DNA of 45,313 nucleotides from Acidobacteriota bacterium (lineage in GTDB: Bacteria; Acidobacteriota; Blastocatellia; Pyrinomonadales; Pyrinomonadaceae), in assembly GCA_003222895.1 (NCBI GenBank), contig QHXI01000089.1, positions 1-45,313 on the forward strand, written 5' to 3'. Shown here in pieces: positions 1-45,313 of this stretch. Every line of letters begins with the position of its first letter. Position 1 is the stretch's first letter. The position numbers and the translations under genes are program-made. The notes under the pieces were generated by a model. The model saw only the letters and a list, made by a program, of their open reading frames with translations. It had not been told where the DNA came from and did no database searches.

Positions 1-1233
1 GGCGGTGGCGGCGGAGGCCTTCTCGATATTCTTGTCGAGATTCTGTTGCTCGGCGTTGTAAAGCCGCGCGCCGCTCACCCGAGCCAGGTCGTGCAGATAT
101 TGGTCGCCGAGTTCGTATTCACTGCGACTGTTTCCTGAGCCGCCACCGGGCCAACCCGCGCCCGGCGAACCACCGCCGCGGCGTCCGTTGCGCCCGCCGC
201 CATTCGGATAATTTCCACCGCCGCCATTCGGATAGTTTCCACCGCCACCATTCGGATAATTGCCGCCGCCGTTCCCACCGCCAAGAATCGCGCCAAGAAT
301 ATCGAGAAGGCCTCCGCCGCCACCGCCTGGATAACCGCCGCCGCGCCGACCACCGCCGCTGTTGGGCCAGCCGCCGCCCCAAACGCCCATGTCCGACGAC
401 GTGTCGAATTCGACGGGATAGATCAGCGCACCGAGCTCTTCCGCGTCGCGCACGGTGCTTTCGTAACTTGCGTGTTTGCTCGTGGTGTCAACGCCGTCAG
501 TGAACAGGACGATCGCTTTGCGACCTTCGATCCGATTGAAGTACTGGTTCTCGACTTGATCGACTGCGTCGTAGAGACGAGTGCCGTTACCGGGTTCGGT
601 TTGGCGAATCGCGTTGCGCAGCGTGTTGTGATCGTTTGTTGGCTGCGGCGTCAGGAATCGAATTTTGTCGCTGAATGATACAACCAGCACGCGATCATCA
701 GCGCGGAGCTGATCGACGAAGGTAATCGCAGCCTGCTGAATCTCTTCCAGCTTGAATCGAGTCGAGCCGCTGGTGTCGATCATCAAGGCGACGGTGAAAG
801 GTTTTTCGGTCGATTGAAAGTAAGCGACTTTCTGTTCGACGCCATCTTCCCAAACTCTAAAATTCTTTTCTGTCAGATCGGGAATGTACTTGCCGTCGCG
901 GTCCATCACGCTCACCGGAATGCTGATCAGCGTCGTCTCGACCTTCACGACATCACCCTCGCCAACTTCTTCCGGTCCGGCATCTTTCTGCTGAGTCGCC
1001 GGTTTTTGCTCGTTCGGATCGCGAGTAGCTCCGCCCAAAACTGGCGGCCGTGACGGACGCACGACGTCAGTCGACGGCTGTGAATCCGGCTGAGATTGAG
1101 TTTGGTTTTGCTGATCCGATTGCTGAACCGGCGGCGTCGCTCCAACCCGGCGCGGACGCGATTGTGATGTCGCGATTTGTGCGGTGACGAGTACGAAAGA
1201 CGCGACCAGCACGAGGGCAGTAAATCTCTTCAT
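1..1233 (-). CDS. VWFA-related (acidobacterial type) secreted von Willebrand A protein, 3' end outside window
   Basis: An open frame starts at the ATG ending at 1233 and runs off the left edge, giving 411 codons with no stop. It begins MKRFTALVLVASFVLVTAQ, a signal peptide, then a Gln/Pro/Ser-rich linker. A von Willebrand A domain follows, with the MIDAS motif in MIDTSGST and a second metal-site segment FTDGVDTTS. The family is seen in many copies in Acidobacteriota and is presumed to mediate metal-dependent protein binding outside the membrane; substrates are unknown. After the VWA core the protein has a very Gly-rich insert with three copies of GNYPNGGG, then returns to ordinary sequence (DQYLHDLARVSGARLY). 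The family call is firm; the role is not known. Confidence 0.85.
   Translation of the reverse strand, partial: MKRFTALVLVASFVLVTAQIATSQSRPRRVGATPPVQQSDQQNQTQSQPDSQPSTDVVRPSRPPVLGGATRDPNEQKPATQQKDAGPEEVGEGDVVKVETTLISIPVSVMDRDGKYIPDLTEKNFRVWEDGVEQKVAYFQSTEKPFTVALMIDTSGSTRFKLEEIQQAAITFVDQLRADDRVLVVSFSDKIRFLTPQPTNDHNTLRNAIRQTEPGNGTRLYDAVDQVENQYFNRIEGRKAIVLFTDGVDTTSKHASYESTVRDAEELGALIYPVEFDTSSDMGVWGGGWPNSGGGRRGGGYPGGGGGGLLDILGAILGGGNGGGNYPNGGGGNYPNGGGGNYPNGGGRNGRRGGGSPGAGWPGGGSGNSRSEYELGDQYLHDLARVSGARLYNAEQQNLDKNIEKASAATA
201..272. repeat. Three tandem 24-bp coding repeats in the VWA gene
   Basis: Near-identical 24-bp units begin at 201, 225 and 249, each starting cattcggata. Read on the minus strand they encode GNYPNGGG three times within the Gly-rich insert. 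The period is a multiple of three, so copy-number change would keep the frame. Confidence 0.9.
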
Positions 1234-1522
1234 GGCGAAAACTCCTGTCGGAGAGGCGATTGCCGGCAATTGGCCACTACGGGCGGTTGGATGCGATCAA
1301 GCCGCAGGGTAGTTGTAGCGCAATTCACATTGCGATTACCGGATTTTCTCGGAGAGAGAAATGGGGAGAGTAAATCGACGAAGTGAAGATAGCACTGGGA
1401 GCGCTTTTGAGCAACGTTCCGGTTGAGTAACTTGGTGCACTAGCTCGACCGTTAGGAGGGCTCGCAAATAATCGAAACAATAAAGTACCCGCAGAAGAGA
1501 CTGAGCCTCTCTTACGGTCGGG
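1234..1522. other. Intergenic region with two half-palindrome remnants
   Basis: No gene is supported here. The part next to 1233 should hold the VWA promoter and ribosome-binding site (ggagtt lies just upstream of its ATG). Around 1446-1465 (ctcgaccgttaggagggct) and 1509-1530 (cttacggtcgggctaatgcc) are two inverted versions of the GCCCGACCGTnAGGGAGGGC palindrome seen elsewhere in the window. The second overlaps the stop codon of the M14 peptidase gene at 1523-1525. Confidence 0.55.
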
Positions 1523-4105
1523 CTAATGCCCCGAACTCAGATTGATAGCGTTCCAAATAAACGGAAACGTTCCCCATGTCTGGCCGCGGTGCTGCGGACG
1601 AAACGCAAACAGTACGATGCGGCCTTTGCCCATCGTGACTTGGGCCAGCGCGATCTTGTCTTTGATTCGATCTTCGCCGCGCAGCCAACCTGAGCGCAAC
1701 ACGTTTTCTTTCGCGTATCGCGCAATCACGGTTGTTGCCAAGGGAGTTTGCGGCGCATCGAAAATCGGATTTGGCGTGCTCGTGAGTTCAAACGCCGAGC
1801 TGTTGATGAAGTAAGCGTCCGCCTCTTTCGACATTGTGCGCGCGACGGGATTTGAATTGTCAACGTCAATTCGCAGAATCGATCCGGGACAGTAAAAATC
1901 TGACGAGCGCACGCCTTCGAGAACATTCTTCAGCGGCAATTTCCATTGCTTGATCAACTGTCCACACGATCCATCAAAACAGATCAGTGTTCCACCGTCT
2001 TCGACGAAGCGAGCGAGATTGATAAAGCCTCGGTCGTTAATACCTCGGGCGCTTTCATCTCCCGAGGAGTCAGCGTCCGGCATAGCGCGTGTCTGCTCGG
2101 AAGGCAGAACGATCGCGTCAAATCGCGCGCGAAAACTCCCATCGTTAATCGCCGCTTCACGCACGGAATCGAACGGCACATTGAACGTATCGAAGACGTA
2201 TCGCGTCCAGCCTTCATCCATGTTGCCGGCGCGCGAGTTTTGATAAATCGCAACGCGAACTCCAGGCTTTGCTGGGTTCGTAATCGGCGACTTGTCGCTG
2301 ATCCAAAGCGGAAGAGCAAAATCCTTTCGCACGTCATTTTCAGTTTTGATCAGCGTGAGCTTTCGTTCATTCGCCGGTTCGCGAATCGACATCACGGCCG
2401 AACTCTCGACGCCCATCATCATCGGCAATGTCCAGCCTGCTACGTCGTAAGGCCGCTCAGCTTCGCCGGTTGCCGTGGTCCGATCCGGATAAACCTGCGG
2501 CTCAAACAAAGCAAGAACATTCTGGCGATACGGCTGATTCAGAAAGACGATGTAGCTGCCGGCAGGAACCTCCGGCACGCCGCCAACGATGCTTGTGAGG
2601 ATGTTAATCTGCTGACCGCTGCCCGGCAGCTTTCGCAAAAATTGCGTACCGGTGATGGCGTGTAATTCTTTGTCCAGGCGAAACACTTCAACGCCCTGTT
2701 CGACGAGCGCGCCGATCATCTTTGCGACATTCTCATCACGACCCTGGCCCGCCGGAACCAGATAAGCGAGGGGTTCGCTGCTCGGCGTTGATGCGAGGCT
2801 CGCCTTTCCCAGCTCATAAAAATTCCGCAGGTAATCCGCGCGATAGTTTGACGCCAGGGACAGCATCGAATGAGACGCGATCAATTCCATCTGCATGATG
2901 TCGTGTGGGTGCCATTCGCCGCCCGTCCATGGATCGGGAAAGTTCGTGGTCGCTTCGATCGCGCTGCGCATGCCGCGCGTGCCGCTGCGTGCAAGCTGCT
3001 CACGCGTGACAGTGCTCGGGGACATGATGCGCGCGCTCGACGCCTCGGTCAGAATTCCGATCGAGTTGTGGAAGTAGGGCGCGGTGCGAAATCCGCCATG
3101 CCACCAGGTGTCATAAAGCGCGTTGGTTAGCACCCCTTTGAATCCGGCGGCGGTAACATCGGCCGCCATTTTGTGGCCGATTAATCCGACTTGCCTCAGC
3201 AATAAAGGCGCGATGTGCGGATTCGGCGGATCGTAGAAAGGCGGCACGAAAAATCTGGAGCCGTTCGATCCCTGCTGATGCACGTCGTAAATAATTTCGG
3301 GAAACCATTCTTTCCAGAGCAGACGGGTGACGGCTTTCGTTTCTTTCAAATTCAGCATGAACCAATCGCGATTGTCATCGTGACCGGCGTAAAAATGATA
3401 GAGCTCCGGCGGACTGCTGCCTTCGCTCGCTGTTCCCAAGGTCTTGCGATACCAATTCGCGACGATGTCCACGCCGTCAGGATTTGGGGACGGAATCAAA
3501 ATCAATATCGTGTTGTGAAGAATTGATAGCGTATCCGGATCGTTCGCGCTTGCCAGGTTGTAAGCGAGCTGCATCGACATTTGCGAGGCCACAATTTCGG
3601 TCGAGTGAATCGAACAGGAAATAACTACGACCGCTTTGCCTTCGGCCATCAAGCGATCGCGCTCGCCGTTGTTCGGGACTTTGCGCGGATCGGCGAGCGC
3701 CGCCTGGATAGTTTTGTACTTTTCCAGATTGCGGATATTCTCAGGCGCGCTGATGAAGGCCGCCAGCATCTGACGGCCGAGCGTCGATGTGCCGATCGTT
3801 TGTACCTGCACGCGGTCGCTCGCTCGGACCAGACGGGCAAAGTAATCGGTGATCTGTTTCCAGTCGGCAATGGTGCGATCGTCGCCGGGGTTAAAGCCAA
3901 GCACCGATCGCGGTGAAGGAATCGAGGACGAGCTTGCGCCTTGGGTGCGACGTTGAGCTAGTGCTGCACCGGAGAAAATCGGCGATGCCGATAACAAGAG
4001 GATCGCCAGCGCCGTAGGTGCGAAATATCTATAGAAACGGACGATCTTTCCTTCAACTTTTCGATTGAGACGAGATGACGCGCATCTCGTCTCGATCGAA
4101 GACAT
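1523..4105 (-). CDS. Secreted M14-family zinc carboxypeptidase-like protein
   Basis: About 860 residues from the ATG ending at 4105. A longer frame begins at 4219, but it overlaps the divergent acyltransferase gene and runs through a repeat element. A signal peptide core (ALAILLLSASPIFSGAALAQ) is followed by an M14 peptidase fold. Zinc ligands are visible as HSTE (about 167-170) and DVHQQGS (His about 276). NPDGVD and the general-base Glu in ILTEAS (about 354) are present. The C-terminal third (FVEDGGTLICFDGSCGQL) resembles the glutamine-amidotransferase-like domain often fused to these enzymes. It is expected to hydrolyse peptides in the periplasm or outside the cell. Oddly, the start region and part of the signal peptide lie inside a dispersed repeat, and no good Shine-Dalgarno precedes either start. 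Confidence 0.85.
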   Translation of the reverse strand: MSSIETRCASSRLNRKVEGKIVRFYRYFAPTALAILLLSASPIFSGAALAQRRTQGASSSSIPSPRSVLGFNPGDDRTIADWKQITDYFARLVRASDRVQVQTIGTSTLGRQMLAAFISAPENIRNLEKYKTIQAALADPRKVPNNGERDRLMAEGKAVVVISCSIHSTEIVASQMSMQLAYNLASANDPDTLSILHNTILILIPSPNPDGVDIVANWYRKTLGTASEGSSPPELYHFYAGHDDNRDWFMLNLKETKAVTRLLWKEWFPEIIYDVHQQGSNGSRFFVPPFYDPPNPHIAPLLLRQVGLIGHKMAADVTAAGFKGVLTNALYDTWWHGGFRTAPYFHNSIGILTEASSARIMSPSTVTREQLARSGTRGMRSAIEATTNFPDPWTGGEWHPHDIMQMELIASHSMLSLASNYRADYLRNFYELGKASLASTPSSEPLAYLVPAGQGRDENVAKMIGALVEQGVEVFRLDKELHAITGTQFLRKLPGSGQQINILTSIVGGVPEVPAGSYIVFLNQPYRQNVLALFEPQVYPDRTTATGEAERPYDVAGWTLPMMMGVESSAVMSIREPANERKLTLIKTENDVRKDFALPLWISDKSPITNPAKPGVRVAIYQNSRAGNMDEGWTRYVFDTFNVPFDSVREAAINDGSFRARFDAIVLPSEQTRAMPDADSSGDESARGINDRGFINLARFVEDGGTLICFDGSCGQLIKQWKLPLKNVLEGVRSSDFYCPGSILRIDVDNSNPVARTMSKEADAYFINSSAFELTSTPNPIFDAPQTPLATTVIARYAKENVLRSGWLRGEDRIKDKIALAQVTMGKGRIVLFAFRPQHRGQTWGTFPFIWNAINLSSGH

Positions 4106-4155
4106 CACGGAGACCGGCTGCGGTTCTATAAATATTTCGCCGCTAACGCGGCTTT
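4010..4155. repeat. Dispersed inverted-repeat element, copy A
   Basis: The left arm (about 4012-4040) reads gccgtaggtgcgaaatatct then atagaaacgg. The right arm (about 4124-4155) is its inverse, cggttctataaatatttcgc followed by cgctaacgcgg. Between them is a strong hairpin, cgattgagacgagatg...catctcgtctcgatcg (about 4065-4100). Copies B (19784-19872) and C (42514-42630) share this architecture. Here the element lies between divergent genes and covers the 5' end of the M14 peptidase gene. Confidence 0.75.
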
Positions 4156-4192
4156 CACTTAGGCGAAATTCTTCGCTCGTTCGACGACATTC

Positions 4193-5041
4193 ATGTTGGG
4201 CGCGTGCGCGACGATGCATTCTGAATCACCTTCTCAAGAATTGATTGGGCAGACAGTGGCTGAAAACGCGGCGAAGTCTAGCACAAGACCGGGGAACCGG
4301 ATCATTGGCAAGCTACTGTTTGCATGGTCGTGGTTTGTCGCCGGCGCGCTGCTGTTAATTTTTGCGCCTCCCGTCTTGCTGCTCGGCATTTTGTTTAAGC
4401 GCCAGGATTGGATTTACTGGTGGGCCAACTGGGGCGCGCGCAACTGGCTGCGACTCACGGGCGTGAAGGTGAAGGTCGCGGGCCGCGAGCATCTCGATCC
4501 GAATCAGACTTACGTATTTGTCTCGAATCATCAATCGTATCTCGACGCGGCGCCGCTGTTTGCTTTTACCGGGCGCAAGATGGGAATGGTGGCGAAGAAA
4601 GAACTGTTGAAGGCGCCGATTCTTGGCTACGGAATGGGCTTTGTGAACGTCATTGCGATCGATCGATCGAATCGCGATCGCGCGGTTGAAACTTTGAAGA
4701 TTGCGAATGAACGTCTTCGCTCTGGGATTTCATTCGGCGTCTGTCCCGAAGGCACCCGCGCGCAACCGGGCGAGATGCTGCCATTCAAGAAAGGCGCGTT
4801 TCACATGGCCGTGCAAACTGGCGTGCCGATTGCGCCGATCGCTTTGAAGAATGCGGACAGGCTTATGGGAAAGGGAACTGGTGAAGCCTGGCCGGGAACG
4901 ATCGAAATGGTGATGATGCCGCCCGTCGATACTTCGTGGGTGAAGAACGATGAAGATCTCGATCAACTCGTGCAACAAGTTCAGACGATGATCATGAACG
5001 AGCTGGGGATCGAGAAGCTTTCACAGCGAAGAGTTAAGTAA
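4193..5041 (+). CDS. plsC: 1-acyl-sn-glycerol-3-phosphate acyltransferase (PlsC family)
   Basis: 282 residues from ATG 4193; ATG 4214 is an alternative. The enzyme transfers an acyl chain to lysophosphatidic acid to make phosphatidic acid, the second acylation of phospholipid synthesis at the inner membrane. A hydrophobic segment (FVAGALLLIFAPPVLLLGIL, about 53-72) anchors it. The acyltransferase motifs are clear: NHQSYLD (motif I, NHx4D), PEGTR (motif III) and VPIAPIAL (motif IV). Length fits the family. It is divergent from the M14 gene, with a repeat element between them, and converges on the TonB_C gene across a 23-bp-arm hairpin. A related acyltransferase with another acceptor is possible. 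Confidence 0.88.
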   Translation: MLGACATMHSESPSQELIGQTVAENAAKSSTRPGNRIIGKLLFAWSWFVAGALLLIFAPPVLLLGILFKRQDWIYWWANWGARNWLRLTGVKVKVAGREHLDPNQTYVFVSNHQSYLDAAPLFAFTGRKMGMVAKKELLKAPILGYGMGFVNVIAIDRSNRDRAVETLKIANERLRSGISFGVCPEGTRAQPGEMLPFKKGAFHMAVQTGVPIAPIALKNADRLMGKGTGEAWPGTIEMVMMPPVDTSWVKNDEDLDQLVQQVQTMIMNELGIEKLSQRRVK

Positions 5042-5051
5042 GAAAGCAATT

Positions 5052-5119
5052 GTTAGAGTACCAACTTCAGTCGGGCTTTGTTGAATCAGACCATCGCCGA
5101 CTAAAGTCGGTACTCTAAC
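5052..5119. terminator. Long inverted repeat between convergent genes, likely bidirectional terminator or REP-type hairpin
   Basis: Arms 5052-5074 (gttagagtaccaacttcagt cgg) and 5097-5119 (the near-perfect inverse) are 23 bp each with two mismatches and a 22-bp loop. It lies between the plsC stop (5041) and the stop of the minus-strand TonB_C gene (5125). There is no long T-run, so termination is inferred from position. Confidence 0.6.
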
Positions 5120-5124
5120 GCCTC

Positions 5125-6330
5125 TTATTGCGCCACAAAATCGTAAGTGATCACGCCGAACACTTTCACTGCCACGCCATTATCGATTGTAGGTTTGAAG
5201 CGCGCGCGGTGCGCAGCTTCGACGGCCGCGGCGCGTAGAGACTCTGGGCCAAAGACCGCTTGCGCCGAAATCACTTTTCCGGTTTCATCAAGCAGAACCT
5301 TGACCTGTACCTGCCCCGCCGCGTGAACCTTCTTTGCTTCCGGAGGATAGACTGGTTTCGGTAAGTCGATCGCCCGCTCGTTTAAGATTCCCGCATCACC
5401 AGGTTCAGCACCATCGGCGTTCGTTGCGTTGGAAGCCGATTGCGTCCCGGGCGTTGATGTCGGCTTGCTTTGGCTCGTTGGCGGCGTCAAAGTCGGGTCG
5501 GGTTTGATCTGTTCGGGATTTGCTTCGCCGATTTCGGTGATCGTGACTTTGCCGCGACCAACAACGAAGTTGGTGTATTTAACCTGCATGCGAATGCGCA
5601 TGTCTGTGCCATTGTCATAGACCAAATCGTCGTCTGCGTAAGCGTAAGTTGGAAACCAGTACTTGCCATCGATCTGCTCGCGATAGGTCTCGACGACGGG
5701 AAACTTATTGTTCTTTGTTTCCGGGATGGCCTTGCCTTTTGATTTCACGATTTGAAGATCGCGATCGTCCACCCAAATCCGGCCAATGAAAAATCGGTCT
5801 TTCGTCTTCTTCGCATCGGGAGTAACTTTCGGCGCGACGTCAAACACGTATAGATCGAGTTCATCGATGCGCTCTTTGCCGACGTACTTGAGGCTGTATT
5901 GATTAATTCTCGCCGCTTCCAGGGCGAACGGATTGACGCCGCCGAGGTCTTCAATGTCCTCCTGCGTTACGCCGGGAAATGACGGCATCGGAAAGAAATT
6001 GATCTTCTCGAAACGGTTACCTTGATCGTCGAAGGTGAAATCCGATACGCGATGATACTCGCCGGTCACCTGGCCGCCCATGCCGATCGTTTGAATCAAC
6101 GCGTCGCGTTTGAAGGCATAAGAATTCAGCGCGCGCCGGAACTCTGTTTCTTTCGCCGTGAACTTACGAATGATTTCGTCGATCTGCGCCTGACTCAGAT
6201 TGCTTGCGCCGGTCATCGTCGGTGCTTTTGCATCGGCGGTCGTTTGCTGGGCTGAGGCAAACACGGCGGCTACCAATATTAGCGCCGCCAACAAAGCGAA
6301 TTTGAACGAATTCTTAACGAGAGATCGCAT
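5125..6330 (-). CDS. Secreted protein with C-terminal TonB domain
   Basis: 401 residues. A signal peptide (FALLAALILVAAVFASAQQ) is followed by a region of about 240 residues resembling the LolA/outer-membrane lipoprotein-sorting fold (FTFDDQGNRFEKINFF, RIWVDDRDLQIVKSKGK, YWFPTYAYADDDL). A Pro/Thr/Ser linker then leads to a TonB C-terminal domain (PVYPPEAKKVHAAGQVQVKV ... FGVITYDFVAQ). TonB_C domains contact outer-membrane receptors, but this protein lacks the usual TonB N-terminal membrane anchor and is predicted to be fully exported, so a classic energy-transducer role is doubtful. Many Acidobacteriota proteins have this arrangement, with unknown function. A promoter should lie in 6331-6550, shared with divergent uvrA. 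Confidence 0.8.
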   Translation of the reverse strand: MRSLVKNSFKFALLAALILVAAVFASAQQTTADAKAPTMTGASNLSQAQIDEIIRKFTAKETEFRRALNSYAFKRDALIQTIGMGGQVTGEYHRVSDFTFDDQGNRFEKINFFPMPSFPGVTQEDIEDLGGVNPFALEAARINQYSLKYVGKERIDELDLYVFDVAPKVTPDAKKTKDRFFIGRIWVDDRDLQIVKSKGKAIPETKNNKFPVVETYREQIDGKYWFPTYAYADDDLVYDNGTDMRIRMQVKYTNFVVGRGKVTITEIGEANPEQIKPDPTLTPPTSQSKPTSTPGTQSASNATNADGAEPGDAGILNERAIDLPKPVYPPEAKKVHAAGQVQVKVLLDETGKVISAQAVFGPESLRAAAVEAAHRARFKPTIDNGVAVKVFGVITYDFVAQ

Positions 6331-6550
6331 AGTCTTCCTTCCGAATAGTGAATGGCTGCCCGAATTATAGCAGCGAGTTTTGAGGTAACACCCCTTTCAG
6401 ATGAAGGAAATTGCGTCGCTGTTGCCAGCGATGTTGGCTAGCTCTTGTTAGGGCCATTGGCAAACTGACAGTTCCGTCCCGAGGTGGTAACATGTCTGGT
6501 TTGCGAGACACGCGATTTTCTTGTCTATGTGGCTCGCGTCACAATCAGCA

Positions 6551-9500
6551 ATGACCCAGGAAGCTATCGAAGTACGGGGCGCTCGCGTCAATAACCTCAA
6601 GAATATCTCGTTCTCGATTCCCATAAACCAGTTAACGGTCGTGACGGGCGTCAGTGGTTCGGGCAAATCTTCGCTCGCATTCGACACAATTTACGCGGAA
6701 GGTCAGCGCCGCTACGTCGAATCGCTGTCCGCATATGCGCGCCAATTTCTCGAGCGGATGGATAAGCCGGACGTAGACGAAGTTCGCGGCATTGCGCCGG
6801 CAATCGCGATTCGCCAAAAGAATTCAACCCGAAACCCGCGCTCGACCGTATCCACGCAAACTGAAATTTACGATTACCTGCGTTTGCTGTACGCGCGGGT
6901 CGGCACGACCATTTGCCGAGCCTGCGGCCGCGAAGTGCATCGAGACTCGCCGGAATCGGCCGCCGACGAAATCCTGAGTGAGTTAAGCGAAGGCACGCGC
7001 TTTTACGTTTTGTTTCCAGCGAGCGCGGGGATGAGCGTGCCAGAAGCCCAACCTTCAGGGAAGATAACGTCATCAAGCGGGAATGGTGCGTCGAATAAGA
7101 CGAGACGAAACGGTAAGTCTCCGCGCGCCTCTGGCTCCGCGTCTTCGCATCATCTCATAACTGCGCACTTGATGAGCCTGATGCAACGCGGCTTCACGCG
7201 ATTGCTGTGCGAAGGAAAGCAGATCGACCTTTCAACCCCTGATGATTATCAACGCGAAAATTTTGACGGCGTTTACGTGTTGGTCGATCGGCTGATGGCT
7301 CGACCTGAAGTCCGGCAGCGGCTGGTTGATTCGCTCGAGACCTGCTTCCGCGAAGGGCACGGACAGGCTGTTGTCGAACTTAGTCTCCCCTCTCCCGTTG
7401 GGAGAGGGGTTGGGGGTGAGGGCCATAGCGTCGTAAACCCCTCACCCAACCCTCTGCCAGAGGGAGAGGGCAAGAAGACTTTGAATCCGAACAGCTCGCC
7501 AACCCGACTTCGATTCTCAGAACGCTTCGAATGCAAGTACGACGGCACGGTTTACGCGACACCTGAGCCGCGGCTATTCAGTTTCAATAATCCATTCGGC
7601 GCCTGTCCCACGTGCCAGGGATTCGGCAACACGATCGGACTCGATCTGGATCTCGTGATTCCAAATCCGGGACTGACGCTGAGCGAAGGCGCGATCGAAC
7701 CCTGGACCAAGCCGCAATACGAATGGGCGCAGTCCGAGCTGCGTAGCTTCTGCCGATCGGAAAAGATTCCAATGAACGTCCCCTTCATTGATCTGAACCG
7801 ACAGCAACGGAACGCAATTATTAACGGGAAAGGCGACTGGAGCGGGGTGCGCGGCTTCTTCGATTTTCTTGAAACGAAGAAATACAAATTGCACGTGCGC
7901 GTCTTTCTGTCGAAGTATCGGGGTTACACGCTCTGTCCCGACTGCGAGGGTGGCCGCTTGCGACAAGAAGCCCGCGATGTGCGCATCGGCGGACGGACGC
8001 TGCCCGAAATCTCGTCACTCTCGATCAAAGATGCCGCCGTCTTTTTCGACGCGCTCGAACTGACGCCTGAGCAATCTGCGATCGCCGATCGCGTGCTCTT
8101 CGAAGTGCGCCGTCGTCTGAAGTTCCTCGTGGAAGTTGGTTTGGATTACTTAACGCTCGACCGTTTGGCTTCGACTTTGTCGGGCGGCGAAGCTCAACGA
8201 ATTCGGCTGGCGACCAATCTTGGTTCGTCGCTCGTCGGCGCGCTCTACGTTCTGGACGAGCCGTCAATCGGTTTGCATCCGCGCGACAACGATCGCTTGA
8301 TTCGTTTGCTTCATAATTTGCGCGACATCGGTAACACGGTGCTGGTGGTTGAGCACGACGAAGACATGATTCGTTCGGCGGATCACATTCTCGATATTGG
8401 CCCGGCCGCGGGCGAGTTGGGTGGCCGCTTGATGTACGAAGGCGATTTTCCGGGGTTGATTTCTGAGTCGCAGTCGCTCACTGGCAAATATCTTCGCGGA
8501 GAAGTCGAGATCAAAGAGCCGAAGCATCGCCGGGCTCTGCAACTAAAACGGCTGAAGATTCGCGGCGCGAGCGAGCACAATCTGAAGAGCATCGATGTCG
8601 ACATTCCGCTCGACATGTTGGTTTGTGTGACGGGCGTCAGCGGCTCGGGCAAATCGACTCTGATCCACGACTGCATTTACGCAGGTCTGAAAAAGCAAAA
8701 GGGTGAGTGGCAGGGACATGTCGGCGCATTCCAAAAGATCGATGGCACGCAGCACATCGACGAAGTGATCCTCGTCGATCAATCTCCAATCGGGCGCACG
8801 CCGCGCTCGAATCCGGTTACGTACATCAAGGTCTACGATGCGATTCGCGAGACGTTTGCCAACACGCGCGAAGCCCAATCGCGCGGCTTCGATCCCTCAC
8901 ACTTTTCGTTCAATGTTCCCGGTGGACGCTGTGAAGTTTGTCAGGGCGACGGCACGGTCACGGTCGAGATGCAGTTCCTTGCGGATGTTGAACTAGTCTG
9001 CGAGGAATGCAAAGGCACGCGTTTCAAACAACAGGTTCTCGACGTGCGCTATCGTGGCAAGAACATTCACGACGTGCTGAACATGACCGTGCGCGAAGCG
9101 ATCACTTTCTTTCGCGACATCAACAAGATCGCGAATCGCTTACGTGTGCTGGACGAAGTTGGTCTCGGATATTTGCGGCTGGGCCAATCAGCCACGACGT
9201 TGTCCGGTGGTGAAGCGCAGCGGGTGAAACTCGCGGCGCACTTATCAAAACGCGCTGGTGCCCAGACCCTCTACATTTTTGACGAACCCACAACGGGCCT
9301 TCACTTTGACGACATCAACAAACTGCTCGCCGCGTTTCGCGCCTTGATCGATGCGGGCGGATCTCTACTCGTGATCGAACACAACCTCGACGTGATTAAG
9401 ACGGCGGATTACATAATTGATTTGGGACCCGAAGGCGGCGACGCCGGCGGCTATGTGGTGGCGACCGGAACGCCGGAACAGATCATGAAGGTGAAGGAGT

Positions 9501-9571
9501 CACACACGGGAAGATACTTGCGCAAACATCTCGGGGCCTCGAATGGCAAAGCTAAATTGTCGGCGGGTTGA
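6551..9571 (+). CDS. uvrA: Excinuclease ABC subunit A
   Basis: About 1006 residues from ATG 6551 (MTQEAIEVRGARVNNLKNIS fits the UvrA start); upstream TTG 6521 and ATG 6527 are in frame but less likely. UvrA recognises bulky DNA damage as a dimer and loads UvrB in nucleotide excision repair. Both ABC modules are intact: Walker A GVSGSGKSSLAFD and GVSGSGKSTLIHD, signatures LSGGEAQRIRLA and LSGGEAQRVKLA, Walker B VLDEPSIGLHPRD and IFDEPTTGLHFDD. Zinc-binding cysteine pairs are visible (CPTC, CPDC, CEVC, CEEC). Two stretches look added: a Ser/Gly/Arg-rich linker at about residues 160-195, and a palindrome-encoded insert at about 278-308 just before FSERFECKYDGTVYATPEPR. The insert keeps the frame, so the protein is probably functional. 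Confidence 0.97.
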   Translation: MTQEAIEVRGARVNNLKNISFSIPINQLTVVTGVSGSGKSSLAFDTIYAEGQRRYVESLSAYARQFLERMDKPDVDEVRGIAPAIAIRQKNSTRNPRSTVSTQTEIYDYLRLLYARVGTTICRACGREVHRDSPESAADEILSELSEGTRFYVLFPASAGMSVPEAQPSGKITSSSGNGASNKTRRNGKSPRASGSASSHHLITAHLMSLMQRGFTRLLCEGKQIDLSTPDDYQRENFDGVYVLVDRLMARPEVRQRLVDSLETCFREGHGQAVVELSLPSPVGRGVGGEGHSVVNPSPNPLPEGEGKKTLNPNSSPTRLRFSERFECKYDGTVYATPEPRLFSFNNPFGACPTCQGFGNTIGLDLDLVIPNPGLTLSEGAIEPWTKPQYEWAQSELRSFCRSEKIPMNVPFIDLNRQQRNAIINGKGDWSGVRGFFDFLETKKYKLHVRVFLSKYRGYTLCPDCEGGRLRQEARDVRIGGRTLPEISSLSIKDAAVFFDALELTPEQSAIADRVLFEVRRRLKFLVEVGLDYLTLDRLASTLSGGEAQRIRLATNLGSSLVGALYVLDEPSIGLHPRDNDRLIRLLHNLRDIGNTVLVVEHDEDMIRSADHILDIGPAAGELGGRLMYEGDFPGLISESQSLTGKYLRGEVEIKEPKHRRALQLKRLKIRGASEHNLKSIDVDIPLDMLVCVTGVSGSGKSTLIHDCIYAGLKKQKGEWQGHVGAFQKIDGTQHIDEVILVDQSPIGRTPRSNPVTYIKVYDAIRETFANTREAQSRGFDPSHFSFNVPGGRCEVCQGDGTVTVEMQFLADVELVCEECKGTRFKQQVLDVRYRGKNIHDVLNMTVREAITFFRDINKIANRLRVLDEVGLGYLRLGQSATTLSGGEAQRVKLAAHLSKRAGAQTLYIFDEPTTGLHFDDINKLLAAFRALIDAGGSLLVIEHNLDVIKTADYIIDLGPEGGDAGGYVVATGTPEQIMKVKESHTGRYLRKHLGASNGKAKLSAG
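7384..7472. repeat. Double palindromic repeat inserted in frame inside uvrA
   Basis: Unit 1 (7385-7422) contains ccctctcccgttgggagagg followed by ggttgggggtgaggg. Unit 2 (7438-7470) is an inverted, slightly diverged copy starting cccctcacccaaccctctg. Each unit contains its own hairpin. The segment adds about 30 Pro/Gly/Glu-rich codons (SLPSPVGRGVGGEGH, then NPSPNPLPEGEGK). The C/T-rich palindrome type is known from intergenic regions of many bacteria; its place within uvrA is unusual. Confidence 0.9.
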
Positions 9572-9640
9572 GATCGGAAAAGCAGGTTGCGCAACGGGTG
9601 CGCCACGAGAAACTGAAAGCACCAGGCTCGAATAATTTCC

Positions 9641-10591
9641 TCAACGCTTTTCCGCCACTACGCGAAAGCCGGTTTCAAAATCGCGATTTTCGGGCGTCTC
9701 TGCACCGCGCGCAGCGCAGCGCAGAAAGGCCAGATTCCGCGTCGAAAATGAACCGCCGCGCGAAACATGTTCCTGCAGTTCGGCTTGAGTCAACCAGGCT
9801 CTGCCGTCAGCAGGTGCGCCATAATAATTTGAATGGAACCAATCCTCGCACCATTCCCAAACATTTCCGAGCATGTCGTAAAGCCCAAACGCGTTTGCTC
9901 TTCGCATTCCCACCGGCTGGGTGGAGTCATTCGAGTTTGTTCTGTACCAGGCGATCGGGTTTAGATCGGATGGACGATCTGCTGACCCTCCAGCGCGGCA
10001 CGCGTATTCCCATTCAGCTTCGGATGGCAAGCGATAGACATAGCCATCATTCAACGCGTTCATTCGCTGCAAGAAAGCGTGCGCGTCTTCCCAACTCACG
10101 TAATAGATCGGATATTCGTTGCCTTCGCCGGCAAGTCGACGGGGTGGATTGACAGAGTTGGTCTGATCGACTAACCGCTTTTGTTCGCTCACAGTTCGGC
10201 CCATCACGGCGCGCCATTGATATTGGGTAACTTCATATCGGCCGATGTAGAACGCACCCGCAACCGTGACGCTGTGGATTGGTTTCTCTTCAGTCCCGCC
10301 ATCGGCCGAGCCCATCATGAATTTTCCCGCGGGAACGAGGACGAATTCCATCCGGTATTGATTAGTGAACTTTGCCGGCGGCGACGTTGTCTTTCCGACG
10401 GAAGGCTTTGGCCGCGGCAAAGCTTTTGGCGAAGGAGTAGGCGTTGGCTTCGCGCTGATCTCGCCGCCCTTACCCTGAGCTGCCGGCGCAGCTTGATTTG
10501 TCGAAGTTAAGCAAGCGGCCGCAAGCAAACCAGTTATGAGAAGCAGCGGCGCGAGGTCAACGAGTCCTTGGATTTGAAGTCGCTTTCGCAT
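9641..10591 (-). CDS. SUMF1/formylglycine-generating-enzyme-fold protein, probable lipoprotein
   Basis: 316 residues. A hydrophobic N-terminus ends in GLLAAAC, a possible lipobox with Cys about 27. A Lys/Pro/Thr-rich spacer follows, then a full FGE-sulfatase domain: FVLVPAGKFMMGS, YIGRYEVTQYQW, YPIYYVSWEDAHAFLQRM, YRLPSEAEWEYACRAG, GLYDMLGNVWEWCEDW, RGGSF and TGFRVV. The fold includes true formylglycine-generating oxidases and many non-catalytic bacterial relatives with binding or unknown roles. The paired active-site cysteines of true FGEs near the C-terminus are not evident (only FLRCAARG), so sulfatase activation is unlikely. It converges on uvrA with a 69-bp gap. A promoter is expected in 10592-10818, where nothing else is recognised. 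Confidence 0.88.
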   Translation of the reverse strand: MRKRLQIQGLVDLAPLLLITGLLAAACLTSTNQAAPAAQGKGGEISAKPTPTPSPKALPRPKPSVGKTTSPPAKFTNQYRMEFVLVPAGKFMMGSADGGTEEKPIHSVTVAGAFYIGRYEVTQYQWRAVMGRTVSEQKRLVDQTNSVNPPRRLAGEGNEYPIYYVSWEDAHAFLQRMNALNDGYVYRLPSEAEWEYACRAGGSADRPSDLNPIAWYRTNSNDSTQPVGMRRANAFGLYDMLGNVWEWCEDWFHSNYYGAPADGRAWLTQAELQEHVSRGGSFSTRNLAFLRCAARGAETPENRDFETGFRVVAEKR

Positions 10592-10818
10592 AAGACTTGT
10601 TTGGTGATCAGATACTTATGGTTGGCATTTGGCCTGATCGAAGATTCCTGGTTCGACGGTCACACTCTGCCCAGCCTTCACGCCCGAACGTATTTCGATC
10701 CAATCAGGTGCAGTTGTTTCCGTGCTCCCGACTCTTTCGATCGCTTTTAAGTTGACAGTGCGCTGCATCTTAGCGAAGTTTTGCGGGATGCGCTAGAGTA
10801 TGCGGCACGGAGAAACGG

Positions 10819-11265
10819 ATGACCCTGAAAGAACAAATCATCGCCGACATGACCGCCGCGATGAAAGCGAAAGACGCGTCGCGCACGTCCACCCTGCGCA
10901 TGGTGAAAGCGGCCATCATGAATCGCGAAAAGGAGAGCGGCACGCCGATCGACGATGAAGACGTGCTGAAGCTCTTGCGTTCGCAGGTGAAGCAACGTCG
11001 CGATTCAGTCGAGCAGTATCAGAAAGCTAACCGACAGGATTTGGCCGAGAAAGAAACGACCGAGATTGCCGTCATCGAATCATATCTGCCCCAGGCTGCT
11101 TCTGCTGAAGAGATTGAACAAGCCGTCGTCGAGGCGATTGCGGAAACGGGCGCGACTTCGATGAAGGACATGGGCGCGGTGATGAAAGCGTCAATGGCGA
11201 AGCTCGCGGGCAAGAACGCCGAGGGTCGATTTGTCAGTGAAACGGTCAAGAAGAAGTTGTCGTGA
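10819..11265 (+). CDS. GatB/YqeY domain protein
   Basis: 148 residues, the usual length for stand-alone YqeY proteins. It starts MTLKEQIIADMTAAMKAKD and includes the conserved LRMVKAAIMNREKE and ESYLPQAASAEEIEQAV segments, ending GRFVSETVKKKLS. The domain matches the tRNA-binding tail of the GatB amidotransferase subunit. The free-standing form is often assumed to act in tRNA-dependent amidation or in RNA binding, but its role is unproven. It precedes the DinB-like gene by 48 bp on the same strand and may be cotranscribed with it. Confidence 0.92.
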   Translation: MTLKEQIIADMTAAMKAKDASRTSTLRMVKAAIMNREKESGTPIDDEDVLKLLRSQVKQRRDSVEQYQKANRQDLAEKETTEIAVIESYLPQAASAEEIEQAVVEAIAETGATSMKDMGAVMKASMAKLAGKNAEGRFVSETVKKKLS

Positions 11266-11313
11266 CTCTACAATTCAGTTTGCGCCTCGGCGCCTTAACG
11301 TAAAGAAGATTGG

Positions 11314-11775
11314 ATGGGCGCGCTAATCACCTGGTTCGATCAGCAGTTCGCTCAAGTCTATTCAGTTTGGCGCGAATTGATTCAGGAGCTGACACCCGAA
11401 TCGATCTATCGACGACCAAACGAAATGGATTCATCAATCCTTTCGTGCGGCGAGTATGTCGTGAAGAGCGCCCGAGTCGTCGAGCAAACCTTCGGCGGCA
11501 TCACAGCCAACCTGTGGGACGATCCGTTCGAGTGGACGCTGCCCGAAACCTTAATGACGCGCGAAAAGTTGTTGGCGTATTTCGATGAAGTCGAAGCGAC
11601 GCGACAGCGTGGTTTCGCTCTCTTCAAAAGCGATGAAGATTTTTTGAAAGAAATAGTCGGGCCAAAGGGAGAGACGCAACTTCTCTCAGTTTTGCTGGAC
11701 ACGCTGGTGCGCGCAAGGCATCATCAGCTTCACGCGCGCGAGGCATTTGATCGCTTGAGGTTGTTGAAGTCTTAA
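11314..11775 (+). CDS. DinB-like four-helix-bundle protein
   Basis: 153 residues; ATG 11314 follows an aaagaag purine-rich site at about 11301-11307. The sequence is helical throughout and ends in a His-rich helix (VRARHHQLHAREAFDRLR), as in DinB/YfiT-type proteins, which bind a metal through three histidines and include thiol-dependent enzymes. In this copy the expected first-helix histidine is not obvious: the corresponding segment reads SSILSCGEYVVKSARVVEQT. Metal binding may therefore be altered. The family assignment rests on overall pattern and is moderate. Confidence 0.6.
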   Translation: MGALITWFDQQFAQVYSVWRELIQELTPESIYRRPNEMDSSILSCGEYVVKSARVVEQTFGGITANLWDDPFEWTLPETLMTREKLLAYFDEVEATRQRGFALFKSDEDFLKEIVGPKGETQLLSVLLDTLVRARHHQLHAREAFDRLRLLKS

Positions 11776-11812
11776 TCTCAAAACTCAACATTCAAAACTG
11801 ATAACTAATTTT

Positions 11813-12364
11813 ATGTACTGTCCACGATGCGGCCAACAGCAAGCGACTGACTCGATGCGATTTTGTTCGCGTTGCGGTTTTTCGTTGGAAGGCGCAATGC
11901 ATCTGCTGGCTCATGGCGGAATGCTGCCGATGTATCAGCCTCCGGAGGGCGAGAAAACGATCTCGCCGCGCCGGAGAGGAGTGAAGCAAGGCGCGTTGCT
12001 CATGCTCATCGGCGCGATAATCGTGCCCATCTTCGGCGTCATGTCCGGCTTTGCACCTGGCCGGCTGGAAAATGTTTTTGCGTTCTTTGCGGCGCTGTCA
12101 GCGATCATTTGTTTTGTCGGTGGGCCACTGCGGATGTTGTTTGCCGCGATCTTTGAAGAAGGCGCGCCGAAGTATCAGTTCACACCGCAAACTAATTACG
12201 CGCCGCAGGCGATTCCGCAAGCACGCGTCTCTGCATTGCCACCTGCCGCCGCGAATCCAGCCGCGCAATGGCGACAACGTCCGCAGACGGCAGAAATCTT
12301 AGCCCCTCCGAGCGTCACTGACAGCACGACAAAACTGCTCGACAAAGGGCCGAAGGGCGAGTGA
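11813..12364 (+). CDS. Zinc-ribbon membrane protein of unknown function
   Basis: 183 residues. The N-terminus is a zinc ribbon, CPRCGQQQATDSMRFCSRCG, with two CxxC pairs. Two predicted membrane helices follow (GALLMLIGAIIVPIFGVMSG and FAFFAALSAIICFVGGPL), then a Pro/Ala/Gln-rich soluble tail. Proteins with an N-terminal zinc ribbon and two helices are common in Acidobacteriota, and no biochemical role is established. The stop is followed closely by the methyltransferase gene on the same strand. The short stretch between them (12365-12415) contains two small palindromes, ccgcatccttgcgg and cgcgcgaagcgcg. Confidence 0.75.
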   Translation: MYCPRCGQQQATDSMRFCSRCGFSLEGAMHLLAHGGMLPMYQPPEGEKTISPRRRGVKQGALLMLIGAIIVPIFGVMSGFAPGRLENVFAFFAALSAIICFVGGPLRMLFAAIFEEGAPKYQFTPQTNYAPQAIPQARVSALPPAAANPAAQWRQRPQTAEILAPPSVTDSTTKLLDKGPKGE

Positions 12365-12415
12365 CCGGCCGCATCCTTGCGGCAGCGCGCGAAGCGCGAA
12401 GGTTCTTCACACCTC

Positions 12416-13525
12416 GTGAGCGAATCAACCGAAAGAGTTTTGACTAAGAGACTTCGCGAGCGCATCGAGCGCGAAGGTTCGATTACTTTTCATGATTGGA
12501 TGCAGGCCGCGCTTTATGACGAACGCGAAGGCTACTACTGCCGGAGAGATAAGATCCGACAGGGACGAGCCGGAGATTATCGCACTGCGCCGGAAACGAG
12601 TCCGTTGTTCGGCGGAGCGTTTGCGCATTACTTCATGAAGTCGTATTTCGATCTGGGCGCACCAGAGCGATGGACGATTGTCGATGTCGGCAGTGGCGCC
12701 GGCGATTTCGCCCGTGATGTGCTAAGCGGCCTCCGACGGAACTTTCCAAAAATATTTGCTGCGACTCGATACGTTATTGACGAAATCAGCGCGGGCGCGC
12801 AATCACAAATTCTCACAAAGATTGCCGAGTTCAAAGATCGAGTGCTGTTTCACCGGCTTGATGAAATCGACGAGTCGTTGCCCTGCGCGATCATTTTCTC
12901 GAACGAGCTAGTCGATGCGTTTCCCGTGCATCGCGTAATTGGTCGCGATGGCAATTTGAAAGAGCTGTGCGTGGGCCTCAGCGAAGCTGATGACTTTGTT
13001 TGGGTCGAAAGTGAAGCGAGCTCGCGTGTGCTTGAATACTGCGAACGTATTCAACTGCGTCTCGCCGAAGGCCAAATCTATGAAATCAATCTTGCCGCTG
13101 AAGACTTCGTGCGACGGGCGTCGTCATTGACTGAGCGGGGTTTGCTAATCACAGTTGACTATGGCGCGGAACGAGACGATCTCATCAACGATCCCAATCG
13201 GTTCAAAGGAACGCTCAGAACTTTTCATCGACATCAACTCGGCGACGATGCGTTATCGCGTCCGGGCGAGCAGGATCTCACCACCACGGTCGATTGGACG
13301 CAGATGATCGAAGCGGGCGAACAAAACGGGCTCGAGGCGCTCAGGCTGGAGCGGCTCGATCAATTTCTATTGAGCCAGGGCGCCCTCGAAGAAATGCAAA
13401 CAGCGGCCGCAACCATTTCGAATCAGGCAGATCTCTTCAACTTCAACGCCGGCGCCCGCGAACTGATCATGCCCACTGGAATGGCCGCTTCATTTCAAGT
13501 TCTCGTGCAGCGAAAAGGCTCGTGA
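12416..13525 (+). CDS. SAM-dependent methyltransferase, MidA/NDUFAF7 family
   Basis: About 369 residues from GTG 12416 (VSESTERVLTKRL); TTG 12377 would add 13 residues encoded by palindromic sequence and is less likely. Family landmarks are GSITFHDWMQAALYDEREGY, the SAM-binding VDVGSGAGDFARDVL, IFSNELVDAFPVHRV, GLLITVDYG and GEQDLTTTVDWTQM. Eukaryotic relatives methylate an arginine of a complex I subunit; the bacterial target is not established. The start choice is inferred from alignment to the conserved N-terminal helix, not from a strong ribosome-binding site. Confidence 0.88.
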   Translation: MSESTERVLTKRLRERIEREGSITFHDWMQAALYDEREGYYCRRDKIRQGRAGDYRTAPETSPLFGGAFAHYFMKSYFDLGAPERWTIVDVGSGAGDFARDVLSGLRRNFPKIFAATRYVIDEISAGAQSQILTKIAEFKDRVLFHRLDEIDESLPCAIIFSNELVDAFPVHRVIGRDGNLKELCVGLSEADDFVWVESEASSRVLEYCERIQLRLAEGQIYEINLAAEDFVRRASSLTERGLLITVDYGAERDDLINDPNRFKGTLRTFHRHQLGDDALSRPGEQDLTTTVDWTQMIEAGEQNGLEALRLERLDQFLLSQGALEEMQTAAATISNQADLFNFNAGARELIMPTGMAASFQVLVQRKGS

Positions 13526-13679
13526 TGCATCTCAGCCAGAAGCTTTGCGCCTAATCATTTGAGCGCCTAGTTGCAAAATAACCCCCCAGTGCGGAAAAAC
13601 ATCGCACGACTGCCGGCGAACACTGATATCCTCTCGGTAATAAGGTGGCATGACGGTTGCCAAGGACCAAGTCTCAGCC

Positions 13680-13687
13680 GGAAGGAG
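13680..13687 (+). promoter_or_regulatory. Shine-Dalgarno site fixing the TonB receptor start
   Basis: GGAAGGAG lies 7 bases before ATG 13695. This favours 13695 over the upstream in-frame ATG at 13650 and places the signal peptide directly at the N-terminus. Confidence 0.8.
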
Positions 13688-13694
13688 CGATCCG

Positions 13695-15995
13695 ATGCCA
13701 ACACATCGCCCGAATCCAATTCTGCTCGCCTGTTTATTGATCCTAACAATAATTCAGTTCGCGTCGCTTGCTTGCGCCCAGGATAAGTCAAAAAACGCAG
13801 CGAGTCTCACTGGCCGCGTGGTCGACGCCCGTACCGGCGAGCCGCTGGCAAAAGTTAGAGTCATCGTGAGCGGAACTGATCGAGAGACAACGACCGATGA
13901 TGATGGAACTTTCAAGTTTGAAAATCTCATCGCCGGAAAGATCGATTTATACATCACAACAATCACCTTTGGTCTGGTGAAGAAAAGCGTGACGCTCAAA
14001 GAAGGCGACAACGCGAATTTTCAGATCGCCCTGAACGAAGACGCCGCGGCGCTGACTGAGAGGGTGACGGTCACGACATCACCATTCGAAAGTACCGACA
14101 GCAGCGGCGTGACGCAGCAACTGCTCAACAAGCGTGAGTTACAACAACTGTCCAGCGTGCTGGTCAACGATCCGATTCGTGCGGCCCAGGCACTGCCGGG
14201 CGTCAGCGCGAACGATGACTATCGCAGTGAATTCTCGGTCCGTGGCGCACCCTTTGATCGCGTTGGTTTGTATCTCGATGGAGTGCTGACTGAAAACTTT
14301 GTGCACACGGTTGGCGGAGGTTACCTCGATTCAGGATCGGTTTCAGTCATCAACGCCGACACGGTCGATTCCATGTCGCTGATGAGTGGAGGTTTTCCTT
14401 CGAAGTACGGTGATCGCAGCGGGGCGATTCTCGAGATTCAAACCAGAGACGGTAATCGGGTGAAGCCAACCGGTCGCGTGCAGCTGGCGCTGACAGGTTT
14501 GGCCGGTGTCGTCGATGGCCCGTTGGGAAAAAAGCGCGGCTCGTATCTGGTCGCGGCGCGGAAAAGCTTTGTTGGATATTTGGTGCGTCGCTTCAACGAC
14601 CAACTGAACCCTGGGAACAGCCCGCCGGTGATTAACGTGGCGGATTTCCAGGCTAAAGCAGTTTACGATTTGACCAGGCGAAACCAGGTGGGCGTGAGCC
14701 TGATCTTTGGAAATTTTGTTTTCGACGAGACTACCGATCGTAATTTGCTCGGAATCAATCAGGTGCTTCACGGCAGTACGCGAAACGTTTTGGTGAATGG
14801 GCACTGGAGCTTTACGCGCGATCCGCATCTATTCTGGCAAACGCGAGTTTTCGGTTTGCGCGCGACCTTCAAGAACACAAACCGCCTCGACAAATCGCTG
14901 CTGGATGAGCGCCGCACGCAATTCGGCGTGCGCAGCGACCTCAACTATCAAATCAGAGGGAATAAAATCGAAACTGGTCTGTATGTTCGCAGGCTGAATG
15001 TTGACAGCCTGGCCCAGCGGTTCGATTTCTTTGGCACTACCGCATTCGATGAAGGGACTTTCAAACACAGCGGCGCCGAGCAGGCCTACTACCTTCAAAA
15101 CACCTGGACCGACGAGCACCTCCGCATGAGTTTCACTGGTGGAATTCGCGTCGAACACAGCGGCGTTACACGCGAGACAAAATTTTCACCGCGCGGCTCG
15201 TTCGCGTGGTCTATCGATGACAAGTGGAAAGTCAGCGCGGCCGCCGGACGCTATTATCAATTTCCTGATTTCAACTTGATGTTCGGACTGTTCGGAAATC
15301 CGGCGCTGAAATCAGAACATTCGACGCTCTTCAGCGGGAGCCTGGAGCGCCTGATTGGTAATCGCACGCGAATCCTGGCGGAGGTTTACGATCGAAAAGA
15401 GAGCAGCCTATTTTTCAGTCTGAACGAACCGCGACTAACCGGAAGACTGGTTACGTTTGGCGGGCCACCGTTTCAGAACTCGTTGAATGGATATGCACGC
15501 GGCTTTGAAATAACTGTGCAGAGGCGCAGCGCGAACAAACTCGCAGGCTGGATCTCGTATGGATATTCGCGGACGAAACTCGCCGATGGGCAGGACAAAA
15601 TCAACTTTGTCAGCGATTCAGATCAGCGACACACGCTGAACGTTTATGGGAACTATCGCTTCACCGATACTTGGAATTTCAGCAGCGAATGGCGCTATGG
15701 CAGCGGCCAACCTGTGCCCGGGTTTTTTGGCCGCGACTCGCAGGGTTATTTCCTCGTCAATCAACGCAATCAGATCCGCCTTCCTTACTACAGCCGCGTC
15801 GACGTACGACTCAGCAAGGCATTTCTGTTCAAGAAAGCGAAGCTGACGCTGACCGCCGAAGTCCTGAACCTCTTGAATCGTAACAACGCTCGCTACGCGG
15901 GCTTTCAATTTTATTTCTTCGACGGGCGGGTGCAAGGACAACTCCAACGCGTCTTGCCAATCCTGCCGTCCGCGGGAATTGTCCTCGATTTCTGA
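13695..15995 (+). CDS. TonB-dependent outer-membrane receptor with N-terminal carboxypeptidase-regulatory domain
   Basis: 766 residues from ATG 13695. A signal peptide (LLACLLILTIIQFASLACAQ) precedes a carboxypeptidase-regulatory-like beta domain (SLTGRVVDARTGEPLAKVRV ... FKFENLIAGKIDLYI). A plug domain follows (NDPIRAAQALPGVSANDDYR, RGAPFDRVGLYLDGV, VDSMSLMSGGFPSKYGDRSG), then a long beta-barrel ending in Phe (GIVLDF), typical of barrel assembly signals. Such receptors import or bind large substrates at the outer membrane using TonB energy. The substrate cannot be read from the sequence. A truncated TonB_C gene lies 1.2 kb downstream on the same strand. Confidence 0.93.
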   Translation: MPTHRPNPILLACLLILTIIQFASLACAQDKSKNAASLTGRVVDARTGEPLAKVRVIVSGTDRETTTDDDGTFKFENLIAGKIDLYITTITFGLVKKSVTLKEGDNANFQIALNEDAAALTERVTVTTSPFESTDSSGVTQQLLNKRELQQLSSVLVNDPIRAAQALPGVSANDDYRSEFSVRGAPFDRVGLYLDGVLTENFVHTVGGGYLDSGSVSVINADTVDSMSLMSGGFPSKYGDRSGAILEIQTRDGNRVKPTGRVQLALTGLAGVVDGPLGKKRGSYLVAARKSFVGYLVRRFNDQLNPGNSPPVINVADFQAKAVYDLTRRNQVGVSLIFGNFVFDETTDRNLLGINQVLHGSTRNVLVNGHWSFTRDPHLFWQTRVFGLRATFKNTNRLDKSLLDERRTQFGVRSDLNYQIRGNKIETGLYVRRLNVDSLAQRFDFFGTTAFDEGTFKHSGAEQAYYLQNTWTDEHLRMSFTGGIRVEHSGVTRETKFSPRGSFAWSIDDKWKVSAAAGRYYQFPDFNLMFGLFGNPALKSEHSTLFSGSLERLIGNRTRILAEVYDRKESSLFFSLNEPRLTGRLVTFGGPPFQNSLNGYARGFEITVQRRSANKLAGWISYGYSRTKLADGQDKINFVSDSDQRHTLNVYGNYRFTDTWNFSSEWRYGSGQPVPGFFGRDSQGYFLVNQRNQIRLPYYSRVDVRLSKAFLFKKAKLTLTAEVLNLLNRNNARYAGFQFYFFDGRVQGQLQRVLPILPSAGIVLDF

Positions 15996-16197
15996 ATCAG
16001 GCAGACGAAAGACTCAGCGGTTTGTACCGGGCGACGGTTTGCTTTTCTGACGAGCCGCATTATAAAGCCGCCGGAGTTTGGGCGAGTCGCTGAACCTTTG
16101 GTTGCGTGAAAACCCTGGACTCCTCACAACTTCGGTCGCATACTCTGCAAACACCGAAGTACCGCAGCTTCTTTACCTTCTGAAAGGAATTTTACCT

Positions 16198-17151
16198 ATG
16201 GCAAACGATCCGGGCCTGGCTGGCGACACTTGTTACTTTATGGAGGCAGTATCTGGCGACGGGGGAACCCATGATCCCGCCGGCGTGTGGTGGCTAAGCC
16301 CCGACATCCTTCTGACTGGTCCGGTTTCCGGTCCTGACAACGCGGACCCCGGGCAGGTTAATCCAGTTGAGGTCAAGTTCCACCGCAAGGCTGCCAATTC
16401 AGATTGCACTACACCCGGCGACGAGAGCGTTACGGTCGAGCTGTGGGTTGGCAATCCCTCGTTGGCAATGGCGCCGAACAACCAAGCGAGCACGTTTGCG
16501 ATTCAGAGCATAGGCGGTCAGGTGCCGGCCCCTGGTGATATTGGGACGCAACACATTGATTGGAGTGTGCCTGCCGGCTTGCCCCCGGACAATCCGCAAG
16601 CTCCCGGCCACAAGTGTCTGATCGCCAGATGTTATCCGGAAAGTTTGACGCCGAGCAGCAAAAACTTTTTTCTGCCGGACGATCCGCACGTGGCGCAACA
16701 CAATATCTGTATCGTTCCGTGTCCGCAAAAAAAACTGGTTCACAACCAACTTAGATTCAAGATCTCGACGCTCAATCCGGGCCGCGAAAAAGAGCGAGCG
16801 ACGCTGCGGGCAGTGTTGGATGTGAAGCCCACAGACTTTGTGCGGCGAACAGTGCTGACCAGGCTGCACAAGTTACATGGTTTTCAACAAATCGCCACAG
16901 CAGCGCCATCACAAGGATTCAAGTTCGATCTGTCGGCCTATAACCCAGCCAATGTCGTTGACAAGTCACACGGCGTGCCCCATCCAAGTTTCCAGGGCGA
17001 GGTTACGCTTACTACTCAGGTCGCGCACATCGATTTCATCGCCGATTTGACGGGAACTCAAGCGGGCGATGCCTTCATCTATCACTTAACGCAAACCGAC
17101 ACCGGTGGACACCCGCAGGGTGGATTGACGTTGGTACTCGTGAAACTATAG
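16198..17151 (+). CDS. Protein of unknown function, Cys-containing, probably beta-rich
   Basis: I do not recognise this family. ATG 16198 is preceded by aaagga 9 bases upstream, giving 317 residues (MANDPGLAGDTCYFMEAVSG...); an in-frame start at 16078 lacks such a site. There is no signal peptide or membrane helix. Notable segments are VWWLSPDILLTGPVSGPDNA, PGHKCLIARCYPE, LPDDPHVAQHNICIVPCP and a C-terminal region rich in short hydrophobic strands (GEVTLTTQVAHIDFIADLTG). At least seven cysteines lie in the N-terminal two thirds. It sits between a TonB-dependent receptor and a TonB_C fragment on the same strand, but nothing in the sequence ties it to transport. Confidence 0.6.
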   Translation: MANDPGLAGDTCYFMEAVSGDGGTHDPAGVWWLSPDILLTGPVSGPDNADPGQVNPVEVKFHRKAANSDCTTPGDESVTVELWVGNPSLAMAPNNQASTFAIQSIGGQVPAPGDIGTQHIDWSVPAGLPPDNPQAPGHKCLIARCYPESLTPSSKNFFLPDDPHVAQHNICIVPCPQKKLVHNQLRFKISTLNPGREKERATLRAVLDVKPTDFVRRTVLTRLHKLHGFQQIATAAPSQGFKFDLSAYNPANVVDKSHGVPHPSFQGEVTLTTQVAHIDFIADLTGTQAGDAFIYHLTQTDTGGHPQGGLTLVLVKL

Positions 17152-17203
17152 CTCCCTCCCTATCTCCTATAGGATCGGCTCGGAGCAGGCGAAACCCGGC
17201 CTG

Positions 17204-17635
17204 GTGCTTTATCACGTTGTGATTCTTTCGGGTGACGAAGCCAATCCGGTGACAACTCACGTGCTGGTCAATGCCGTTGATGGCAGCGTCTTTAGGACTG
17301 AGAAGGAAGAGCGCAAACGCGAGAATCCGGAATTTCTCTATGAGCGACGACGCGAGCCGATTAATGGCGGAGTGCTAAATGGCAAAGCGATCAGTATGCC
17401 GTTGCCTGATTACCCGGAGATTGCGAAACAAGCTAAGGCCTCAGGAGCCGTGACGGTGCAAATCACAATAGATGAAACGGGCCATGTGATCGAAGCGCGT
17501 GCCGTTTCAGGTCATCCGTTGTTGCAAGCCGCAGCCGTGGCTGCAGCGAGACAATCTGTGTTTACGCCGACGAAATTAAGTGGTGAGCCGGTTCAGGTGA
17601 GCGGCGCTTTGGTCTATAACTTCGTAGCGCAGTGA
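17204..17635 (+). CDS. TonB C-terminal domain protein, probably 5'-truncated
   Basis: 143 residues from GTG 17204. The first 35 residues (VLYHVVILSGDEANPV, VNAVDGSVFRTEKEE) resemble the end of a PepSY-like domain. The rest is a TonB_C domain (PLPDYPEIAKQAKASGAVTV ... ALVYNFVAQ) close in style to the tail of the protein at 5125-6330. The frame stays open upstream to about 17144 and reads as further PepSY-like sequence (RIGSEQAKPGL), with no ATG, no signal peptide and no clear ribosome-binding site. The gene therefore looks like the 3' part of a longer one, perhaps a remnant. It is followed by a strong terminator at 17711-17739. Confidence 0.6.
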   Translation: MLYHVVILSGDEANPVTTHVLVNAVDGSVFRTEKEERKRENPEFLYERRREPINGGVLNGKAISMPLPDYPEIAKQAKASGAVTVQITIDETGHVIEARAVSGHPLLQAAAVAAARQSVFTPTKLSGEPVQVSGALVYNFVAQ

Positions 17636-17710
17636 TATCCAATTTAAATGCCGCACTTGTACGGCAAAGCTGGGCACTGGTGGAGGGTTCCTCCGGCTGA
17701 CAGCAATAAG

Positions 17711-17739
17711 AAGGCGGCCGCGATGGCCGCCTTTTTTTT
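17711..17739 (+). terminator. Rho-independent terminator
   Basis: The stem aaggcggcc (17711-17719) pairs with ggccgcctt (17725-17733) around a 5-base loop and runs into eight T residues. It closes the plus-strand TonB_C transcript. A second, weaker inverted repeat (17747-17762 with 17783-17795, agagttca.../...tgaactct) lies just downstream. Confidence 0.92.
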
Positions 17740-17894
17740 GAAGCCCAGAGTTCAAGCTTTATCTTGCGCTTTGTTTGCAGCCTAAAGTGAACTCTAGACT
17801 CTAAATAATTTCAAGAGTTCGGATTGCGTGATAAAGTAGGCGGCGTCGACACAAGGCTCCCCGTTAAAGTCTCAGCCGACCCAGGAGAACGGCA

Positions 17895-19763
17895 GTGAAT
17901 CACCTCCGTCTTGCATGGTTGTCCCTTCTTCTGCTGTGCGCTTTCGCTCACGCGCAAACCAGCGCGCCTTCTTCCGGAAAACCAACTCGTGAATCTGTTG
18001 CTCCCCGCGAAGTCGATCCGGAAATTTTACAGCGACGTTCGATCGCCTTGTCGTCGCTTCAATCATTGGCGATCGAAGCGCGCAGCTATCGGGATGAACC
18101 TCTTCGCGCGCGGGTGCAAACCAGAGTCGCCGATGCACTCTGGGATCTGGACAAGGAGGACGCCCGAAATTTGTTTCGCAGAGCGTGGGCCATTGCCGAG
18201 ACAATAGAAACAGAAACTGCAGCCGCAACTGCGTCAGTGCCGGGAAGGGTAGCTCAGAATCGGCCGGCGCGTCCGCGGAGCAACCTGCGTCGCGAAATTT
18301 TGCAGTTGGCTGCTCGCCGTGATAAAGCACTGGGCGACGAATTCCTTCGAAAGCTGACTGCCAAAGATCAGGCTCCGACAGCGCAGTCAAACGATGCAAC
18401 TGGCAACGCCTCTCAAATGTCTTCGGCTGAAATGACCGAGAGACTCAACCTCGCCAGAGGTTTTCTGGCCGCAGGTGAGGTCGAGCGAGCTCTACAGTTC
18501 GCTGAGCCGGCGTTGATTCAAACCACACTCGGAGCAATAAGTTTTATTACATCCTTGCGCGAGAAATCTGCGCCCGCTGCCGATCAGCTTTTCGCACGGT
18601 TGCTGGCGGCGGCCACCGCGGACCCGGCTTCGGATGCAAACACTGTTTCGTTATTGACATCGTACGCTTTCACACCTTCGATTCATCTCGTCGTATCTCC
18701 GAGTGGCATTCCTTCGAGCACGTCCTCTCCCTCTCTTCCGCCGCCTGATCTAGCGCCTGGCTTACGTAAGGCCTACTTTCAAGTTGCGGCCAACATTTTG
18801 TTACGTCCACTGGCGCAGATCGATCAATCGTCGGCGGGCCGGGCCGGCACTTACTTTATCGCGACGAGATTGTTTCCGCTGTTTCAGCAGTTCGCCCCTG
18901 ATCTGGCGCCGGCCATCAGTGCGCAGATGTTAGCGCTCGGGCCGGAAGCCGCCCAGGCGACTGTGAACGCCGGCGACCGTTCGGTGAATCGAGGCATGAG
19001 CGATAACGGAAAGCGAGACAGCGTCGAAGATGAGTTGAGCGATCGTCTCGATCGAGCCCAGGGATCAGACGCTCGCGACCGCGCTTATGCTTTCGCAGCG
19101 ATGCGGGCAGCCGAAGAAGGCGACCCGAAGGCTCGTGAGTTTCTCGATAAGATCGATGACCTGGAGACGCGCGCCGGGGTGGGACGTTTTGTTGATTACG
19201 ATTTTATCCGCAGCTTTTTGTCTCAAAAACACGCCGATGAAGCATTGGCGCTTACCCGCAAAGCCGAACTCAATCATGCGCTGCGAGCCCACTTCATCAC
19301 GCAGGCGGCGGCGCTCTTGGCCGATAAGGATCGAGTGCGAGCGATGGATCTGCTTGATGAGGCTTTGACGGAAACGCGGCGGATCGACGCCGGCACGGCG
19401 GACCGCGCTTATTGCCTGGTCGCTCTGCTAGCCCAGTTCGCTAAATTGGATAAGGTCCGTAGTTGGCAATTGATGAGCGAGACGGTCAAGGCCGCGAACG
19501 CGGTAGCCGATTTCACTGGAGACAATGGACGCACGTCACAGTTACTGGAAGGCAAGTTTAGCATCAACATGACTACCGAACTCGCGTCGCCGACTGCCTT
19601 AACGGATCTCTTTGCTGGCCTGGCGGAAGACAATTTCTATCAGGCGATGAATGCCGCGCGGACATTCGCGGGTGACGCGCCCCGGGCGATGGTAATGATT
19701 TCGGTCGCGCGGGCGGCGTTTGATGAGAAGCGTAATAAGTCAGCGAAGCCCGCGGATCAATGA
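17895..19763 (+). CDS. Secreted alpha-helical repeat-like protein of unknown function
   Basis: 622 residues from GTG 17895, with AGGAG at 17883-17887, 7 bases upstream. A signal peptide (LRLAWLSLLLLCAFAHAQT) is followed by almost wholly helical sequence with repeated helix-turn-helix patterning (ALWDLDKEDARNLFRRAWAI, LARGFLAAGEVERALQFAEP, ALTRKAELNHALRAHFITQA, MDLLDEALTETRRID). This suggests a TPR-like or other alpha-solenoid scaffold. A low-complexity Ser/Pro segment at about 275-290 (GIPSSTSSPSLPPPDLAPGL) divides two helical halves. I know no characterised homolog; similar proteins occur in Acidobacteriota. It appears monocistronic. Confidence 0.7.
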   Translation: MNHLRLAWLSLLLLCAFAHAQTSAPSSGKPTRESVAPREVDPEILQRRSIALSSLQSLAIEARSYRDEPLRARVQTRVADALWDLDKEDARNLFRRAWAIAETIETETAAATASVPGRVAQNRPARPRSNLRREILQLAARRDKALGDEFLRKLTAKDQAPTAQSNDATGNASQMSSAEMTERLNLARGFLAAGEVERALQFAEPALIQTTLGAISFITSLREKSAPAADQLFARLLAAATADPASDANTVSLLTSYAFTPSIHLVVSPSGIPSSTSSPSLPPPDLAPGLRKAYFQVAANILLRPLAQIDQSSAGRAGTYFIATRLFPLFQQFAPDLAPAISAQMLALGPEAAQATVNAGDRSVNRGMSDNGKRDSVEDELSDRLDRAQGSDARDRAYAFAAMRAAEEGDPKAREFLDKIDDLETRAGVGRFVDYDFIRSFLSQKHADEALALTRKAELNHALRAHFITQAAALLADKDRVRAMDLLDEALTETRRIDAGTADRAYCLVALLAQFAKLDKVRSWQLMSETVKAANAVADFTGDNGRTSQLLEGKFSINMTTELASPTALTDLFAGLAEDNFYQAMNAARTFAGDAPRAMVMISVARAAFDEKRNKSAKPADQ

Positions 19764-19783
19764 ACCTCTCCAAGGGTATTTTG

Positions 19784-19990
19784 CCTCGTGCCGTAGGCAC
19801 GAAATATTTATAGAACCAGGTTAGTTAGAAGATTTTTCCGATTGAGCGAGACGGTCTGATGTCTCGCTCAAATGTGGAGACGGGGATTGGCCGTCTTCTG
19901 ACGCGTAGCGTCCGTATGACTTTAGCCGTGGCTTTCAAGCCACGGTTTCCAGATGGGTGTTGATTTCGTCGCGTTAGCGACGAGTGAAAC
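19784..19990. repeat. Palindrome cluster containing copy B of the dispersed element
   Basis: Copy B has cgtgccgtaggcacg (19787-19801), then gaaatatttatagaacc, and a hairpin ttgagcgagac/gtctcgctcaa (19842-19852 with 19861-19871); the distal arm seen in copy A is missing. Next come ccgtggctttcaagccacgg (19926-19945) and tcgtcgcgttagcgacga (19967-19984), two other palindrome types. No gene is supported in 19764-20035. Confidence 0.75.
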
Positions 19991-20035
19991 CTCAGCCGTA
20001 GCTACACCACGGCGATCCGTATGCGTTGATCTTTC

Positions 20036-20366
20036 TTAATAAATCTCCGAACACGCAGAAGCTTCATCTTGTAAGAATGCTGCGATAGCTTCAGAGTGAT
20101 CGCGCAATCGCGATTCGATTGCATTGGTTGGTTGATTCCCACAGCGAAGCCAGATGACCTTTGGCGGCGGTCCATAGAGAGTTGCCATGTCGGCGAAATC
20201 TACATCCTGCGAGACTACGACGAAGTTGTTTGCCTTTGCATATTCAGATAAGACGGTCGTCTGCTTCTTCCATTCCAAGCGACCGGATTTGATTTGAGTT
20301 TGGAAAGATGTCGGCCAATTGTCGACAGAGTTTGAAGCTCAGGTTCTGATCGAACAACAGCTTCAT
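20036..20366 (-). pseudogene. DUF5615 PIN-like toxin gene, frameshifted
   Basis: Reading on the minus strand from ATG 20366 gives 40 residues (MKLLFDQNLS ... GMEEADDRLI) and then a TGA at 20244-20246. The next frame continues directly with EYAKANNFVVVSQDVDFADM to the stop at 20036. Joined, they make a standard DUF5615 protein, including the acidic SQDVDFAD motif. A loss of two bases after the ATC codon would explain the break (TGGGAA to TGAA is one possibility). DUF5615 proteins are PIN-like and usually form toxin-antitoxin-type pairs with DUF433. The start overlaps the stop of the DUF433 gene (ATGA), the normal coupled arrangement. A sequencing error is the alternative explanation. Confidence 0.8.
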
Positions 20367-20587
20367 GTTGTGGCAGTCACAAGTTTGCGCTCGCGATCAG
20401 CGGCATACGAAAGGCAAGCTCGAATGTCATCTTCGGTGAGTTCGGGATAGTCGCTAATGATTTCTTCATGAGTCATCCCAGCGGCGAGCCAGCCCAACAC
20501 ATCGCTTACCGCAATGCGCATCCCTCGAATGGTTGGTCGCCCGCCGCGCTTGCCGGCCTCGATAGTGATGATGTTTTGATAGTTCAT
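20363..20587 (-). CDS. DUF433 antitoxin-like protein
   Basis: 74 residues from ATG 20587 (MNYQNIITIEAGKRGGRPTI). Later landmarks are RGMRIAVSDVLGWLAAGM and the helix EEIISDYPELTEDDIRACLS. The family has a winged-helix DNA-binding fold and is normally paired with a DUF5615 PIN-like protein as a presumed toxin-antitoxin module. The longer in-frame extension upstream to 20683 is not family-like. The gene is intact although its partner is broken, as expected if a toxin has died and its antitoxin is not yet lost. The promoter should lie upstream near 20588-20660, overlapping the divergent small gene. Confidence 0.85.
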   Translation of the reverse strand: MNYQNIITIEAGKRGGRPTIRGMRIAVSDVLGWLAAGMTHEEIISDYPELTEDDIRACLSYAADRERKLVTATT

Positions 20588-20661
20588 TGCGGCTACTTTA
20601 CCATAGTTTTCCGATGCGATACCCTTGCGAAACATCAGCGAAACGTGTGTTGGAGGTGGTA

Positions 20662-21117
20662 GTGAAACATCTGCGAATTTCAAATTCAGAGACCGAAGAT
20701 TTTGTTGACTGCGTAAAAGACGCCATCACTGAAAATCGTATAGTCAAACCTTACAACGAACTGAAGGACGCTTTAATCTTCTCGTTCGACGCCGAACTAA
20801 ACGCTTTCTCAAATTTTTCGAAAGGCTGGCACAAGGAGCGGCGAAGAAGGCCCTATTTCGAAAGGGGTACAACGCTCATCGAAGAGTTGGAGGCAATGAT
20901 GATTACTGCTCGGCCATCAGGCGGTCGAGTGTTTATCGATAACGACTACGCATATTTCTTTGATCGTGATTCAGACCGTACGAACTTGTGTAGTTTGGAG
21001 TGGCCTAACGGACGCAACGTCGTAGATGAGATTCACTCCTATTGGTTCGAACAACGTCGATCTGCGAGTCGATCGTCATTCACAGTTGCGAAAGTCTTTC
21101 GTGTCGGTCAGAGATAA
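20662..21117 (+). CDS. Small orphan protein of unknown function
   Basis: 151 residues from GTG 20662, which has tggagg five bases upstream; TTG 20587 and ATG 20614 are in-frame alternatives that lack such a site. No known domain is recognised. The sequence is polar, starts VKHLRISNSETEDFVDCVKD, and has an acidic and aromatic stretch (RVFIDNDYAYFFDRDSD) before a basic C-terminus. There is no signal peptide. Base composition looks more AT-rich than the flanking genes, in line with acquisition. It is divergent from the DUF433 gene and convergent with the broken S9 peptidase. Confidence 0.5.
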   Translation: MKHLRISNSETEDFVDCVKDAITENRIVKPYNELKDALIFSFDAELNAFSNFSKGWHKERRRRPYFERGTTLIEELEAMMITARPSGGRVFIDNDYAYFFDRDSDRTNLCSLEWPNGRNVVDEIHSYWFEQRRSASRSSFTVAKVFRVGQR

Positions 21118-21158
21118 GCGGCTACATCCTCGCATTCGAAAATCGACGCGAGCCCCCA

Positions 21159-23084
21159 CTACGGCTCCCTATCCGCCACCCGATATTTTTCTTTCTCTTT
21201 CTCGCGCTGCAGATACGGAATGCCTTTCTCCATCCATTCAGGCGCGGGCGCGCCTTTCAAAAAGTGATCAAAGAATTCCTGCAAGCGGCGCGTGTAATCC
21301 TTTTGATTGATCCGCTTGCGCAGGCCGTGCTTCTCGCCGTTATAGCTGAACATGTAAACCTCTTTGTTCATCCGGCGCAGCCCGAGATGGAACTCGATGC
21401 CCTGGTACCAGGGCACCGCATCGTCTTCGTCGTTATTGATTAACAGGAGCGGCGTCTGCACTTTGTCGACGTGAAATAGCGGCGAGTTTTCAAGGTAGCG
21501 CATCGGATATTCCCAGATGCTGCCGCCGATGCGCGACTGCGAATGCTCGTATTGAAATTGACGCGGCAGACCAGTGCCCCAACGAATCCCGCTGTAGGCA
21601 CTGGTCATGTTTGCGACCGCAGCTCCAGCTTCAGCGGCTTTGAAACGATTCGTCTGTGTCACCATGTAAGCGATTTGATAGCCACCCCAACTGTGTCCCT
21701 GAATACCGATGTTCGCCTCGTCAACAAAACCCTTATCGACCACGGCTTGAATTGCCGGTAGCACGCATTGCAGAGCACTGCGTCCCGGATAGCCGGTGGT
21801 GTAGACGATGTCCGGCATGAAGATCAGATAGCCATTGCTCACGTAGTAAGTCGGATTAATCGAAGTGCCCGGACCCGGATTACGAAAAGAATGCAAGCCC
21901 TGCGACAGACGCTCATAGATGTACACAATCATCGGGTATTTCTTTTTCGGATCGAAGTTATCGGGCTTGAGCAGCAGGCCTTTCAAAGGCACGCCGTCAG
22001 TGTTTTTGAAGCTGACAAGTTCGCTCGTGCCCCAGTTGAATTGCGCGCGCTGCGCGTCGCCGTTGCTGATCTTCTTTAGCGCTTTGAAGTTCGAATCGGT
22101 AATCCAGATGTCGGGGAACTCGTCGAAGCGCGACGCGGTGAACATCAGCACATCGGCGTCCTTCGCCTTCGTCGGATTGTTGTAATCCTTCGCGCCCATG
22201 ATCAGTTTTTCCGGCAAGCCGCCATTGATTTTGTCGCGATAGAAGCCTGAATCGCGTGTCTCTTCATTCTCTGCATGCAACAGCAAAGGCTTTGCCGGAT
22301 CGATCGAACGCTCTTTCGGATCAAGCCGCGCGTAACGAAACTGAATCTTGTCGCGCCGCCCAACTCCATTGGTCAAATTCTTCGCGCCGTTTCCGTCCGG
22401 CGAAACTTGCCAGACGTCAAAGCGATCGTAAATCAGAAGATCGTGATCGTCTTTGGTCCAACCGCCCACGCCATAGGCGTTTGGCAGCTCGGGCGTGTCG
22501 TTGTCTTCGTTGAAAAAGTTCACGCCGAGGTTCTTGGTCAGGTTCACCTTCCCGCCAGTCGTTACGGAATGGCAGTTCCAATCTTTGCCATCAAAGAAGA
22601 CTGCGTACTTGCCGCCCGGCGAAAGTGAAACGTTGAAGCGCTGCTTCTGCGTCACGAGTTTGCGCGAGCCGTCTTCAGCATTGACCAGATAGAAATCAGT
22701 CATCCCCGGATCGTAGTCGCTCGTGATTCGATACGCGCGATTGTCCGAACCGATCGCGAGCCTTCCGTCGTTCGAAGGCGTCAGCGATTCCATCTTTTCA
22801 TCGGCGAGCTGGAGAAACCGTTTGCCTTTCACATCGTAAGCCGCGCGATACGATCGCTGCCGCTCTTGCTCAGCGCGAACTTTTTGGATCGGTTGAATGT
22901 AATCGTCTTTCCAGTGCCAGAGATCGACAAGCACTTTTTCATCGGCGGGAGTTTCGTCTTCAGCAGTCTTTTCGGGTTCGGGCGGCGGCGCTGCGCCAAG
23001 GAACAGGTGACTGCCGTCGAGCGAGAAACCTCGTGATTGCGATCTGAACGCTGCGCGATCGGTGCGGCGCTGCCTCGTTCCCAC
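21159..23084 (-). pseudogene. S9 prolyl-oligopeptidase family protein, C-terminal part of a frameshifted gene
   Basis: The meaningful frame runs from about 23045 to the stop at 21159; upstream of that it is out-of-frame sequence. It holds the rest of the beta-propeller (FSLDGSHLFLGAAPPPEPEK ... MESLTPSNDGRLAIGSDNRA) and the whole alpha/beta-hydrolase domain: nucleophile GHSWGGYQ, acid in NNDEDDAVPW and His in GEKHGLRKR. The catalytic triad is therefore intact, but a product from this frame alone would lack a signal peptide. Members cleave peptides in the periplasm. The gene continues at 22829-24148 in another frame. Confidence 0.85.
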
Positions 23085-24148
23085 ATATAGATTTTGAATC
23101 TCGGTTGTTTCGATTCCCGATCGTCGCGATCGCTGATAAAGGCAAGCTCTTTTTGATCTTCATCCCAGGTGAGTTTCTGATATTTACCCTTGCCGGAAAT
23201 TAACGCGGTGGCTGCGCCGTCGCTCTGTGGATCCACGACGTACACGCCGTTCGTTTCTTCATTCTTCGATGAGACGGTGTAGGCAAGCGTCTTCGCATCT
23301 TTACTGAAACTGTAATCGAGCACATCGCTGATCGTTCGTTCGGCGCCGGTGGTTGTGTTTCGAATGACGAGATCGGTGCCGAACTCTTTCTTTGGACTAC
23401 GCCCGGCAGATCGTCCGCCTGACTGCGGACCTTGCGCCGAATCGTCTGTGTCCTGGAAAGTCTCGGTCGGCGAAGTGGGCGGACTTCCTTTAGGCGCGGC
23501 GCCTTCCTTGTTCGGCGGTGTCGCCGGCTTCGCTTCCATCAAGTAAGCGATGAAGCCGCCGGTATCCTCCGGCACCTGGAAATTCTTGACCCGATCGATT
23601 TTCGCAACTTGTCCACTCGAAAGATCCATGATGCCGAGCGCGTTCTTCGGCATATTCGCATCGCGCGAAGCGCTGCTTCCAGCGCCATCCCGAGCGGTTG
23701 AGCTACCACTGGTTTTCTTTGCTTTGTTAAGTTCTGCTTTTGTTGGCTCGATGCTGTACACAACGAAGCGACTGTCGGCGGTAAAGGCCGGTCGCGCGAG
23801 CCGTGCCTGAGCCGCGATCAATTCGCCGAAGTTCGGCAGGGAATCATCCGGCGGCGGCGCTGGCGGACGATAGCCCCGTGGCGCACGCCATTCCTGACCG
23901 GTTGCAAGGTTGCGCGCGACGATCTCGCTGTCGGCATCCTGGGCCATGTAGGCGTAGGCCACGAATTTTCCGTCGCGCGAGATCTGCGGCGATTGGATCG
24001 AATGCCACGTATCGTAGTCCTTGTGCGTGAGGGTACGCTTCGTCGTGGCAGGTTGCTGCGCGAAAGCCTGGACCATCGAACCGGCGATCAAAGTAATCGC
24101 ACACAATGTCGGCACATATCGGCGCGAAACTCTATTTAAAGTTTTCAT
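22829..24148 (-). pseudogene. S9 prolyl-oligopeptidase family protein, N-terminal part of a frameshifted gene
   Basis: It starts at ATG 24148 with a signal peptide (YVPTLCAITLIAGSMVQAFA) and N-terminal propeller blades (DYDTWHSIQSPQISRDGKFV, VLDYSFSKDAKTLAYTV, KLTWDEDQKELAFISDRDD). Family-like sequence stops after FKIYMWERGSAAPIAQ, near 23045; the rest of the frame (RRPNPKRLLKTK...) is out of register. The matching continuation appears one frame over as GFSLDGSHLFLG. The frame change equals a net loss of one base modulo three. The propeller spacer here looks shorter than usual, so a deletion of about 20 codons plus one base is possible. Confidence 0.85.
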
Positions 24149-24383
24149 GTTCTACTCCATTGTCGGGTTGCTCGAACGGCAAGTTGCGCCACAGTCTTAT
24201 CACGACGCGCCTTGAAGTCAAGCTTTATCTAACGTTTTTGTTACGTGCCTTCTTGATGTAACCGTGGGCTTTGCCGCAACGTCGATACCTGTGCGACCAT
24301 AAACAAAATCGCGGCAGGTTAACCTTTGAATCCGAGAAACCGAGGCGACGATTAGGCCTCGGTCAGCAGGTCTGACGATCGTA

Positions 24384-25832
24384 ATGGAAGAAGAAGTCTC
24401 GAGAAATTTTCCGGCCCCAGTAAAGACCACAGCCGCCGCAACAGCGGGCGTAAACCCACCGGCAGTCACAAATGTGCGCAAGCCGAATCGAATGCGTGCG
24501 CGAATTATTCAAATTGTCAGCATCGCCATTTTGGTGGTTTTGCTTATCGTGCTCTGGCGGTTCCTCGGCGATAAAGCTGCAACGTCCGGAGCGGGCGGCC
24601 GTGGAGGTCGGGGTAGCGGCGACGTGGTTCCGGTTGAAGTCGCGCCGGTAACGCAACAGGACGTGCCGATCCAGATCAAGAGCATCGGCAACGTCGAAGC
24701 GGTGACGACAATTGCTGTTCGCTCGCAGGTAGAAGGCACCTTGCTGCGCGTTGGATTCGTGCCCGGTCAGGAAGTTAGGAAAGGGGATCTGCTTTTTGCG
24801 ATCGACCCGCGTCCACTGCAGGCGCAACTGAGTCAGGCCGAGGCGAATCTCTTGAAATCGATGGCCGCGGTGCGCCAGGGCAACGATATCGTTGCGCGTG
24901 ACGAAGCTGCGGCGGCAAACGATCGAATCATCGTTAATCGTGATACAAAACTTGTCGAGGCTGGCGTTGTGCCGCGCGAGCAGTACGACAACGATCAAGC
25001 CAAGTTGCGCGCCGACGAAGCCACGGTGCGCGCCGACCAATCCTCTGTCCTTAATTTGCAAGCCGCGCAGAAAGCCGAACAAGCAAACGTTGAAAACGCG
25101 CGCGTGCAATTGAGTTACACCACGATTCGCGCGCCCCTCGCCGGCAAGACCGGTAATCTTGCGGTGACTGCGGGCAATCTGGTGCGCGCGAACGACACGA
25201 TCTCAATGGTGACGATTACTACATCGTCGCCAATCTACGTGACGTTCTCGGTTCCTGAACGCGACCTGGTGCGCATTCGGCAATCGTCGGGCAAAGAAGG
25301 CCTGGCTGTGCAAGGTCAGATCCCCGGGGACGAAGCGAATCCGGTCATGGGAAAACTGTCGCTCGTCGACAACACGGTCGATCCAGCGACGGGCACCGTG
25401 CGCCTGAAGGCAACATTCATCAACAATGATCGGCGCCTGTATCCGGGACAATTCGTGAACGTCGTGCTAACGCTGGGCACGGCCAATCAAGCGATAGTTG
25501 TCCCTTCGCAAGCGGTACAAATCGGACAGGACAAATCGTTCGTCTATGTTGTGAAAGCCGACGGCACTGCCGAAATGAGGACGGTGAAGACAGGAACGAC
25601 CATCGACACGATGACAGTCGTTGAAGACGGACTGAAACCCGGCGAGCAAGTCGTGACTGACGGCCAACTGCGTATCGTTCCCGGCGCTAAGGTGCAAGTC
25701 CGAACGCCAGGACAAGGTGGCCGCGGCGGTCAAGGTCAAGGTGGGCAAGATCAAGGTGGCAACCAGGGTCAGAGTTCAGATCAAAGCGGTCAAGGCAAGG
25801 GCGGTCAGCGTCGTGGCGGCGGGAATCAATGA
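24384..25832 (+). CDS. mdtA: RND efflux periplasmic adaptor, MdtA-like
   Basis: 482 residues from ATG 24384. An N-terminal cytoplasmic tail precedes one membrane helix (IIQIVSIAILVVLLIVLWRF), so this adaptor is anchored and not a lipoprotein. The membrane-fusion core follows: barrel and lipoyl halves (VRSQVEGTLLRVGFVPGQEV, YTTIRAPLAGKTGNLAVTAG), a helical hairpin between them, a beta-barrel (VDNTVDPATGTVRLKATFIN) and the membrane-proximal domain. The last 60 residues are an unusual Gly/Gln-rich tail (GGRGGQGQGGQDQGGNQG). It links the inner-membrane pump to an outer-membrane channel. The two RND pumps follow on the same strand, the first after 65 bp; no TolC-type channel gene lies in the window. 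Confidence 0.92.
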   Translation: MEEEVSRNFPAPVKTTAAATAGVNPPAVTNVRKPNRMRARIIQIVSIAILVVLLIVLWRFLGDKAATSGAGGRGGRGSGDVVPVEVAPVTQQDVPIQIKSIGNVEAVTTIAVRSQVEGTLLRVGFVPGQEVRKGDLLFAIDPRPLQAQLSQAEANLLKSMAAVRQGNDIVARDEAAAANDRIIVNRDTKLVEAGVVPREQYDNDQAKLRADEATVRADQSSVLNLQAAQKAEQANVENARVQLSYTTIRAPLAGKTGNLAVTAGNLVRANDTISMVTITTSSPIYVTFSVPERDLVRIRQSSGKEGLAVQGQIPGDEANPVMGKLSLVDNTVDPATGTVRLKATFINNDRRLYPGQFVNVVLTLGTANQAIVVPSQAVQIGQDKSFVYVVKADGTAEMRTVKTGTTIDTMTVVEDGLKPGEQVVTDGQLRIVPGAKVQVRTPGQGGRGGQGQGGQDQGGNQGQSSDQSGQGKGGQRRGGGNQ

Positions 25833-25897
25833 GTTTGATTCGATGAGATGGTTGGCAGAAGCCAAACAAATTAAGTCCGCGTGGCGGACGAACGCGA

Positions 25898-28800
25898 ATG
25901 TCTGAACTCTTCATCCAGCGCCCGATCACCACGACTCTCATCATGGCGGGCATCGTGCTGTTCGGCTTCATCGGCTATCGAGCGCTGCCGGTAAGCGACC
26001 TCCCCAACGTTGATTACCCAACAATTCAAGTAACCGCGGAACTTCCGGGCGCCAGTCCGGAAACGATGGCGTCATCCGTCGCTACTCCGCTCGAGCGACA
26101 ATTCTCAACGATCGCCGGACTGAACACAGTCAGTTCGACCAGCACGCTCGGCAACACACAAGTCACTCTGCAATTCGATCTCAGTCGGAATATCGATGCC
26201 GCTGCGCAGGATGTGCAGACGGCGATTGCTCAATCGTCGCGCCAACTCCCGACGGGCATGCCAAATCAGCCGACGCTGAAGAAAGTTAATCCCGCCGATC
26301 AGCCGATTGTTTATCTAATGGTGAGTTCGCCGACGCTGCCGCTTTCCAAAGTGAATGAGTATGCCGACACGACGCTGGCACAGCGGCTCTCGACAATAAG
26401 TGGAGTCGCGCAAGTGCTGGTCACCGGCGAACAAAAGTACGCCGTGCGCGTGCAGGTCGATCCGTCGGCGCTGGCCACGCGCGGCATTGGCATCGACGAC
26501 GTCGCGACGGCATTGCAGCGCGGCAATACGAATCTTCCCGTCGGCACGCTCTACGGAATCCATCAAAACCTGACGGTGCAAGCGAACGGGCAGCTCACCA
26601 ACGCAGAAGAATATCGTCAACTGATCGTGGCTTATCGCAACGGCGCGCCGGTGGCGCTGCGCGATCTTGGCGACGTCGTTGACAGTGTCGAAAACAATCG
26701 CCTGGCCACCCGCTACAACGGTCAGCAAGTCGTGACGCTCACGATTCAACGCCAACCCGGAACGAACACGGTCGCCGTCGTTGATGCGATTCGGAATCTA
26801 TTGCCTTCGTTTCGCCAGCAACTGCCGGCGTCGATCAAGCTCGACGTTCTCTACGACCGATCGGAGTCGATTCGCGAATCGGTGAATGACGTGCAGTTCT
26901 CGTTGCTGTTGGCGATTGGACTCGTCGTGCTCGTCATTTTCCTCTTCCTGCGGAACGTGCGCGCGACCTTCATTCCGACGCTCGCTTTGCCGACATCGAT
27001 CGTCTTCACTTTTGCGATCATGTATTTGCTGGGATTCAGCCTCGACAACCTGTCGCTGATGGCTTTGACGTTGTCAGTTGGTTTCGTTGTTGACGATGCA
27101 GTCGTGATGCTTGAGAACATCGTGCGGCGGATGGAAGAAGGCGAAGACGCGATGGAAGCCGCGCTGAAAGGCTCGCGCGAGATTGGGTTTACGATCGTTT
27201 CCATGACTGTTTCGCTGGTCGCGGTTTTTATTCCGGTGCTGTTTCTGAGCGGAATCCTGGGAAGGCTGTTTCGCGAATTTGCAATCACGATCAGCGTCGC
27301 GATTTTGGTTTCAGGATTCGTCTCGCTAAGTCTGACGCCGATGCTTTGCAGCCGAATACTGAAAGCGTTCGGACATCGAAAGCATGGCGAGTCAGAATCG
27401 CCTGCTCTCGCGGGCGGGCCCCGACATGAAGACGACGCGGCCGCACTTCCGGAAGCTCCCAGCCACGGCAAATTCTGGCAAGTTACAGAGCGCGGTTATG
27501 AATGGCTTGTCGGAGGGTACCGCTGGACGCTGCAAATTGCGCTCGAGCACCGCGCGCTTACCCTCGCGATTTGTGGTGTGCTATTTCTCATCACCATCGC
27601 GCTCTTCTACGTCATCCCAAAAGGCTTCATCCCGAACGACGACACTAGTCAAATCGTCGGCTACACCGAAGCGGCCGAAGGGATTTCGTTCACCGAAATG
27701 TCGCGCCATCAGGAGAAGATTGTCGATCTGATTCGCAAAGATCCCAACGTCGTCGGCGTCCTGTCGACCGTTGGCTTGAGCGATATTAGCGCGGCGAGCA
27801 ACACCGGAAACATTCTGATCCTGCTAAAGCCAGTCAACCAGCGAAGCAAAGATGTCGAAGCCGTCATCGACGATCTGCGTCCGAAACTGGCAGCTGTTCC
27901 GGGGATGCAAATCTTTTTGCAGAATCCGCCGCTGGTGCAGGTTGGCGGTCAAGTCACGAAGAGTCCTTATCAACTTACGCTCCAGGGGCCTGATCAAAAA
28001 GAGTTGTATGCGAGCGCGAACGCGCTGCTGCAAAAGATGGCGAACCTGCCGCATTTGCTCGACGTGACCAGCGACATTCAGATTCGCAATCCGCAGCTCA
28101 ACGTCGACATCGATCGCGACAAGGCATCGGCGGTTGGCGTGACCGTGCAGCAGATCGAAGATGCGCTCAACGACGCTTACGGCACGCGGCAAATCTCAAC
28201 CATCTACGCGACGTCGAACGAATATCAGGTAATTCTGGAAGTAAAGCCTGAGTATCAGGAGGATCCCTCAGCGCTGGGCCGTCTCTACATTCATTCGACC
28301 GCAGCGCCTTCGACGGTGAGTCAGGTCAACCAGGTGCAGGGCGCTCTGGCCCAACCTTCGTCCACAGTTGTTAATTCAGCGCAGGCACCCGCGGGATTGA
28401 CGACGCCCGGGCAAACAACGACCGGACGATTGATTCCTTTGAACACCGTCGCGACATTTTCGCGTGGCGTTGGTCCATTGTTGGTGAATCACCTGGGTCA
28501 GCTTCCTTCAGCGACTATTTCGTTCAATCTTCGCGAAGGAGTCTCGTTAAGCGCGGCTACGGACGAAGTGCAAGCGCTCGCAAAGAAGACCTTGCCGGGA
28601 ACGATCACGATGAGCTTTCAGGGCACGGCCCAAATTTTTCAATCGTCTTTGCAGAACCTGACTTTGCTGATGCTGGTTGCGGTGCTGGTGATTTATCTCG
28701 TGCTGGGAATTCTTTATGAGAGCTTTATTCACCCGTTCACGATTCTTTCGGGATTGCCTTCGGCCGGATTGGGCGCGCTGCTGACGTTGCTGGTATTCGG

Positions 28801-29200
28801 CCGCGAGTTGGATGTGTACGCTTTCGTCGGATTGATCATGCTGATAGGCATCGTCGAGAAGAACGCCATCATGATGATTGACTTTGCCTTGACCTCTCAG
28901 CGCGAAGAAGGGAAGCCCGCTGAGGAAGCAATTTTTCAGGCGTGCCTTATCCGTTTTCGTCCGATCATGATGACCACGATGGCCGCGTTGATGGGAACGC
29001 TGCCAATCGCGCTCGGCTGGGGCGCCGGCGCTGCGTCACGACGTGGATTGGGACTCGCAGTAGTCGGTGGCTTGATGGTTTCGCAAGTCGTAACGCTGTA
29101 CCTAACGCCAGTTGTGTATTTGTATTTTGAAAGCGCGCAAGAATGGTTTCAGCGGAGAAGAAGAGCCCGGCAAGGTGATGTGTCGGAAGCCCGTGCGTAA
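25898..29200 (+). CDS. mdtB: RND efflux pump inner-membrane subunit, MdtB-like
   Basis: 1100 residues. It begins [20 protein letters not shown], the first membrane helix of the HAE1 RND family. Motifs include [38 protein letters not shown], the TM4 proton-relay segment [20 protein letters not shown] (two Asp) and the second-half repeat [20 protein letters not shown]. It exports drugs or amphiphiles driven by protons. Two poorly conserved insertions stand out: a linker near 490-525 ([20 protein letters not shown]) and a Ser/Thr/Gln-rich insert near 805-850 ([20 protein letters not shown]). The stop codon TAA lies within the palindrome cgtgcgtaagcacg. The pump type is certain; the mdtB name is by analogy with MdtABC order. 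Confidence 0.93.
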
Positions 29201-29410
29201 GCACGCACTTGGCAGCCCATGTCTCCGCCGCGTAGCGGCGCGTTGAATTTAGCCGTGGGTTTCAACCCACGGTCGAGACGTCGCATTAGCATGCGCGTCG
29301 CGTAGCGACGGATGAACGAGAGATTCAATTGTCGCTACGCGACATTGTTTGATTCCCGAATCGATCCGTGGGCTGAAGCCCACGGCTAAACTCATTTCAT
29401 CGCTACACGA
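29190..29410. repeat. Cluster of REP-type hairpins between two RND pump genes
   Basis: At least six perfect or near-perfect hairpins: cgtgcgtaagcacg (29190-29203, holding the upstream stop codon), cgccgcgtagcggcg (29226-29240), ccgtgggtttcaacccacgg (29253-29272), cgtcgcgtagcgacg (29296-29310), gtcgctacgcgac (29331-29343) and ccgtgggctgaagcccacgg (29366-29385). Loops are GTAA, GTAG, TCAA or GAAG. The third and last belong to the same type as 19926-19945. Confidence 0.85.
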
Positions 29411-29428
29411 TGAAGATACGCTCTCGAA

Positions 29429-32400
29429 ATGGGTATGCCCGAACGATCCAAAGCCAAACCCAAACATCGCCGCGGCATCTCTGAGCTGTTCATTCACCGG
29501 CCGATCACCACGATTCTGGTGATGGTTGGCTTTGTCCTGTTCGGCCTCATCGGATATTCAGCGCTGCCGGTCAGCGATCTTCCCACCGTCGATTACCCGA
29601 CGATCAACGTCAACGCGAGTTTGCCTGGCGCGAATCCCGAAACGATGGCCGCCTCGGTCGCGACGCCGCTCGAAAGACAATTCTCGGGTATTGCGGGCAT
29701 CGATTCGATCAACTCGTCGAACTCGCAAGGCTCAACGTCGATCACGCTGCAATTCAATCTGAGCCGCAACATCGATGCGGCGGCGCAGGATGTTCAGACT
29801 GCGATCTCCGCCGCGCTGCCGCAGCTTCCGCCGGGCATGCCGAATCCGCCCAGCCTGCGCAAATCAAATCCGTCAGACAGCCCGATTCTTTTCTTCGCGT
29901 TGAATTCAGACGTGCTGTCGCTGCCGCAAATTGATGAATACGCCGAGACCTTGATCGCGCAACGTATCTCTATGGTTGACGGCGTGTCGCAGGTGCAGGT
30001 TTACGGCGCGATGAAGTACGCGGTGCGCGCCCAGATGGACCCGAATGCGCTCGCCGACCGCGGCATTGGAGTTGATGACATTGACGCGGCGATTCGCAAC
30101 GCGAATCCAAACACGCCGACCGGAACGCTGTACGGAAAATTCTCGAACATGACGGTGCAGACGAACGTGCAGCTCGACAATGCCTTGCAATTTCGCACCT
30201 TGATCGTCGCCTATCGCAACGGCGCACCGGTGCGGCTCGAAGAAGTTGCGAACGTTGTGGACAGTGTCGAAAACAACAAAGTCGCGAGCTGGTTCAACGG
30301 ACGGCGCAGCGTCACGATGGCCGTCCAGCGTCAGCCCGGCACGAATACCGTTGCGGTAGTCGATGCGATCAAAGCGCTGATTCCGCAGTTCAAGCAGCAA
30401 CTGCCTGCATCAGTCAATCTGGACATTCTGAACGATCGTTCGATCTCGATCCGGCAGTCAGTCAATGATGTGCAGTTTTCACTGTTGCTGGCGATGGGTC
30501 TGGTCGTGATGGTGATCTTTCTTTTCCTGCGGAACGTGCGCGCCACGATCATTCCGACACTCGCGCTGCCCACTTCGATCATCGGCACGTTCGCGGCGAT
30601 GTATCTTTTGAACTTTAGTCTCGACAACCTGTCGCTGATGGCGCTGACGCTTTCGGTCGGATTCGTCGTCGATGACGCGGTCGTGATGCTCGAGAACATT
30701 GTGCGCCGCATCGAGCTTGGCGAGGGCGTAATGGAGGCGGCGCTGAGCGGCTCACGCGAAATCGGATTCACGATCGTGTCGATGACAGTCTCACTGGTCG
30801 CCGTCTTTATTCCTGTTTTGTTCATGGGCGGAATTTTAGGCCGGCTGTTTCGCGAGTTCGCAATCACGATCAGCGTGGCGATTTTAGTTTCCGGCTTGGT
30901 CTCGCTGACGCTCACGCCGATGCTCGCAAGCAGGCTCTTGAAAGCTTCAGCCATTCGCGCCAGCGCGTTGCATGAAGACGCGGCCCACGCGCCGCGACGC
31001 GGCTGGTGGGGATTCACCGAAGGCATCTACAAGCGCGTGCTGCAATTTTATGAGTGGACGCTGCAAAAGGTTCTGCTGCATCCGCTTTTCACGATCACGA
31101 TCAGTCTGATTCTCGCGGTCTTCACGTTTTATCTCTTCGGCGTCGTGCCGAAAGGTTTTATTCCGAGCGGCGACACAGGGTTGTTGTTGGGCAGCACGGA
31201 AGGCGCGCAAGGCATTTCGCTCGATGACATGATTAAACATTCGAACGTGATTACCGACATCATTAAGAAGGATCCAAACGTGCAGTCGTACGCATCGACC
31301 GTCGGCGCCGGCGGTCGCAATAGTGGCGGCAACAGCGGCACGATCTTTATCGGATTGAAGCCCTTGAATCAGCGGGTCAGTGCCGATGACGTGATCGAGG
31401 GATTGCGCCCGAAGCTTTCGCGCGAGCCCGGCCTGCGGGTGATTCTCCAAAACCCGCCGAGCCTGAATATTGGCGGAGGATTTGGCCGCAGTACTTACCA
31501 AGTGACCATTCAGGCATCGAGTAACGCCGAACTGATTGACAACGCGCCCGTCCTCGAAAGGAAGATGCGCGAGATGCCGCTGCTTCAGGACGTCAACAGC
31601 AACCTGCAAGTCAACACGCCGCAGATTAACGTCGAAATCGATCGCAAACAAGCAGCCGCGCATAACGTGACCATCGCACAGATTCAGACGGCGCTGGGCG
31701 ACGCGTTTGGGTCGCGACAAGTTTCGACAATCTACATGCCGGCAAACGAGTATCAGGTGATCCTCGAAGCCAAGCCGGAATTTCAAAGCGATCCGACGGC
31801 GCTTGGCAGGCTGTACATTCATGCGTCTAACGGCGCGTTGGTTCCCCTGAGCGCGGTCGCTAGTTTCACGCGCAGCGTTGGCCCAGCCCAGGTGAATCAC
31901 TTTGGCGAGATGCCCGCGACGACGATCTCTTTCAACCTAAAACCGGGCGTGTCGCTCAGTCAGGCTACGACGCAAATTCAACAAGTCGCGAAACAAAACT
32001 TGCCCGCAACCATCACCACAACCTTTCAGGGATCGGCGCAAGTATTTCAATCATCGCTGCAGAATTTGACTTTGTTATTGCTGGTTGCGGTGCTCGTGAT
32101 TTACCTCGTGCTGGGAATTTTGTACGAGAGCTTCATTCATCCGCTCACGATTCTTTCGGGATTGCCGTCGGCGGGATTAGGCGCGCTGCTGACTCTGATG
32201 ATCTTTCATCGCGAGCTCGACATCTACGCGTTCGTCGGCCTCATCATGCTGATCGGCATCGTGAAGAAGAACGCGATCATGATGATCGACTTTGCGCTCG
32301 ACAAGCAGCGAAGAGAAGGCGAGGCGCCGCGCCAGGCAATTTACGATGCCTGCGTAATTCGCTTCCGCCCAATCATGATGACGACCATGTCGGCTTTGAT

Positions 32401-32617
32401 GGGAACCTTGCCAATCGCTCTGGGTTGGGGCGCCGGCGCTTCGGCTCGTCGAGGTTTGGGATTAGCAGTCGTCGGCGGATTAATTGTCTCGCAGGTGTTG
32501 ACCTTGTACTTGACGCCGGTTGTGTATTTGTATTTCGAGCGGTTTCAGGAATGGGTGCGTGGAGCGAAGAGTTCACCAGCGACCACGAGCGTTACGCCGC
32601 TGCACAACTCGCGATAG
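29429..32617 (+). CDS. mdtC: RND efflux pump inner-membrane subunit, MdtC-like
   Basis: 1062 residues from ATG 29429 (ATG 29435 also possible). It is clearly paralogous to the upstream pump: [54 protein letters not shown] and [20 protein letters not shown]. It lacks the long Ser/Thr/Gln-rich insert of its neighbour. A hydrophilic N-terminal extension of about 15 residues (GMPERSKAKPKHRRG) precedes the first helix. Two pumps behind one adaptor match the MdtABC layout, where MdtB and MdtC form a mixed trimer. In this case a 228-bp hairpin-rich gap separates them, so stoichiometry could be set by mRNA stability or partial termination. Confidence 0.93.
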   Translation: MGMPERSKAKPKHRRGISELFIHRPITTILVMVGFVLFGLIGYSALPVSDLPTVDYPTINVNASLPGANPETMAASVATPLERQFSGIAGIDSINSSNSQGSTSITLQFNLSRNIDAAAQDVQTAISAALPQLPPGMPNPPSLRKSNPSDSPILFFALNSDVLSLPQIDEYAETLIAQRISMVDGVSQVQVYGAMKYAVRAQMDPNALADRGIGVDDIDAAIRNANPNTPTGTLYGKFSNMTVQTNVQLDNALQFRTLIVAYRNGAPVRLEEVANVVDSVENNKVASWFNGRRSVTMAVQRQPGTNTVAVVDAIKALIPQFKQQLPASVNLDILNDRSISIRQSVNDVQFSLLLAMGLVVMVIFLFLRNVRATIIPTLALPTSIIGTFAAMYLLNFSLDNLSLMALTLSVGFVVDDAVVMLENIVRRIELGEGVMEAALSGSREIGFTIVSMTVSLVAVFIPVLFMGGILGRLFREFAITISVAILVSGLVSLTLTPMLASRLLKASAIRASALHEDAAHAPRRGWWGFTEGIYKRVLQFYEWTLQKVLLHPLFTITISLILAVFTFYLFGVVPKGFIPSGDTGLLLGSTEGAQGISLDDMIKHSNVITDIIKKDPNVQSYASTVGAGGRNSGGNSGTIFIGLKPLNQRVSADDVIEGLRPKLSREPGLRVILQNPPSLNIGGGFGRSTYQVTIQASSNAELIDNAPVLERKMREMPLLQDVNSNLQVNTPQINVEIDRKQAAAHNVTIAQIQTALGDAFGSRQVSTIYMPANEYQVILEAKPEFQSDPTALGRLYIHASNGALVPLSAVASFTRSVGPAQVNHFGEMPATTISFNLKPGVSLSQATTQIQQVAKQNLPATITTTFQGSAQVFQSSLQNLTLLLLVAVLVIYLVLGILYESFIHPLTILSGLPSAGLGALLTLMIFHRELDIYAFVGLIMLIGIVKKNAIMMIDFALDKQRREGEAPRQAIYDACVIRFRPIMMTTMSALMGTLPIALGWGAGASARRGLGLAVVGGLIVSQVLTLYLTPVVYLYFERFQEWVRGAKSSPATTSVTPLHNSR

Positions 32618-32631
32618 TTAGCGCGGGGGAA

Positions 32632-32760
32632 TAGCCCGACCGTGAGGGAGGGCTTTTCTTTCAAAACCTGCGGAGCAGGTGACGGCGTAAAGCCTGGGGC
32701 GTAAGCCCCAGGACAACCAATCCAAAGAATCATCGAGCCCGCGGAGTGGGCGGCAGCCTG
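32632..32760. repeat. REP-type palindromes upstream of the transposase remnant
   Basis: Three units: agcccgaccgtgagggaggg (about 32633-32653), acctgcggagcaggt (32666-32680) and cctggggcgtaagccccagg (32693-32712). The last is the exact reverse complement of the unit at 33279-33298, on the other side of the transposase remnant; the identity extends five more bases (taaag) outside the stem. Confidence 0.85.
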
Positions 32761-32798
32761 CAAGAATCCTTACTCGACAAGCGTGATAACGTGATTCG

Positions 32799-33232
32799 AT
32801 GTCCGACTCCTACACCAATCTTCTCTATCACATCGTTTTTTCGACAAAGGATCGCCGTCCGTTAATCACGCATGAGTATGAAGTCAGACTCTATGATTAC
32901 ATCGGCGGCACTCTTCGCCGAACTGGCGGCATTTCGCTTGAACTCAACGGCACAGAAGATCACATTCACTTGTTGGCTAAGCTTCGGCCTGATCGGTCTC
33001 TCTCTGAAGTTCTACGAGACTTGAAAGCGAACGCGACAGGATGGATGCATGATGTTTTTCCTTCGCTCAAAGAGTCTTCCTGGCAGCGTTCACTGTCAGC
33101 CAATCAAATGTTGAGGAAGTTCGGCGATACATTGCGAGGCAGAAAGAACATCATGCGGTGGTTTCGTTTCGGGATGAGTTCATTCAATTCCTGAGAGCAA
33201 ACGGAATTGAATACGACGAGAGATTTATTTGA
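32799..33232 (+). pseudogene. REP-associated (IS200-like Y1) transposase, frameshifted before the catalytic Tyr
   Basis: ATG 32799 opens a typical RAYT/IS200-like protein: YTNLLYHIVFSTKDRRPLIT, the HUH motif in TEDHIHLLAKL and LKANATGWMHDVFPSLKES. After SSWQ (near 33082) the frame goes out of register and ends at 33194. The correct sequence continues one frame over as AFTVSQSNVEEVRRYIARQK to NGIEYDERFI and a stop at 33230-33232. The catalytic Tyr and metal-binding Gln (YIARQ) are in that second frame, so the product of the first frame is inactive. Relatives carry about four residues such as xGYx between WQ and the next segment, so a deletion of roughly 13 bases is likely. REP hairpins flank the gene on both sides. 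Confidence 0.85.
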
Positions 33233-33235
33233 TGA

Positions 33236-33298
33236 GCTGTCGCTCGCTTCGCGAGCTCGCTTTGTTTGTGGGCTTTTCCCTGGGGCTTACGCCCCAGG
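33236..33298. repeat. REP-type palindromes downstream of the transposase remnant
   Basis: A short palindrome, gctcgcttcgcgagc (33242-33256), is followed by cctggggcttacgccccagg (33279-33298). The latter is the exact reverse complement of the unit at 32693-32712. The two therefore form terminal inverted copies around the transposase remnant. Confidence 0.85.
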
Positions 33299-33322
33299 CT
33301 TTATGCTGTTCCGCTCCGCGGA

Positions 33323-33396
33323 TTAGAACAACTGGAACTTAATCGTCAGACACTGCTTCGGGTTCTGGCGGAAGTCGTAAGTCATCTTCACGCCCT
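33323..33396 (-). pseudogene. Diverged duplicate of the mlaD 3' end
   Basis: Read on the minus strand from 33385, this gives MTYDFRQNPKQCLTIKFQLF and a stop at 33323-33325. The true end of mlaD about 500 bp away encodes MIYDFRQNPKKYLTIKFQLF. The nucleotide match starts at the stop codon, runs for about 70 bp to near 33396 and has only a handful of differences. The copy is separated from mlaD by an antitoxin gene and palindromes. It may be a relic of a duplication or of rearrangement between mlaD-like genes. Confidence 0.8.
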
Positions 33397-33411
33397 AGAA
33401 TGAAAGAAATC

Positions 33412-33681
33412 TTATGCAGCCTTGTCGCCTGACAGTTTTTCTTTGAGCCAGGAGTTAGCGAGAGTGGCGAGTGAGACTCCTTGTCTCTCCGCCTGCTCTT
33501 CAAGGCGAACATAGACTTCAGGATCGAGCGTGATGCGATGCGGCGCTCGGATTTCAAATTCGACTTCGTGGGTCTGATCCCAATGATCAGCGAGGCTATG
33601 GCTGTCCCAGTATTCGCCAATCTCTTCTGGAGATCGGGCATTCGAAACACTGCTGAGCTGATCGCTATTATTTTCGCTCAT
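33412..33681 (-). CDS. CopG-family antitoxin-like protein without visible toxin
   Basis: 89 residues from ATG 33681 (MSENNSDQLSSVSNARSPEE). The landmarks EEIGEYWDSHSLADHWDQTH, VEFEIRAP, ITLDPEVYVRLEEQAERQG and LATLANSWLKEKL match the CopG antitoxin group (BrnA-like): an acidic toxin-binding N-terminus and a ribbon-helix-helix-like C-terminus. The DNA-binding part should repress its own promoter. No toxin gene is found next to it: one side holds the mlaD duplicate, the other a palindrome (cgcccgcttcgcgggct, 33688-33704) only six bases from the start codon. No Shine-Dalgarno is visible. It is probably an orphan antitoxin brought in by rearrangement. Confidence 0.8.
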   Translation of the reverse strand: MSENNSDQLSSVSNARSPEEIGEYWDSHSLADHWDQTHEVEFEIRAPHRITLDPEVYVRLEEQAERQGVSLATLANSWLKEKLSGDKAA

Positions 33682-33687
33682 GTCTGT

Positions 33688-33815
33688 CGCCCGCTTCGCG
33701 GGCTAAAATAAATGGGAGGTCGGTGATCCCAGCGCTGAAGCGCTGGGCTATTGTCAAACGTCCGCTATCGCGGACGATAACGTCACGCCCTCCCTGACGG
33801 TCGGGCTACTGCCCC
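33688..33815. repeat. Palindrome cluster between antitoxin gene and mlaD
   Basis: Four units: cgcccgcttcgcgggct (33688-33704), cccagcgctgaagcgctggg (33728-33747), cgtccgctatcgcggacg (33760-33777) and gccctccctgacggtcgggc (about 33787-33806). The last is the inverse of the unit near 32633-32653. They occupy nearly all of the gap before the mlaD stop codon. Confidence 0.8.
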
Positions 33816-33823
33816 TGGGCGCA

Positions 33824-34978
33824 CTAAAACAACTGGAACTTAATCGTCAGGTATTTCTTCGGGTTCTGGCGGAAGTCGTAAATCATCTTCACGCCTTCAG
33901 ACGACAAGTTGTTGACGTTGTTGTAGAGCGATTCGTCGGTGATCAGTTTGCCGAGCGTGCCTTCGCCGCGTTGCGCGTTCGCTACCACGTTATCAATTCG
34001 CGCGGCCGTCGTGTTGAAGCGAGCGATCGCTGTGCGCGCGTCGTTGTAGATCGCTTCATCTTTCACCAGCTTGCCCAGCGTGCCCTGGCCCGCATTAACT
34101 CCGGCAATAATCTGATCGATTTGATCCATTGAATGGTTCACGCGATCGGCGATGTGATTGATCTTGTTGTACATCTCATCGCTTTCGAGCAGCTTGCCCG
34201 CTGTGCCGCGCCCGGCTGCCAAATCAGCAGAGAGCTTTTTCAAATTTGCAGCGATGTCATTCGCGTTGTTGTAGAGCGCTTCGTCGTAGATGAACTTGCC
34301 GGCTGAACCCTTGCCGCTTTTGATTTGCGTGGCCAGCTCTTCCGCGTCGCGAATCGTCGCGTTCAGATTGTTGTAAAGCGATTCATCGTTGAAGAGGCGA
34401 CCGACGGTGCCTTTGCCCTCGCGCACGTTCTTGACCACCTCATTCAATTGATCGGAAAGCTTGCTTAACTTCTGGGCCAACTCTGTGCCGTTGGTTGCCA
34501 GGTCGGACATGGTGCTGCCGGCAGTCGAGGGCAGCAGAAAATTATCAGTCACGGGTTGGCCCAGAGGAGTGCCGGGCGTGATGTTCACGATCATTTCGCT
34601 GCCCAGAATGCTGGGCGCGGCTTGTTGCGCGGTCGAGTCGGTGCGAATGCGATCAGTGGCGGGAACGCCGTCGATTTTGCTTTCGATTGTCAGAAACGCT
34701 TCGATCTTCTGCGGGCTGGGACCGGTGCCGACCTCGGACGGGCTGAGCAGACGAATGCGATCGACTTTGCCGATGCGTACGCCCGCGAGGCGCACTTCTG
34801 ATCCTTCGCGCAAGCCGTTCGCATCGGCGAATCGCGCTCGCAGATGCAGGTGGCTCTTGAACGGATTGAGCTCGCCCGACGCGTTCAGGATCAACACCAA
34901 CAGTACCGCCAATGCAATAAAGACGAGTAAGCCGACGCGCAGCTCGCTCAGTCCGACGTTCCTGGTTGATTTTGGCAT
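33824..34978 (-). CDS. mlaD: MlaD/MCE-domain lipid transport protein with five C-terminal repeats
   Basis: 384 residues. One N-terminal membrane helix (VGLLVFIALAVLLVLILNAS) is followed by an MCE domain (about 45-140: LRARFADANGLREGSEVRLA, GVRIGKVDRI). MCE proteins form hexameric rings that carry phospholipids between inner and outer membranes. The rest is a tail with five repeats of the form GxGTxGKLxxDExxYNNxN, starting near residues 188, 222, 256, 298 and 338, separated by amphipathic helices. The tail is much longer than in E. coli MlaD and might form a helical tube or extended needle; that is inference. It is the last gene of a minus-strand mlaE-mlaF-mlaD operon. Confidence 0.93.
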   Translation of the reverse strand: MPKSTRNVGLSELRVGLLVFIALAVLLVLILNASGELNPFKSHLHLRARFADANGLREGSEVRLAGVRIGKVDRIRLLSPSEVGTGPSPQKIEAFLTIESKIDGVPATDRIRTDSTAQQAAPSILGSEMIVNITPGTPLGQPVTDNFLLPSTAGSTMSDLATNGTELAQKLSKLSDQLNEVVKNVREGKGTVGRLFNDESLYNNLNATIRDAEELATQIKSGKGSAGKFIYDEALYNNANDIAANLKKLSADLAAGRGTAGKLLESDEMYNKINHIADRVNHSMDQIDQIIAGVNAGQGTLGKLVKDEAIYNDARTAIARFNTTAARIDNVVANAQRGEGTLGKLITDESLYNNVNNLSSEGVKMIYDFRQNPKKYLTIKFQLF

Positions 34979-35006
34979 GGCAACACCTAAGATTTTCGAT
35001 TTTCGA

Positions 35007-35068
35007 TTTTAGATTTGCGATCGGAAATCCGCTCTATTAATTGGCAATCGGCAATCGCAAATCAAAAA
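35007..35068. repeat. Inverted repeat in the mlaF-mlaD gap
   Basis: Arm 35007-35021 (ttttagatttgcgat) pairs with 35054-35068 (atcgcaaatcaaaaa). The AT-rich stretch also includes direct repeats of gattttc (34991-35010). It could form an mRNA hairpin between the two operon genes. Confidence 0.6.
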
Positions 35069-35073
35069 TGAAT

Positions 35074-35973
35074 TCAGTGTCCTCGTAAGAATTTATGAAT
35101 GTACGGATCTTCCGCCTTGCGCAGCGTTTCATCGGTGCCGCTGAAAATTATTTCGCCGTCGCGAATCATCAAGACCTTGCTGTTGATGAGACAAAGCTTT
35201 TCGCCTTCCTTCTCAAAGACGACTTCGCCGGCTTCGTTGACGACCGCGTATTCCGAAGTCAGGTAATCAAGATTGTTCATCTCGTGCGTGACGAAGATCG
35301 ACGACACGTCTTCCAGATCGCGCAGCTTCATCGCCAGCTCGCAGATGGTGCGCGCAGTTGGCGGATCCAAGCCGGCGGTCGGCTCGTCGAACATCACGAT
35401 CTTTGGATCGCCGACCAGCGCGCGCGCAATTCCCACGCGCCGACGCATGCCGCCCGAAAGTTCTGAAGGCATTTTGTCGATGGCGTCCTCGAGGTTCACG
35501 AACCGCAGCATGCGGCGCACTTCACTTTCGACGTCTTCCTCGGCCACGCCCTGTTCGTGCAACTTGAAAGCGACGTTTTCGTAAACCGATAGCGAGTCAA
35601 ACAATGCGCCTTCCTGAAAGATCATCCCGATCTTTTTGCGCACGCGCATCATATCGACTTCCGAGTAATTGGTAACCTCCTCGCCATCGACCAGGATCTG
35701 TCCGCTATCAGGCTTGATCAATCCAAGCACCAGCTTGATTGTCGTTGACTTGCCACTGCCTGAGCCGCCCAGGATGATTTTCGTCTCGCCCTTCATCACT
35801 TTGAAGCTGAGATTGTTAAGGACTTTGCGGCCGTCGTATTCCAGCGTGACGCCGCGAAACTCAATCGCGGGAATCGCGCGGTCCGTATCGTCTATCTCGC
35901 GAAAAGTCGATTCCGCGGCGCGGTCGCTGACGCGATTGTCGATGGTCTGATCAATTGAAGACTGCGTCATCAT
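35074..35973 (-). CDS. mlaF: ABC transporter ATPase of the Mla lipid transport system
   Basis: 299 residues. A 35-residue extension precedes the ATPase core: Walker [12 protein letters not shown]-loop [17 protein letters not shown], signature [16 protein letters not shown], Walker [15 protein letters not shown] and H-loop FVTHEMNNL. It powers phospholipid movement between the membrane permease MlaE and the MCE protein MlaD. The start ATG overlaps the stop of mlaE (ATGA, 35970-35973), so translation is probably coupled. mlaD begins 95 bp downstream. No mlaB or mlaC homolog is seen in the window. Confidence 0.95.
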
Positions 35974-36743
35974 GTAGGCGTACCCAAAATTAGCTGAAGC
36001 GCTCGAGCCAGAATAAAGTCGGCGATGATTACTATGATCGACGCTGTCACCACCGCGGTCGTAGTCGAACGGCCAACGCCAACCGTTCCGCCTTCAGTTT
36101 TCAATCCCTTGTGACAGGCGATTGTACCCATCAGAAATGCGAAGAACAAAGGTTTAATGATGCCGCCGATAATGTCGTCGGTAGTGATGCCGTCGCGCAC
36201 CGAATTAAGAAACATCGACGACGGTAATCCGAAGAGCCACGTCGATACCGCCCAACCTCCGGCGATACCCATAACATCGGCGATTAACGTCAGCAACGGC
36301 AAGGTGACGATCAGCGCCAGCAGCCGCGGCGCCACGAGTTTGCGAATCGGGTCGGTGCCCAGGGCGCGCATCGCGTCAATCTGTTCCGAGACGACCATCG
36401 ATCCCAATTCCGCCGAGATAGCAGATACGGCTCGGCCGGTCACCATCAGCGCGGTCAACACCGGGCCCAGCTCGCGCACGAGCGAAATCGAAACGAGATA
36501 TCCGAGTTGGTCGACTGCGCCGTACGATTCCAACGTCTGATAAGTCTGCAGCGTGAGCACGCCGCCAGTAAAAAATCCGGTGAGAATGATTATCGTCAGG
36601 GATCCTACGCCGATGTAATCCATCTGCGCGATCGATTCGGGAATGTAATGGGGCTTTTTGAAGATGCCGCGGACTGCCCGGGCGGCGAGCAGCGACATCT
36701 CTTGCAAATCGAAAAGGAAGCGGGCGATGAAATTCATCGGCAC
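35970..36743 (-). CDS. mlaE: MlaE-family ABC permease
   Basis: 257 residues, the normal length for the family. Membrane helices are clear ([60 protein letters not shown]). The conserved [29 protein letters not shown] region (split here: [17 protein letters not shown], then [12 protein letters not shown]) and [14 protein letters not shown] motif identify MlaE. It sits in the inner membrane and pairs with MlaF. It is the first gene of the operon, so the promoter should be within 36744-36900. The start could also be a few codons later, at MNFIARF. Confidence 0.95.
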
Positions 36744-36904
36744 GTCAACGATGATAGCCAGACTAACCGCAATTGCCGCCGTGGTTTTGAGGATGCCGCG
36801 CGGGCCAAAGCGCTTCGGTTCAGCGCGTTAATGCGGTGCAAGCATGATTTTCAAAAGAGCGGCCTATAATGCGCAGAATGAATCGTTTGCGTCAAGGATG
36901 CGGC

Positions 36905-36940
36905 AAAAAAAGAGCCGGCAAACTACAATTCAGCCGGCTC
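36905..36940 (-). terminator. Rho-independent terminator of the sigma/anti-sigma operon
   Basis: On the minus strand the stem gagccggc (36933-36940) pairs with gccggctc (36912-36919) and is followed by seven T residues (36905-36911 as A on plus). It lies about 25 bases past the stop of the LTxxQ gene. Confidence 0.88.
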
Positions 36941-36965
36941 GTCAACTAAGTGTGCGGGATGACGT

Positions 36966-37547
36966 TTAGGGTTTCTGTTGGCGACGAATCGCTTTTTGTT
37001 GAGCACGATTCAGCAACGGCGCGTTTGCACGACGCAATCCCTGGCGTTGGCCCAACCCGTTCGGTGATTGCTGTTGGTTTGCTCGACGCTGAGCGAGGTT
37101 GCGCTGGCGGATCTCGCGCAGCTTAATCCGTTGCTCTGGCGTGAGCACCTGCAAAATCCGAGCTTCCGTCAACGAACGCAGCCGGATGGTGTTGGCCTGG
37201 GCTTCCGCGACTTCGCGTGACCTCTGGACGATCAGATTTTCATTCGGCGTTGGCGATTCGACCGCTTCAGCCAGCGTGCGTTGCGCCTCTCGCAATTTCA
37301 AGTTTGCAATTTGGCGCTCATCTTTGAGATCGAGATTGATCGCGCGGATCTTCTGAATCTGATCCGGCGTCAGACCAAGCAGCCGCAAGTCGTTGCCTTG
37401 ATTAGTTTGCGGACTCTGCGCTTGCGTTTGACCAGGATCATTTTGATTCTGAAGTTGCGTTGTCTGCGCAAACGCGGCCACGGATGCTCCCAGGCCGAAC
37501 ACGACGCTGAGGATAATTATCATATTTGGCTTCTTAGGGCATTTCAT
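36966..37547 (-). CDS. Spy/CpxP-like LTxxQ periplasmic protein
   Basis: 193 residues. A signal peptide (MIIILSVVFGLGASVAAFAQ) precedes a Gln/Asn-rich linker and a helical domain with two LTxxQ motifs, LTPDQIQKI and LTPEQRIKL. Spy and CpxP use this fold as periplasmic chaperones or stress sensors. The C-terminal 50 residues are very rich in Gln, Arg and Asn (QRNLAQRRANQQQSPNGLGQ), giving a strongly basic tail. It is the third gene after the ECF sigma factor and anti-sigma factor, and may be an output or a modulator of that signalling unit. A terminator follows. Confidence 0.82.
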   Translation of the reverse strand: MKCPKKPNMIIILSVVFGLGASVAAFAQTTQLQNQNDPGQTQAQSPQTNQGNDLRLLGLTPDQIQKIRAINLDLKDERQIANLKLREAQRTLAEAVESPTPNENLIVQRSREVAEAQANTIRLRSLTEARILQVLTPEQRIKLREIRQRNLAQRRANQQQSPNGLGQRQGLRRANAPLLNRAQQKAIRRQQKP

Positions 37548-37578
37548 AATTTCACCTGCGCATCAGCTGCGCGAAAGT

Positions 37579-38298
37579 TCATTGATTAGGCTGTTCGGCT
37601 AACTCAAATGGCAGCTCTTCTTCCTCGGCACCCGGAATTAATCGCAAGTCCGACGCAAGCTGTTCACGCTCCTCGCGAGTCAAACCCTTGACGCGCGCTT
37701 TCGACGGTGTGTGAACAGTAGCTAGTTCGCTGCGCTGAGTTCGCGGCGCGTTTGCGGGCGGGTTGTTTTGCTGAGCCGAAGTCTGCTGCTGAATCTTATC
37801 CGCGCGACTCTTCATTTCGCGATCAACGGCGGCTTTGAAATCTGACGCAGTGTAGACCTTTTCCTCGCCATTCTTTTGCGCAACCGGCGCAACCGTTGAC
37901 CGTTGCCAGGTGCGAGAGACCGCGAACAGCACCAGACCGCAAAGCAATAAACCCGCGAACGCTGTCGCTCCGCGCAACCAAACGGGCGACACAGTAAAAA
38001 ATTCGCGTAGCGCAGCAAGGGCAGAAAGCTTCCGTCCCTGCTCCACGAATTCCCTTGAATCGATAGTCGATTCAGAAACAACAGCGGCCGGATTGAACGA
38101 CGTGCCGAGTGCTTCATTCCGCCATAACACGATCGATTCGTGAACTTGAGTAAAGACGGCGAACTCGCCGCGGCAGGCGTCGCACTGCTGCAAGTGTCTG
38201 TGGAAATCGGCGGCGTCAACGTCATTCGCTTCGCCGTAAAGATAACTGACCAAATCTTCTGCTCGATGACAGAGTGGCCGTTGATTAATGTCTCGCAT
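37579..38298 (-). CDS. Membrane anti-sigma factor with zinc-finger (ZAS) domain
   Basis: 239 residues. The N-terminus has the HxxxCxxC zinc anti-sigma motif (FHRHLQQCDACRGEF, upstream helix CHRAEDLVSYLYGEA), which holds an ECF sigma factor inactive. A single membrane helix (GATAFAGLLLCGLVLFAVS) follows, then a periplasmic part of about 115 residues with coiled and polar sequence and an acidic end (LIPGAEEEELPFELAEQPNQ). It starts 18 bp after the sigma factor stop codon. Release would normally involve proteolysis or a conformational change triggered from outside the cytoplasm; the signal is unknown. Confidence 0.88.
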   Translation of the reverse strand: MRDINQRPLCHRAEDLVSYLYGEANDVDAADFHRHLQQCDACRGEFAVFTQVHESIVLWRNEALGTSFNPAAVVSESTIDSREFVEQGRKLSALAALREFFTVSPVWLRGATAFAGLLLCGLVLFAVSRTWQRSTVAPVAQKNGEEKVYTASDFKAAVDREMKSRADKIQQQTSAQQNNPPANAPRTQRSELATVHTPSKARVKGLTREEREQLASDLRLIPGAEEEELPFELAEQPNQ

Positions 38299-38316
38299 AA
38301 TCGACCTCGTCGTTTT

Positions 38317-38886
38317 TCACTCGCCGAACTTTTGCAGTCGCATCTGCAATTGTCTGAGCGCTGTGTAGAGCCGGCTTTTCACCGTGCTAAGCGGAATCTC
38401 GAGCACATCGGCGATTTCCTGAAATGTCAGCTCCTCAAATTCCTTCATCACTACAACCTGTCGCAAATCCGGCGGCAGCGCTGAAACCGCGCGTCGTACT
38501 GCACTGCTTCTTTCAATGTTCTCAGCCGCGCGTGCCGGCGACGCATCAATCGGCAACGCAAAAACGGCTGCGTTCTTTTCCGCTTCCTCTTCCAGTGCGG
38601 TCTCGCCACGGACCTTCGCGCGCCGCTGCCGCGTGATGCACTGGTTGACGGCGATGCGATGCAGCCAGGACGAGACTTTCGCTTCGCCCCGAAAATTCCG
38701 CAGATTGCGAAACGCGGAAAGAAAAGTTTCCTGCGTCGCGTCGCGTGCGTCTTCTTCGCGGCCGAGCATGCCGAACGCGAGGGCAAAGATGCGCCGCTCC
38801 CAGCGACGCACTATTTCACCGAACGCCTCTGGATCGCCAGAGAGGGCGCGTTCAACCATCTGTTCATCGTTCGAGGCGGTTTCCAT
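38317..38886 (-). CDS. ECF-family RNA polymerase sigma factor
   Basis: 189 residues from ATG 38886 (METASNDEQMVERALSGDPE); a TTG at 38934 would add 16 residues. Region 2 is clear (FGEIVRRWERRIFALAFGML, DARDATQETFLSAFRNLRNF, SSWLHRIAVNQCI). Region 4 follows (ALPPDLRQVVVMKEFEELTF, QEIADVLEIPLSTVKSRLYT). It directs RNA polymerase to a stress regulon, probably including its own operon. The linker between regions 2 and 4 has an acidic segment (ALEEEAEKN). The next two genes encode its predicted anti-sigma factor and a periplasmic LTxxQ protein. Confidence 0.93.
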   Translation of the reverse strand: METASNDEQMVERALSGDPEAFGEIVRRWERRIFALAFGMLGREEDARDATQETFLSAFRNLRNFRGEAKVSSWLHRIAVNQCITRQRRAKVRGETALEEEAEKNAAVFALPIDASPARAAENIERSSAVRRAVSALPPDLRQVVVMKEFEELTFQEIADVLEIPLSTVKSRLYTALRQLQMRLQKFGE

Positions 38887-39111
38887 CTGGTTCGTGCTCG
38901 TCTCGACTGAAGAGCATCCAAATGTCGCGCGCAACCAGCCGCGCCGTCAAATCTTTAGACGCCCCATCTGGAACACAAGTCGTAAAACTTGGCGACGTGA
39001 GGCTTAGCGGATTCGCAAGCCGACCGCCGGATTCGGAAATATCGGTATGCTTGTGACCGCTACGCGAAGGTAAGTCAAAGTATTTCAGCAGTTAAATTCT
39101 GGCCAAATTCG

Positions 39112-39141
39112 TTGACATCTCGGCGGCCAAACCACTAATCT
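39112..39141 (+). promoter_or_regulatory. Possible sigma-70-type promoter for the HD-GYP gene
   Basis: TTGACA at 39112-39117 is a perfect -35 match, with TAATCT at 39136-39141 as a weak -10 after 18 bases, upstream of GTG 39215. Region 38935-39214 otherwise holds no gene and should also carry the divergent ECF promoter. Confidence 0.35.
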
Positions 39142-39214
39142 AGTTCACAGGCCTACCCGACTACTGTTCGGGCCGCTTGCCTCGAGATCGTCTCGTGTTC
39201 GTCTCAATCTTCGC

Positions 39215-41044
39215 GTGTTCAAATCTTTCAATCGCATTCGCATCGTTTACGTCGTTCTGGCCGTGTTGCTCTTGGTCGGGCTCTTGCCTTTGAGCGTCGC
39301 CGGTGTGCTCTTGTCTCGGCGAAGCGCGCAGGAGTTACGCGCGACCGAAGGCCGATACCAGGCGCAACTTGTGCGAGACAAAGCCCGGCAGATCGAGTTG
39401 TACGGGCAACGCTATCGCGATGTGGTGATCGGTTTGGCGCGCGCGTTCGAAATTGCCGGCGGCCATCGACTGGAAACTGATCGAGGTTATGACACCCGGC
39501 TACAGCGGAGCCTTCAGGACGATCCGAATTTGATCGCGCTGGCGATTTGCCCGGTGAAGGGCGAAGTGCATCGCGCATTTCAGGCGGACGTGATCAAGCG
39601 TGAAGAAGTTGATCAGCGCGTCAGCGAAATTCTGGCGCGAATGAGCGCTCGCGGCGTGATCATTGGTCGTCCACAAGTTATCCGTTCCGGTCAGGAAATG
39701 GCGTTGACGATCGCGGCCCCGGTCATGAATGGTGATGAGATCGTGGCAGCAGTCGTGGCCGTCGTTTCGTTTCAGGAAGTTTTCAAAGCGGTGCAGCAAG
39801 CAGCTTCGTTGAGTGCTCGCGAAATGTTGGATCGAGGTTTGCCGGTCGTGTTCGTCGTCGATCAGAATGGGAGAGCCGTCGCTCATCCTGATGCGGCCGT
39901 GGCTTTTTCCGAACGTCCGATGACGGATCTAAAAGTTGTGCAGGACTGGCTCGAGACCGGCGCGCAAGTTCAATCAGCGCTGGAGCCATTTGCCCTTGAT
40001 CGCGATGGCAACGTGAAAGACATGTTGGGTTCCTATGCGACGGTGGAACTGGATCGCAGTTCGTTGTTGGGAGTGATCGCAATTCAGGATGAGGCGGCGG
40101 CGTTGGCTTCGGTCCAGGACATGCGCAATCAGACATTGTTCGTAAGTTTGTTCGCCGCGGGGCTCGCGCTGGTTTTCGGTTTTTACTTCGCCCAAAAGTT
40201 GACCCAGCCGGTGAGCGAACTTGCAGCCGGTGCGCAACGAATTGCTGCTGGAGATTTTTCCCAACGAATAAAAATTTATGGCCGAACCGAATTAGGCGAG
40301 CTAGGCGCGTCATTCAATCAAATGACGGATCAAATCGAACAGTTCGTCGGCGACCTGCAACATTCGGCTCAAGAAAATCGCGAATTATTCCTGGGTACGG
40401 TGAAAGCTTTGGCCGCGGCAATCGACGGGAAGGATCCTTATACGCGCGGCCATTCTGAACGCGTGTCGCGCTTTTCAGTCGCTACTGCGCAAGCTCTCGG
40501 GCTGTCGGAGGAAGAGATCGAAAAGACTCGCATCAGCGCGCTGCTTCACGATGTTGGCAAAATCGGAATCGACGATCGCGTGCTGAAAAAACCGTCGGCG
40601 CTTACCGATGAAGAGTTCGAGATCATGAAGACTCATCCGCAGAAGGGTTACAAGATCATGTCGCAGATTCCGGCGATGCGCGACTTCCTGCCGGGCATGT
40701 ACATGCATCACGAGATGATTAACGGCCAGGGCTATCCGCAGGGTTTGAAGGGCGACGAACTGCCGATGCAAGCGCGAATTGTTTCGGTCGCAGACACGTT
40801 TGATGCGATGACGACTGAACGGCCTTATCAGCGCGCGATGGATTTGGAAGCGGCGCTGACACGTTTGAAGAGTTTCATCGGCACACGCTACGACGCGCGA
40901 GTCGTCGCCGCGTTCATCGCCGCATGTGAAGCCGGAAAGATTCGTCCGGGCGTGACGCGGACCATGAGAAACCAATCCGATCCTCGCGGTATACCTCCAG
41001 CGCTTTCTTCACCAACACCTGATTCTTTGATCGCGGTGAGCTAG
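39215..41044 (+). CDS. Membrane HAMP/HD-GYP protein, probable cyclic-di-GMP phosphodiesterase
   Basis: 609 residues from GTG 39215. Membrane helix 1 (about 10-33) is followed by a 270-residue external sensor region with Cache-like features (APVMNGDEIVAAVVAVVSFQ, FVVDQNGRAVAHPDA). Membrane helix 2 (about 307-326), a HAMP domain (QPVSELAAGAQRIAAGDFSQ) and a C-terminal HD-GYP domain come next. Catalytic residues are present: HDVGKIGI (HD at about 445-446), HHEMINGQGYP (about 498-507) and VADTFDAMTTERPY. HD-GYP enzymes hydrolyse cyclic-di-GMP, lowering biofilm and raising motility output. The signal is unknown. It is transcribed divergently from the ECF operon. Confidence 0.9.
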   Translation: MFKSFNRIRIVYVVLAVLLLVGLLPLSVAGVLLSRRSAQELRATEGRYQAQLVRDKARQIELYGQRYRDVVIGLARAFEIAGGHRLETDRGYDTRLQRSLQDDPNLIALAICPVKGEVHRAFQADVIKREEVDQRVSEILARMSARGVIIGRPQVIRSGQEMALTIAAPVMNGDEIVAAVVAVVSFQEVFKAVQQAASLSAREMLDRGLPVVFVVDQNGRAVAHPDAAVAFSERPMTDLKVVQDWLETGAQVQSALEPFALDRDGNVKDMLGSYATVELDRSSLLGVIAIQDEAAALASVQDMRNQTLFVSLFAAGLALVFGFYFAQKLTQPVSELAAGAQRIAAGDFSQRIKIYGRTELGELGASFNQMTDQIEQFVGDLQHSAQENRELFLGTVKALAAAIDGKDPYTRGHSERVSRFSVATAQALGLSEEEIEKTRISALLHDVGKIGIDDRVLKKPSALTDEEFEIMKTHPQKGYKIMSQIPAMRDFLPGMYMHHEMINGQGYPQGLKGDELPMQARIVSVADTFDAMTTERPYQRAMDLEAALTRLKSFIGTRYDARVVAAFIAACEAGKIRPGVTRTMRNQSDPRGIPPALSSPTPDSLIAVS

Positions 41045-41165
41045 TGTCAAAAGCCCGACCGTTAGGGAGCGCAAGACTCGAGTCCTCCTAGCCCCAAGTA
41101 GCATCAGTAAGCTTAGGAATCATTGAGTGTGGCCGTTGCCTGGCTGGCGCGCGGGCTTCTGACAC
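41044..41165. repeat. Element with inverted termini GTGTCA...TGACAC, copy 1
   Basis: Its ends are gtgtcaaaagcccg (from 41044, four bases after the HD-GYP stop begins) and cgggcttctgacac (ending 41165). It is 122 bp long and includes the gcccgaccgttagggag palindrome half at its left side. Copy 2 follows 59 bp downstream. Confidence 0.7.
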
Positions 41166-41224
41166 CGCAACGCATCGCTTTTATGGGCGCGCCGCTTCTG
41201 CTTATAATCCAGGTTAATTCTAAA

Positions 41225-41296
41225 GTGTCAGAAGCCCGACCGTAAGGTGGGGAACGTGACGAAGCGTGCCCTTGCTTACGTGCTGGCTTCTGACAC
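41225..41296. repeat. Element with inverted termini GTGTCA...TGACAC, copy 2
   Basis: Ends gtgtcagaagcccgaccgta (41225-41244) and cttacgtgctggcttctgac followed by ac (ending 41296), 72 bp long. It is a shorter relative of copy 1 and stops 13 bases before the ftsY start codon. Confidence 0.7.
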
Positions 41297-41309
41297 ACTC
41301 GAACTCATA

Positions 41310-42473
41310 ATGGCTTTTTGGAAAAGAAAGAAGGACGAGTTTGTCTCGCTGGGGTTGAATCAGCCGAGTCCGGCGCCCGCGCCGGAATCTGCGGGCGTAC
41401 CAGAACCAACGAGGCCGGTCGAACCAGCTCAGCCTACGCCCCTCGCATCAGCCGGGCCTCCGACCAGTACGCCGTGGCAAACTTCAGTTCTTGGGCTCGA
41501 CCTTTCGATCGAGCAATTACAAGCGCGAGAAGCTGCCCTCGAACAAGAATTCTCAGCGCGTTTTCGTCGCGCGGTCGCGGCCACGCGTGAATCGCTGTCA
41601 GACAAAATCGACAGCGTCTTTGCGGCTGGCAAGAAAATCGATGCCGCTCTGCTCGATGAATTGGAAGAAGCGTTGATCGCCGCCGACATCGGCGTGCCGA
41701 CGACGATACATGTGCTCGAGACCGTCCGGCGCGGCATCAGTCGCAAAGAAATCGACGACATCGAAAAACTGAAACAAGCGATCAAGTCCGAGCTGCTTTC
41801 GATTCTGCAAGCATCTGAGCGACAAGGTGTCGCTTCTGAAACCAGCGTGCCCGACAACATCGCGCCCTACGTCATGATGATCGTCGGCGTGAATGGCGTC
41901 GGCAAAACGACAACGATTGGAAAACTCGCGCAGCGAATCAAAGCCGAGGGCAATGACGTCTTGATTTGCGCGGCCGATACATTTCGCGCCGCGGCGTCTG
42001 ATCAATTAGCAATTTGGGCTGAGCGCACAGGCGTGCCTCTGATTCAACAGAAGCAGGGAACCGATCCGGCGGCGGTGTTGTTTGATTCGATGAAGGCGGC
42101 GAAAGCACGCGGTTCAGATGTGCTGATCGTCGACACGGCTGGACGTCTGCACAACAAATCGAATTTGATGGCTGAGTTGGAAAAGATGAAACGCGTAGCC
42201 GGACGCGAAGTCGAGGGCGCGCCGCACGAAACTTTGCTCGTCGTCGATGCCGTCACCGGACAAAATGGTCTGGAGCAAGCGCGGCAGTTTCTGAGAGTGG
42301 CAGGAGTGACCGGCATCGTTTTGACCAAACTCGATGGCACCGCAAAGGGCGGCATCGCGGTCGCCATTGCGAAAGAATTGGGCTTGCCGATTCGTTATGC
42401 GGGCATCGGCGAGAAAGTCGACGATCTCGTAGTCTTCGATCCCGAGCAATACGTAAACAGTCTCTTCAATTAG
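41310..42473 (+). CDS. ftsY: Signal recognition particle receptor FtsY
   Basis: 387 residues from ATG 41310 ([20 protein letters not shown]). A GTG at 41247 is in frame but lies inside a repeat element. FtsY is the membrane-associated GTPase that docks ribosome-SRP complexes at the translocon. A Pro-rich linker leads to the N domain helices ([20 protein letters not shown]) and the G domain: [15 protein letters not shown] (P-loop, about 193-207), [34 protein letters not shown] and [20 protein letters not shown]. The acidic A domain is short. No Shine-Dalgarno is seen between the repeat end (41296) and the ATG. Confidence 0.95.
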
Positions 42474-42513
42474 TCAAGTTTTGACTTAACGTCGCAAACG
42501 AATGATAAGGTTT

Positions 42514-42630
42514 CGTGCCGTAGGCACGAGATGCTTATAGCTTCGAGGTCTTTCTTTTCTCTTGCGCTCCTGCGGAGCGCAATTGCATTTTGGGCGGCGG
42601 TGCTATAAACATTTCGCCGCTCTGCGGCAC
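42514..42630. repeat. Dispersed inverted-repeat element, copy C
   Basis: The left arm (42514-42540) starts cgtgccgtaggcacgagatg. A central hairpin gcgctcctgcggagcgc (42564-42580) follows, and the right arm is gctataaacatttcgccgct (42602-42621) followed by ctgcggcac. The right arm ends nine bases before the GTG start of ribD. The same arms occur at 4012-4155, and the left arm at 19787-19817. Confidence 0.75.
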
Positions 42631-42638
42631 AGACGAAC

Positions 42639-43751
42639 GTGCAAACTTTTACCCAACTGGATCAGGCAATGATGTCACTCGCGCTCGATCTCGCCGCGCG
42701 CGGCGTCGGCCAGGTCAGTCCCGGCCCGCTCGTGGGCACAGTCATAGTCGATCCGAATCGACAAATCGTCGGCGAAGGCTTCTATCTTTTTGATGAAGTG
42801 AAGCATGCTGAGACGCTCGCGCTCGAACAAGCCGGCGACAAGGCGCGCGGGGCTACTGCTTACGTTTCGCTCGAACCTCACGCGCATCAAGGCCGCACAA
42901 ACCCATGCACCGACGCGCTGATCAAAGCAGGAATCAAACGCGTCGTCTCGCCAATCGAAGATCCGAACCCGAGAGTTTCTGGTCGAGGCTTTGCTCATTT
43001 ACGCGAAGCGGGAATCGAAGTTCGCACTGGTTTGATGGACGACGAAGCCGGTGCACTGAACGAAGCCTATATTCATTTCATGCGCACGGCACGGCCGTTC
43101 GTTCATTTGAAGATGGCGGTATCGATGGACGGCAAAGTTGCTACTGTGAACGGAGACTCGCGTTGGATCACCGGCGAGCAAGCACGCGCGCGGGTTCATG
43201 ATCTGCGTCATCAGTACGATGCGATCATGGTTGGCGGCCGGACGGCACGCGCGGACGATCCATTGCTGACAGACCGCTCTGGAAAGAAACGACGGCGACC
43301 GCTGGTGCGCGTTGTGATCGAGCAATATTTGCGCATCTCGCCCGAGTCACAGCTGGCGCAAACAACCGATGCTGGACCAGTGCTGATCTTCGCGTCGGGC
43401 GATCCGGATGCGGATGAATTGAGCGCACTGCAGTCACGCGGCGTCGAAGTGATCGCGCAAGAGTCGGCGCTCGATTTCGCAAGCGTGCTCGAGCAATTAG
43501 GAAAGCGTTCGATTCAGAGCTTGTTGGTCGAAGGCGGACCGTTTCTCGCTGCCTTAATGCTTGAGGCCGGGTTAGTGAACAAGGTCACGTTCTTCATCGC
43601 GCCGATGATCATCGGAGGCCAGGATGCGCCTTCAGCGATCGGCGGATCTGGCGCGGAGAAGATTGCCGGCTCGCTCCAACTCGACCGCGTCGAAGTGAAA
43701 CAGCACGGGCGCGACGTCGAAATCAGCGGTTATCCGGCAAACCGAGGGTGA
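42639..43751 (+). CDS. ribD: Bifunctional riboflavin biosynthesis deaminase/reductase
   Basis: 370 residues from GTG 42639. The N-terminal half is the cytidine-deaminase-like domain, which deaminates the pyrimidine intermediate of riboflavin synthesis; the C-terminal half is the NADPH-dependent reductase (VHLKMAVSMDGKVATVNGDS, RWITGEQARARVHDLRHQYD, AIMVGGRTARADDP, LVEGGPFLAALMLEAGLV). In the deaminase zinc site HAE is intact (VKHAETLAL). The usual LEPCSHxGRTPPC reads LEPHAHQGRTNPC, so the first Cys ligand is His. A zinc site with His-His-Cys is chemically plausible. The gene overlaps the next one by four bases. Confidence 0.92.
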   Translation: MQTFTQLDQAMMSLALDLAARGVGQVSPGPLVGTVIVDPNRQIVGEGFYLFDEVKHAETLALEQAGDKARGATAYVSLEPHAHQGRTNPCTDALIKAGIKRVVSPIEDPNPRVSGRGFAHLREAGIEVRTGLMDDEAGALNEAYIHFMRTARPFVHLKMAVSMDGKVATVNGDSRWITGEQARARVHDLRHQYDAIMVGGRTARADDPLLTDRSGKKRRRPLVRVVIEQYLRISPESQLAQTTDAGPVLIFASGDPDADELSALQSRGVEVIAQESALDFASVLEQLGKRSIQSLLVEGGPFLAALMLEAGLVNKVTFFIAPMIIGGQDAPSAIGGSGAEKIAGSLQLDRVEVKQHGRDVEISGYPANRG

Positions 43752-44566
43752 GGGATGAGGGCGGAGGGATGAAGAAGAACGTCGAACATCTTTCGTCGGG
43801 AAATGCCAGTTCAGATCAGCCTGCCTTTCATCCTTCATCCTTTCATCCTTCGACTCCAAAGCGCCGTTTCGGTCAAAACTTTCTCGTCGATCGGGGCGTT
43901 ATGCAGAGGATCGTCGATGCGTTTGATCCACGATCCGATCAAACGGTGATTGAGATTGGACCCGGGCGCGGCGCACTCACAACTGAACTAGTCAAAAAAG
44001 CCGGTCGCGTGGTAGCGATCGAATTCGATCGCGATCTCGCTTCGAAGCTGCGCGGTCAATTCGCGGCCGCTGCTAATTTCACATTGATCGAAGCCGATGC
44101 GCTGACGATCGATTTCTGTGAAGCGATTCAGCCGGCGCGGACGGCTCGCGTCGTCGCGAACCTTCCATACAACATCGGCACGGCGATTTTGCAGTGTTTG
44201 ATCGAACAGCGAAGTTGCATCAGCGACATGACGCTGATGCTTCAGCGCGAGGTCGTGGATCGAATAACAGCACCGTCGGGATCGAGCGAGCGCGGCTACT
44301 TATCTGGTTTGCGTATGCGACCGAGAATTGCCGCTGAGGTGAAAGACGAAAAACTTCTGTGGCAGGTCGTCAGCGCGGGCTTTGCTCATCCACGGAAGAC
44401 GATTCTAAATAATTTGCGCAAAGCTCCGGAATCGATTCAGGAGTTACTGAAAAAGCGCGGCGGCGCAAGCATCGTTTTGTGCGAAGCGGGAATTCCGCCA
44501 CTCCGACGAGCTGAAACGTTGGCGTTGGAAGAGTGGGCGTTGCTGGTGAATGCGATGGCTCGGTAG
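43748..44566 (+). CDS. rsmA: 16S rRNA dimethyladenosine methyltransferase, with N-terminal repeat and internal deletion
   Basis: 272 residues from GTG 43748 (overlapping the ribD stop as GTGA), or 265 from ATG 43769. RsmA/KsgA dimethylates two adjacent adenines near the 3' end of 16S rRNA. The core starts at RRFGQNFLVD and shows VIEIGPGRGALTTEL, VVANLPYNIGTAIL (catalytic NLPY) and RKTILNNL. The 36 residues before the core come from a TCATCC-type repeat. After ERGYLS the sequence jumps to GLRMRP, whereas E. coli KsgA has about 31 residues there, including FTPPPKVDS. That in-frame loss removes a conserved motif and may impair activity. Confidence 0.9.
   Translation: MRDEGGGMKKNVEHLSSGNASSDQPAFHPSSFHPSTPKRRFGQNFLVDRGVMQRIVDAFDPRSDQTVIEIGPGRGALTTELVKKAGRVVAIEFDRDLASKLRGQFAAAANFTLIEADALTIDFCEAIQPARTARVVANLPYNIGTAILQCLIEQRSCISDMTLMLQREVVDRITAPSGSSERGYLSGLRMRPRIAAEVKDEKLLWQVVSAGFAHPRKTILNNLRKAPESIQELLKKRGGASIVLCEAGIPPLRRAETLALEEWALLVNAMAR
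43750..43858. repeat. Purine/pyrimidine inverted repeat within the rsmA 5' end
   Basis: gagggatgagggcggaggga followed by tgaa (about 43752-43775) is opposed by tttcatccttcatcctttca followed by tccttcg (about 43826-43852). The second arm encodes Phe-His-Pro-Ser repeats (FHPSSFHPS). Confidence 0.65.
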
Positions 44567-44567
44567 C

Positions 44568-44984
<417 letters not shown>

Positions 44985-44999
44985 TCAATCACTGCGCCA

Positions 45000-45299
45000 T
45001 CACGCCGCTGCTGGAGCAATCTCACGCTTGATCTTTCTGGCGTTACGAAGCTCCGCCACGCGCAGATCATAAGCCGCTTGTAGATTCAGCCAGGAGCGAG
45101 CATCTCCTCCAAAATATCGAGCCAGTCTCATCGCCGTGTCGGCAGTCACCGCTCTTCGTTCACGAACAATGTCATTGATTCGCGCTGACGGAACATTGAG
45201 GGCCTTCGCCAGCGCCCTCGCCGTCATTCCAAGAGGAACAAGGTAGTCTTCACGAAGTACTTCTCCGGGATGTATAGGCCGCATGCGATTCTTAAACAT
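45000..45299 (-). CDS. higA: HigA/VapI-family antitoxin
   Basis: 99 residues from ATG 45299; ATG at residue 6 (MRPIHPGEVLREDYLVPLGM) is an alternative start. The family signature is clear: HPGEVLREDYLVPLGMTARA, then ALNVPSARINDIVRERRAVT, TAMRLARYFGGDARSWLNLQ and AAYDLRVAE. The protein is an HTH regulator that neutralises a HigB RNase toxin and represses its own operon. In the usual order higB lies just upstream, which here means beyond 45300, outside the window, so the partner cannot be checked. Confidence 0.88.
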   Translation of the reverse strand: MFKNRMRPIHPGEVLREDYLVPLGMTARALAKALNVPSARINDIVRERRAVTADTAMRLARYFGGDARSWLNLQAAYDLRVAELRNARKIKREIAPAAA

Positions 45300-45313
45300 C
45301 TAATCAATCCTCA

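Follow-up and report, generated by a model that had tools for sequence, protein, structure and literature searches.

A decayed transposase gene lies between two inverted copies of a three-hairpin unit in the DNA analyzed here, a 45,313-nucleotide stretch (the window; contig C158 of an acidobacterial genome of 4.77 Mb in 167 contigs, probably from a soil bacterium), and this locus is probably REPtron-like, with a TnpA_Y1 gene of subclass 1.2 placed between units that would be the DNA substrate of its product. This reading is based on the anatomy of the units, covariation of their helices, the existence of gene-free convergent pairs, the co-occurrence of units and transposases, the way in which the AAG foot clusters in the transposase phylogeny, and the absence of three elements from congeners. 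The initial annotation described the locus as a former composite REP-RAYT element; the locus does hold a decayed transposase gene with hairpins inverted at its two ends, but the RAYT identity was not borne out.

The transposase copy in the window is broken (Table 1). Its open part matches Pfam Y1_Tnp (66.6 bits, positions 2-100 of the 121-position profile), passes the cut-off of NCBIfam transpos_IS200 (58.4 bits, cut-off 55) and contains the HUH motif, as DHIH, that had been noticed earlier; its closest named relatives are from Blastocatellia and Pyrinomonadaceae (Acidobacteriota). Alignment with an intact homologue on contig C125 shows that 13 nt are absent at about 33085/33086, so the segment with the catalytic tyrosine (...RRYIARQKEHH...) is shifted to another frame, in agreement with the frame change proposed by the initial annotation. 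This broken Y1 (HUH) transposase locus is flanked by an RND transporter-like ORF upstream and a ribbon-helix-helix-like ORF downstream. The two hairpins reported around the gene were placed correctly and are exact reverse complements of each other. What had been missed is that each forms the center of a unit of three hairpins, which extends the element to the outer limits of both units.

Table 1. Features of the window, with positions counted from its first nucleotide.
Feature	Position	Strand	Basis or details
Weaker three-hairpin unit, single	19899-19986	+	R1 23.4 bits, E 0.0008; R2 E 3.4e-8; seed of neither model
Convergent pair without transposase	29226-29412		main stem CCGTGGG, foot TTTAG; units 29226-29315 (+) and 29326-29412 (-); R1 36.9 and 33.8 bits, neither an R1 seed
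RND transporter-like ORF	29429-32617	+	named by eye from sequence
Whole window element	about 32666-33323		limits are both three-hairpin units
Upstream three-hairpin unit	32666-32756	+	sequence; 88.2 bits with covariance model R1, which has this unit among its 32 seeds; H1 32666-32680; foot TAAAG 32688-32692; H2 32693-32712; H3 32737-32751; tail 32752-32756
Transposase pseudogene, open 131-aa part	32799-33194	+	Y1_Tnp and transpos_IS200 matches
HUH motif DHIH	32958-32969	+	inside the transposase ORF from 32799
Transposase remainder, other frame	33089-33232	+	translation and alignment with C125 homologue
Catalytic Tyr codon (YIARQKEHH)	33128-33130	+	in the remainder
Downstream three-hairpin unit, inverted	33237-33323	-	sequence; R1 74.4 bits (an R1 seed); H3 33242-33256; H2 33279-33298; foot 33299-33303; H1 33310-33322
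Third three-hairpin unit, single	33684-33775	-	main stem CCCAGCGC, foot CAATAG; R1 68.5 bits (no R1 seed)
CopG/RHH-like ORF	33412-33681	-	below Pfam cut-offs
mlaD-like gene	33824-34978	-	3' end duplicated, 33321-33394 and 33823-33896
Different hairpin AGCCCGACCGTNAGGGAGGGC, three copies	32633-32653; 33787-33807; 41052-41072	+; -; +	

The unit is ~90 nt long and consists of a small hairpin (H1), a linker of ~12 nt ending in AAG or TAG, the main hairpin (H2), a spacer of ~24 nt and another small hairpin (H3). One anatomy was seen on scanning the flanks of related transposases. Among the 63 full units that give its dimensions, 45 have an H1 of 15 nt, 34 a linker of 12 nt (AAG or TAG is its usual end), 33 an H2 of 20 nt (most of the rest have longer-loop forms), 51 a spacer of 21-25 nt and 51 an H3 of 15-16 nt, followed by a tail of which GACAG is an example. 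Judged by eye, the spacers keep their length and vary in sequence. In that scan a full unit was present on 63 of 102 flank sides, compared to 1 of 102 in first-order Markov resamplings, and a candidate of any kind on 88; because these 102 sides include duplicate loci and three loci that do not belong to subclass 1.2, a deduplicated count of 41 loci is used below. The architecture was not visible from a whole-window inverted-repeat finder alone, for which the best (longest) 25 of 98 pairs were considered.

The main-hairpin pattern, allowing up to two mismatches, gave 18 matches at 13 distinct places in the same genome (exact copies match on both strands), and the reversed pattern used as a control gave none. 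The 5' foot TAAAG is present at all 13 copies and always on the same side, so the hairpin has a direction. The genome also contains seven other Y1_Tnp matches, six of which are over the Pfam cut-off. Therefore, neither of the two outcomes that the initial annotation had named as speaking against its proposal, the lack of any other such gene and a hairpin no more frequent than chance, was found.

What is conserved in these units is their structure. In an alignment of 32 units (A2), 97.3% of cells are paired, both sides have changed in 17 of the 20 pairs, and there are 109 compensatory cells, as opposed to a mean of 24.7 after shuffling and at most 22 in slid controls. An alignment of 22 TAG-type units from four phyla (A4) has 95.6% of cells paired, changes on both sides in 18 of 20 pairs and 99 compensatory cells (25.5 in shuffles, at most 21 in slid controls), with the innermost H3 pair failing in 12 of the 22 rows. 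Deriving the structures from the same sequences favors the percentage paired in both alignments but does not explain the compensatory changes.

Several lines of evidence tie the units to the transposase. The intact homologue (C125:31788-32132, 148 aa), with 80% identity to the window copy across 97 aa, has units of the window type on both sides in the same inverted arrangement; upstream of this gene there are tandem units whose starts are 72-73 nt apart. Among 41 distinct loci of related transposases that have both flanks present (four others with flanks too short were left out), a full unit in the expected orientation is found on at least one side in 32 and on both sides in 19, compared to 2 of 280 unselected tiles of the genome; 9 of the loci have no such unit within 300 nt, and units in the wrong orientation occur on 10 upstream and 6 downstream sides. 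Across 99 genomes of the family, 61 contain both transposase (E ≤ 1e-20) and units (E ≤ 1e-6, with the best 43 candidates or fewer scored per genome), 21 contain neither, 6 of the 67 with a transposase have no units at this threshold, and 11 of the 32 without a transposase match have units, two of them with 35 and 42 (Fisher p about 1e-8, with genomes treated as independent of kinship). On a tree of 41 transposases the AAG foot is clustered, requiring 4 changes compared to a shuffled mean of 14.1 (0 of 500 shuffles as low), and the TAG foot alone is not clearly so (8 changes versus 9.7; 47 of 500 as low), on labels of which at least two (L024, L043) look misparsed, six are 'mixed' and four are 'none'. 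A comparison of each upstream flank with its inverted downstream flank (score of at least 16 in 30 of 41 loci, versus 10 in direct orientation and 24 for the best of 15 swapped loci) carries no weight, because units resemble one another between loci. Chance was rejected as an explanation by the reversed-pattern, resampling, shuffle/slid and tile controls.

The units are also dispersed through the genome. Covariance model R1 detected at least 76 of them at E ≤ 0.01 when the best 150 of 1265 candidates were scored. Of 79 distinct units inspected (91 entries, less 12 that were overlapping loci or partial units), 48 form 24 convergent pairs, mostly of ~190-250 bp and without a transposase, which makes them REPIN- or MITE-like, a frequency that is not that of an unbiased sample since the inspected loci were chosen around matches; no unit was found in a 20-kb stretch (L124) not chosen in this way. 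The two units of a pair are 5-60 nt apart in 21 of the 24, and the 21 pairs for which the sequence was printed are 187-253 bp long. Pairs of the commonest type have, by eye, two distinct ends in 7 of 10 cases: a CGATT stem goes with a GTCCGC-type H3 at one end, and a CACTT or CAGTT stem with a GCCCG-type H3 at the other. No cognate transposase could be assigned to this unit type, which counts against the REPtron-like reading.

In congeners, the orthologous sites lack the window element and the two gene-free pairs that were compared. For the window site, four congener loci could be aligned, through both flanking genes or, in G002, through one of them, and none has an R1 match; in congener G059, 44 nt separate the RND block from the RHH-like ORF. 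For the gene-free pairs L106 and L102, five congeners were compared per pair and none has an R2 match at the orthologous site; the L102 site measures 34 nt in G059 versus 277 nt in this genome. L148 does contain a unit pair, which is situated outside the aligned flank. The congeners are too divergent for exact junctions to be defined, and site-by-site loss in them is a possible alternative to these absences.

Other repeats and genes around the element were also noted. In G059 the RHH-like ORF is followed by a gene that looks, by eye, like a toxin-type gene, where the genome studied here has the third unit of Table 1 instead. The whole window element lies between two copies of the AGCCCGACCGTNAGGGAGGGC hairpin that are inverted relative to each other; this hairpin has 89 matches in the genome (up to two mismatches; control 0), including several head-on pairs about 35 bp apart. 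The outer of the two copies of the mlaD-like 3' end adjoins the downstream unit. The initial annotation had suggested that a live relative elsewhere explains the palindromes of the window. The intact C125 relative is a candidate source in trans, but the window contains more than one palindrome family (three-hairpin units with three different main-hairpin stems, plus the unrelated AGCCCGACCGTNAGGGAGGGC hairpin), so a single live relative does not explain them all.

If the locus is REPtron-like as proposed, the transposase would bind H2 and its 5' foot (AAAG or NTAG) in single-stranded DNA, such as that at replication forks, and its HUH-tyrosine site would cut near H2 under guidance of the foot. 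Two-ended units of ~190-250 bp would spread in trans as convergent pairs, and the transposase gene itself would seldom move; we infer both cutting and mobility from the features described above. H1 and H3 probably delimit the mobilized unit and may also act as RNA hairpins at 3' ends, and the intact C125 copy could still act on units that have CCTGGGG stems.

The properties of the protein bear on an alternative that we regard as unlikely, in which the locus is an ordinary IS200/IS605 insertion sequence, autonomous and with subterminal hairpins, that moves as a whole and gives rise to gene-free pairs by internal deletion. The C125 homologue, like the window copy, passes the transpos_IS200 cut-off (75.3 bits), an AlphaFold2 model of it (pLDDT 86, 25 sequences) has the Y1 fold, and the nearest solved structures, by sequence as well as by fold, are transposases of this type (IS608 and ISDra2), with the REP transposase 4er8 at rank 30; moreover, gene-free pairs and gene-bearing loci share the same ends. 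However, the DHIH and WQ motifs, the Y---Q--HH form of the tyrosine motif (YIAKQKEHH in the C125 homologue) and the length of 148 aa fit subclass 1.2 of TnpA_Y1, and neither the near-identical copies nor the Y[IV]ENQ and W[TS] motifs of subclass 1.1 were found. In IS200/IS605 elements both end hairpins are on the same strand. Here, each end has three hairpins, there are more units than genes, and the units are inverted about the gene, whereas IS200/IS605 transposition is described as strand-specific (PMC8266576). In addition, Y1 copies in this genome are 28-52% identical, except for the window/C125 pair, as opposed to the average of 99.4% given for subclass 1.1 in Table 1 of PMC6006769. Few and divergent copies agree with subclass 1.2, but the 261 matches in 67 of the 99 family genomes (mean 3.9 per positive genome) exceed the copy number of 1.7 given for that subclass (PMC6006769), a point against this assignment.

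It is improbable that the units are transcription terminators or RNA-stability hairpins which are tied to the transposase only by their position at gene 3' ends. The units do tend to lie downstream of genes, since an ORF of at least 150 aa ends within -40 to 150 nt outside H1 in 39 of the 79 units (17 of 79 on the inner side), compared to 8.2% of 4000 random positions. But hairpins with this function require no further copy in inverted orientation and no fixed foot, and the inverted units on both sides of transposase loci, the co-occurrence of units and transposase in family genomes and the clustered AAG foot all argue against it. No Rfam family reached its gathering score within the window, and a known structured RNA was rejected as a candidate.

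A canonical class 2 RAYT with GTAG-foot REPs, as the initial annotation proposed, is very hard to sustain: REPtrons do have a small number of gene copies, palindromes inverted around a Y1 gene, and palindromes dispersed elsewhere (PMC6006769, PMC8266576), but the RAYT model (NCBIfam REP_Tyr_transpos, cut-off 80) gives 19.4 bits for the window copy and 17.9 bits for C125, the IS200/IS605 model being the better one, the tyrosine motif has the form Y---Q--HH and not NP, and in place of a single REP hairpin with a GT[AG]G foot there are three hairpins per unit and a TAAAG foot.

Other transposase loci differ in their ends. L004 (G000:C35) encodes a protein with Y---Q--HH but THLH instead of DHIH, and in its flanks (1204-1423 and 1998-2523) hairpins are repeated in tandem, 2.7 times with a period of 81 and 4.5 times with a period of 117; R1 matches neither array. 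L007 (G000:C71) is a class 2 RAYT by the NCBIfam model (109.5 bits, cut-off 80) with an inverted hairpin pair bearing GTAG feet in its flanks (1384-1404 and 1919-1939), a canonical REPtron within the same genome. The transposases of L001 (G000:C18) and L141 (a Bernardetia plasmid) group together in the tree and have in common a different kind of end, in which a small hairpin precedes ...ATGTTTATAG or ...ATATTTGTAG and there is no main hairpin.

Units like those in the window are not confined to Acidobacteriota, as R2 matches at E ≤ 1e-4 (best 150 candidates scored per large genome) occur in four of six genomes or plasmid records from outside this phylum. There are at least 14 in the genome of L067 (Planctomycetota), at least 3 in that of L071 (Desulfobacterales, Desulfobacterota) and 12 on a Persicobacter plasmid (Bacteroidota), all three of which contributed seeds to R2, and at least 59 in the genome of L069 (Verrucomicrobiota), which contributed none. 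No match was obtained at this threshold among the best 150 candidates of the L068 genome (Fimbriimonadaceae), yet there is a strong inverted match between the L068 flanks. The Bernardetia plasmid also gave none; its transposase locus has a two-hairpin form with a ATATTTGTAG tail and no H2, and its flank, used as a DNA query, matched only its own plasmid record.

A broader proposal, for and against which we see the case as evenly balanced, is that Y1 transposases of subclass 1.2 are domesticated drivers, in several phyla, of a distinct class of REPINs that are ~200 bp long and two-ended, have three-hairpin ends of fixed geometry, and are recognized by structure and a short foot instead of by stem sequence. 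Such recognition would allow stems to drift by compensatory change, so that many sub-families could exist in one genome. The units provide a likely substrate for a transposase subclass listed as REP 'no' and as not sharing IS properties (PMC6006769, 2018), they add a REP architecture that is outside the design of searches for single hairpins with a GTAG foot, and they place gene-free paired repeats in little-studied phyla. With intact transposases and defined candidate substrates available, the mechanism by which REPs spread can be tested directly in bacteria other than Proteobacteria.

We found this three-hairpin REP architecture described nowhere in the open-license literature; among the matches listed there, judged by title and the opening of the abstract, none deals with a unit of three hairpins or assigns a REP to subclass 1.2. 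The entry for subclass 1.2 in PMC6006769 agrees with the proteins analyzed here in the Y---Q--HH, DH[IV]H and WQ motifs, a length of about 148 aa and divergent copies within a genome; members are given there as generally without IS200-type terminal structures and mostly from Cyanobacteria and Bacteroidetes, whereas here inverted three-hairpin units are present at most loci, in Acidobacteriota and four other phyla. Class 3 of TnpA_Y1 is similar in its occurrence in Acidobacteria and Planctomycetes, and its atypical flanking structures, which are present in high copy, but was rejected on its motifs, since the listed NHVH, W[TA] and YV[VI][AENY]EQ, length of about 178 aa and CnGA foot (PMC6006769) contrast with DHIH, WQ, YIAKQKEHH, 148 aa and AAAG. 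IS200/IS605 elements of subclass 1.1 (IS608, ISDra2) share the Y1 fold, the catalytic motifs and terminal hairpins with this system, and differ in their near-identical copies, their single hairpin near each end and their Y[IV]ENQ motif. TIRtrons, with their TIRYT transposases (PMC3733652, 2013), likewise have a tyrosine transposase between inverted repeats in Acidobacteria, some of the repeats being self-complementary and some dispersed as dimers; their proteins are RAYT-like and mostly placed in subclass 2.1 by PMC6006769, a distinction that is drawn from these descriptions only. The closest parallel in arrangement is the REPtron (class 2 TnpA_REP/RAYT with its REPs, REPINs and BIMEs), for which single-strand cutting is also described (PMC8266576), and which has in common with the present system a Y1 gene between inverted palindromes, a short 5' foot, and palindromes dispersed elsewhere, often as inverted pairs between genes; the two systems differ in the class of transposase, in the foot, which here is AAAG or NTAG, and in the use of three hairpins of fixed geometry instead of one.
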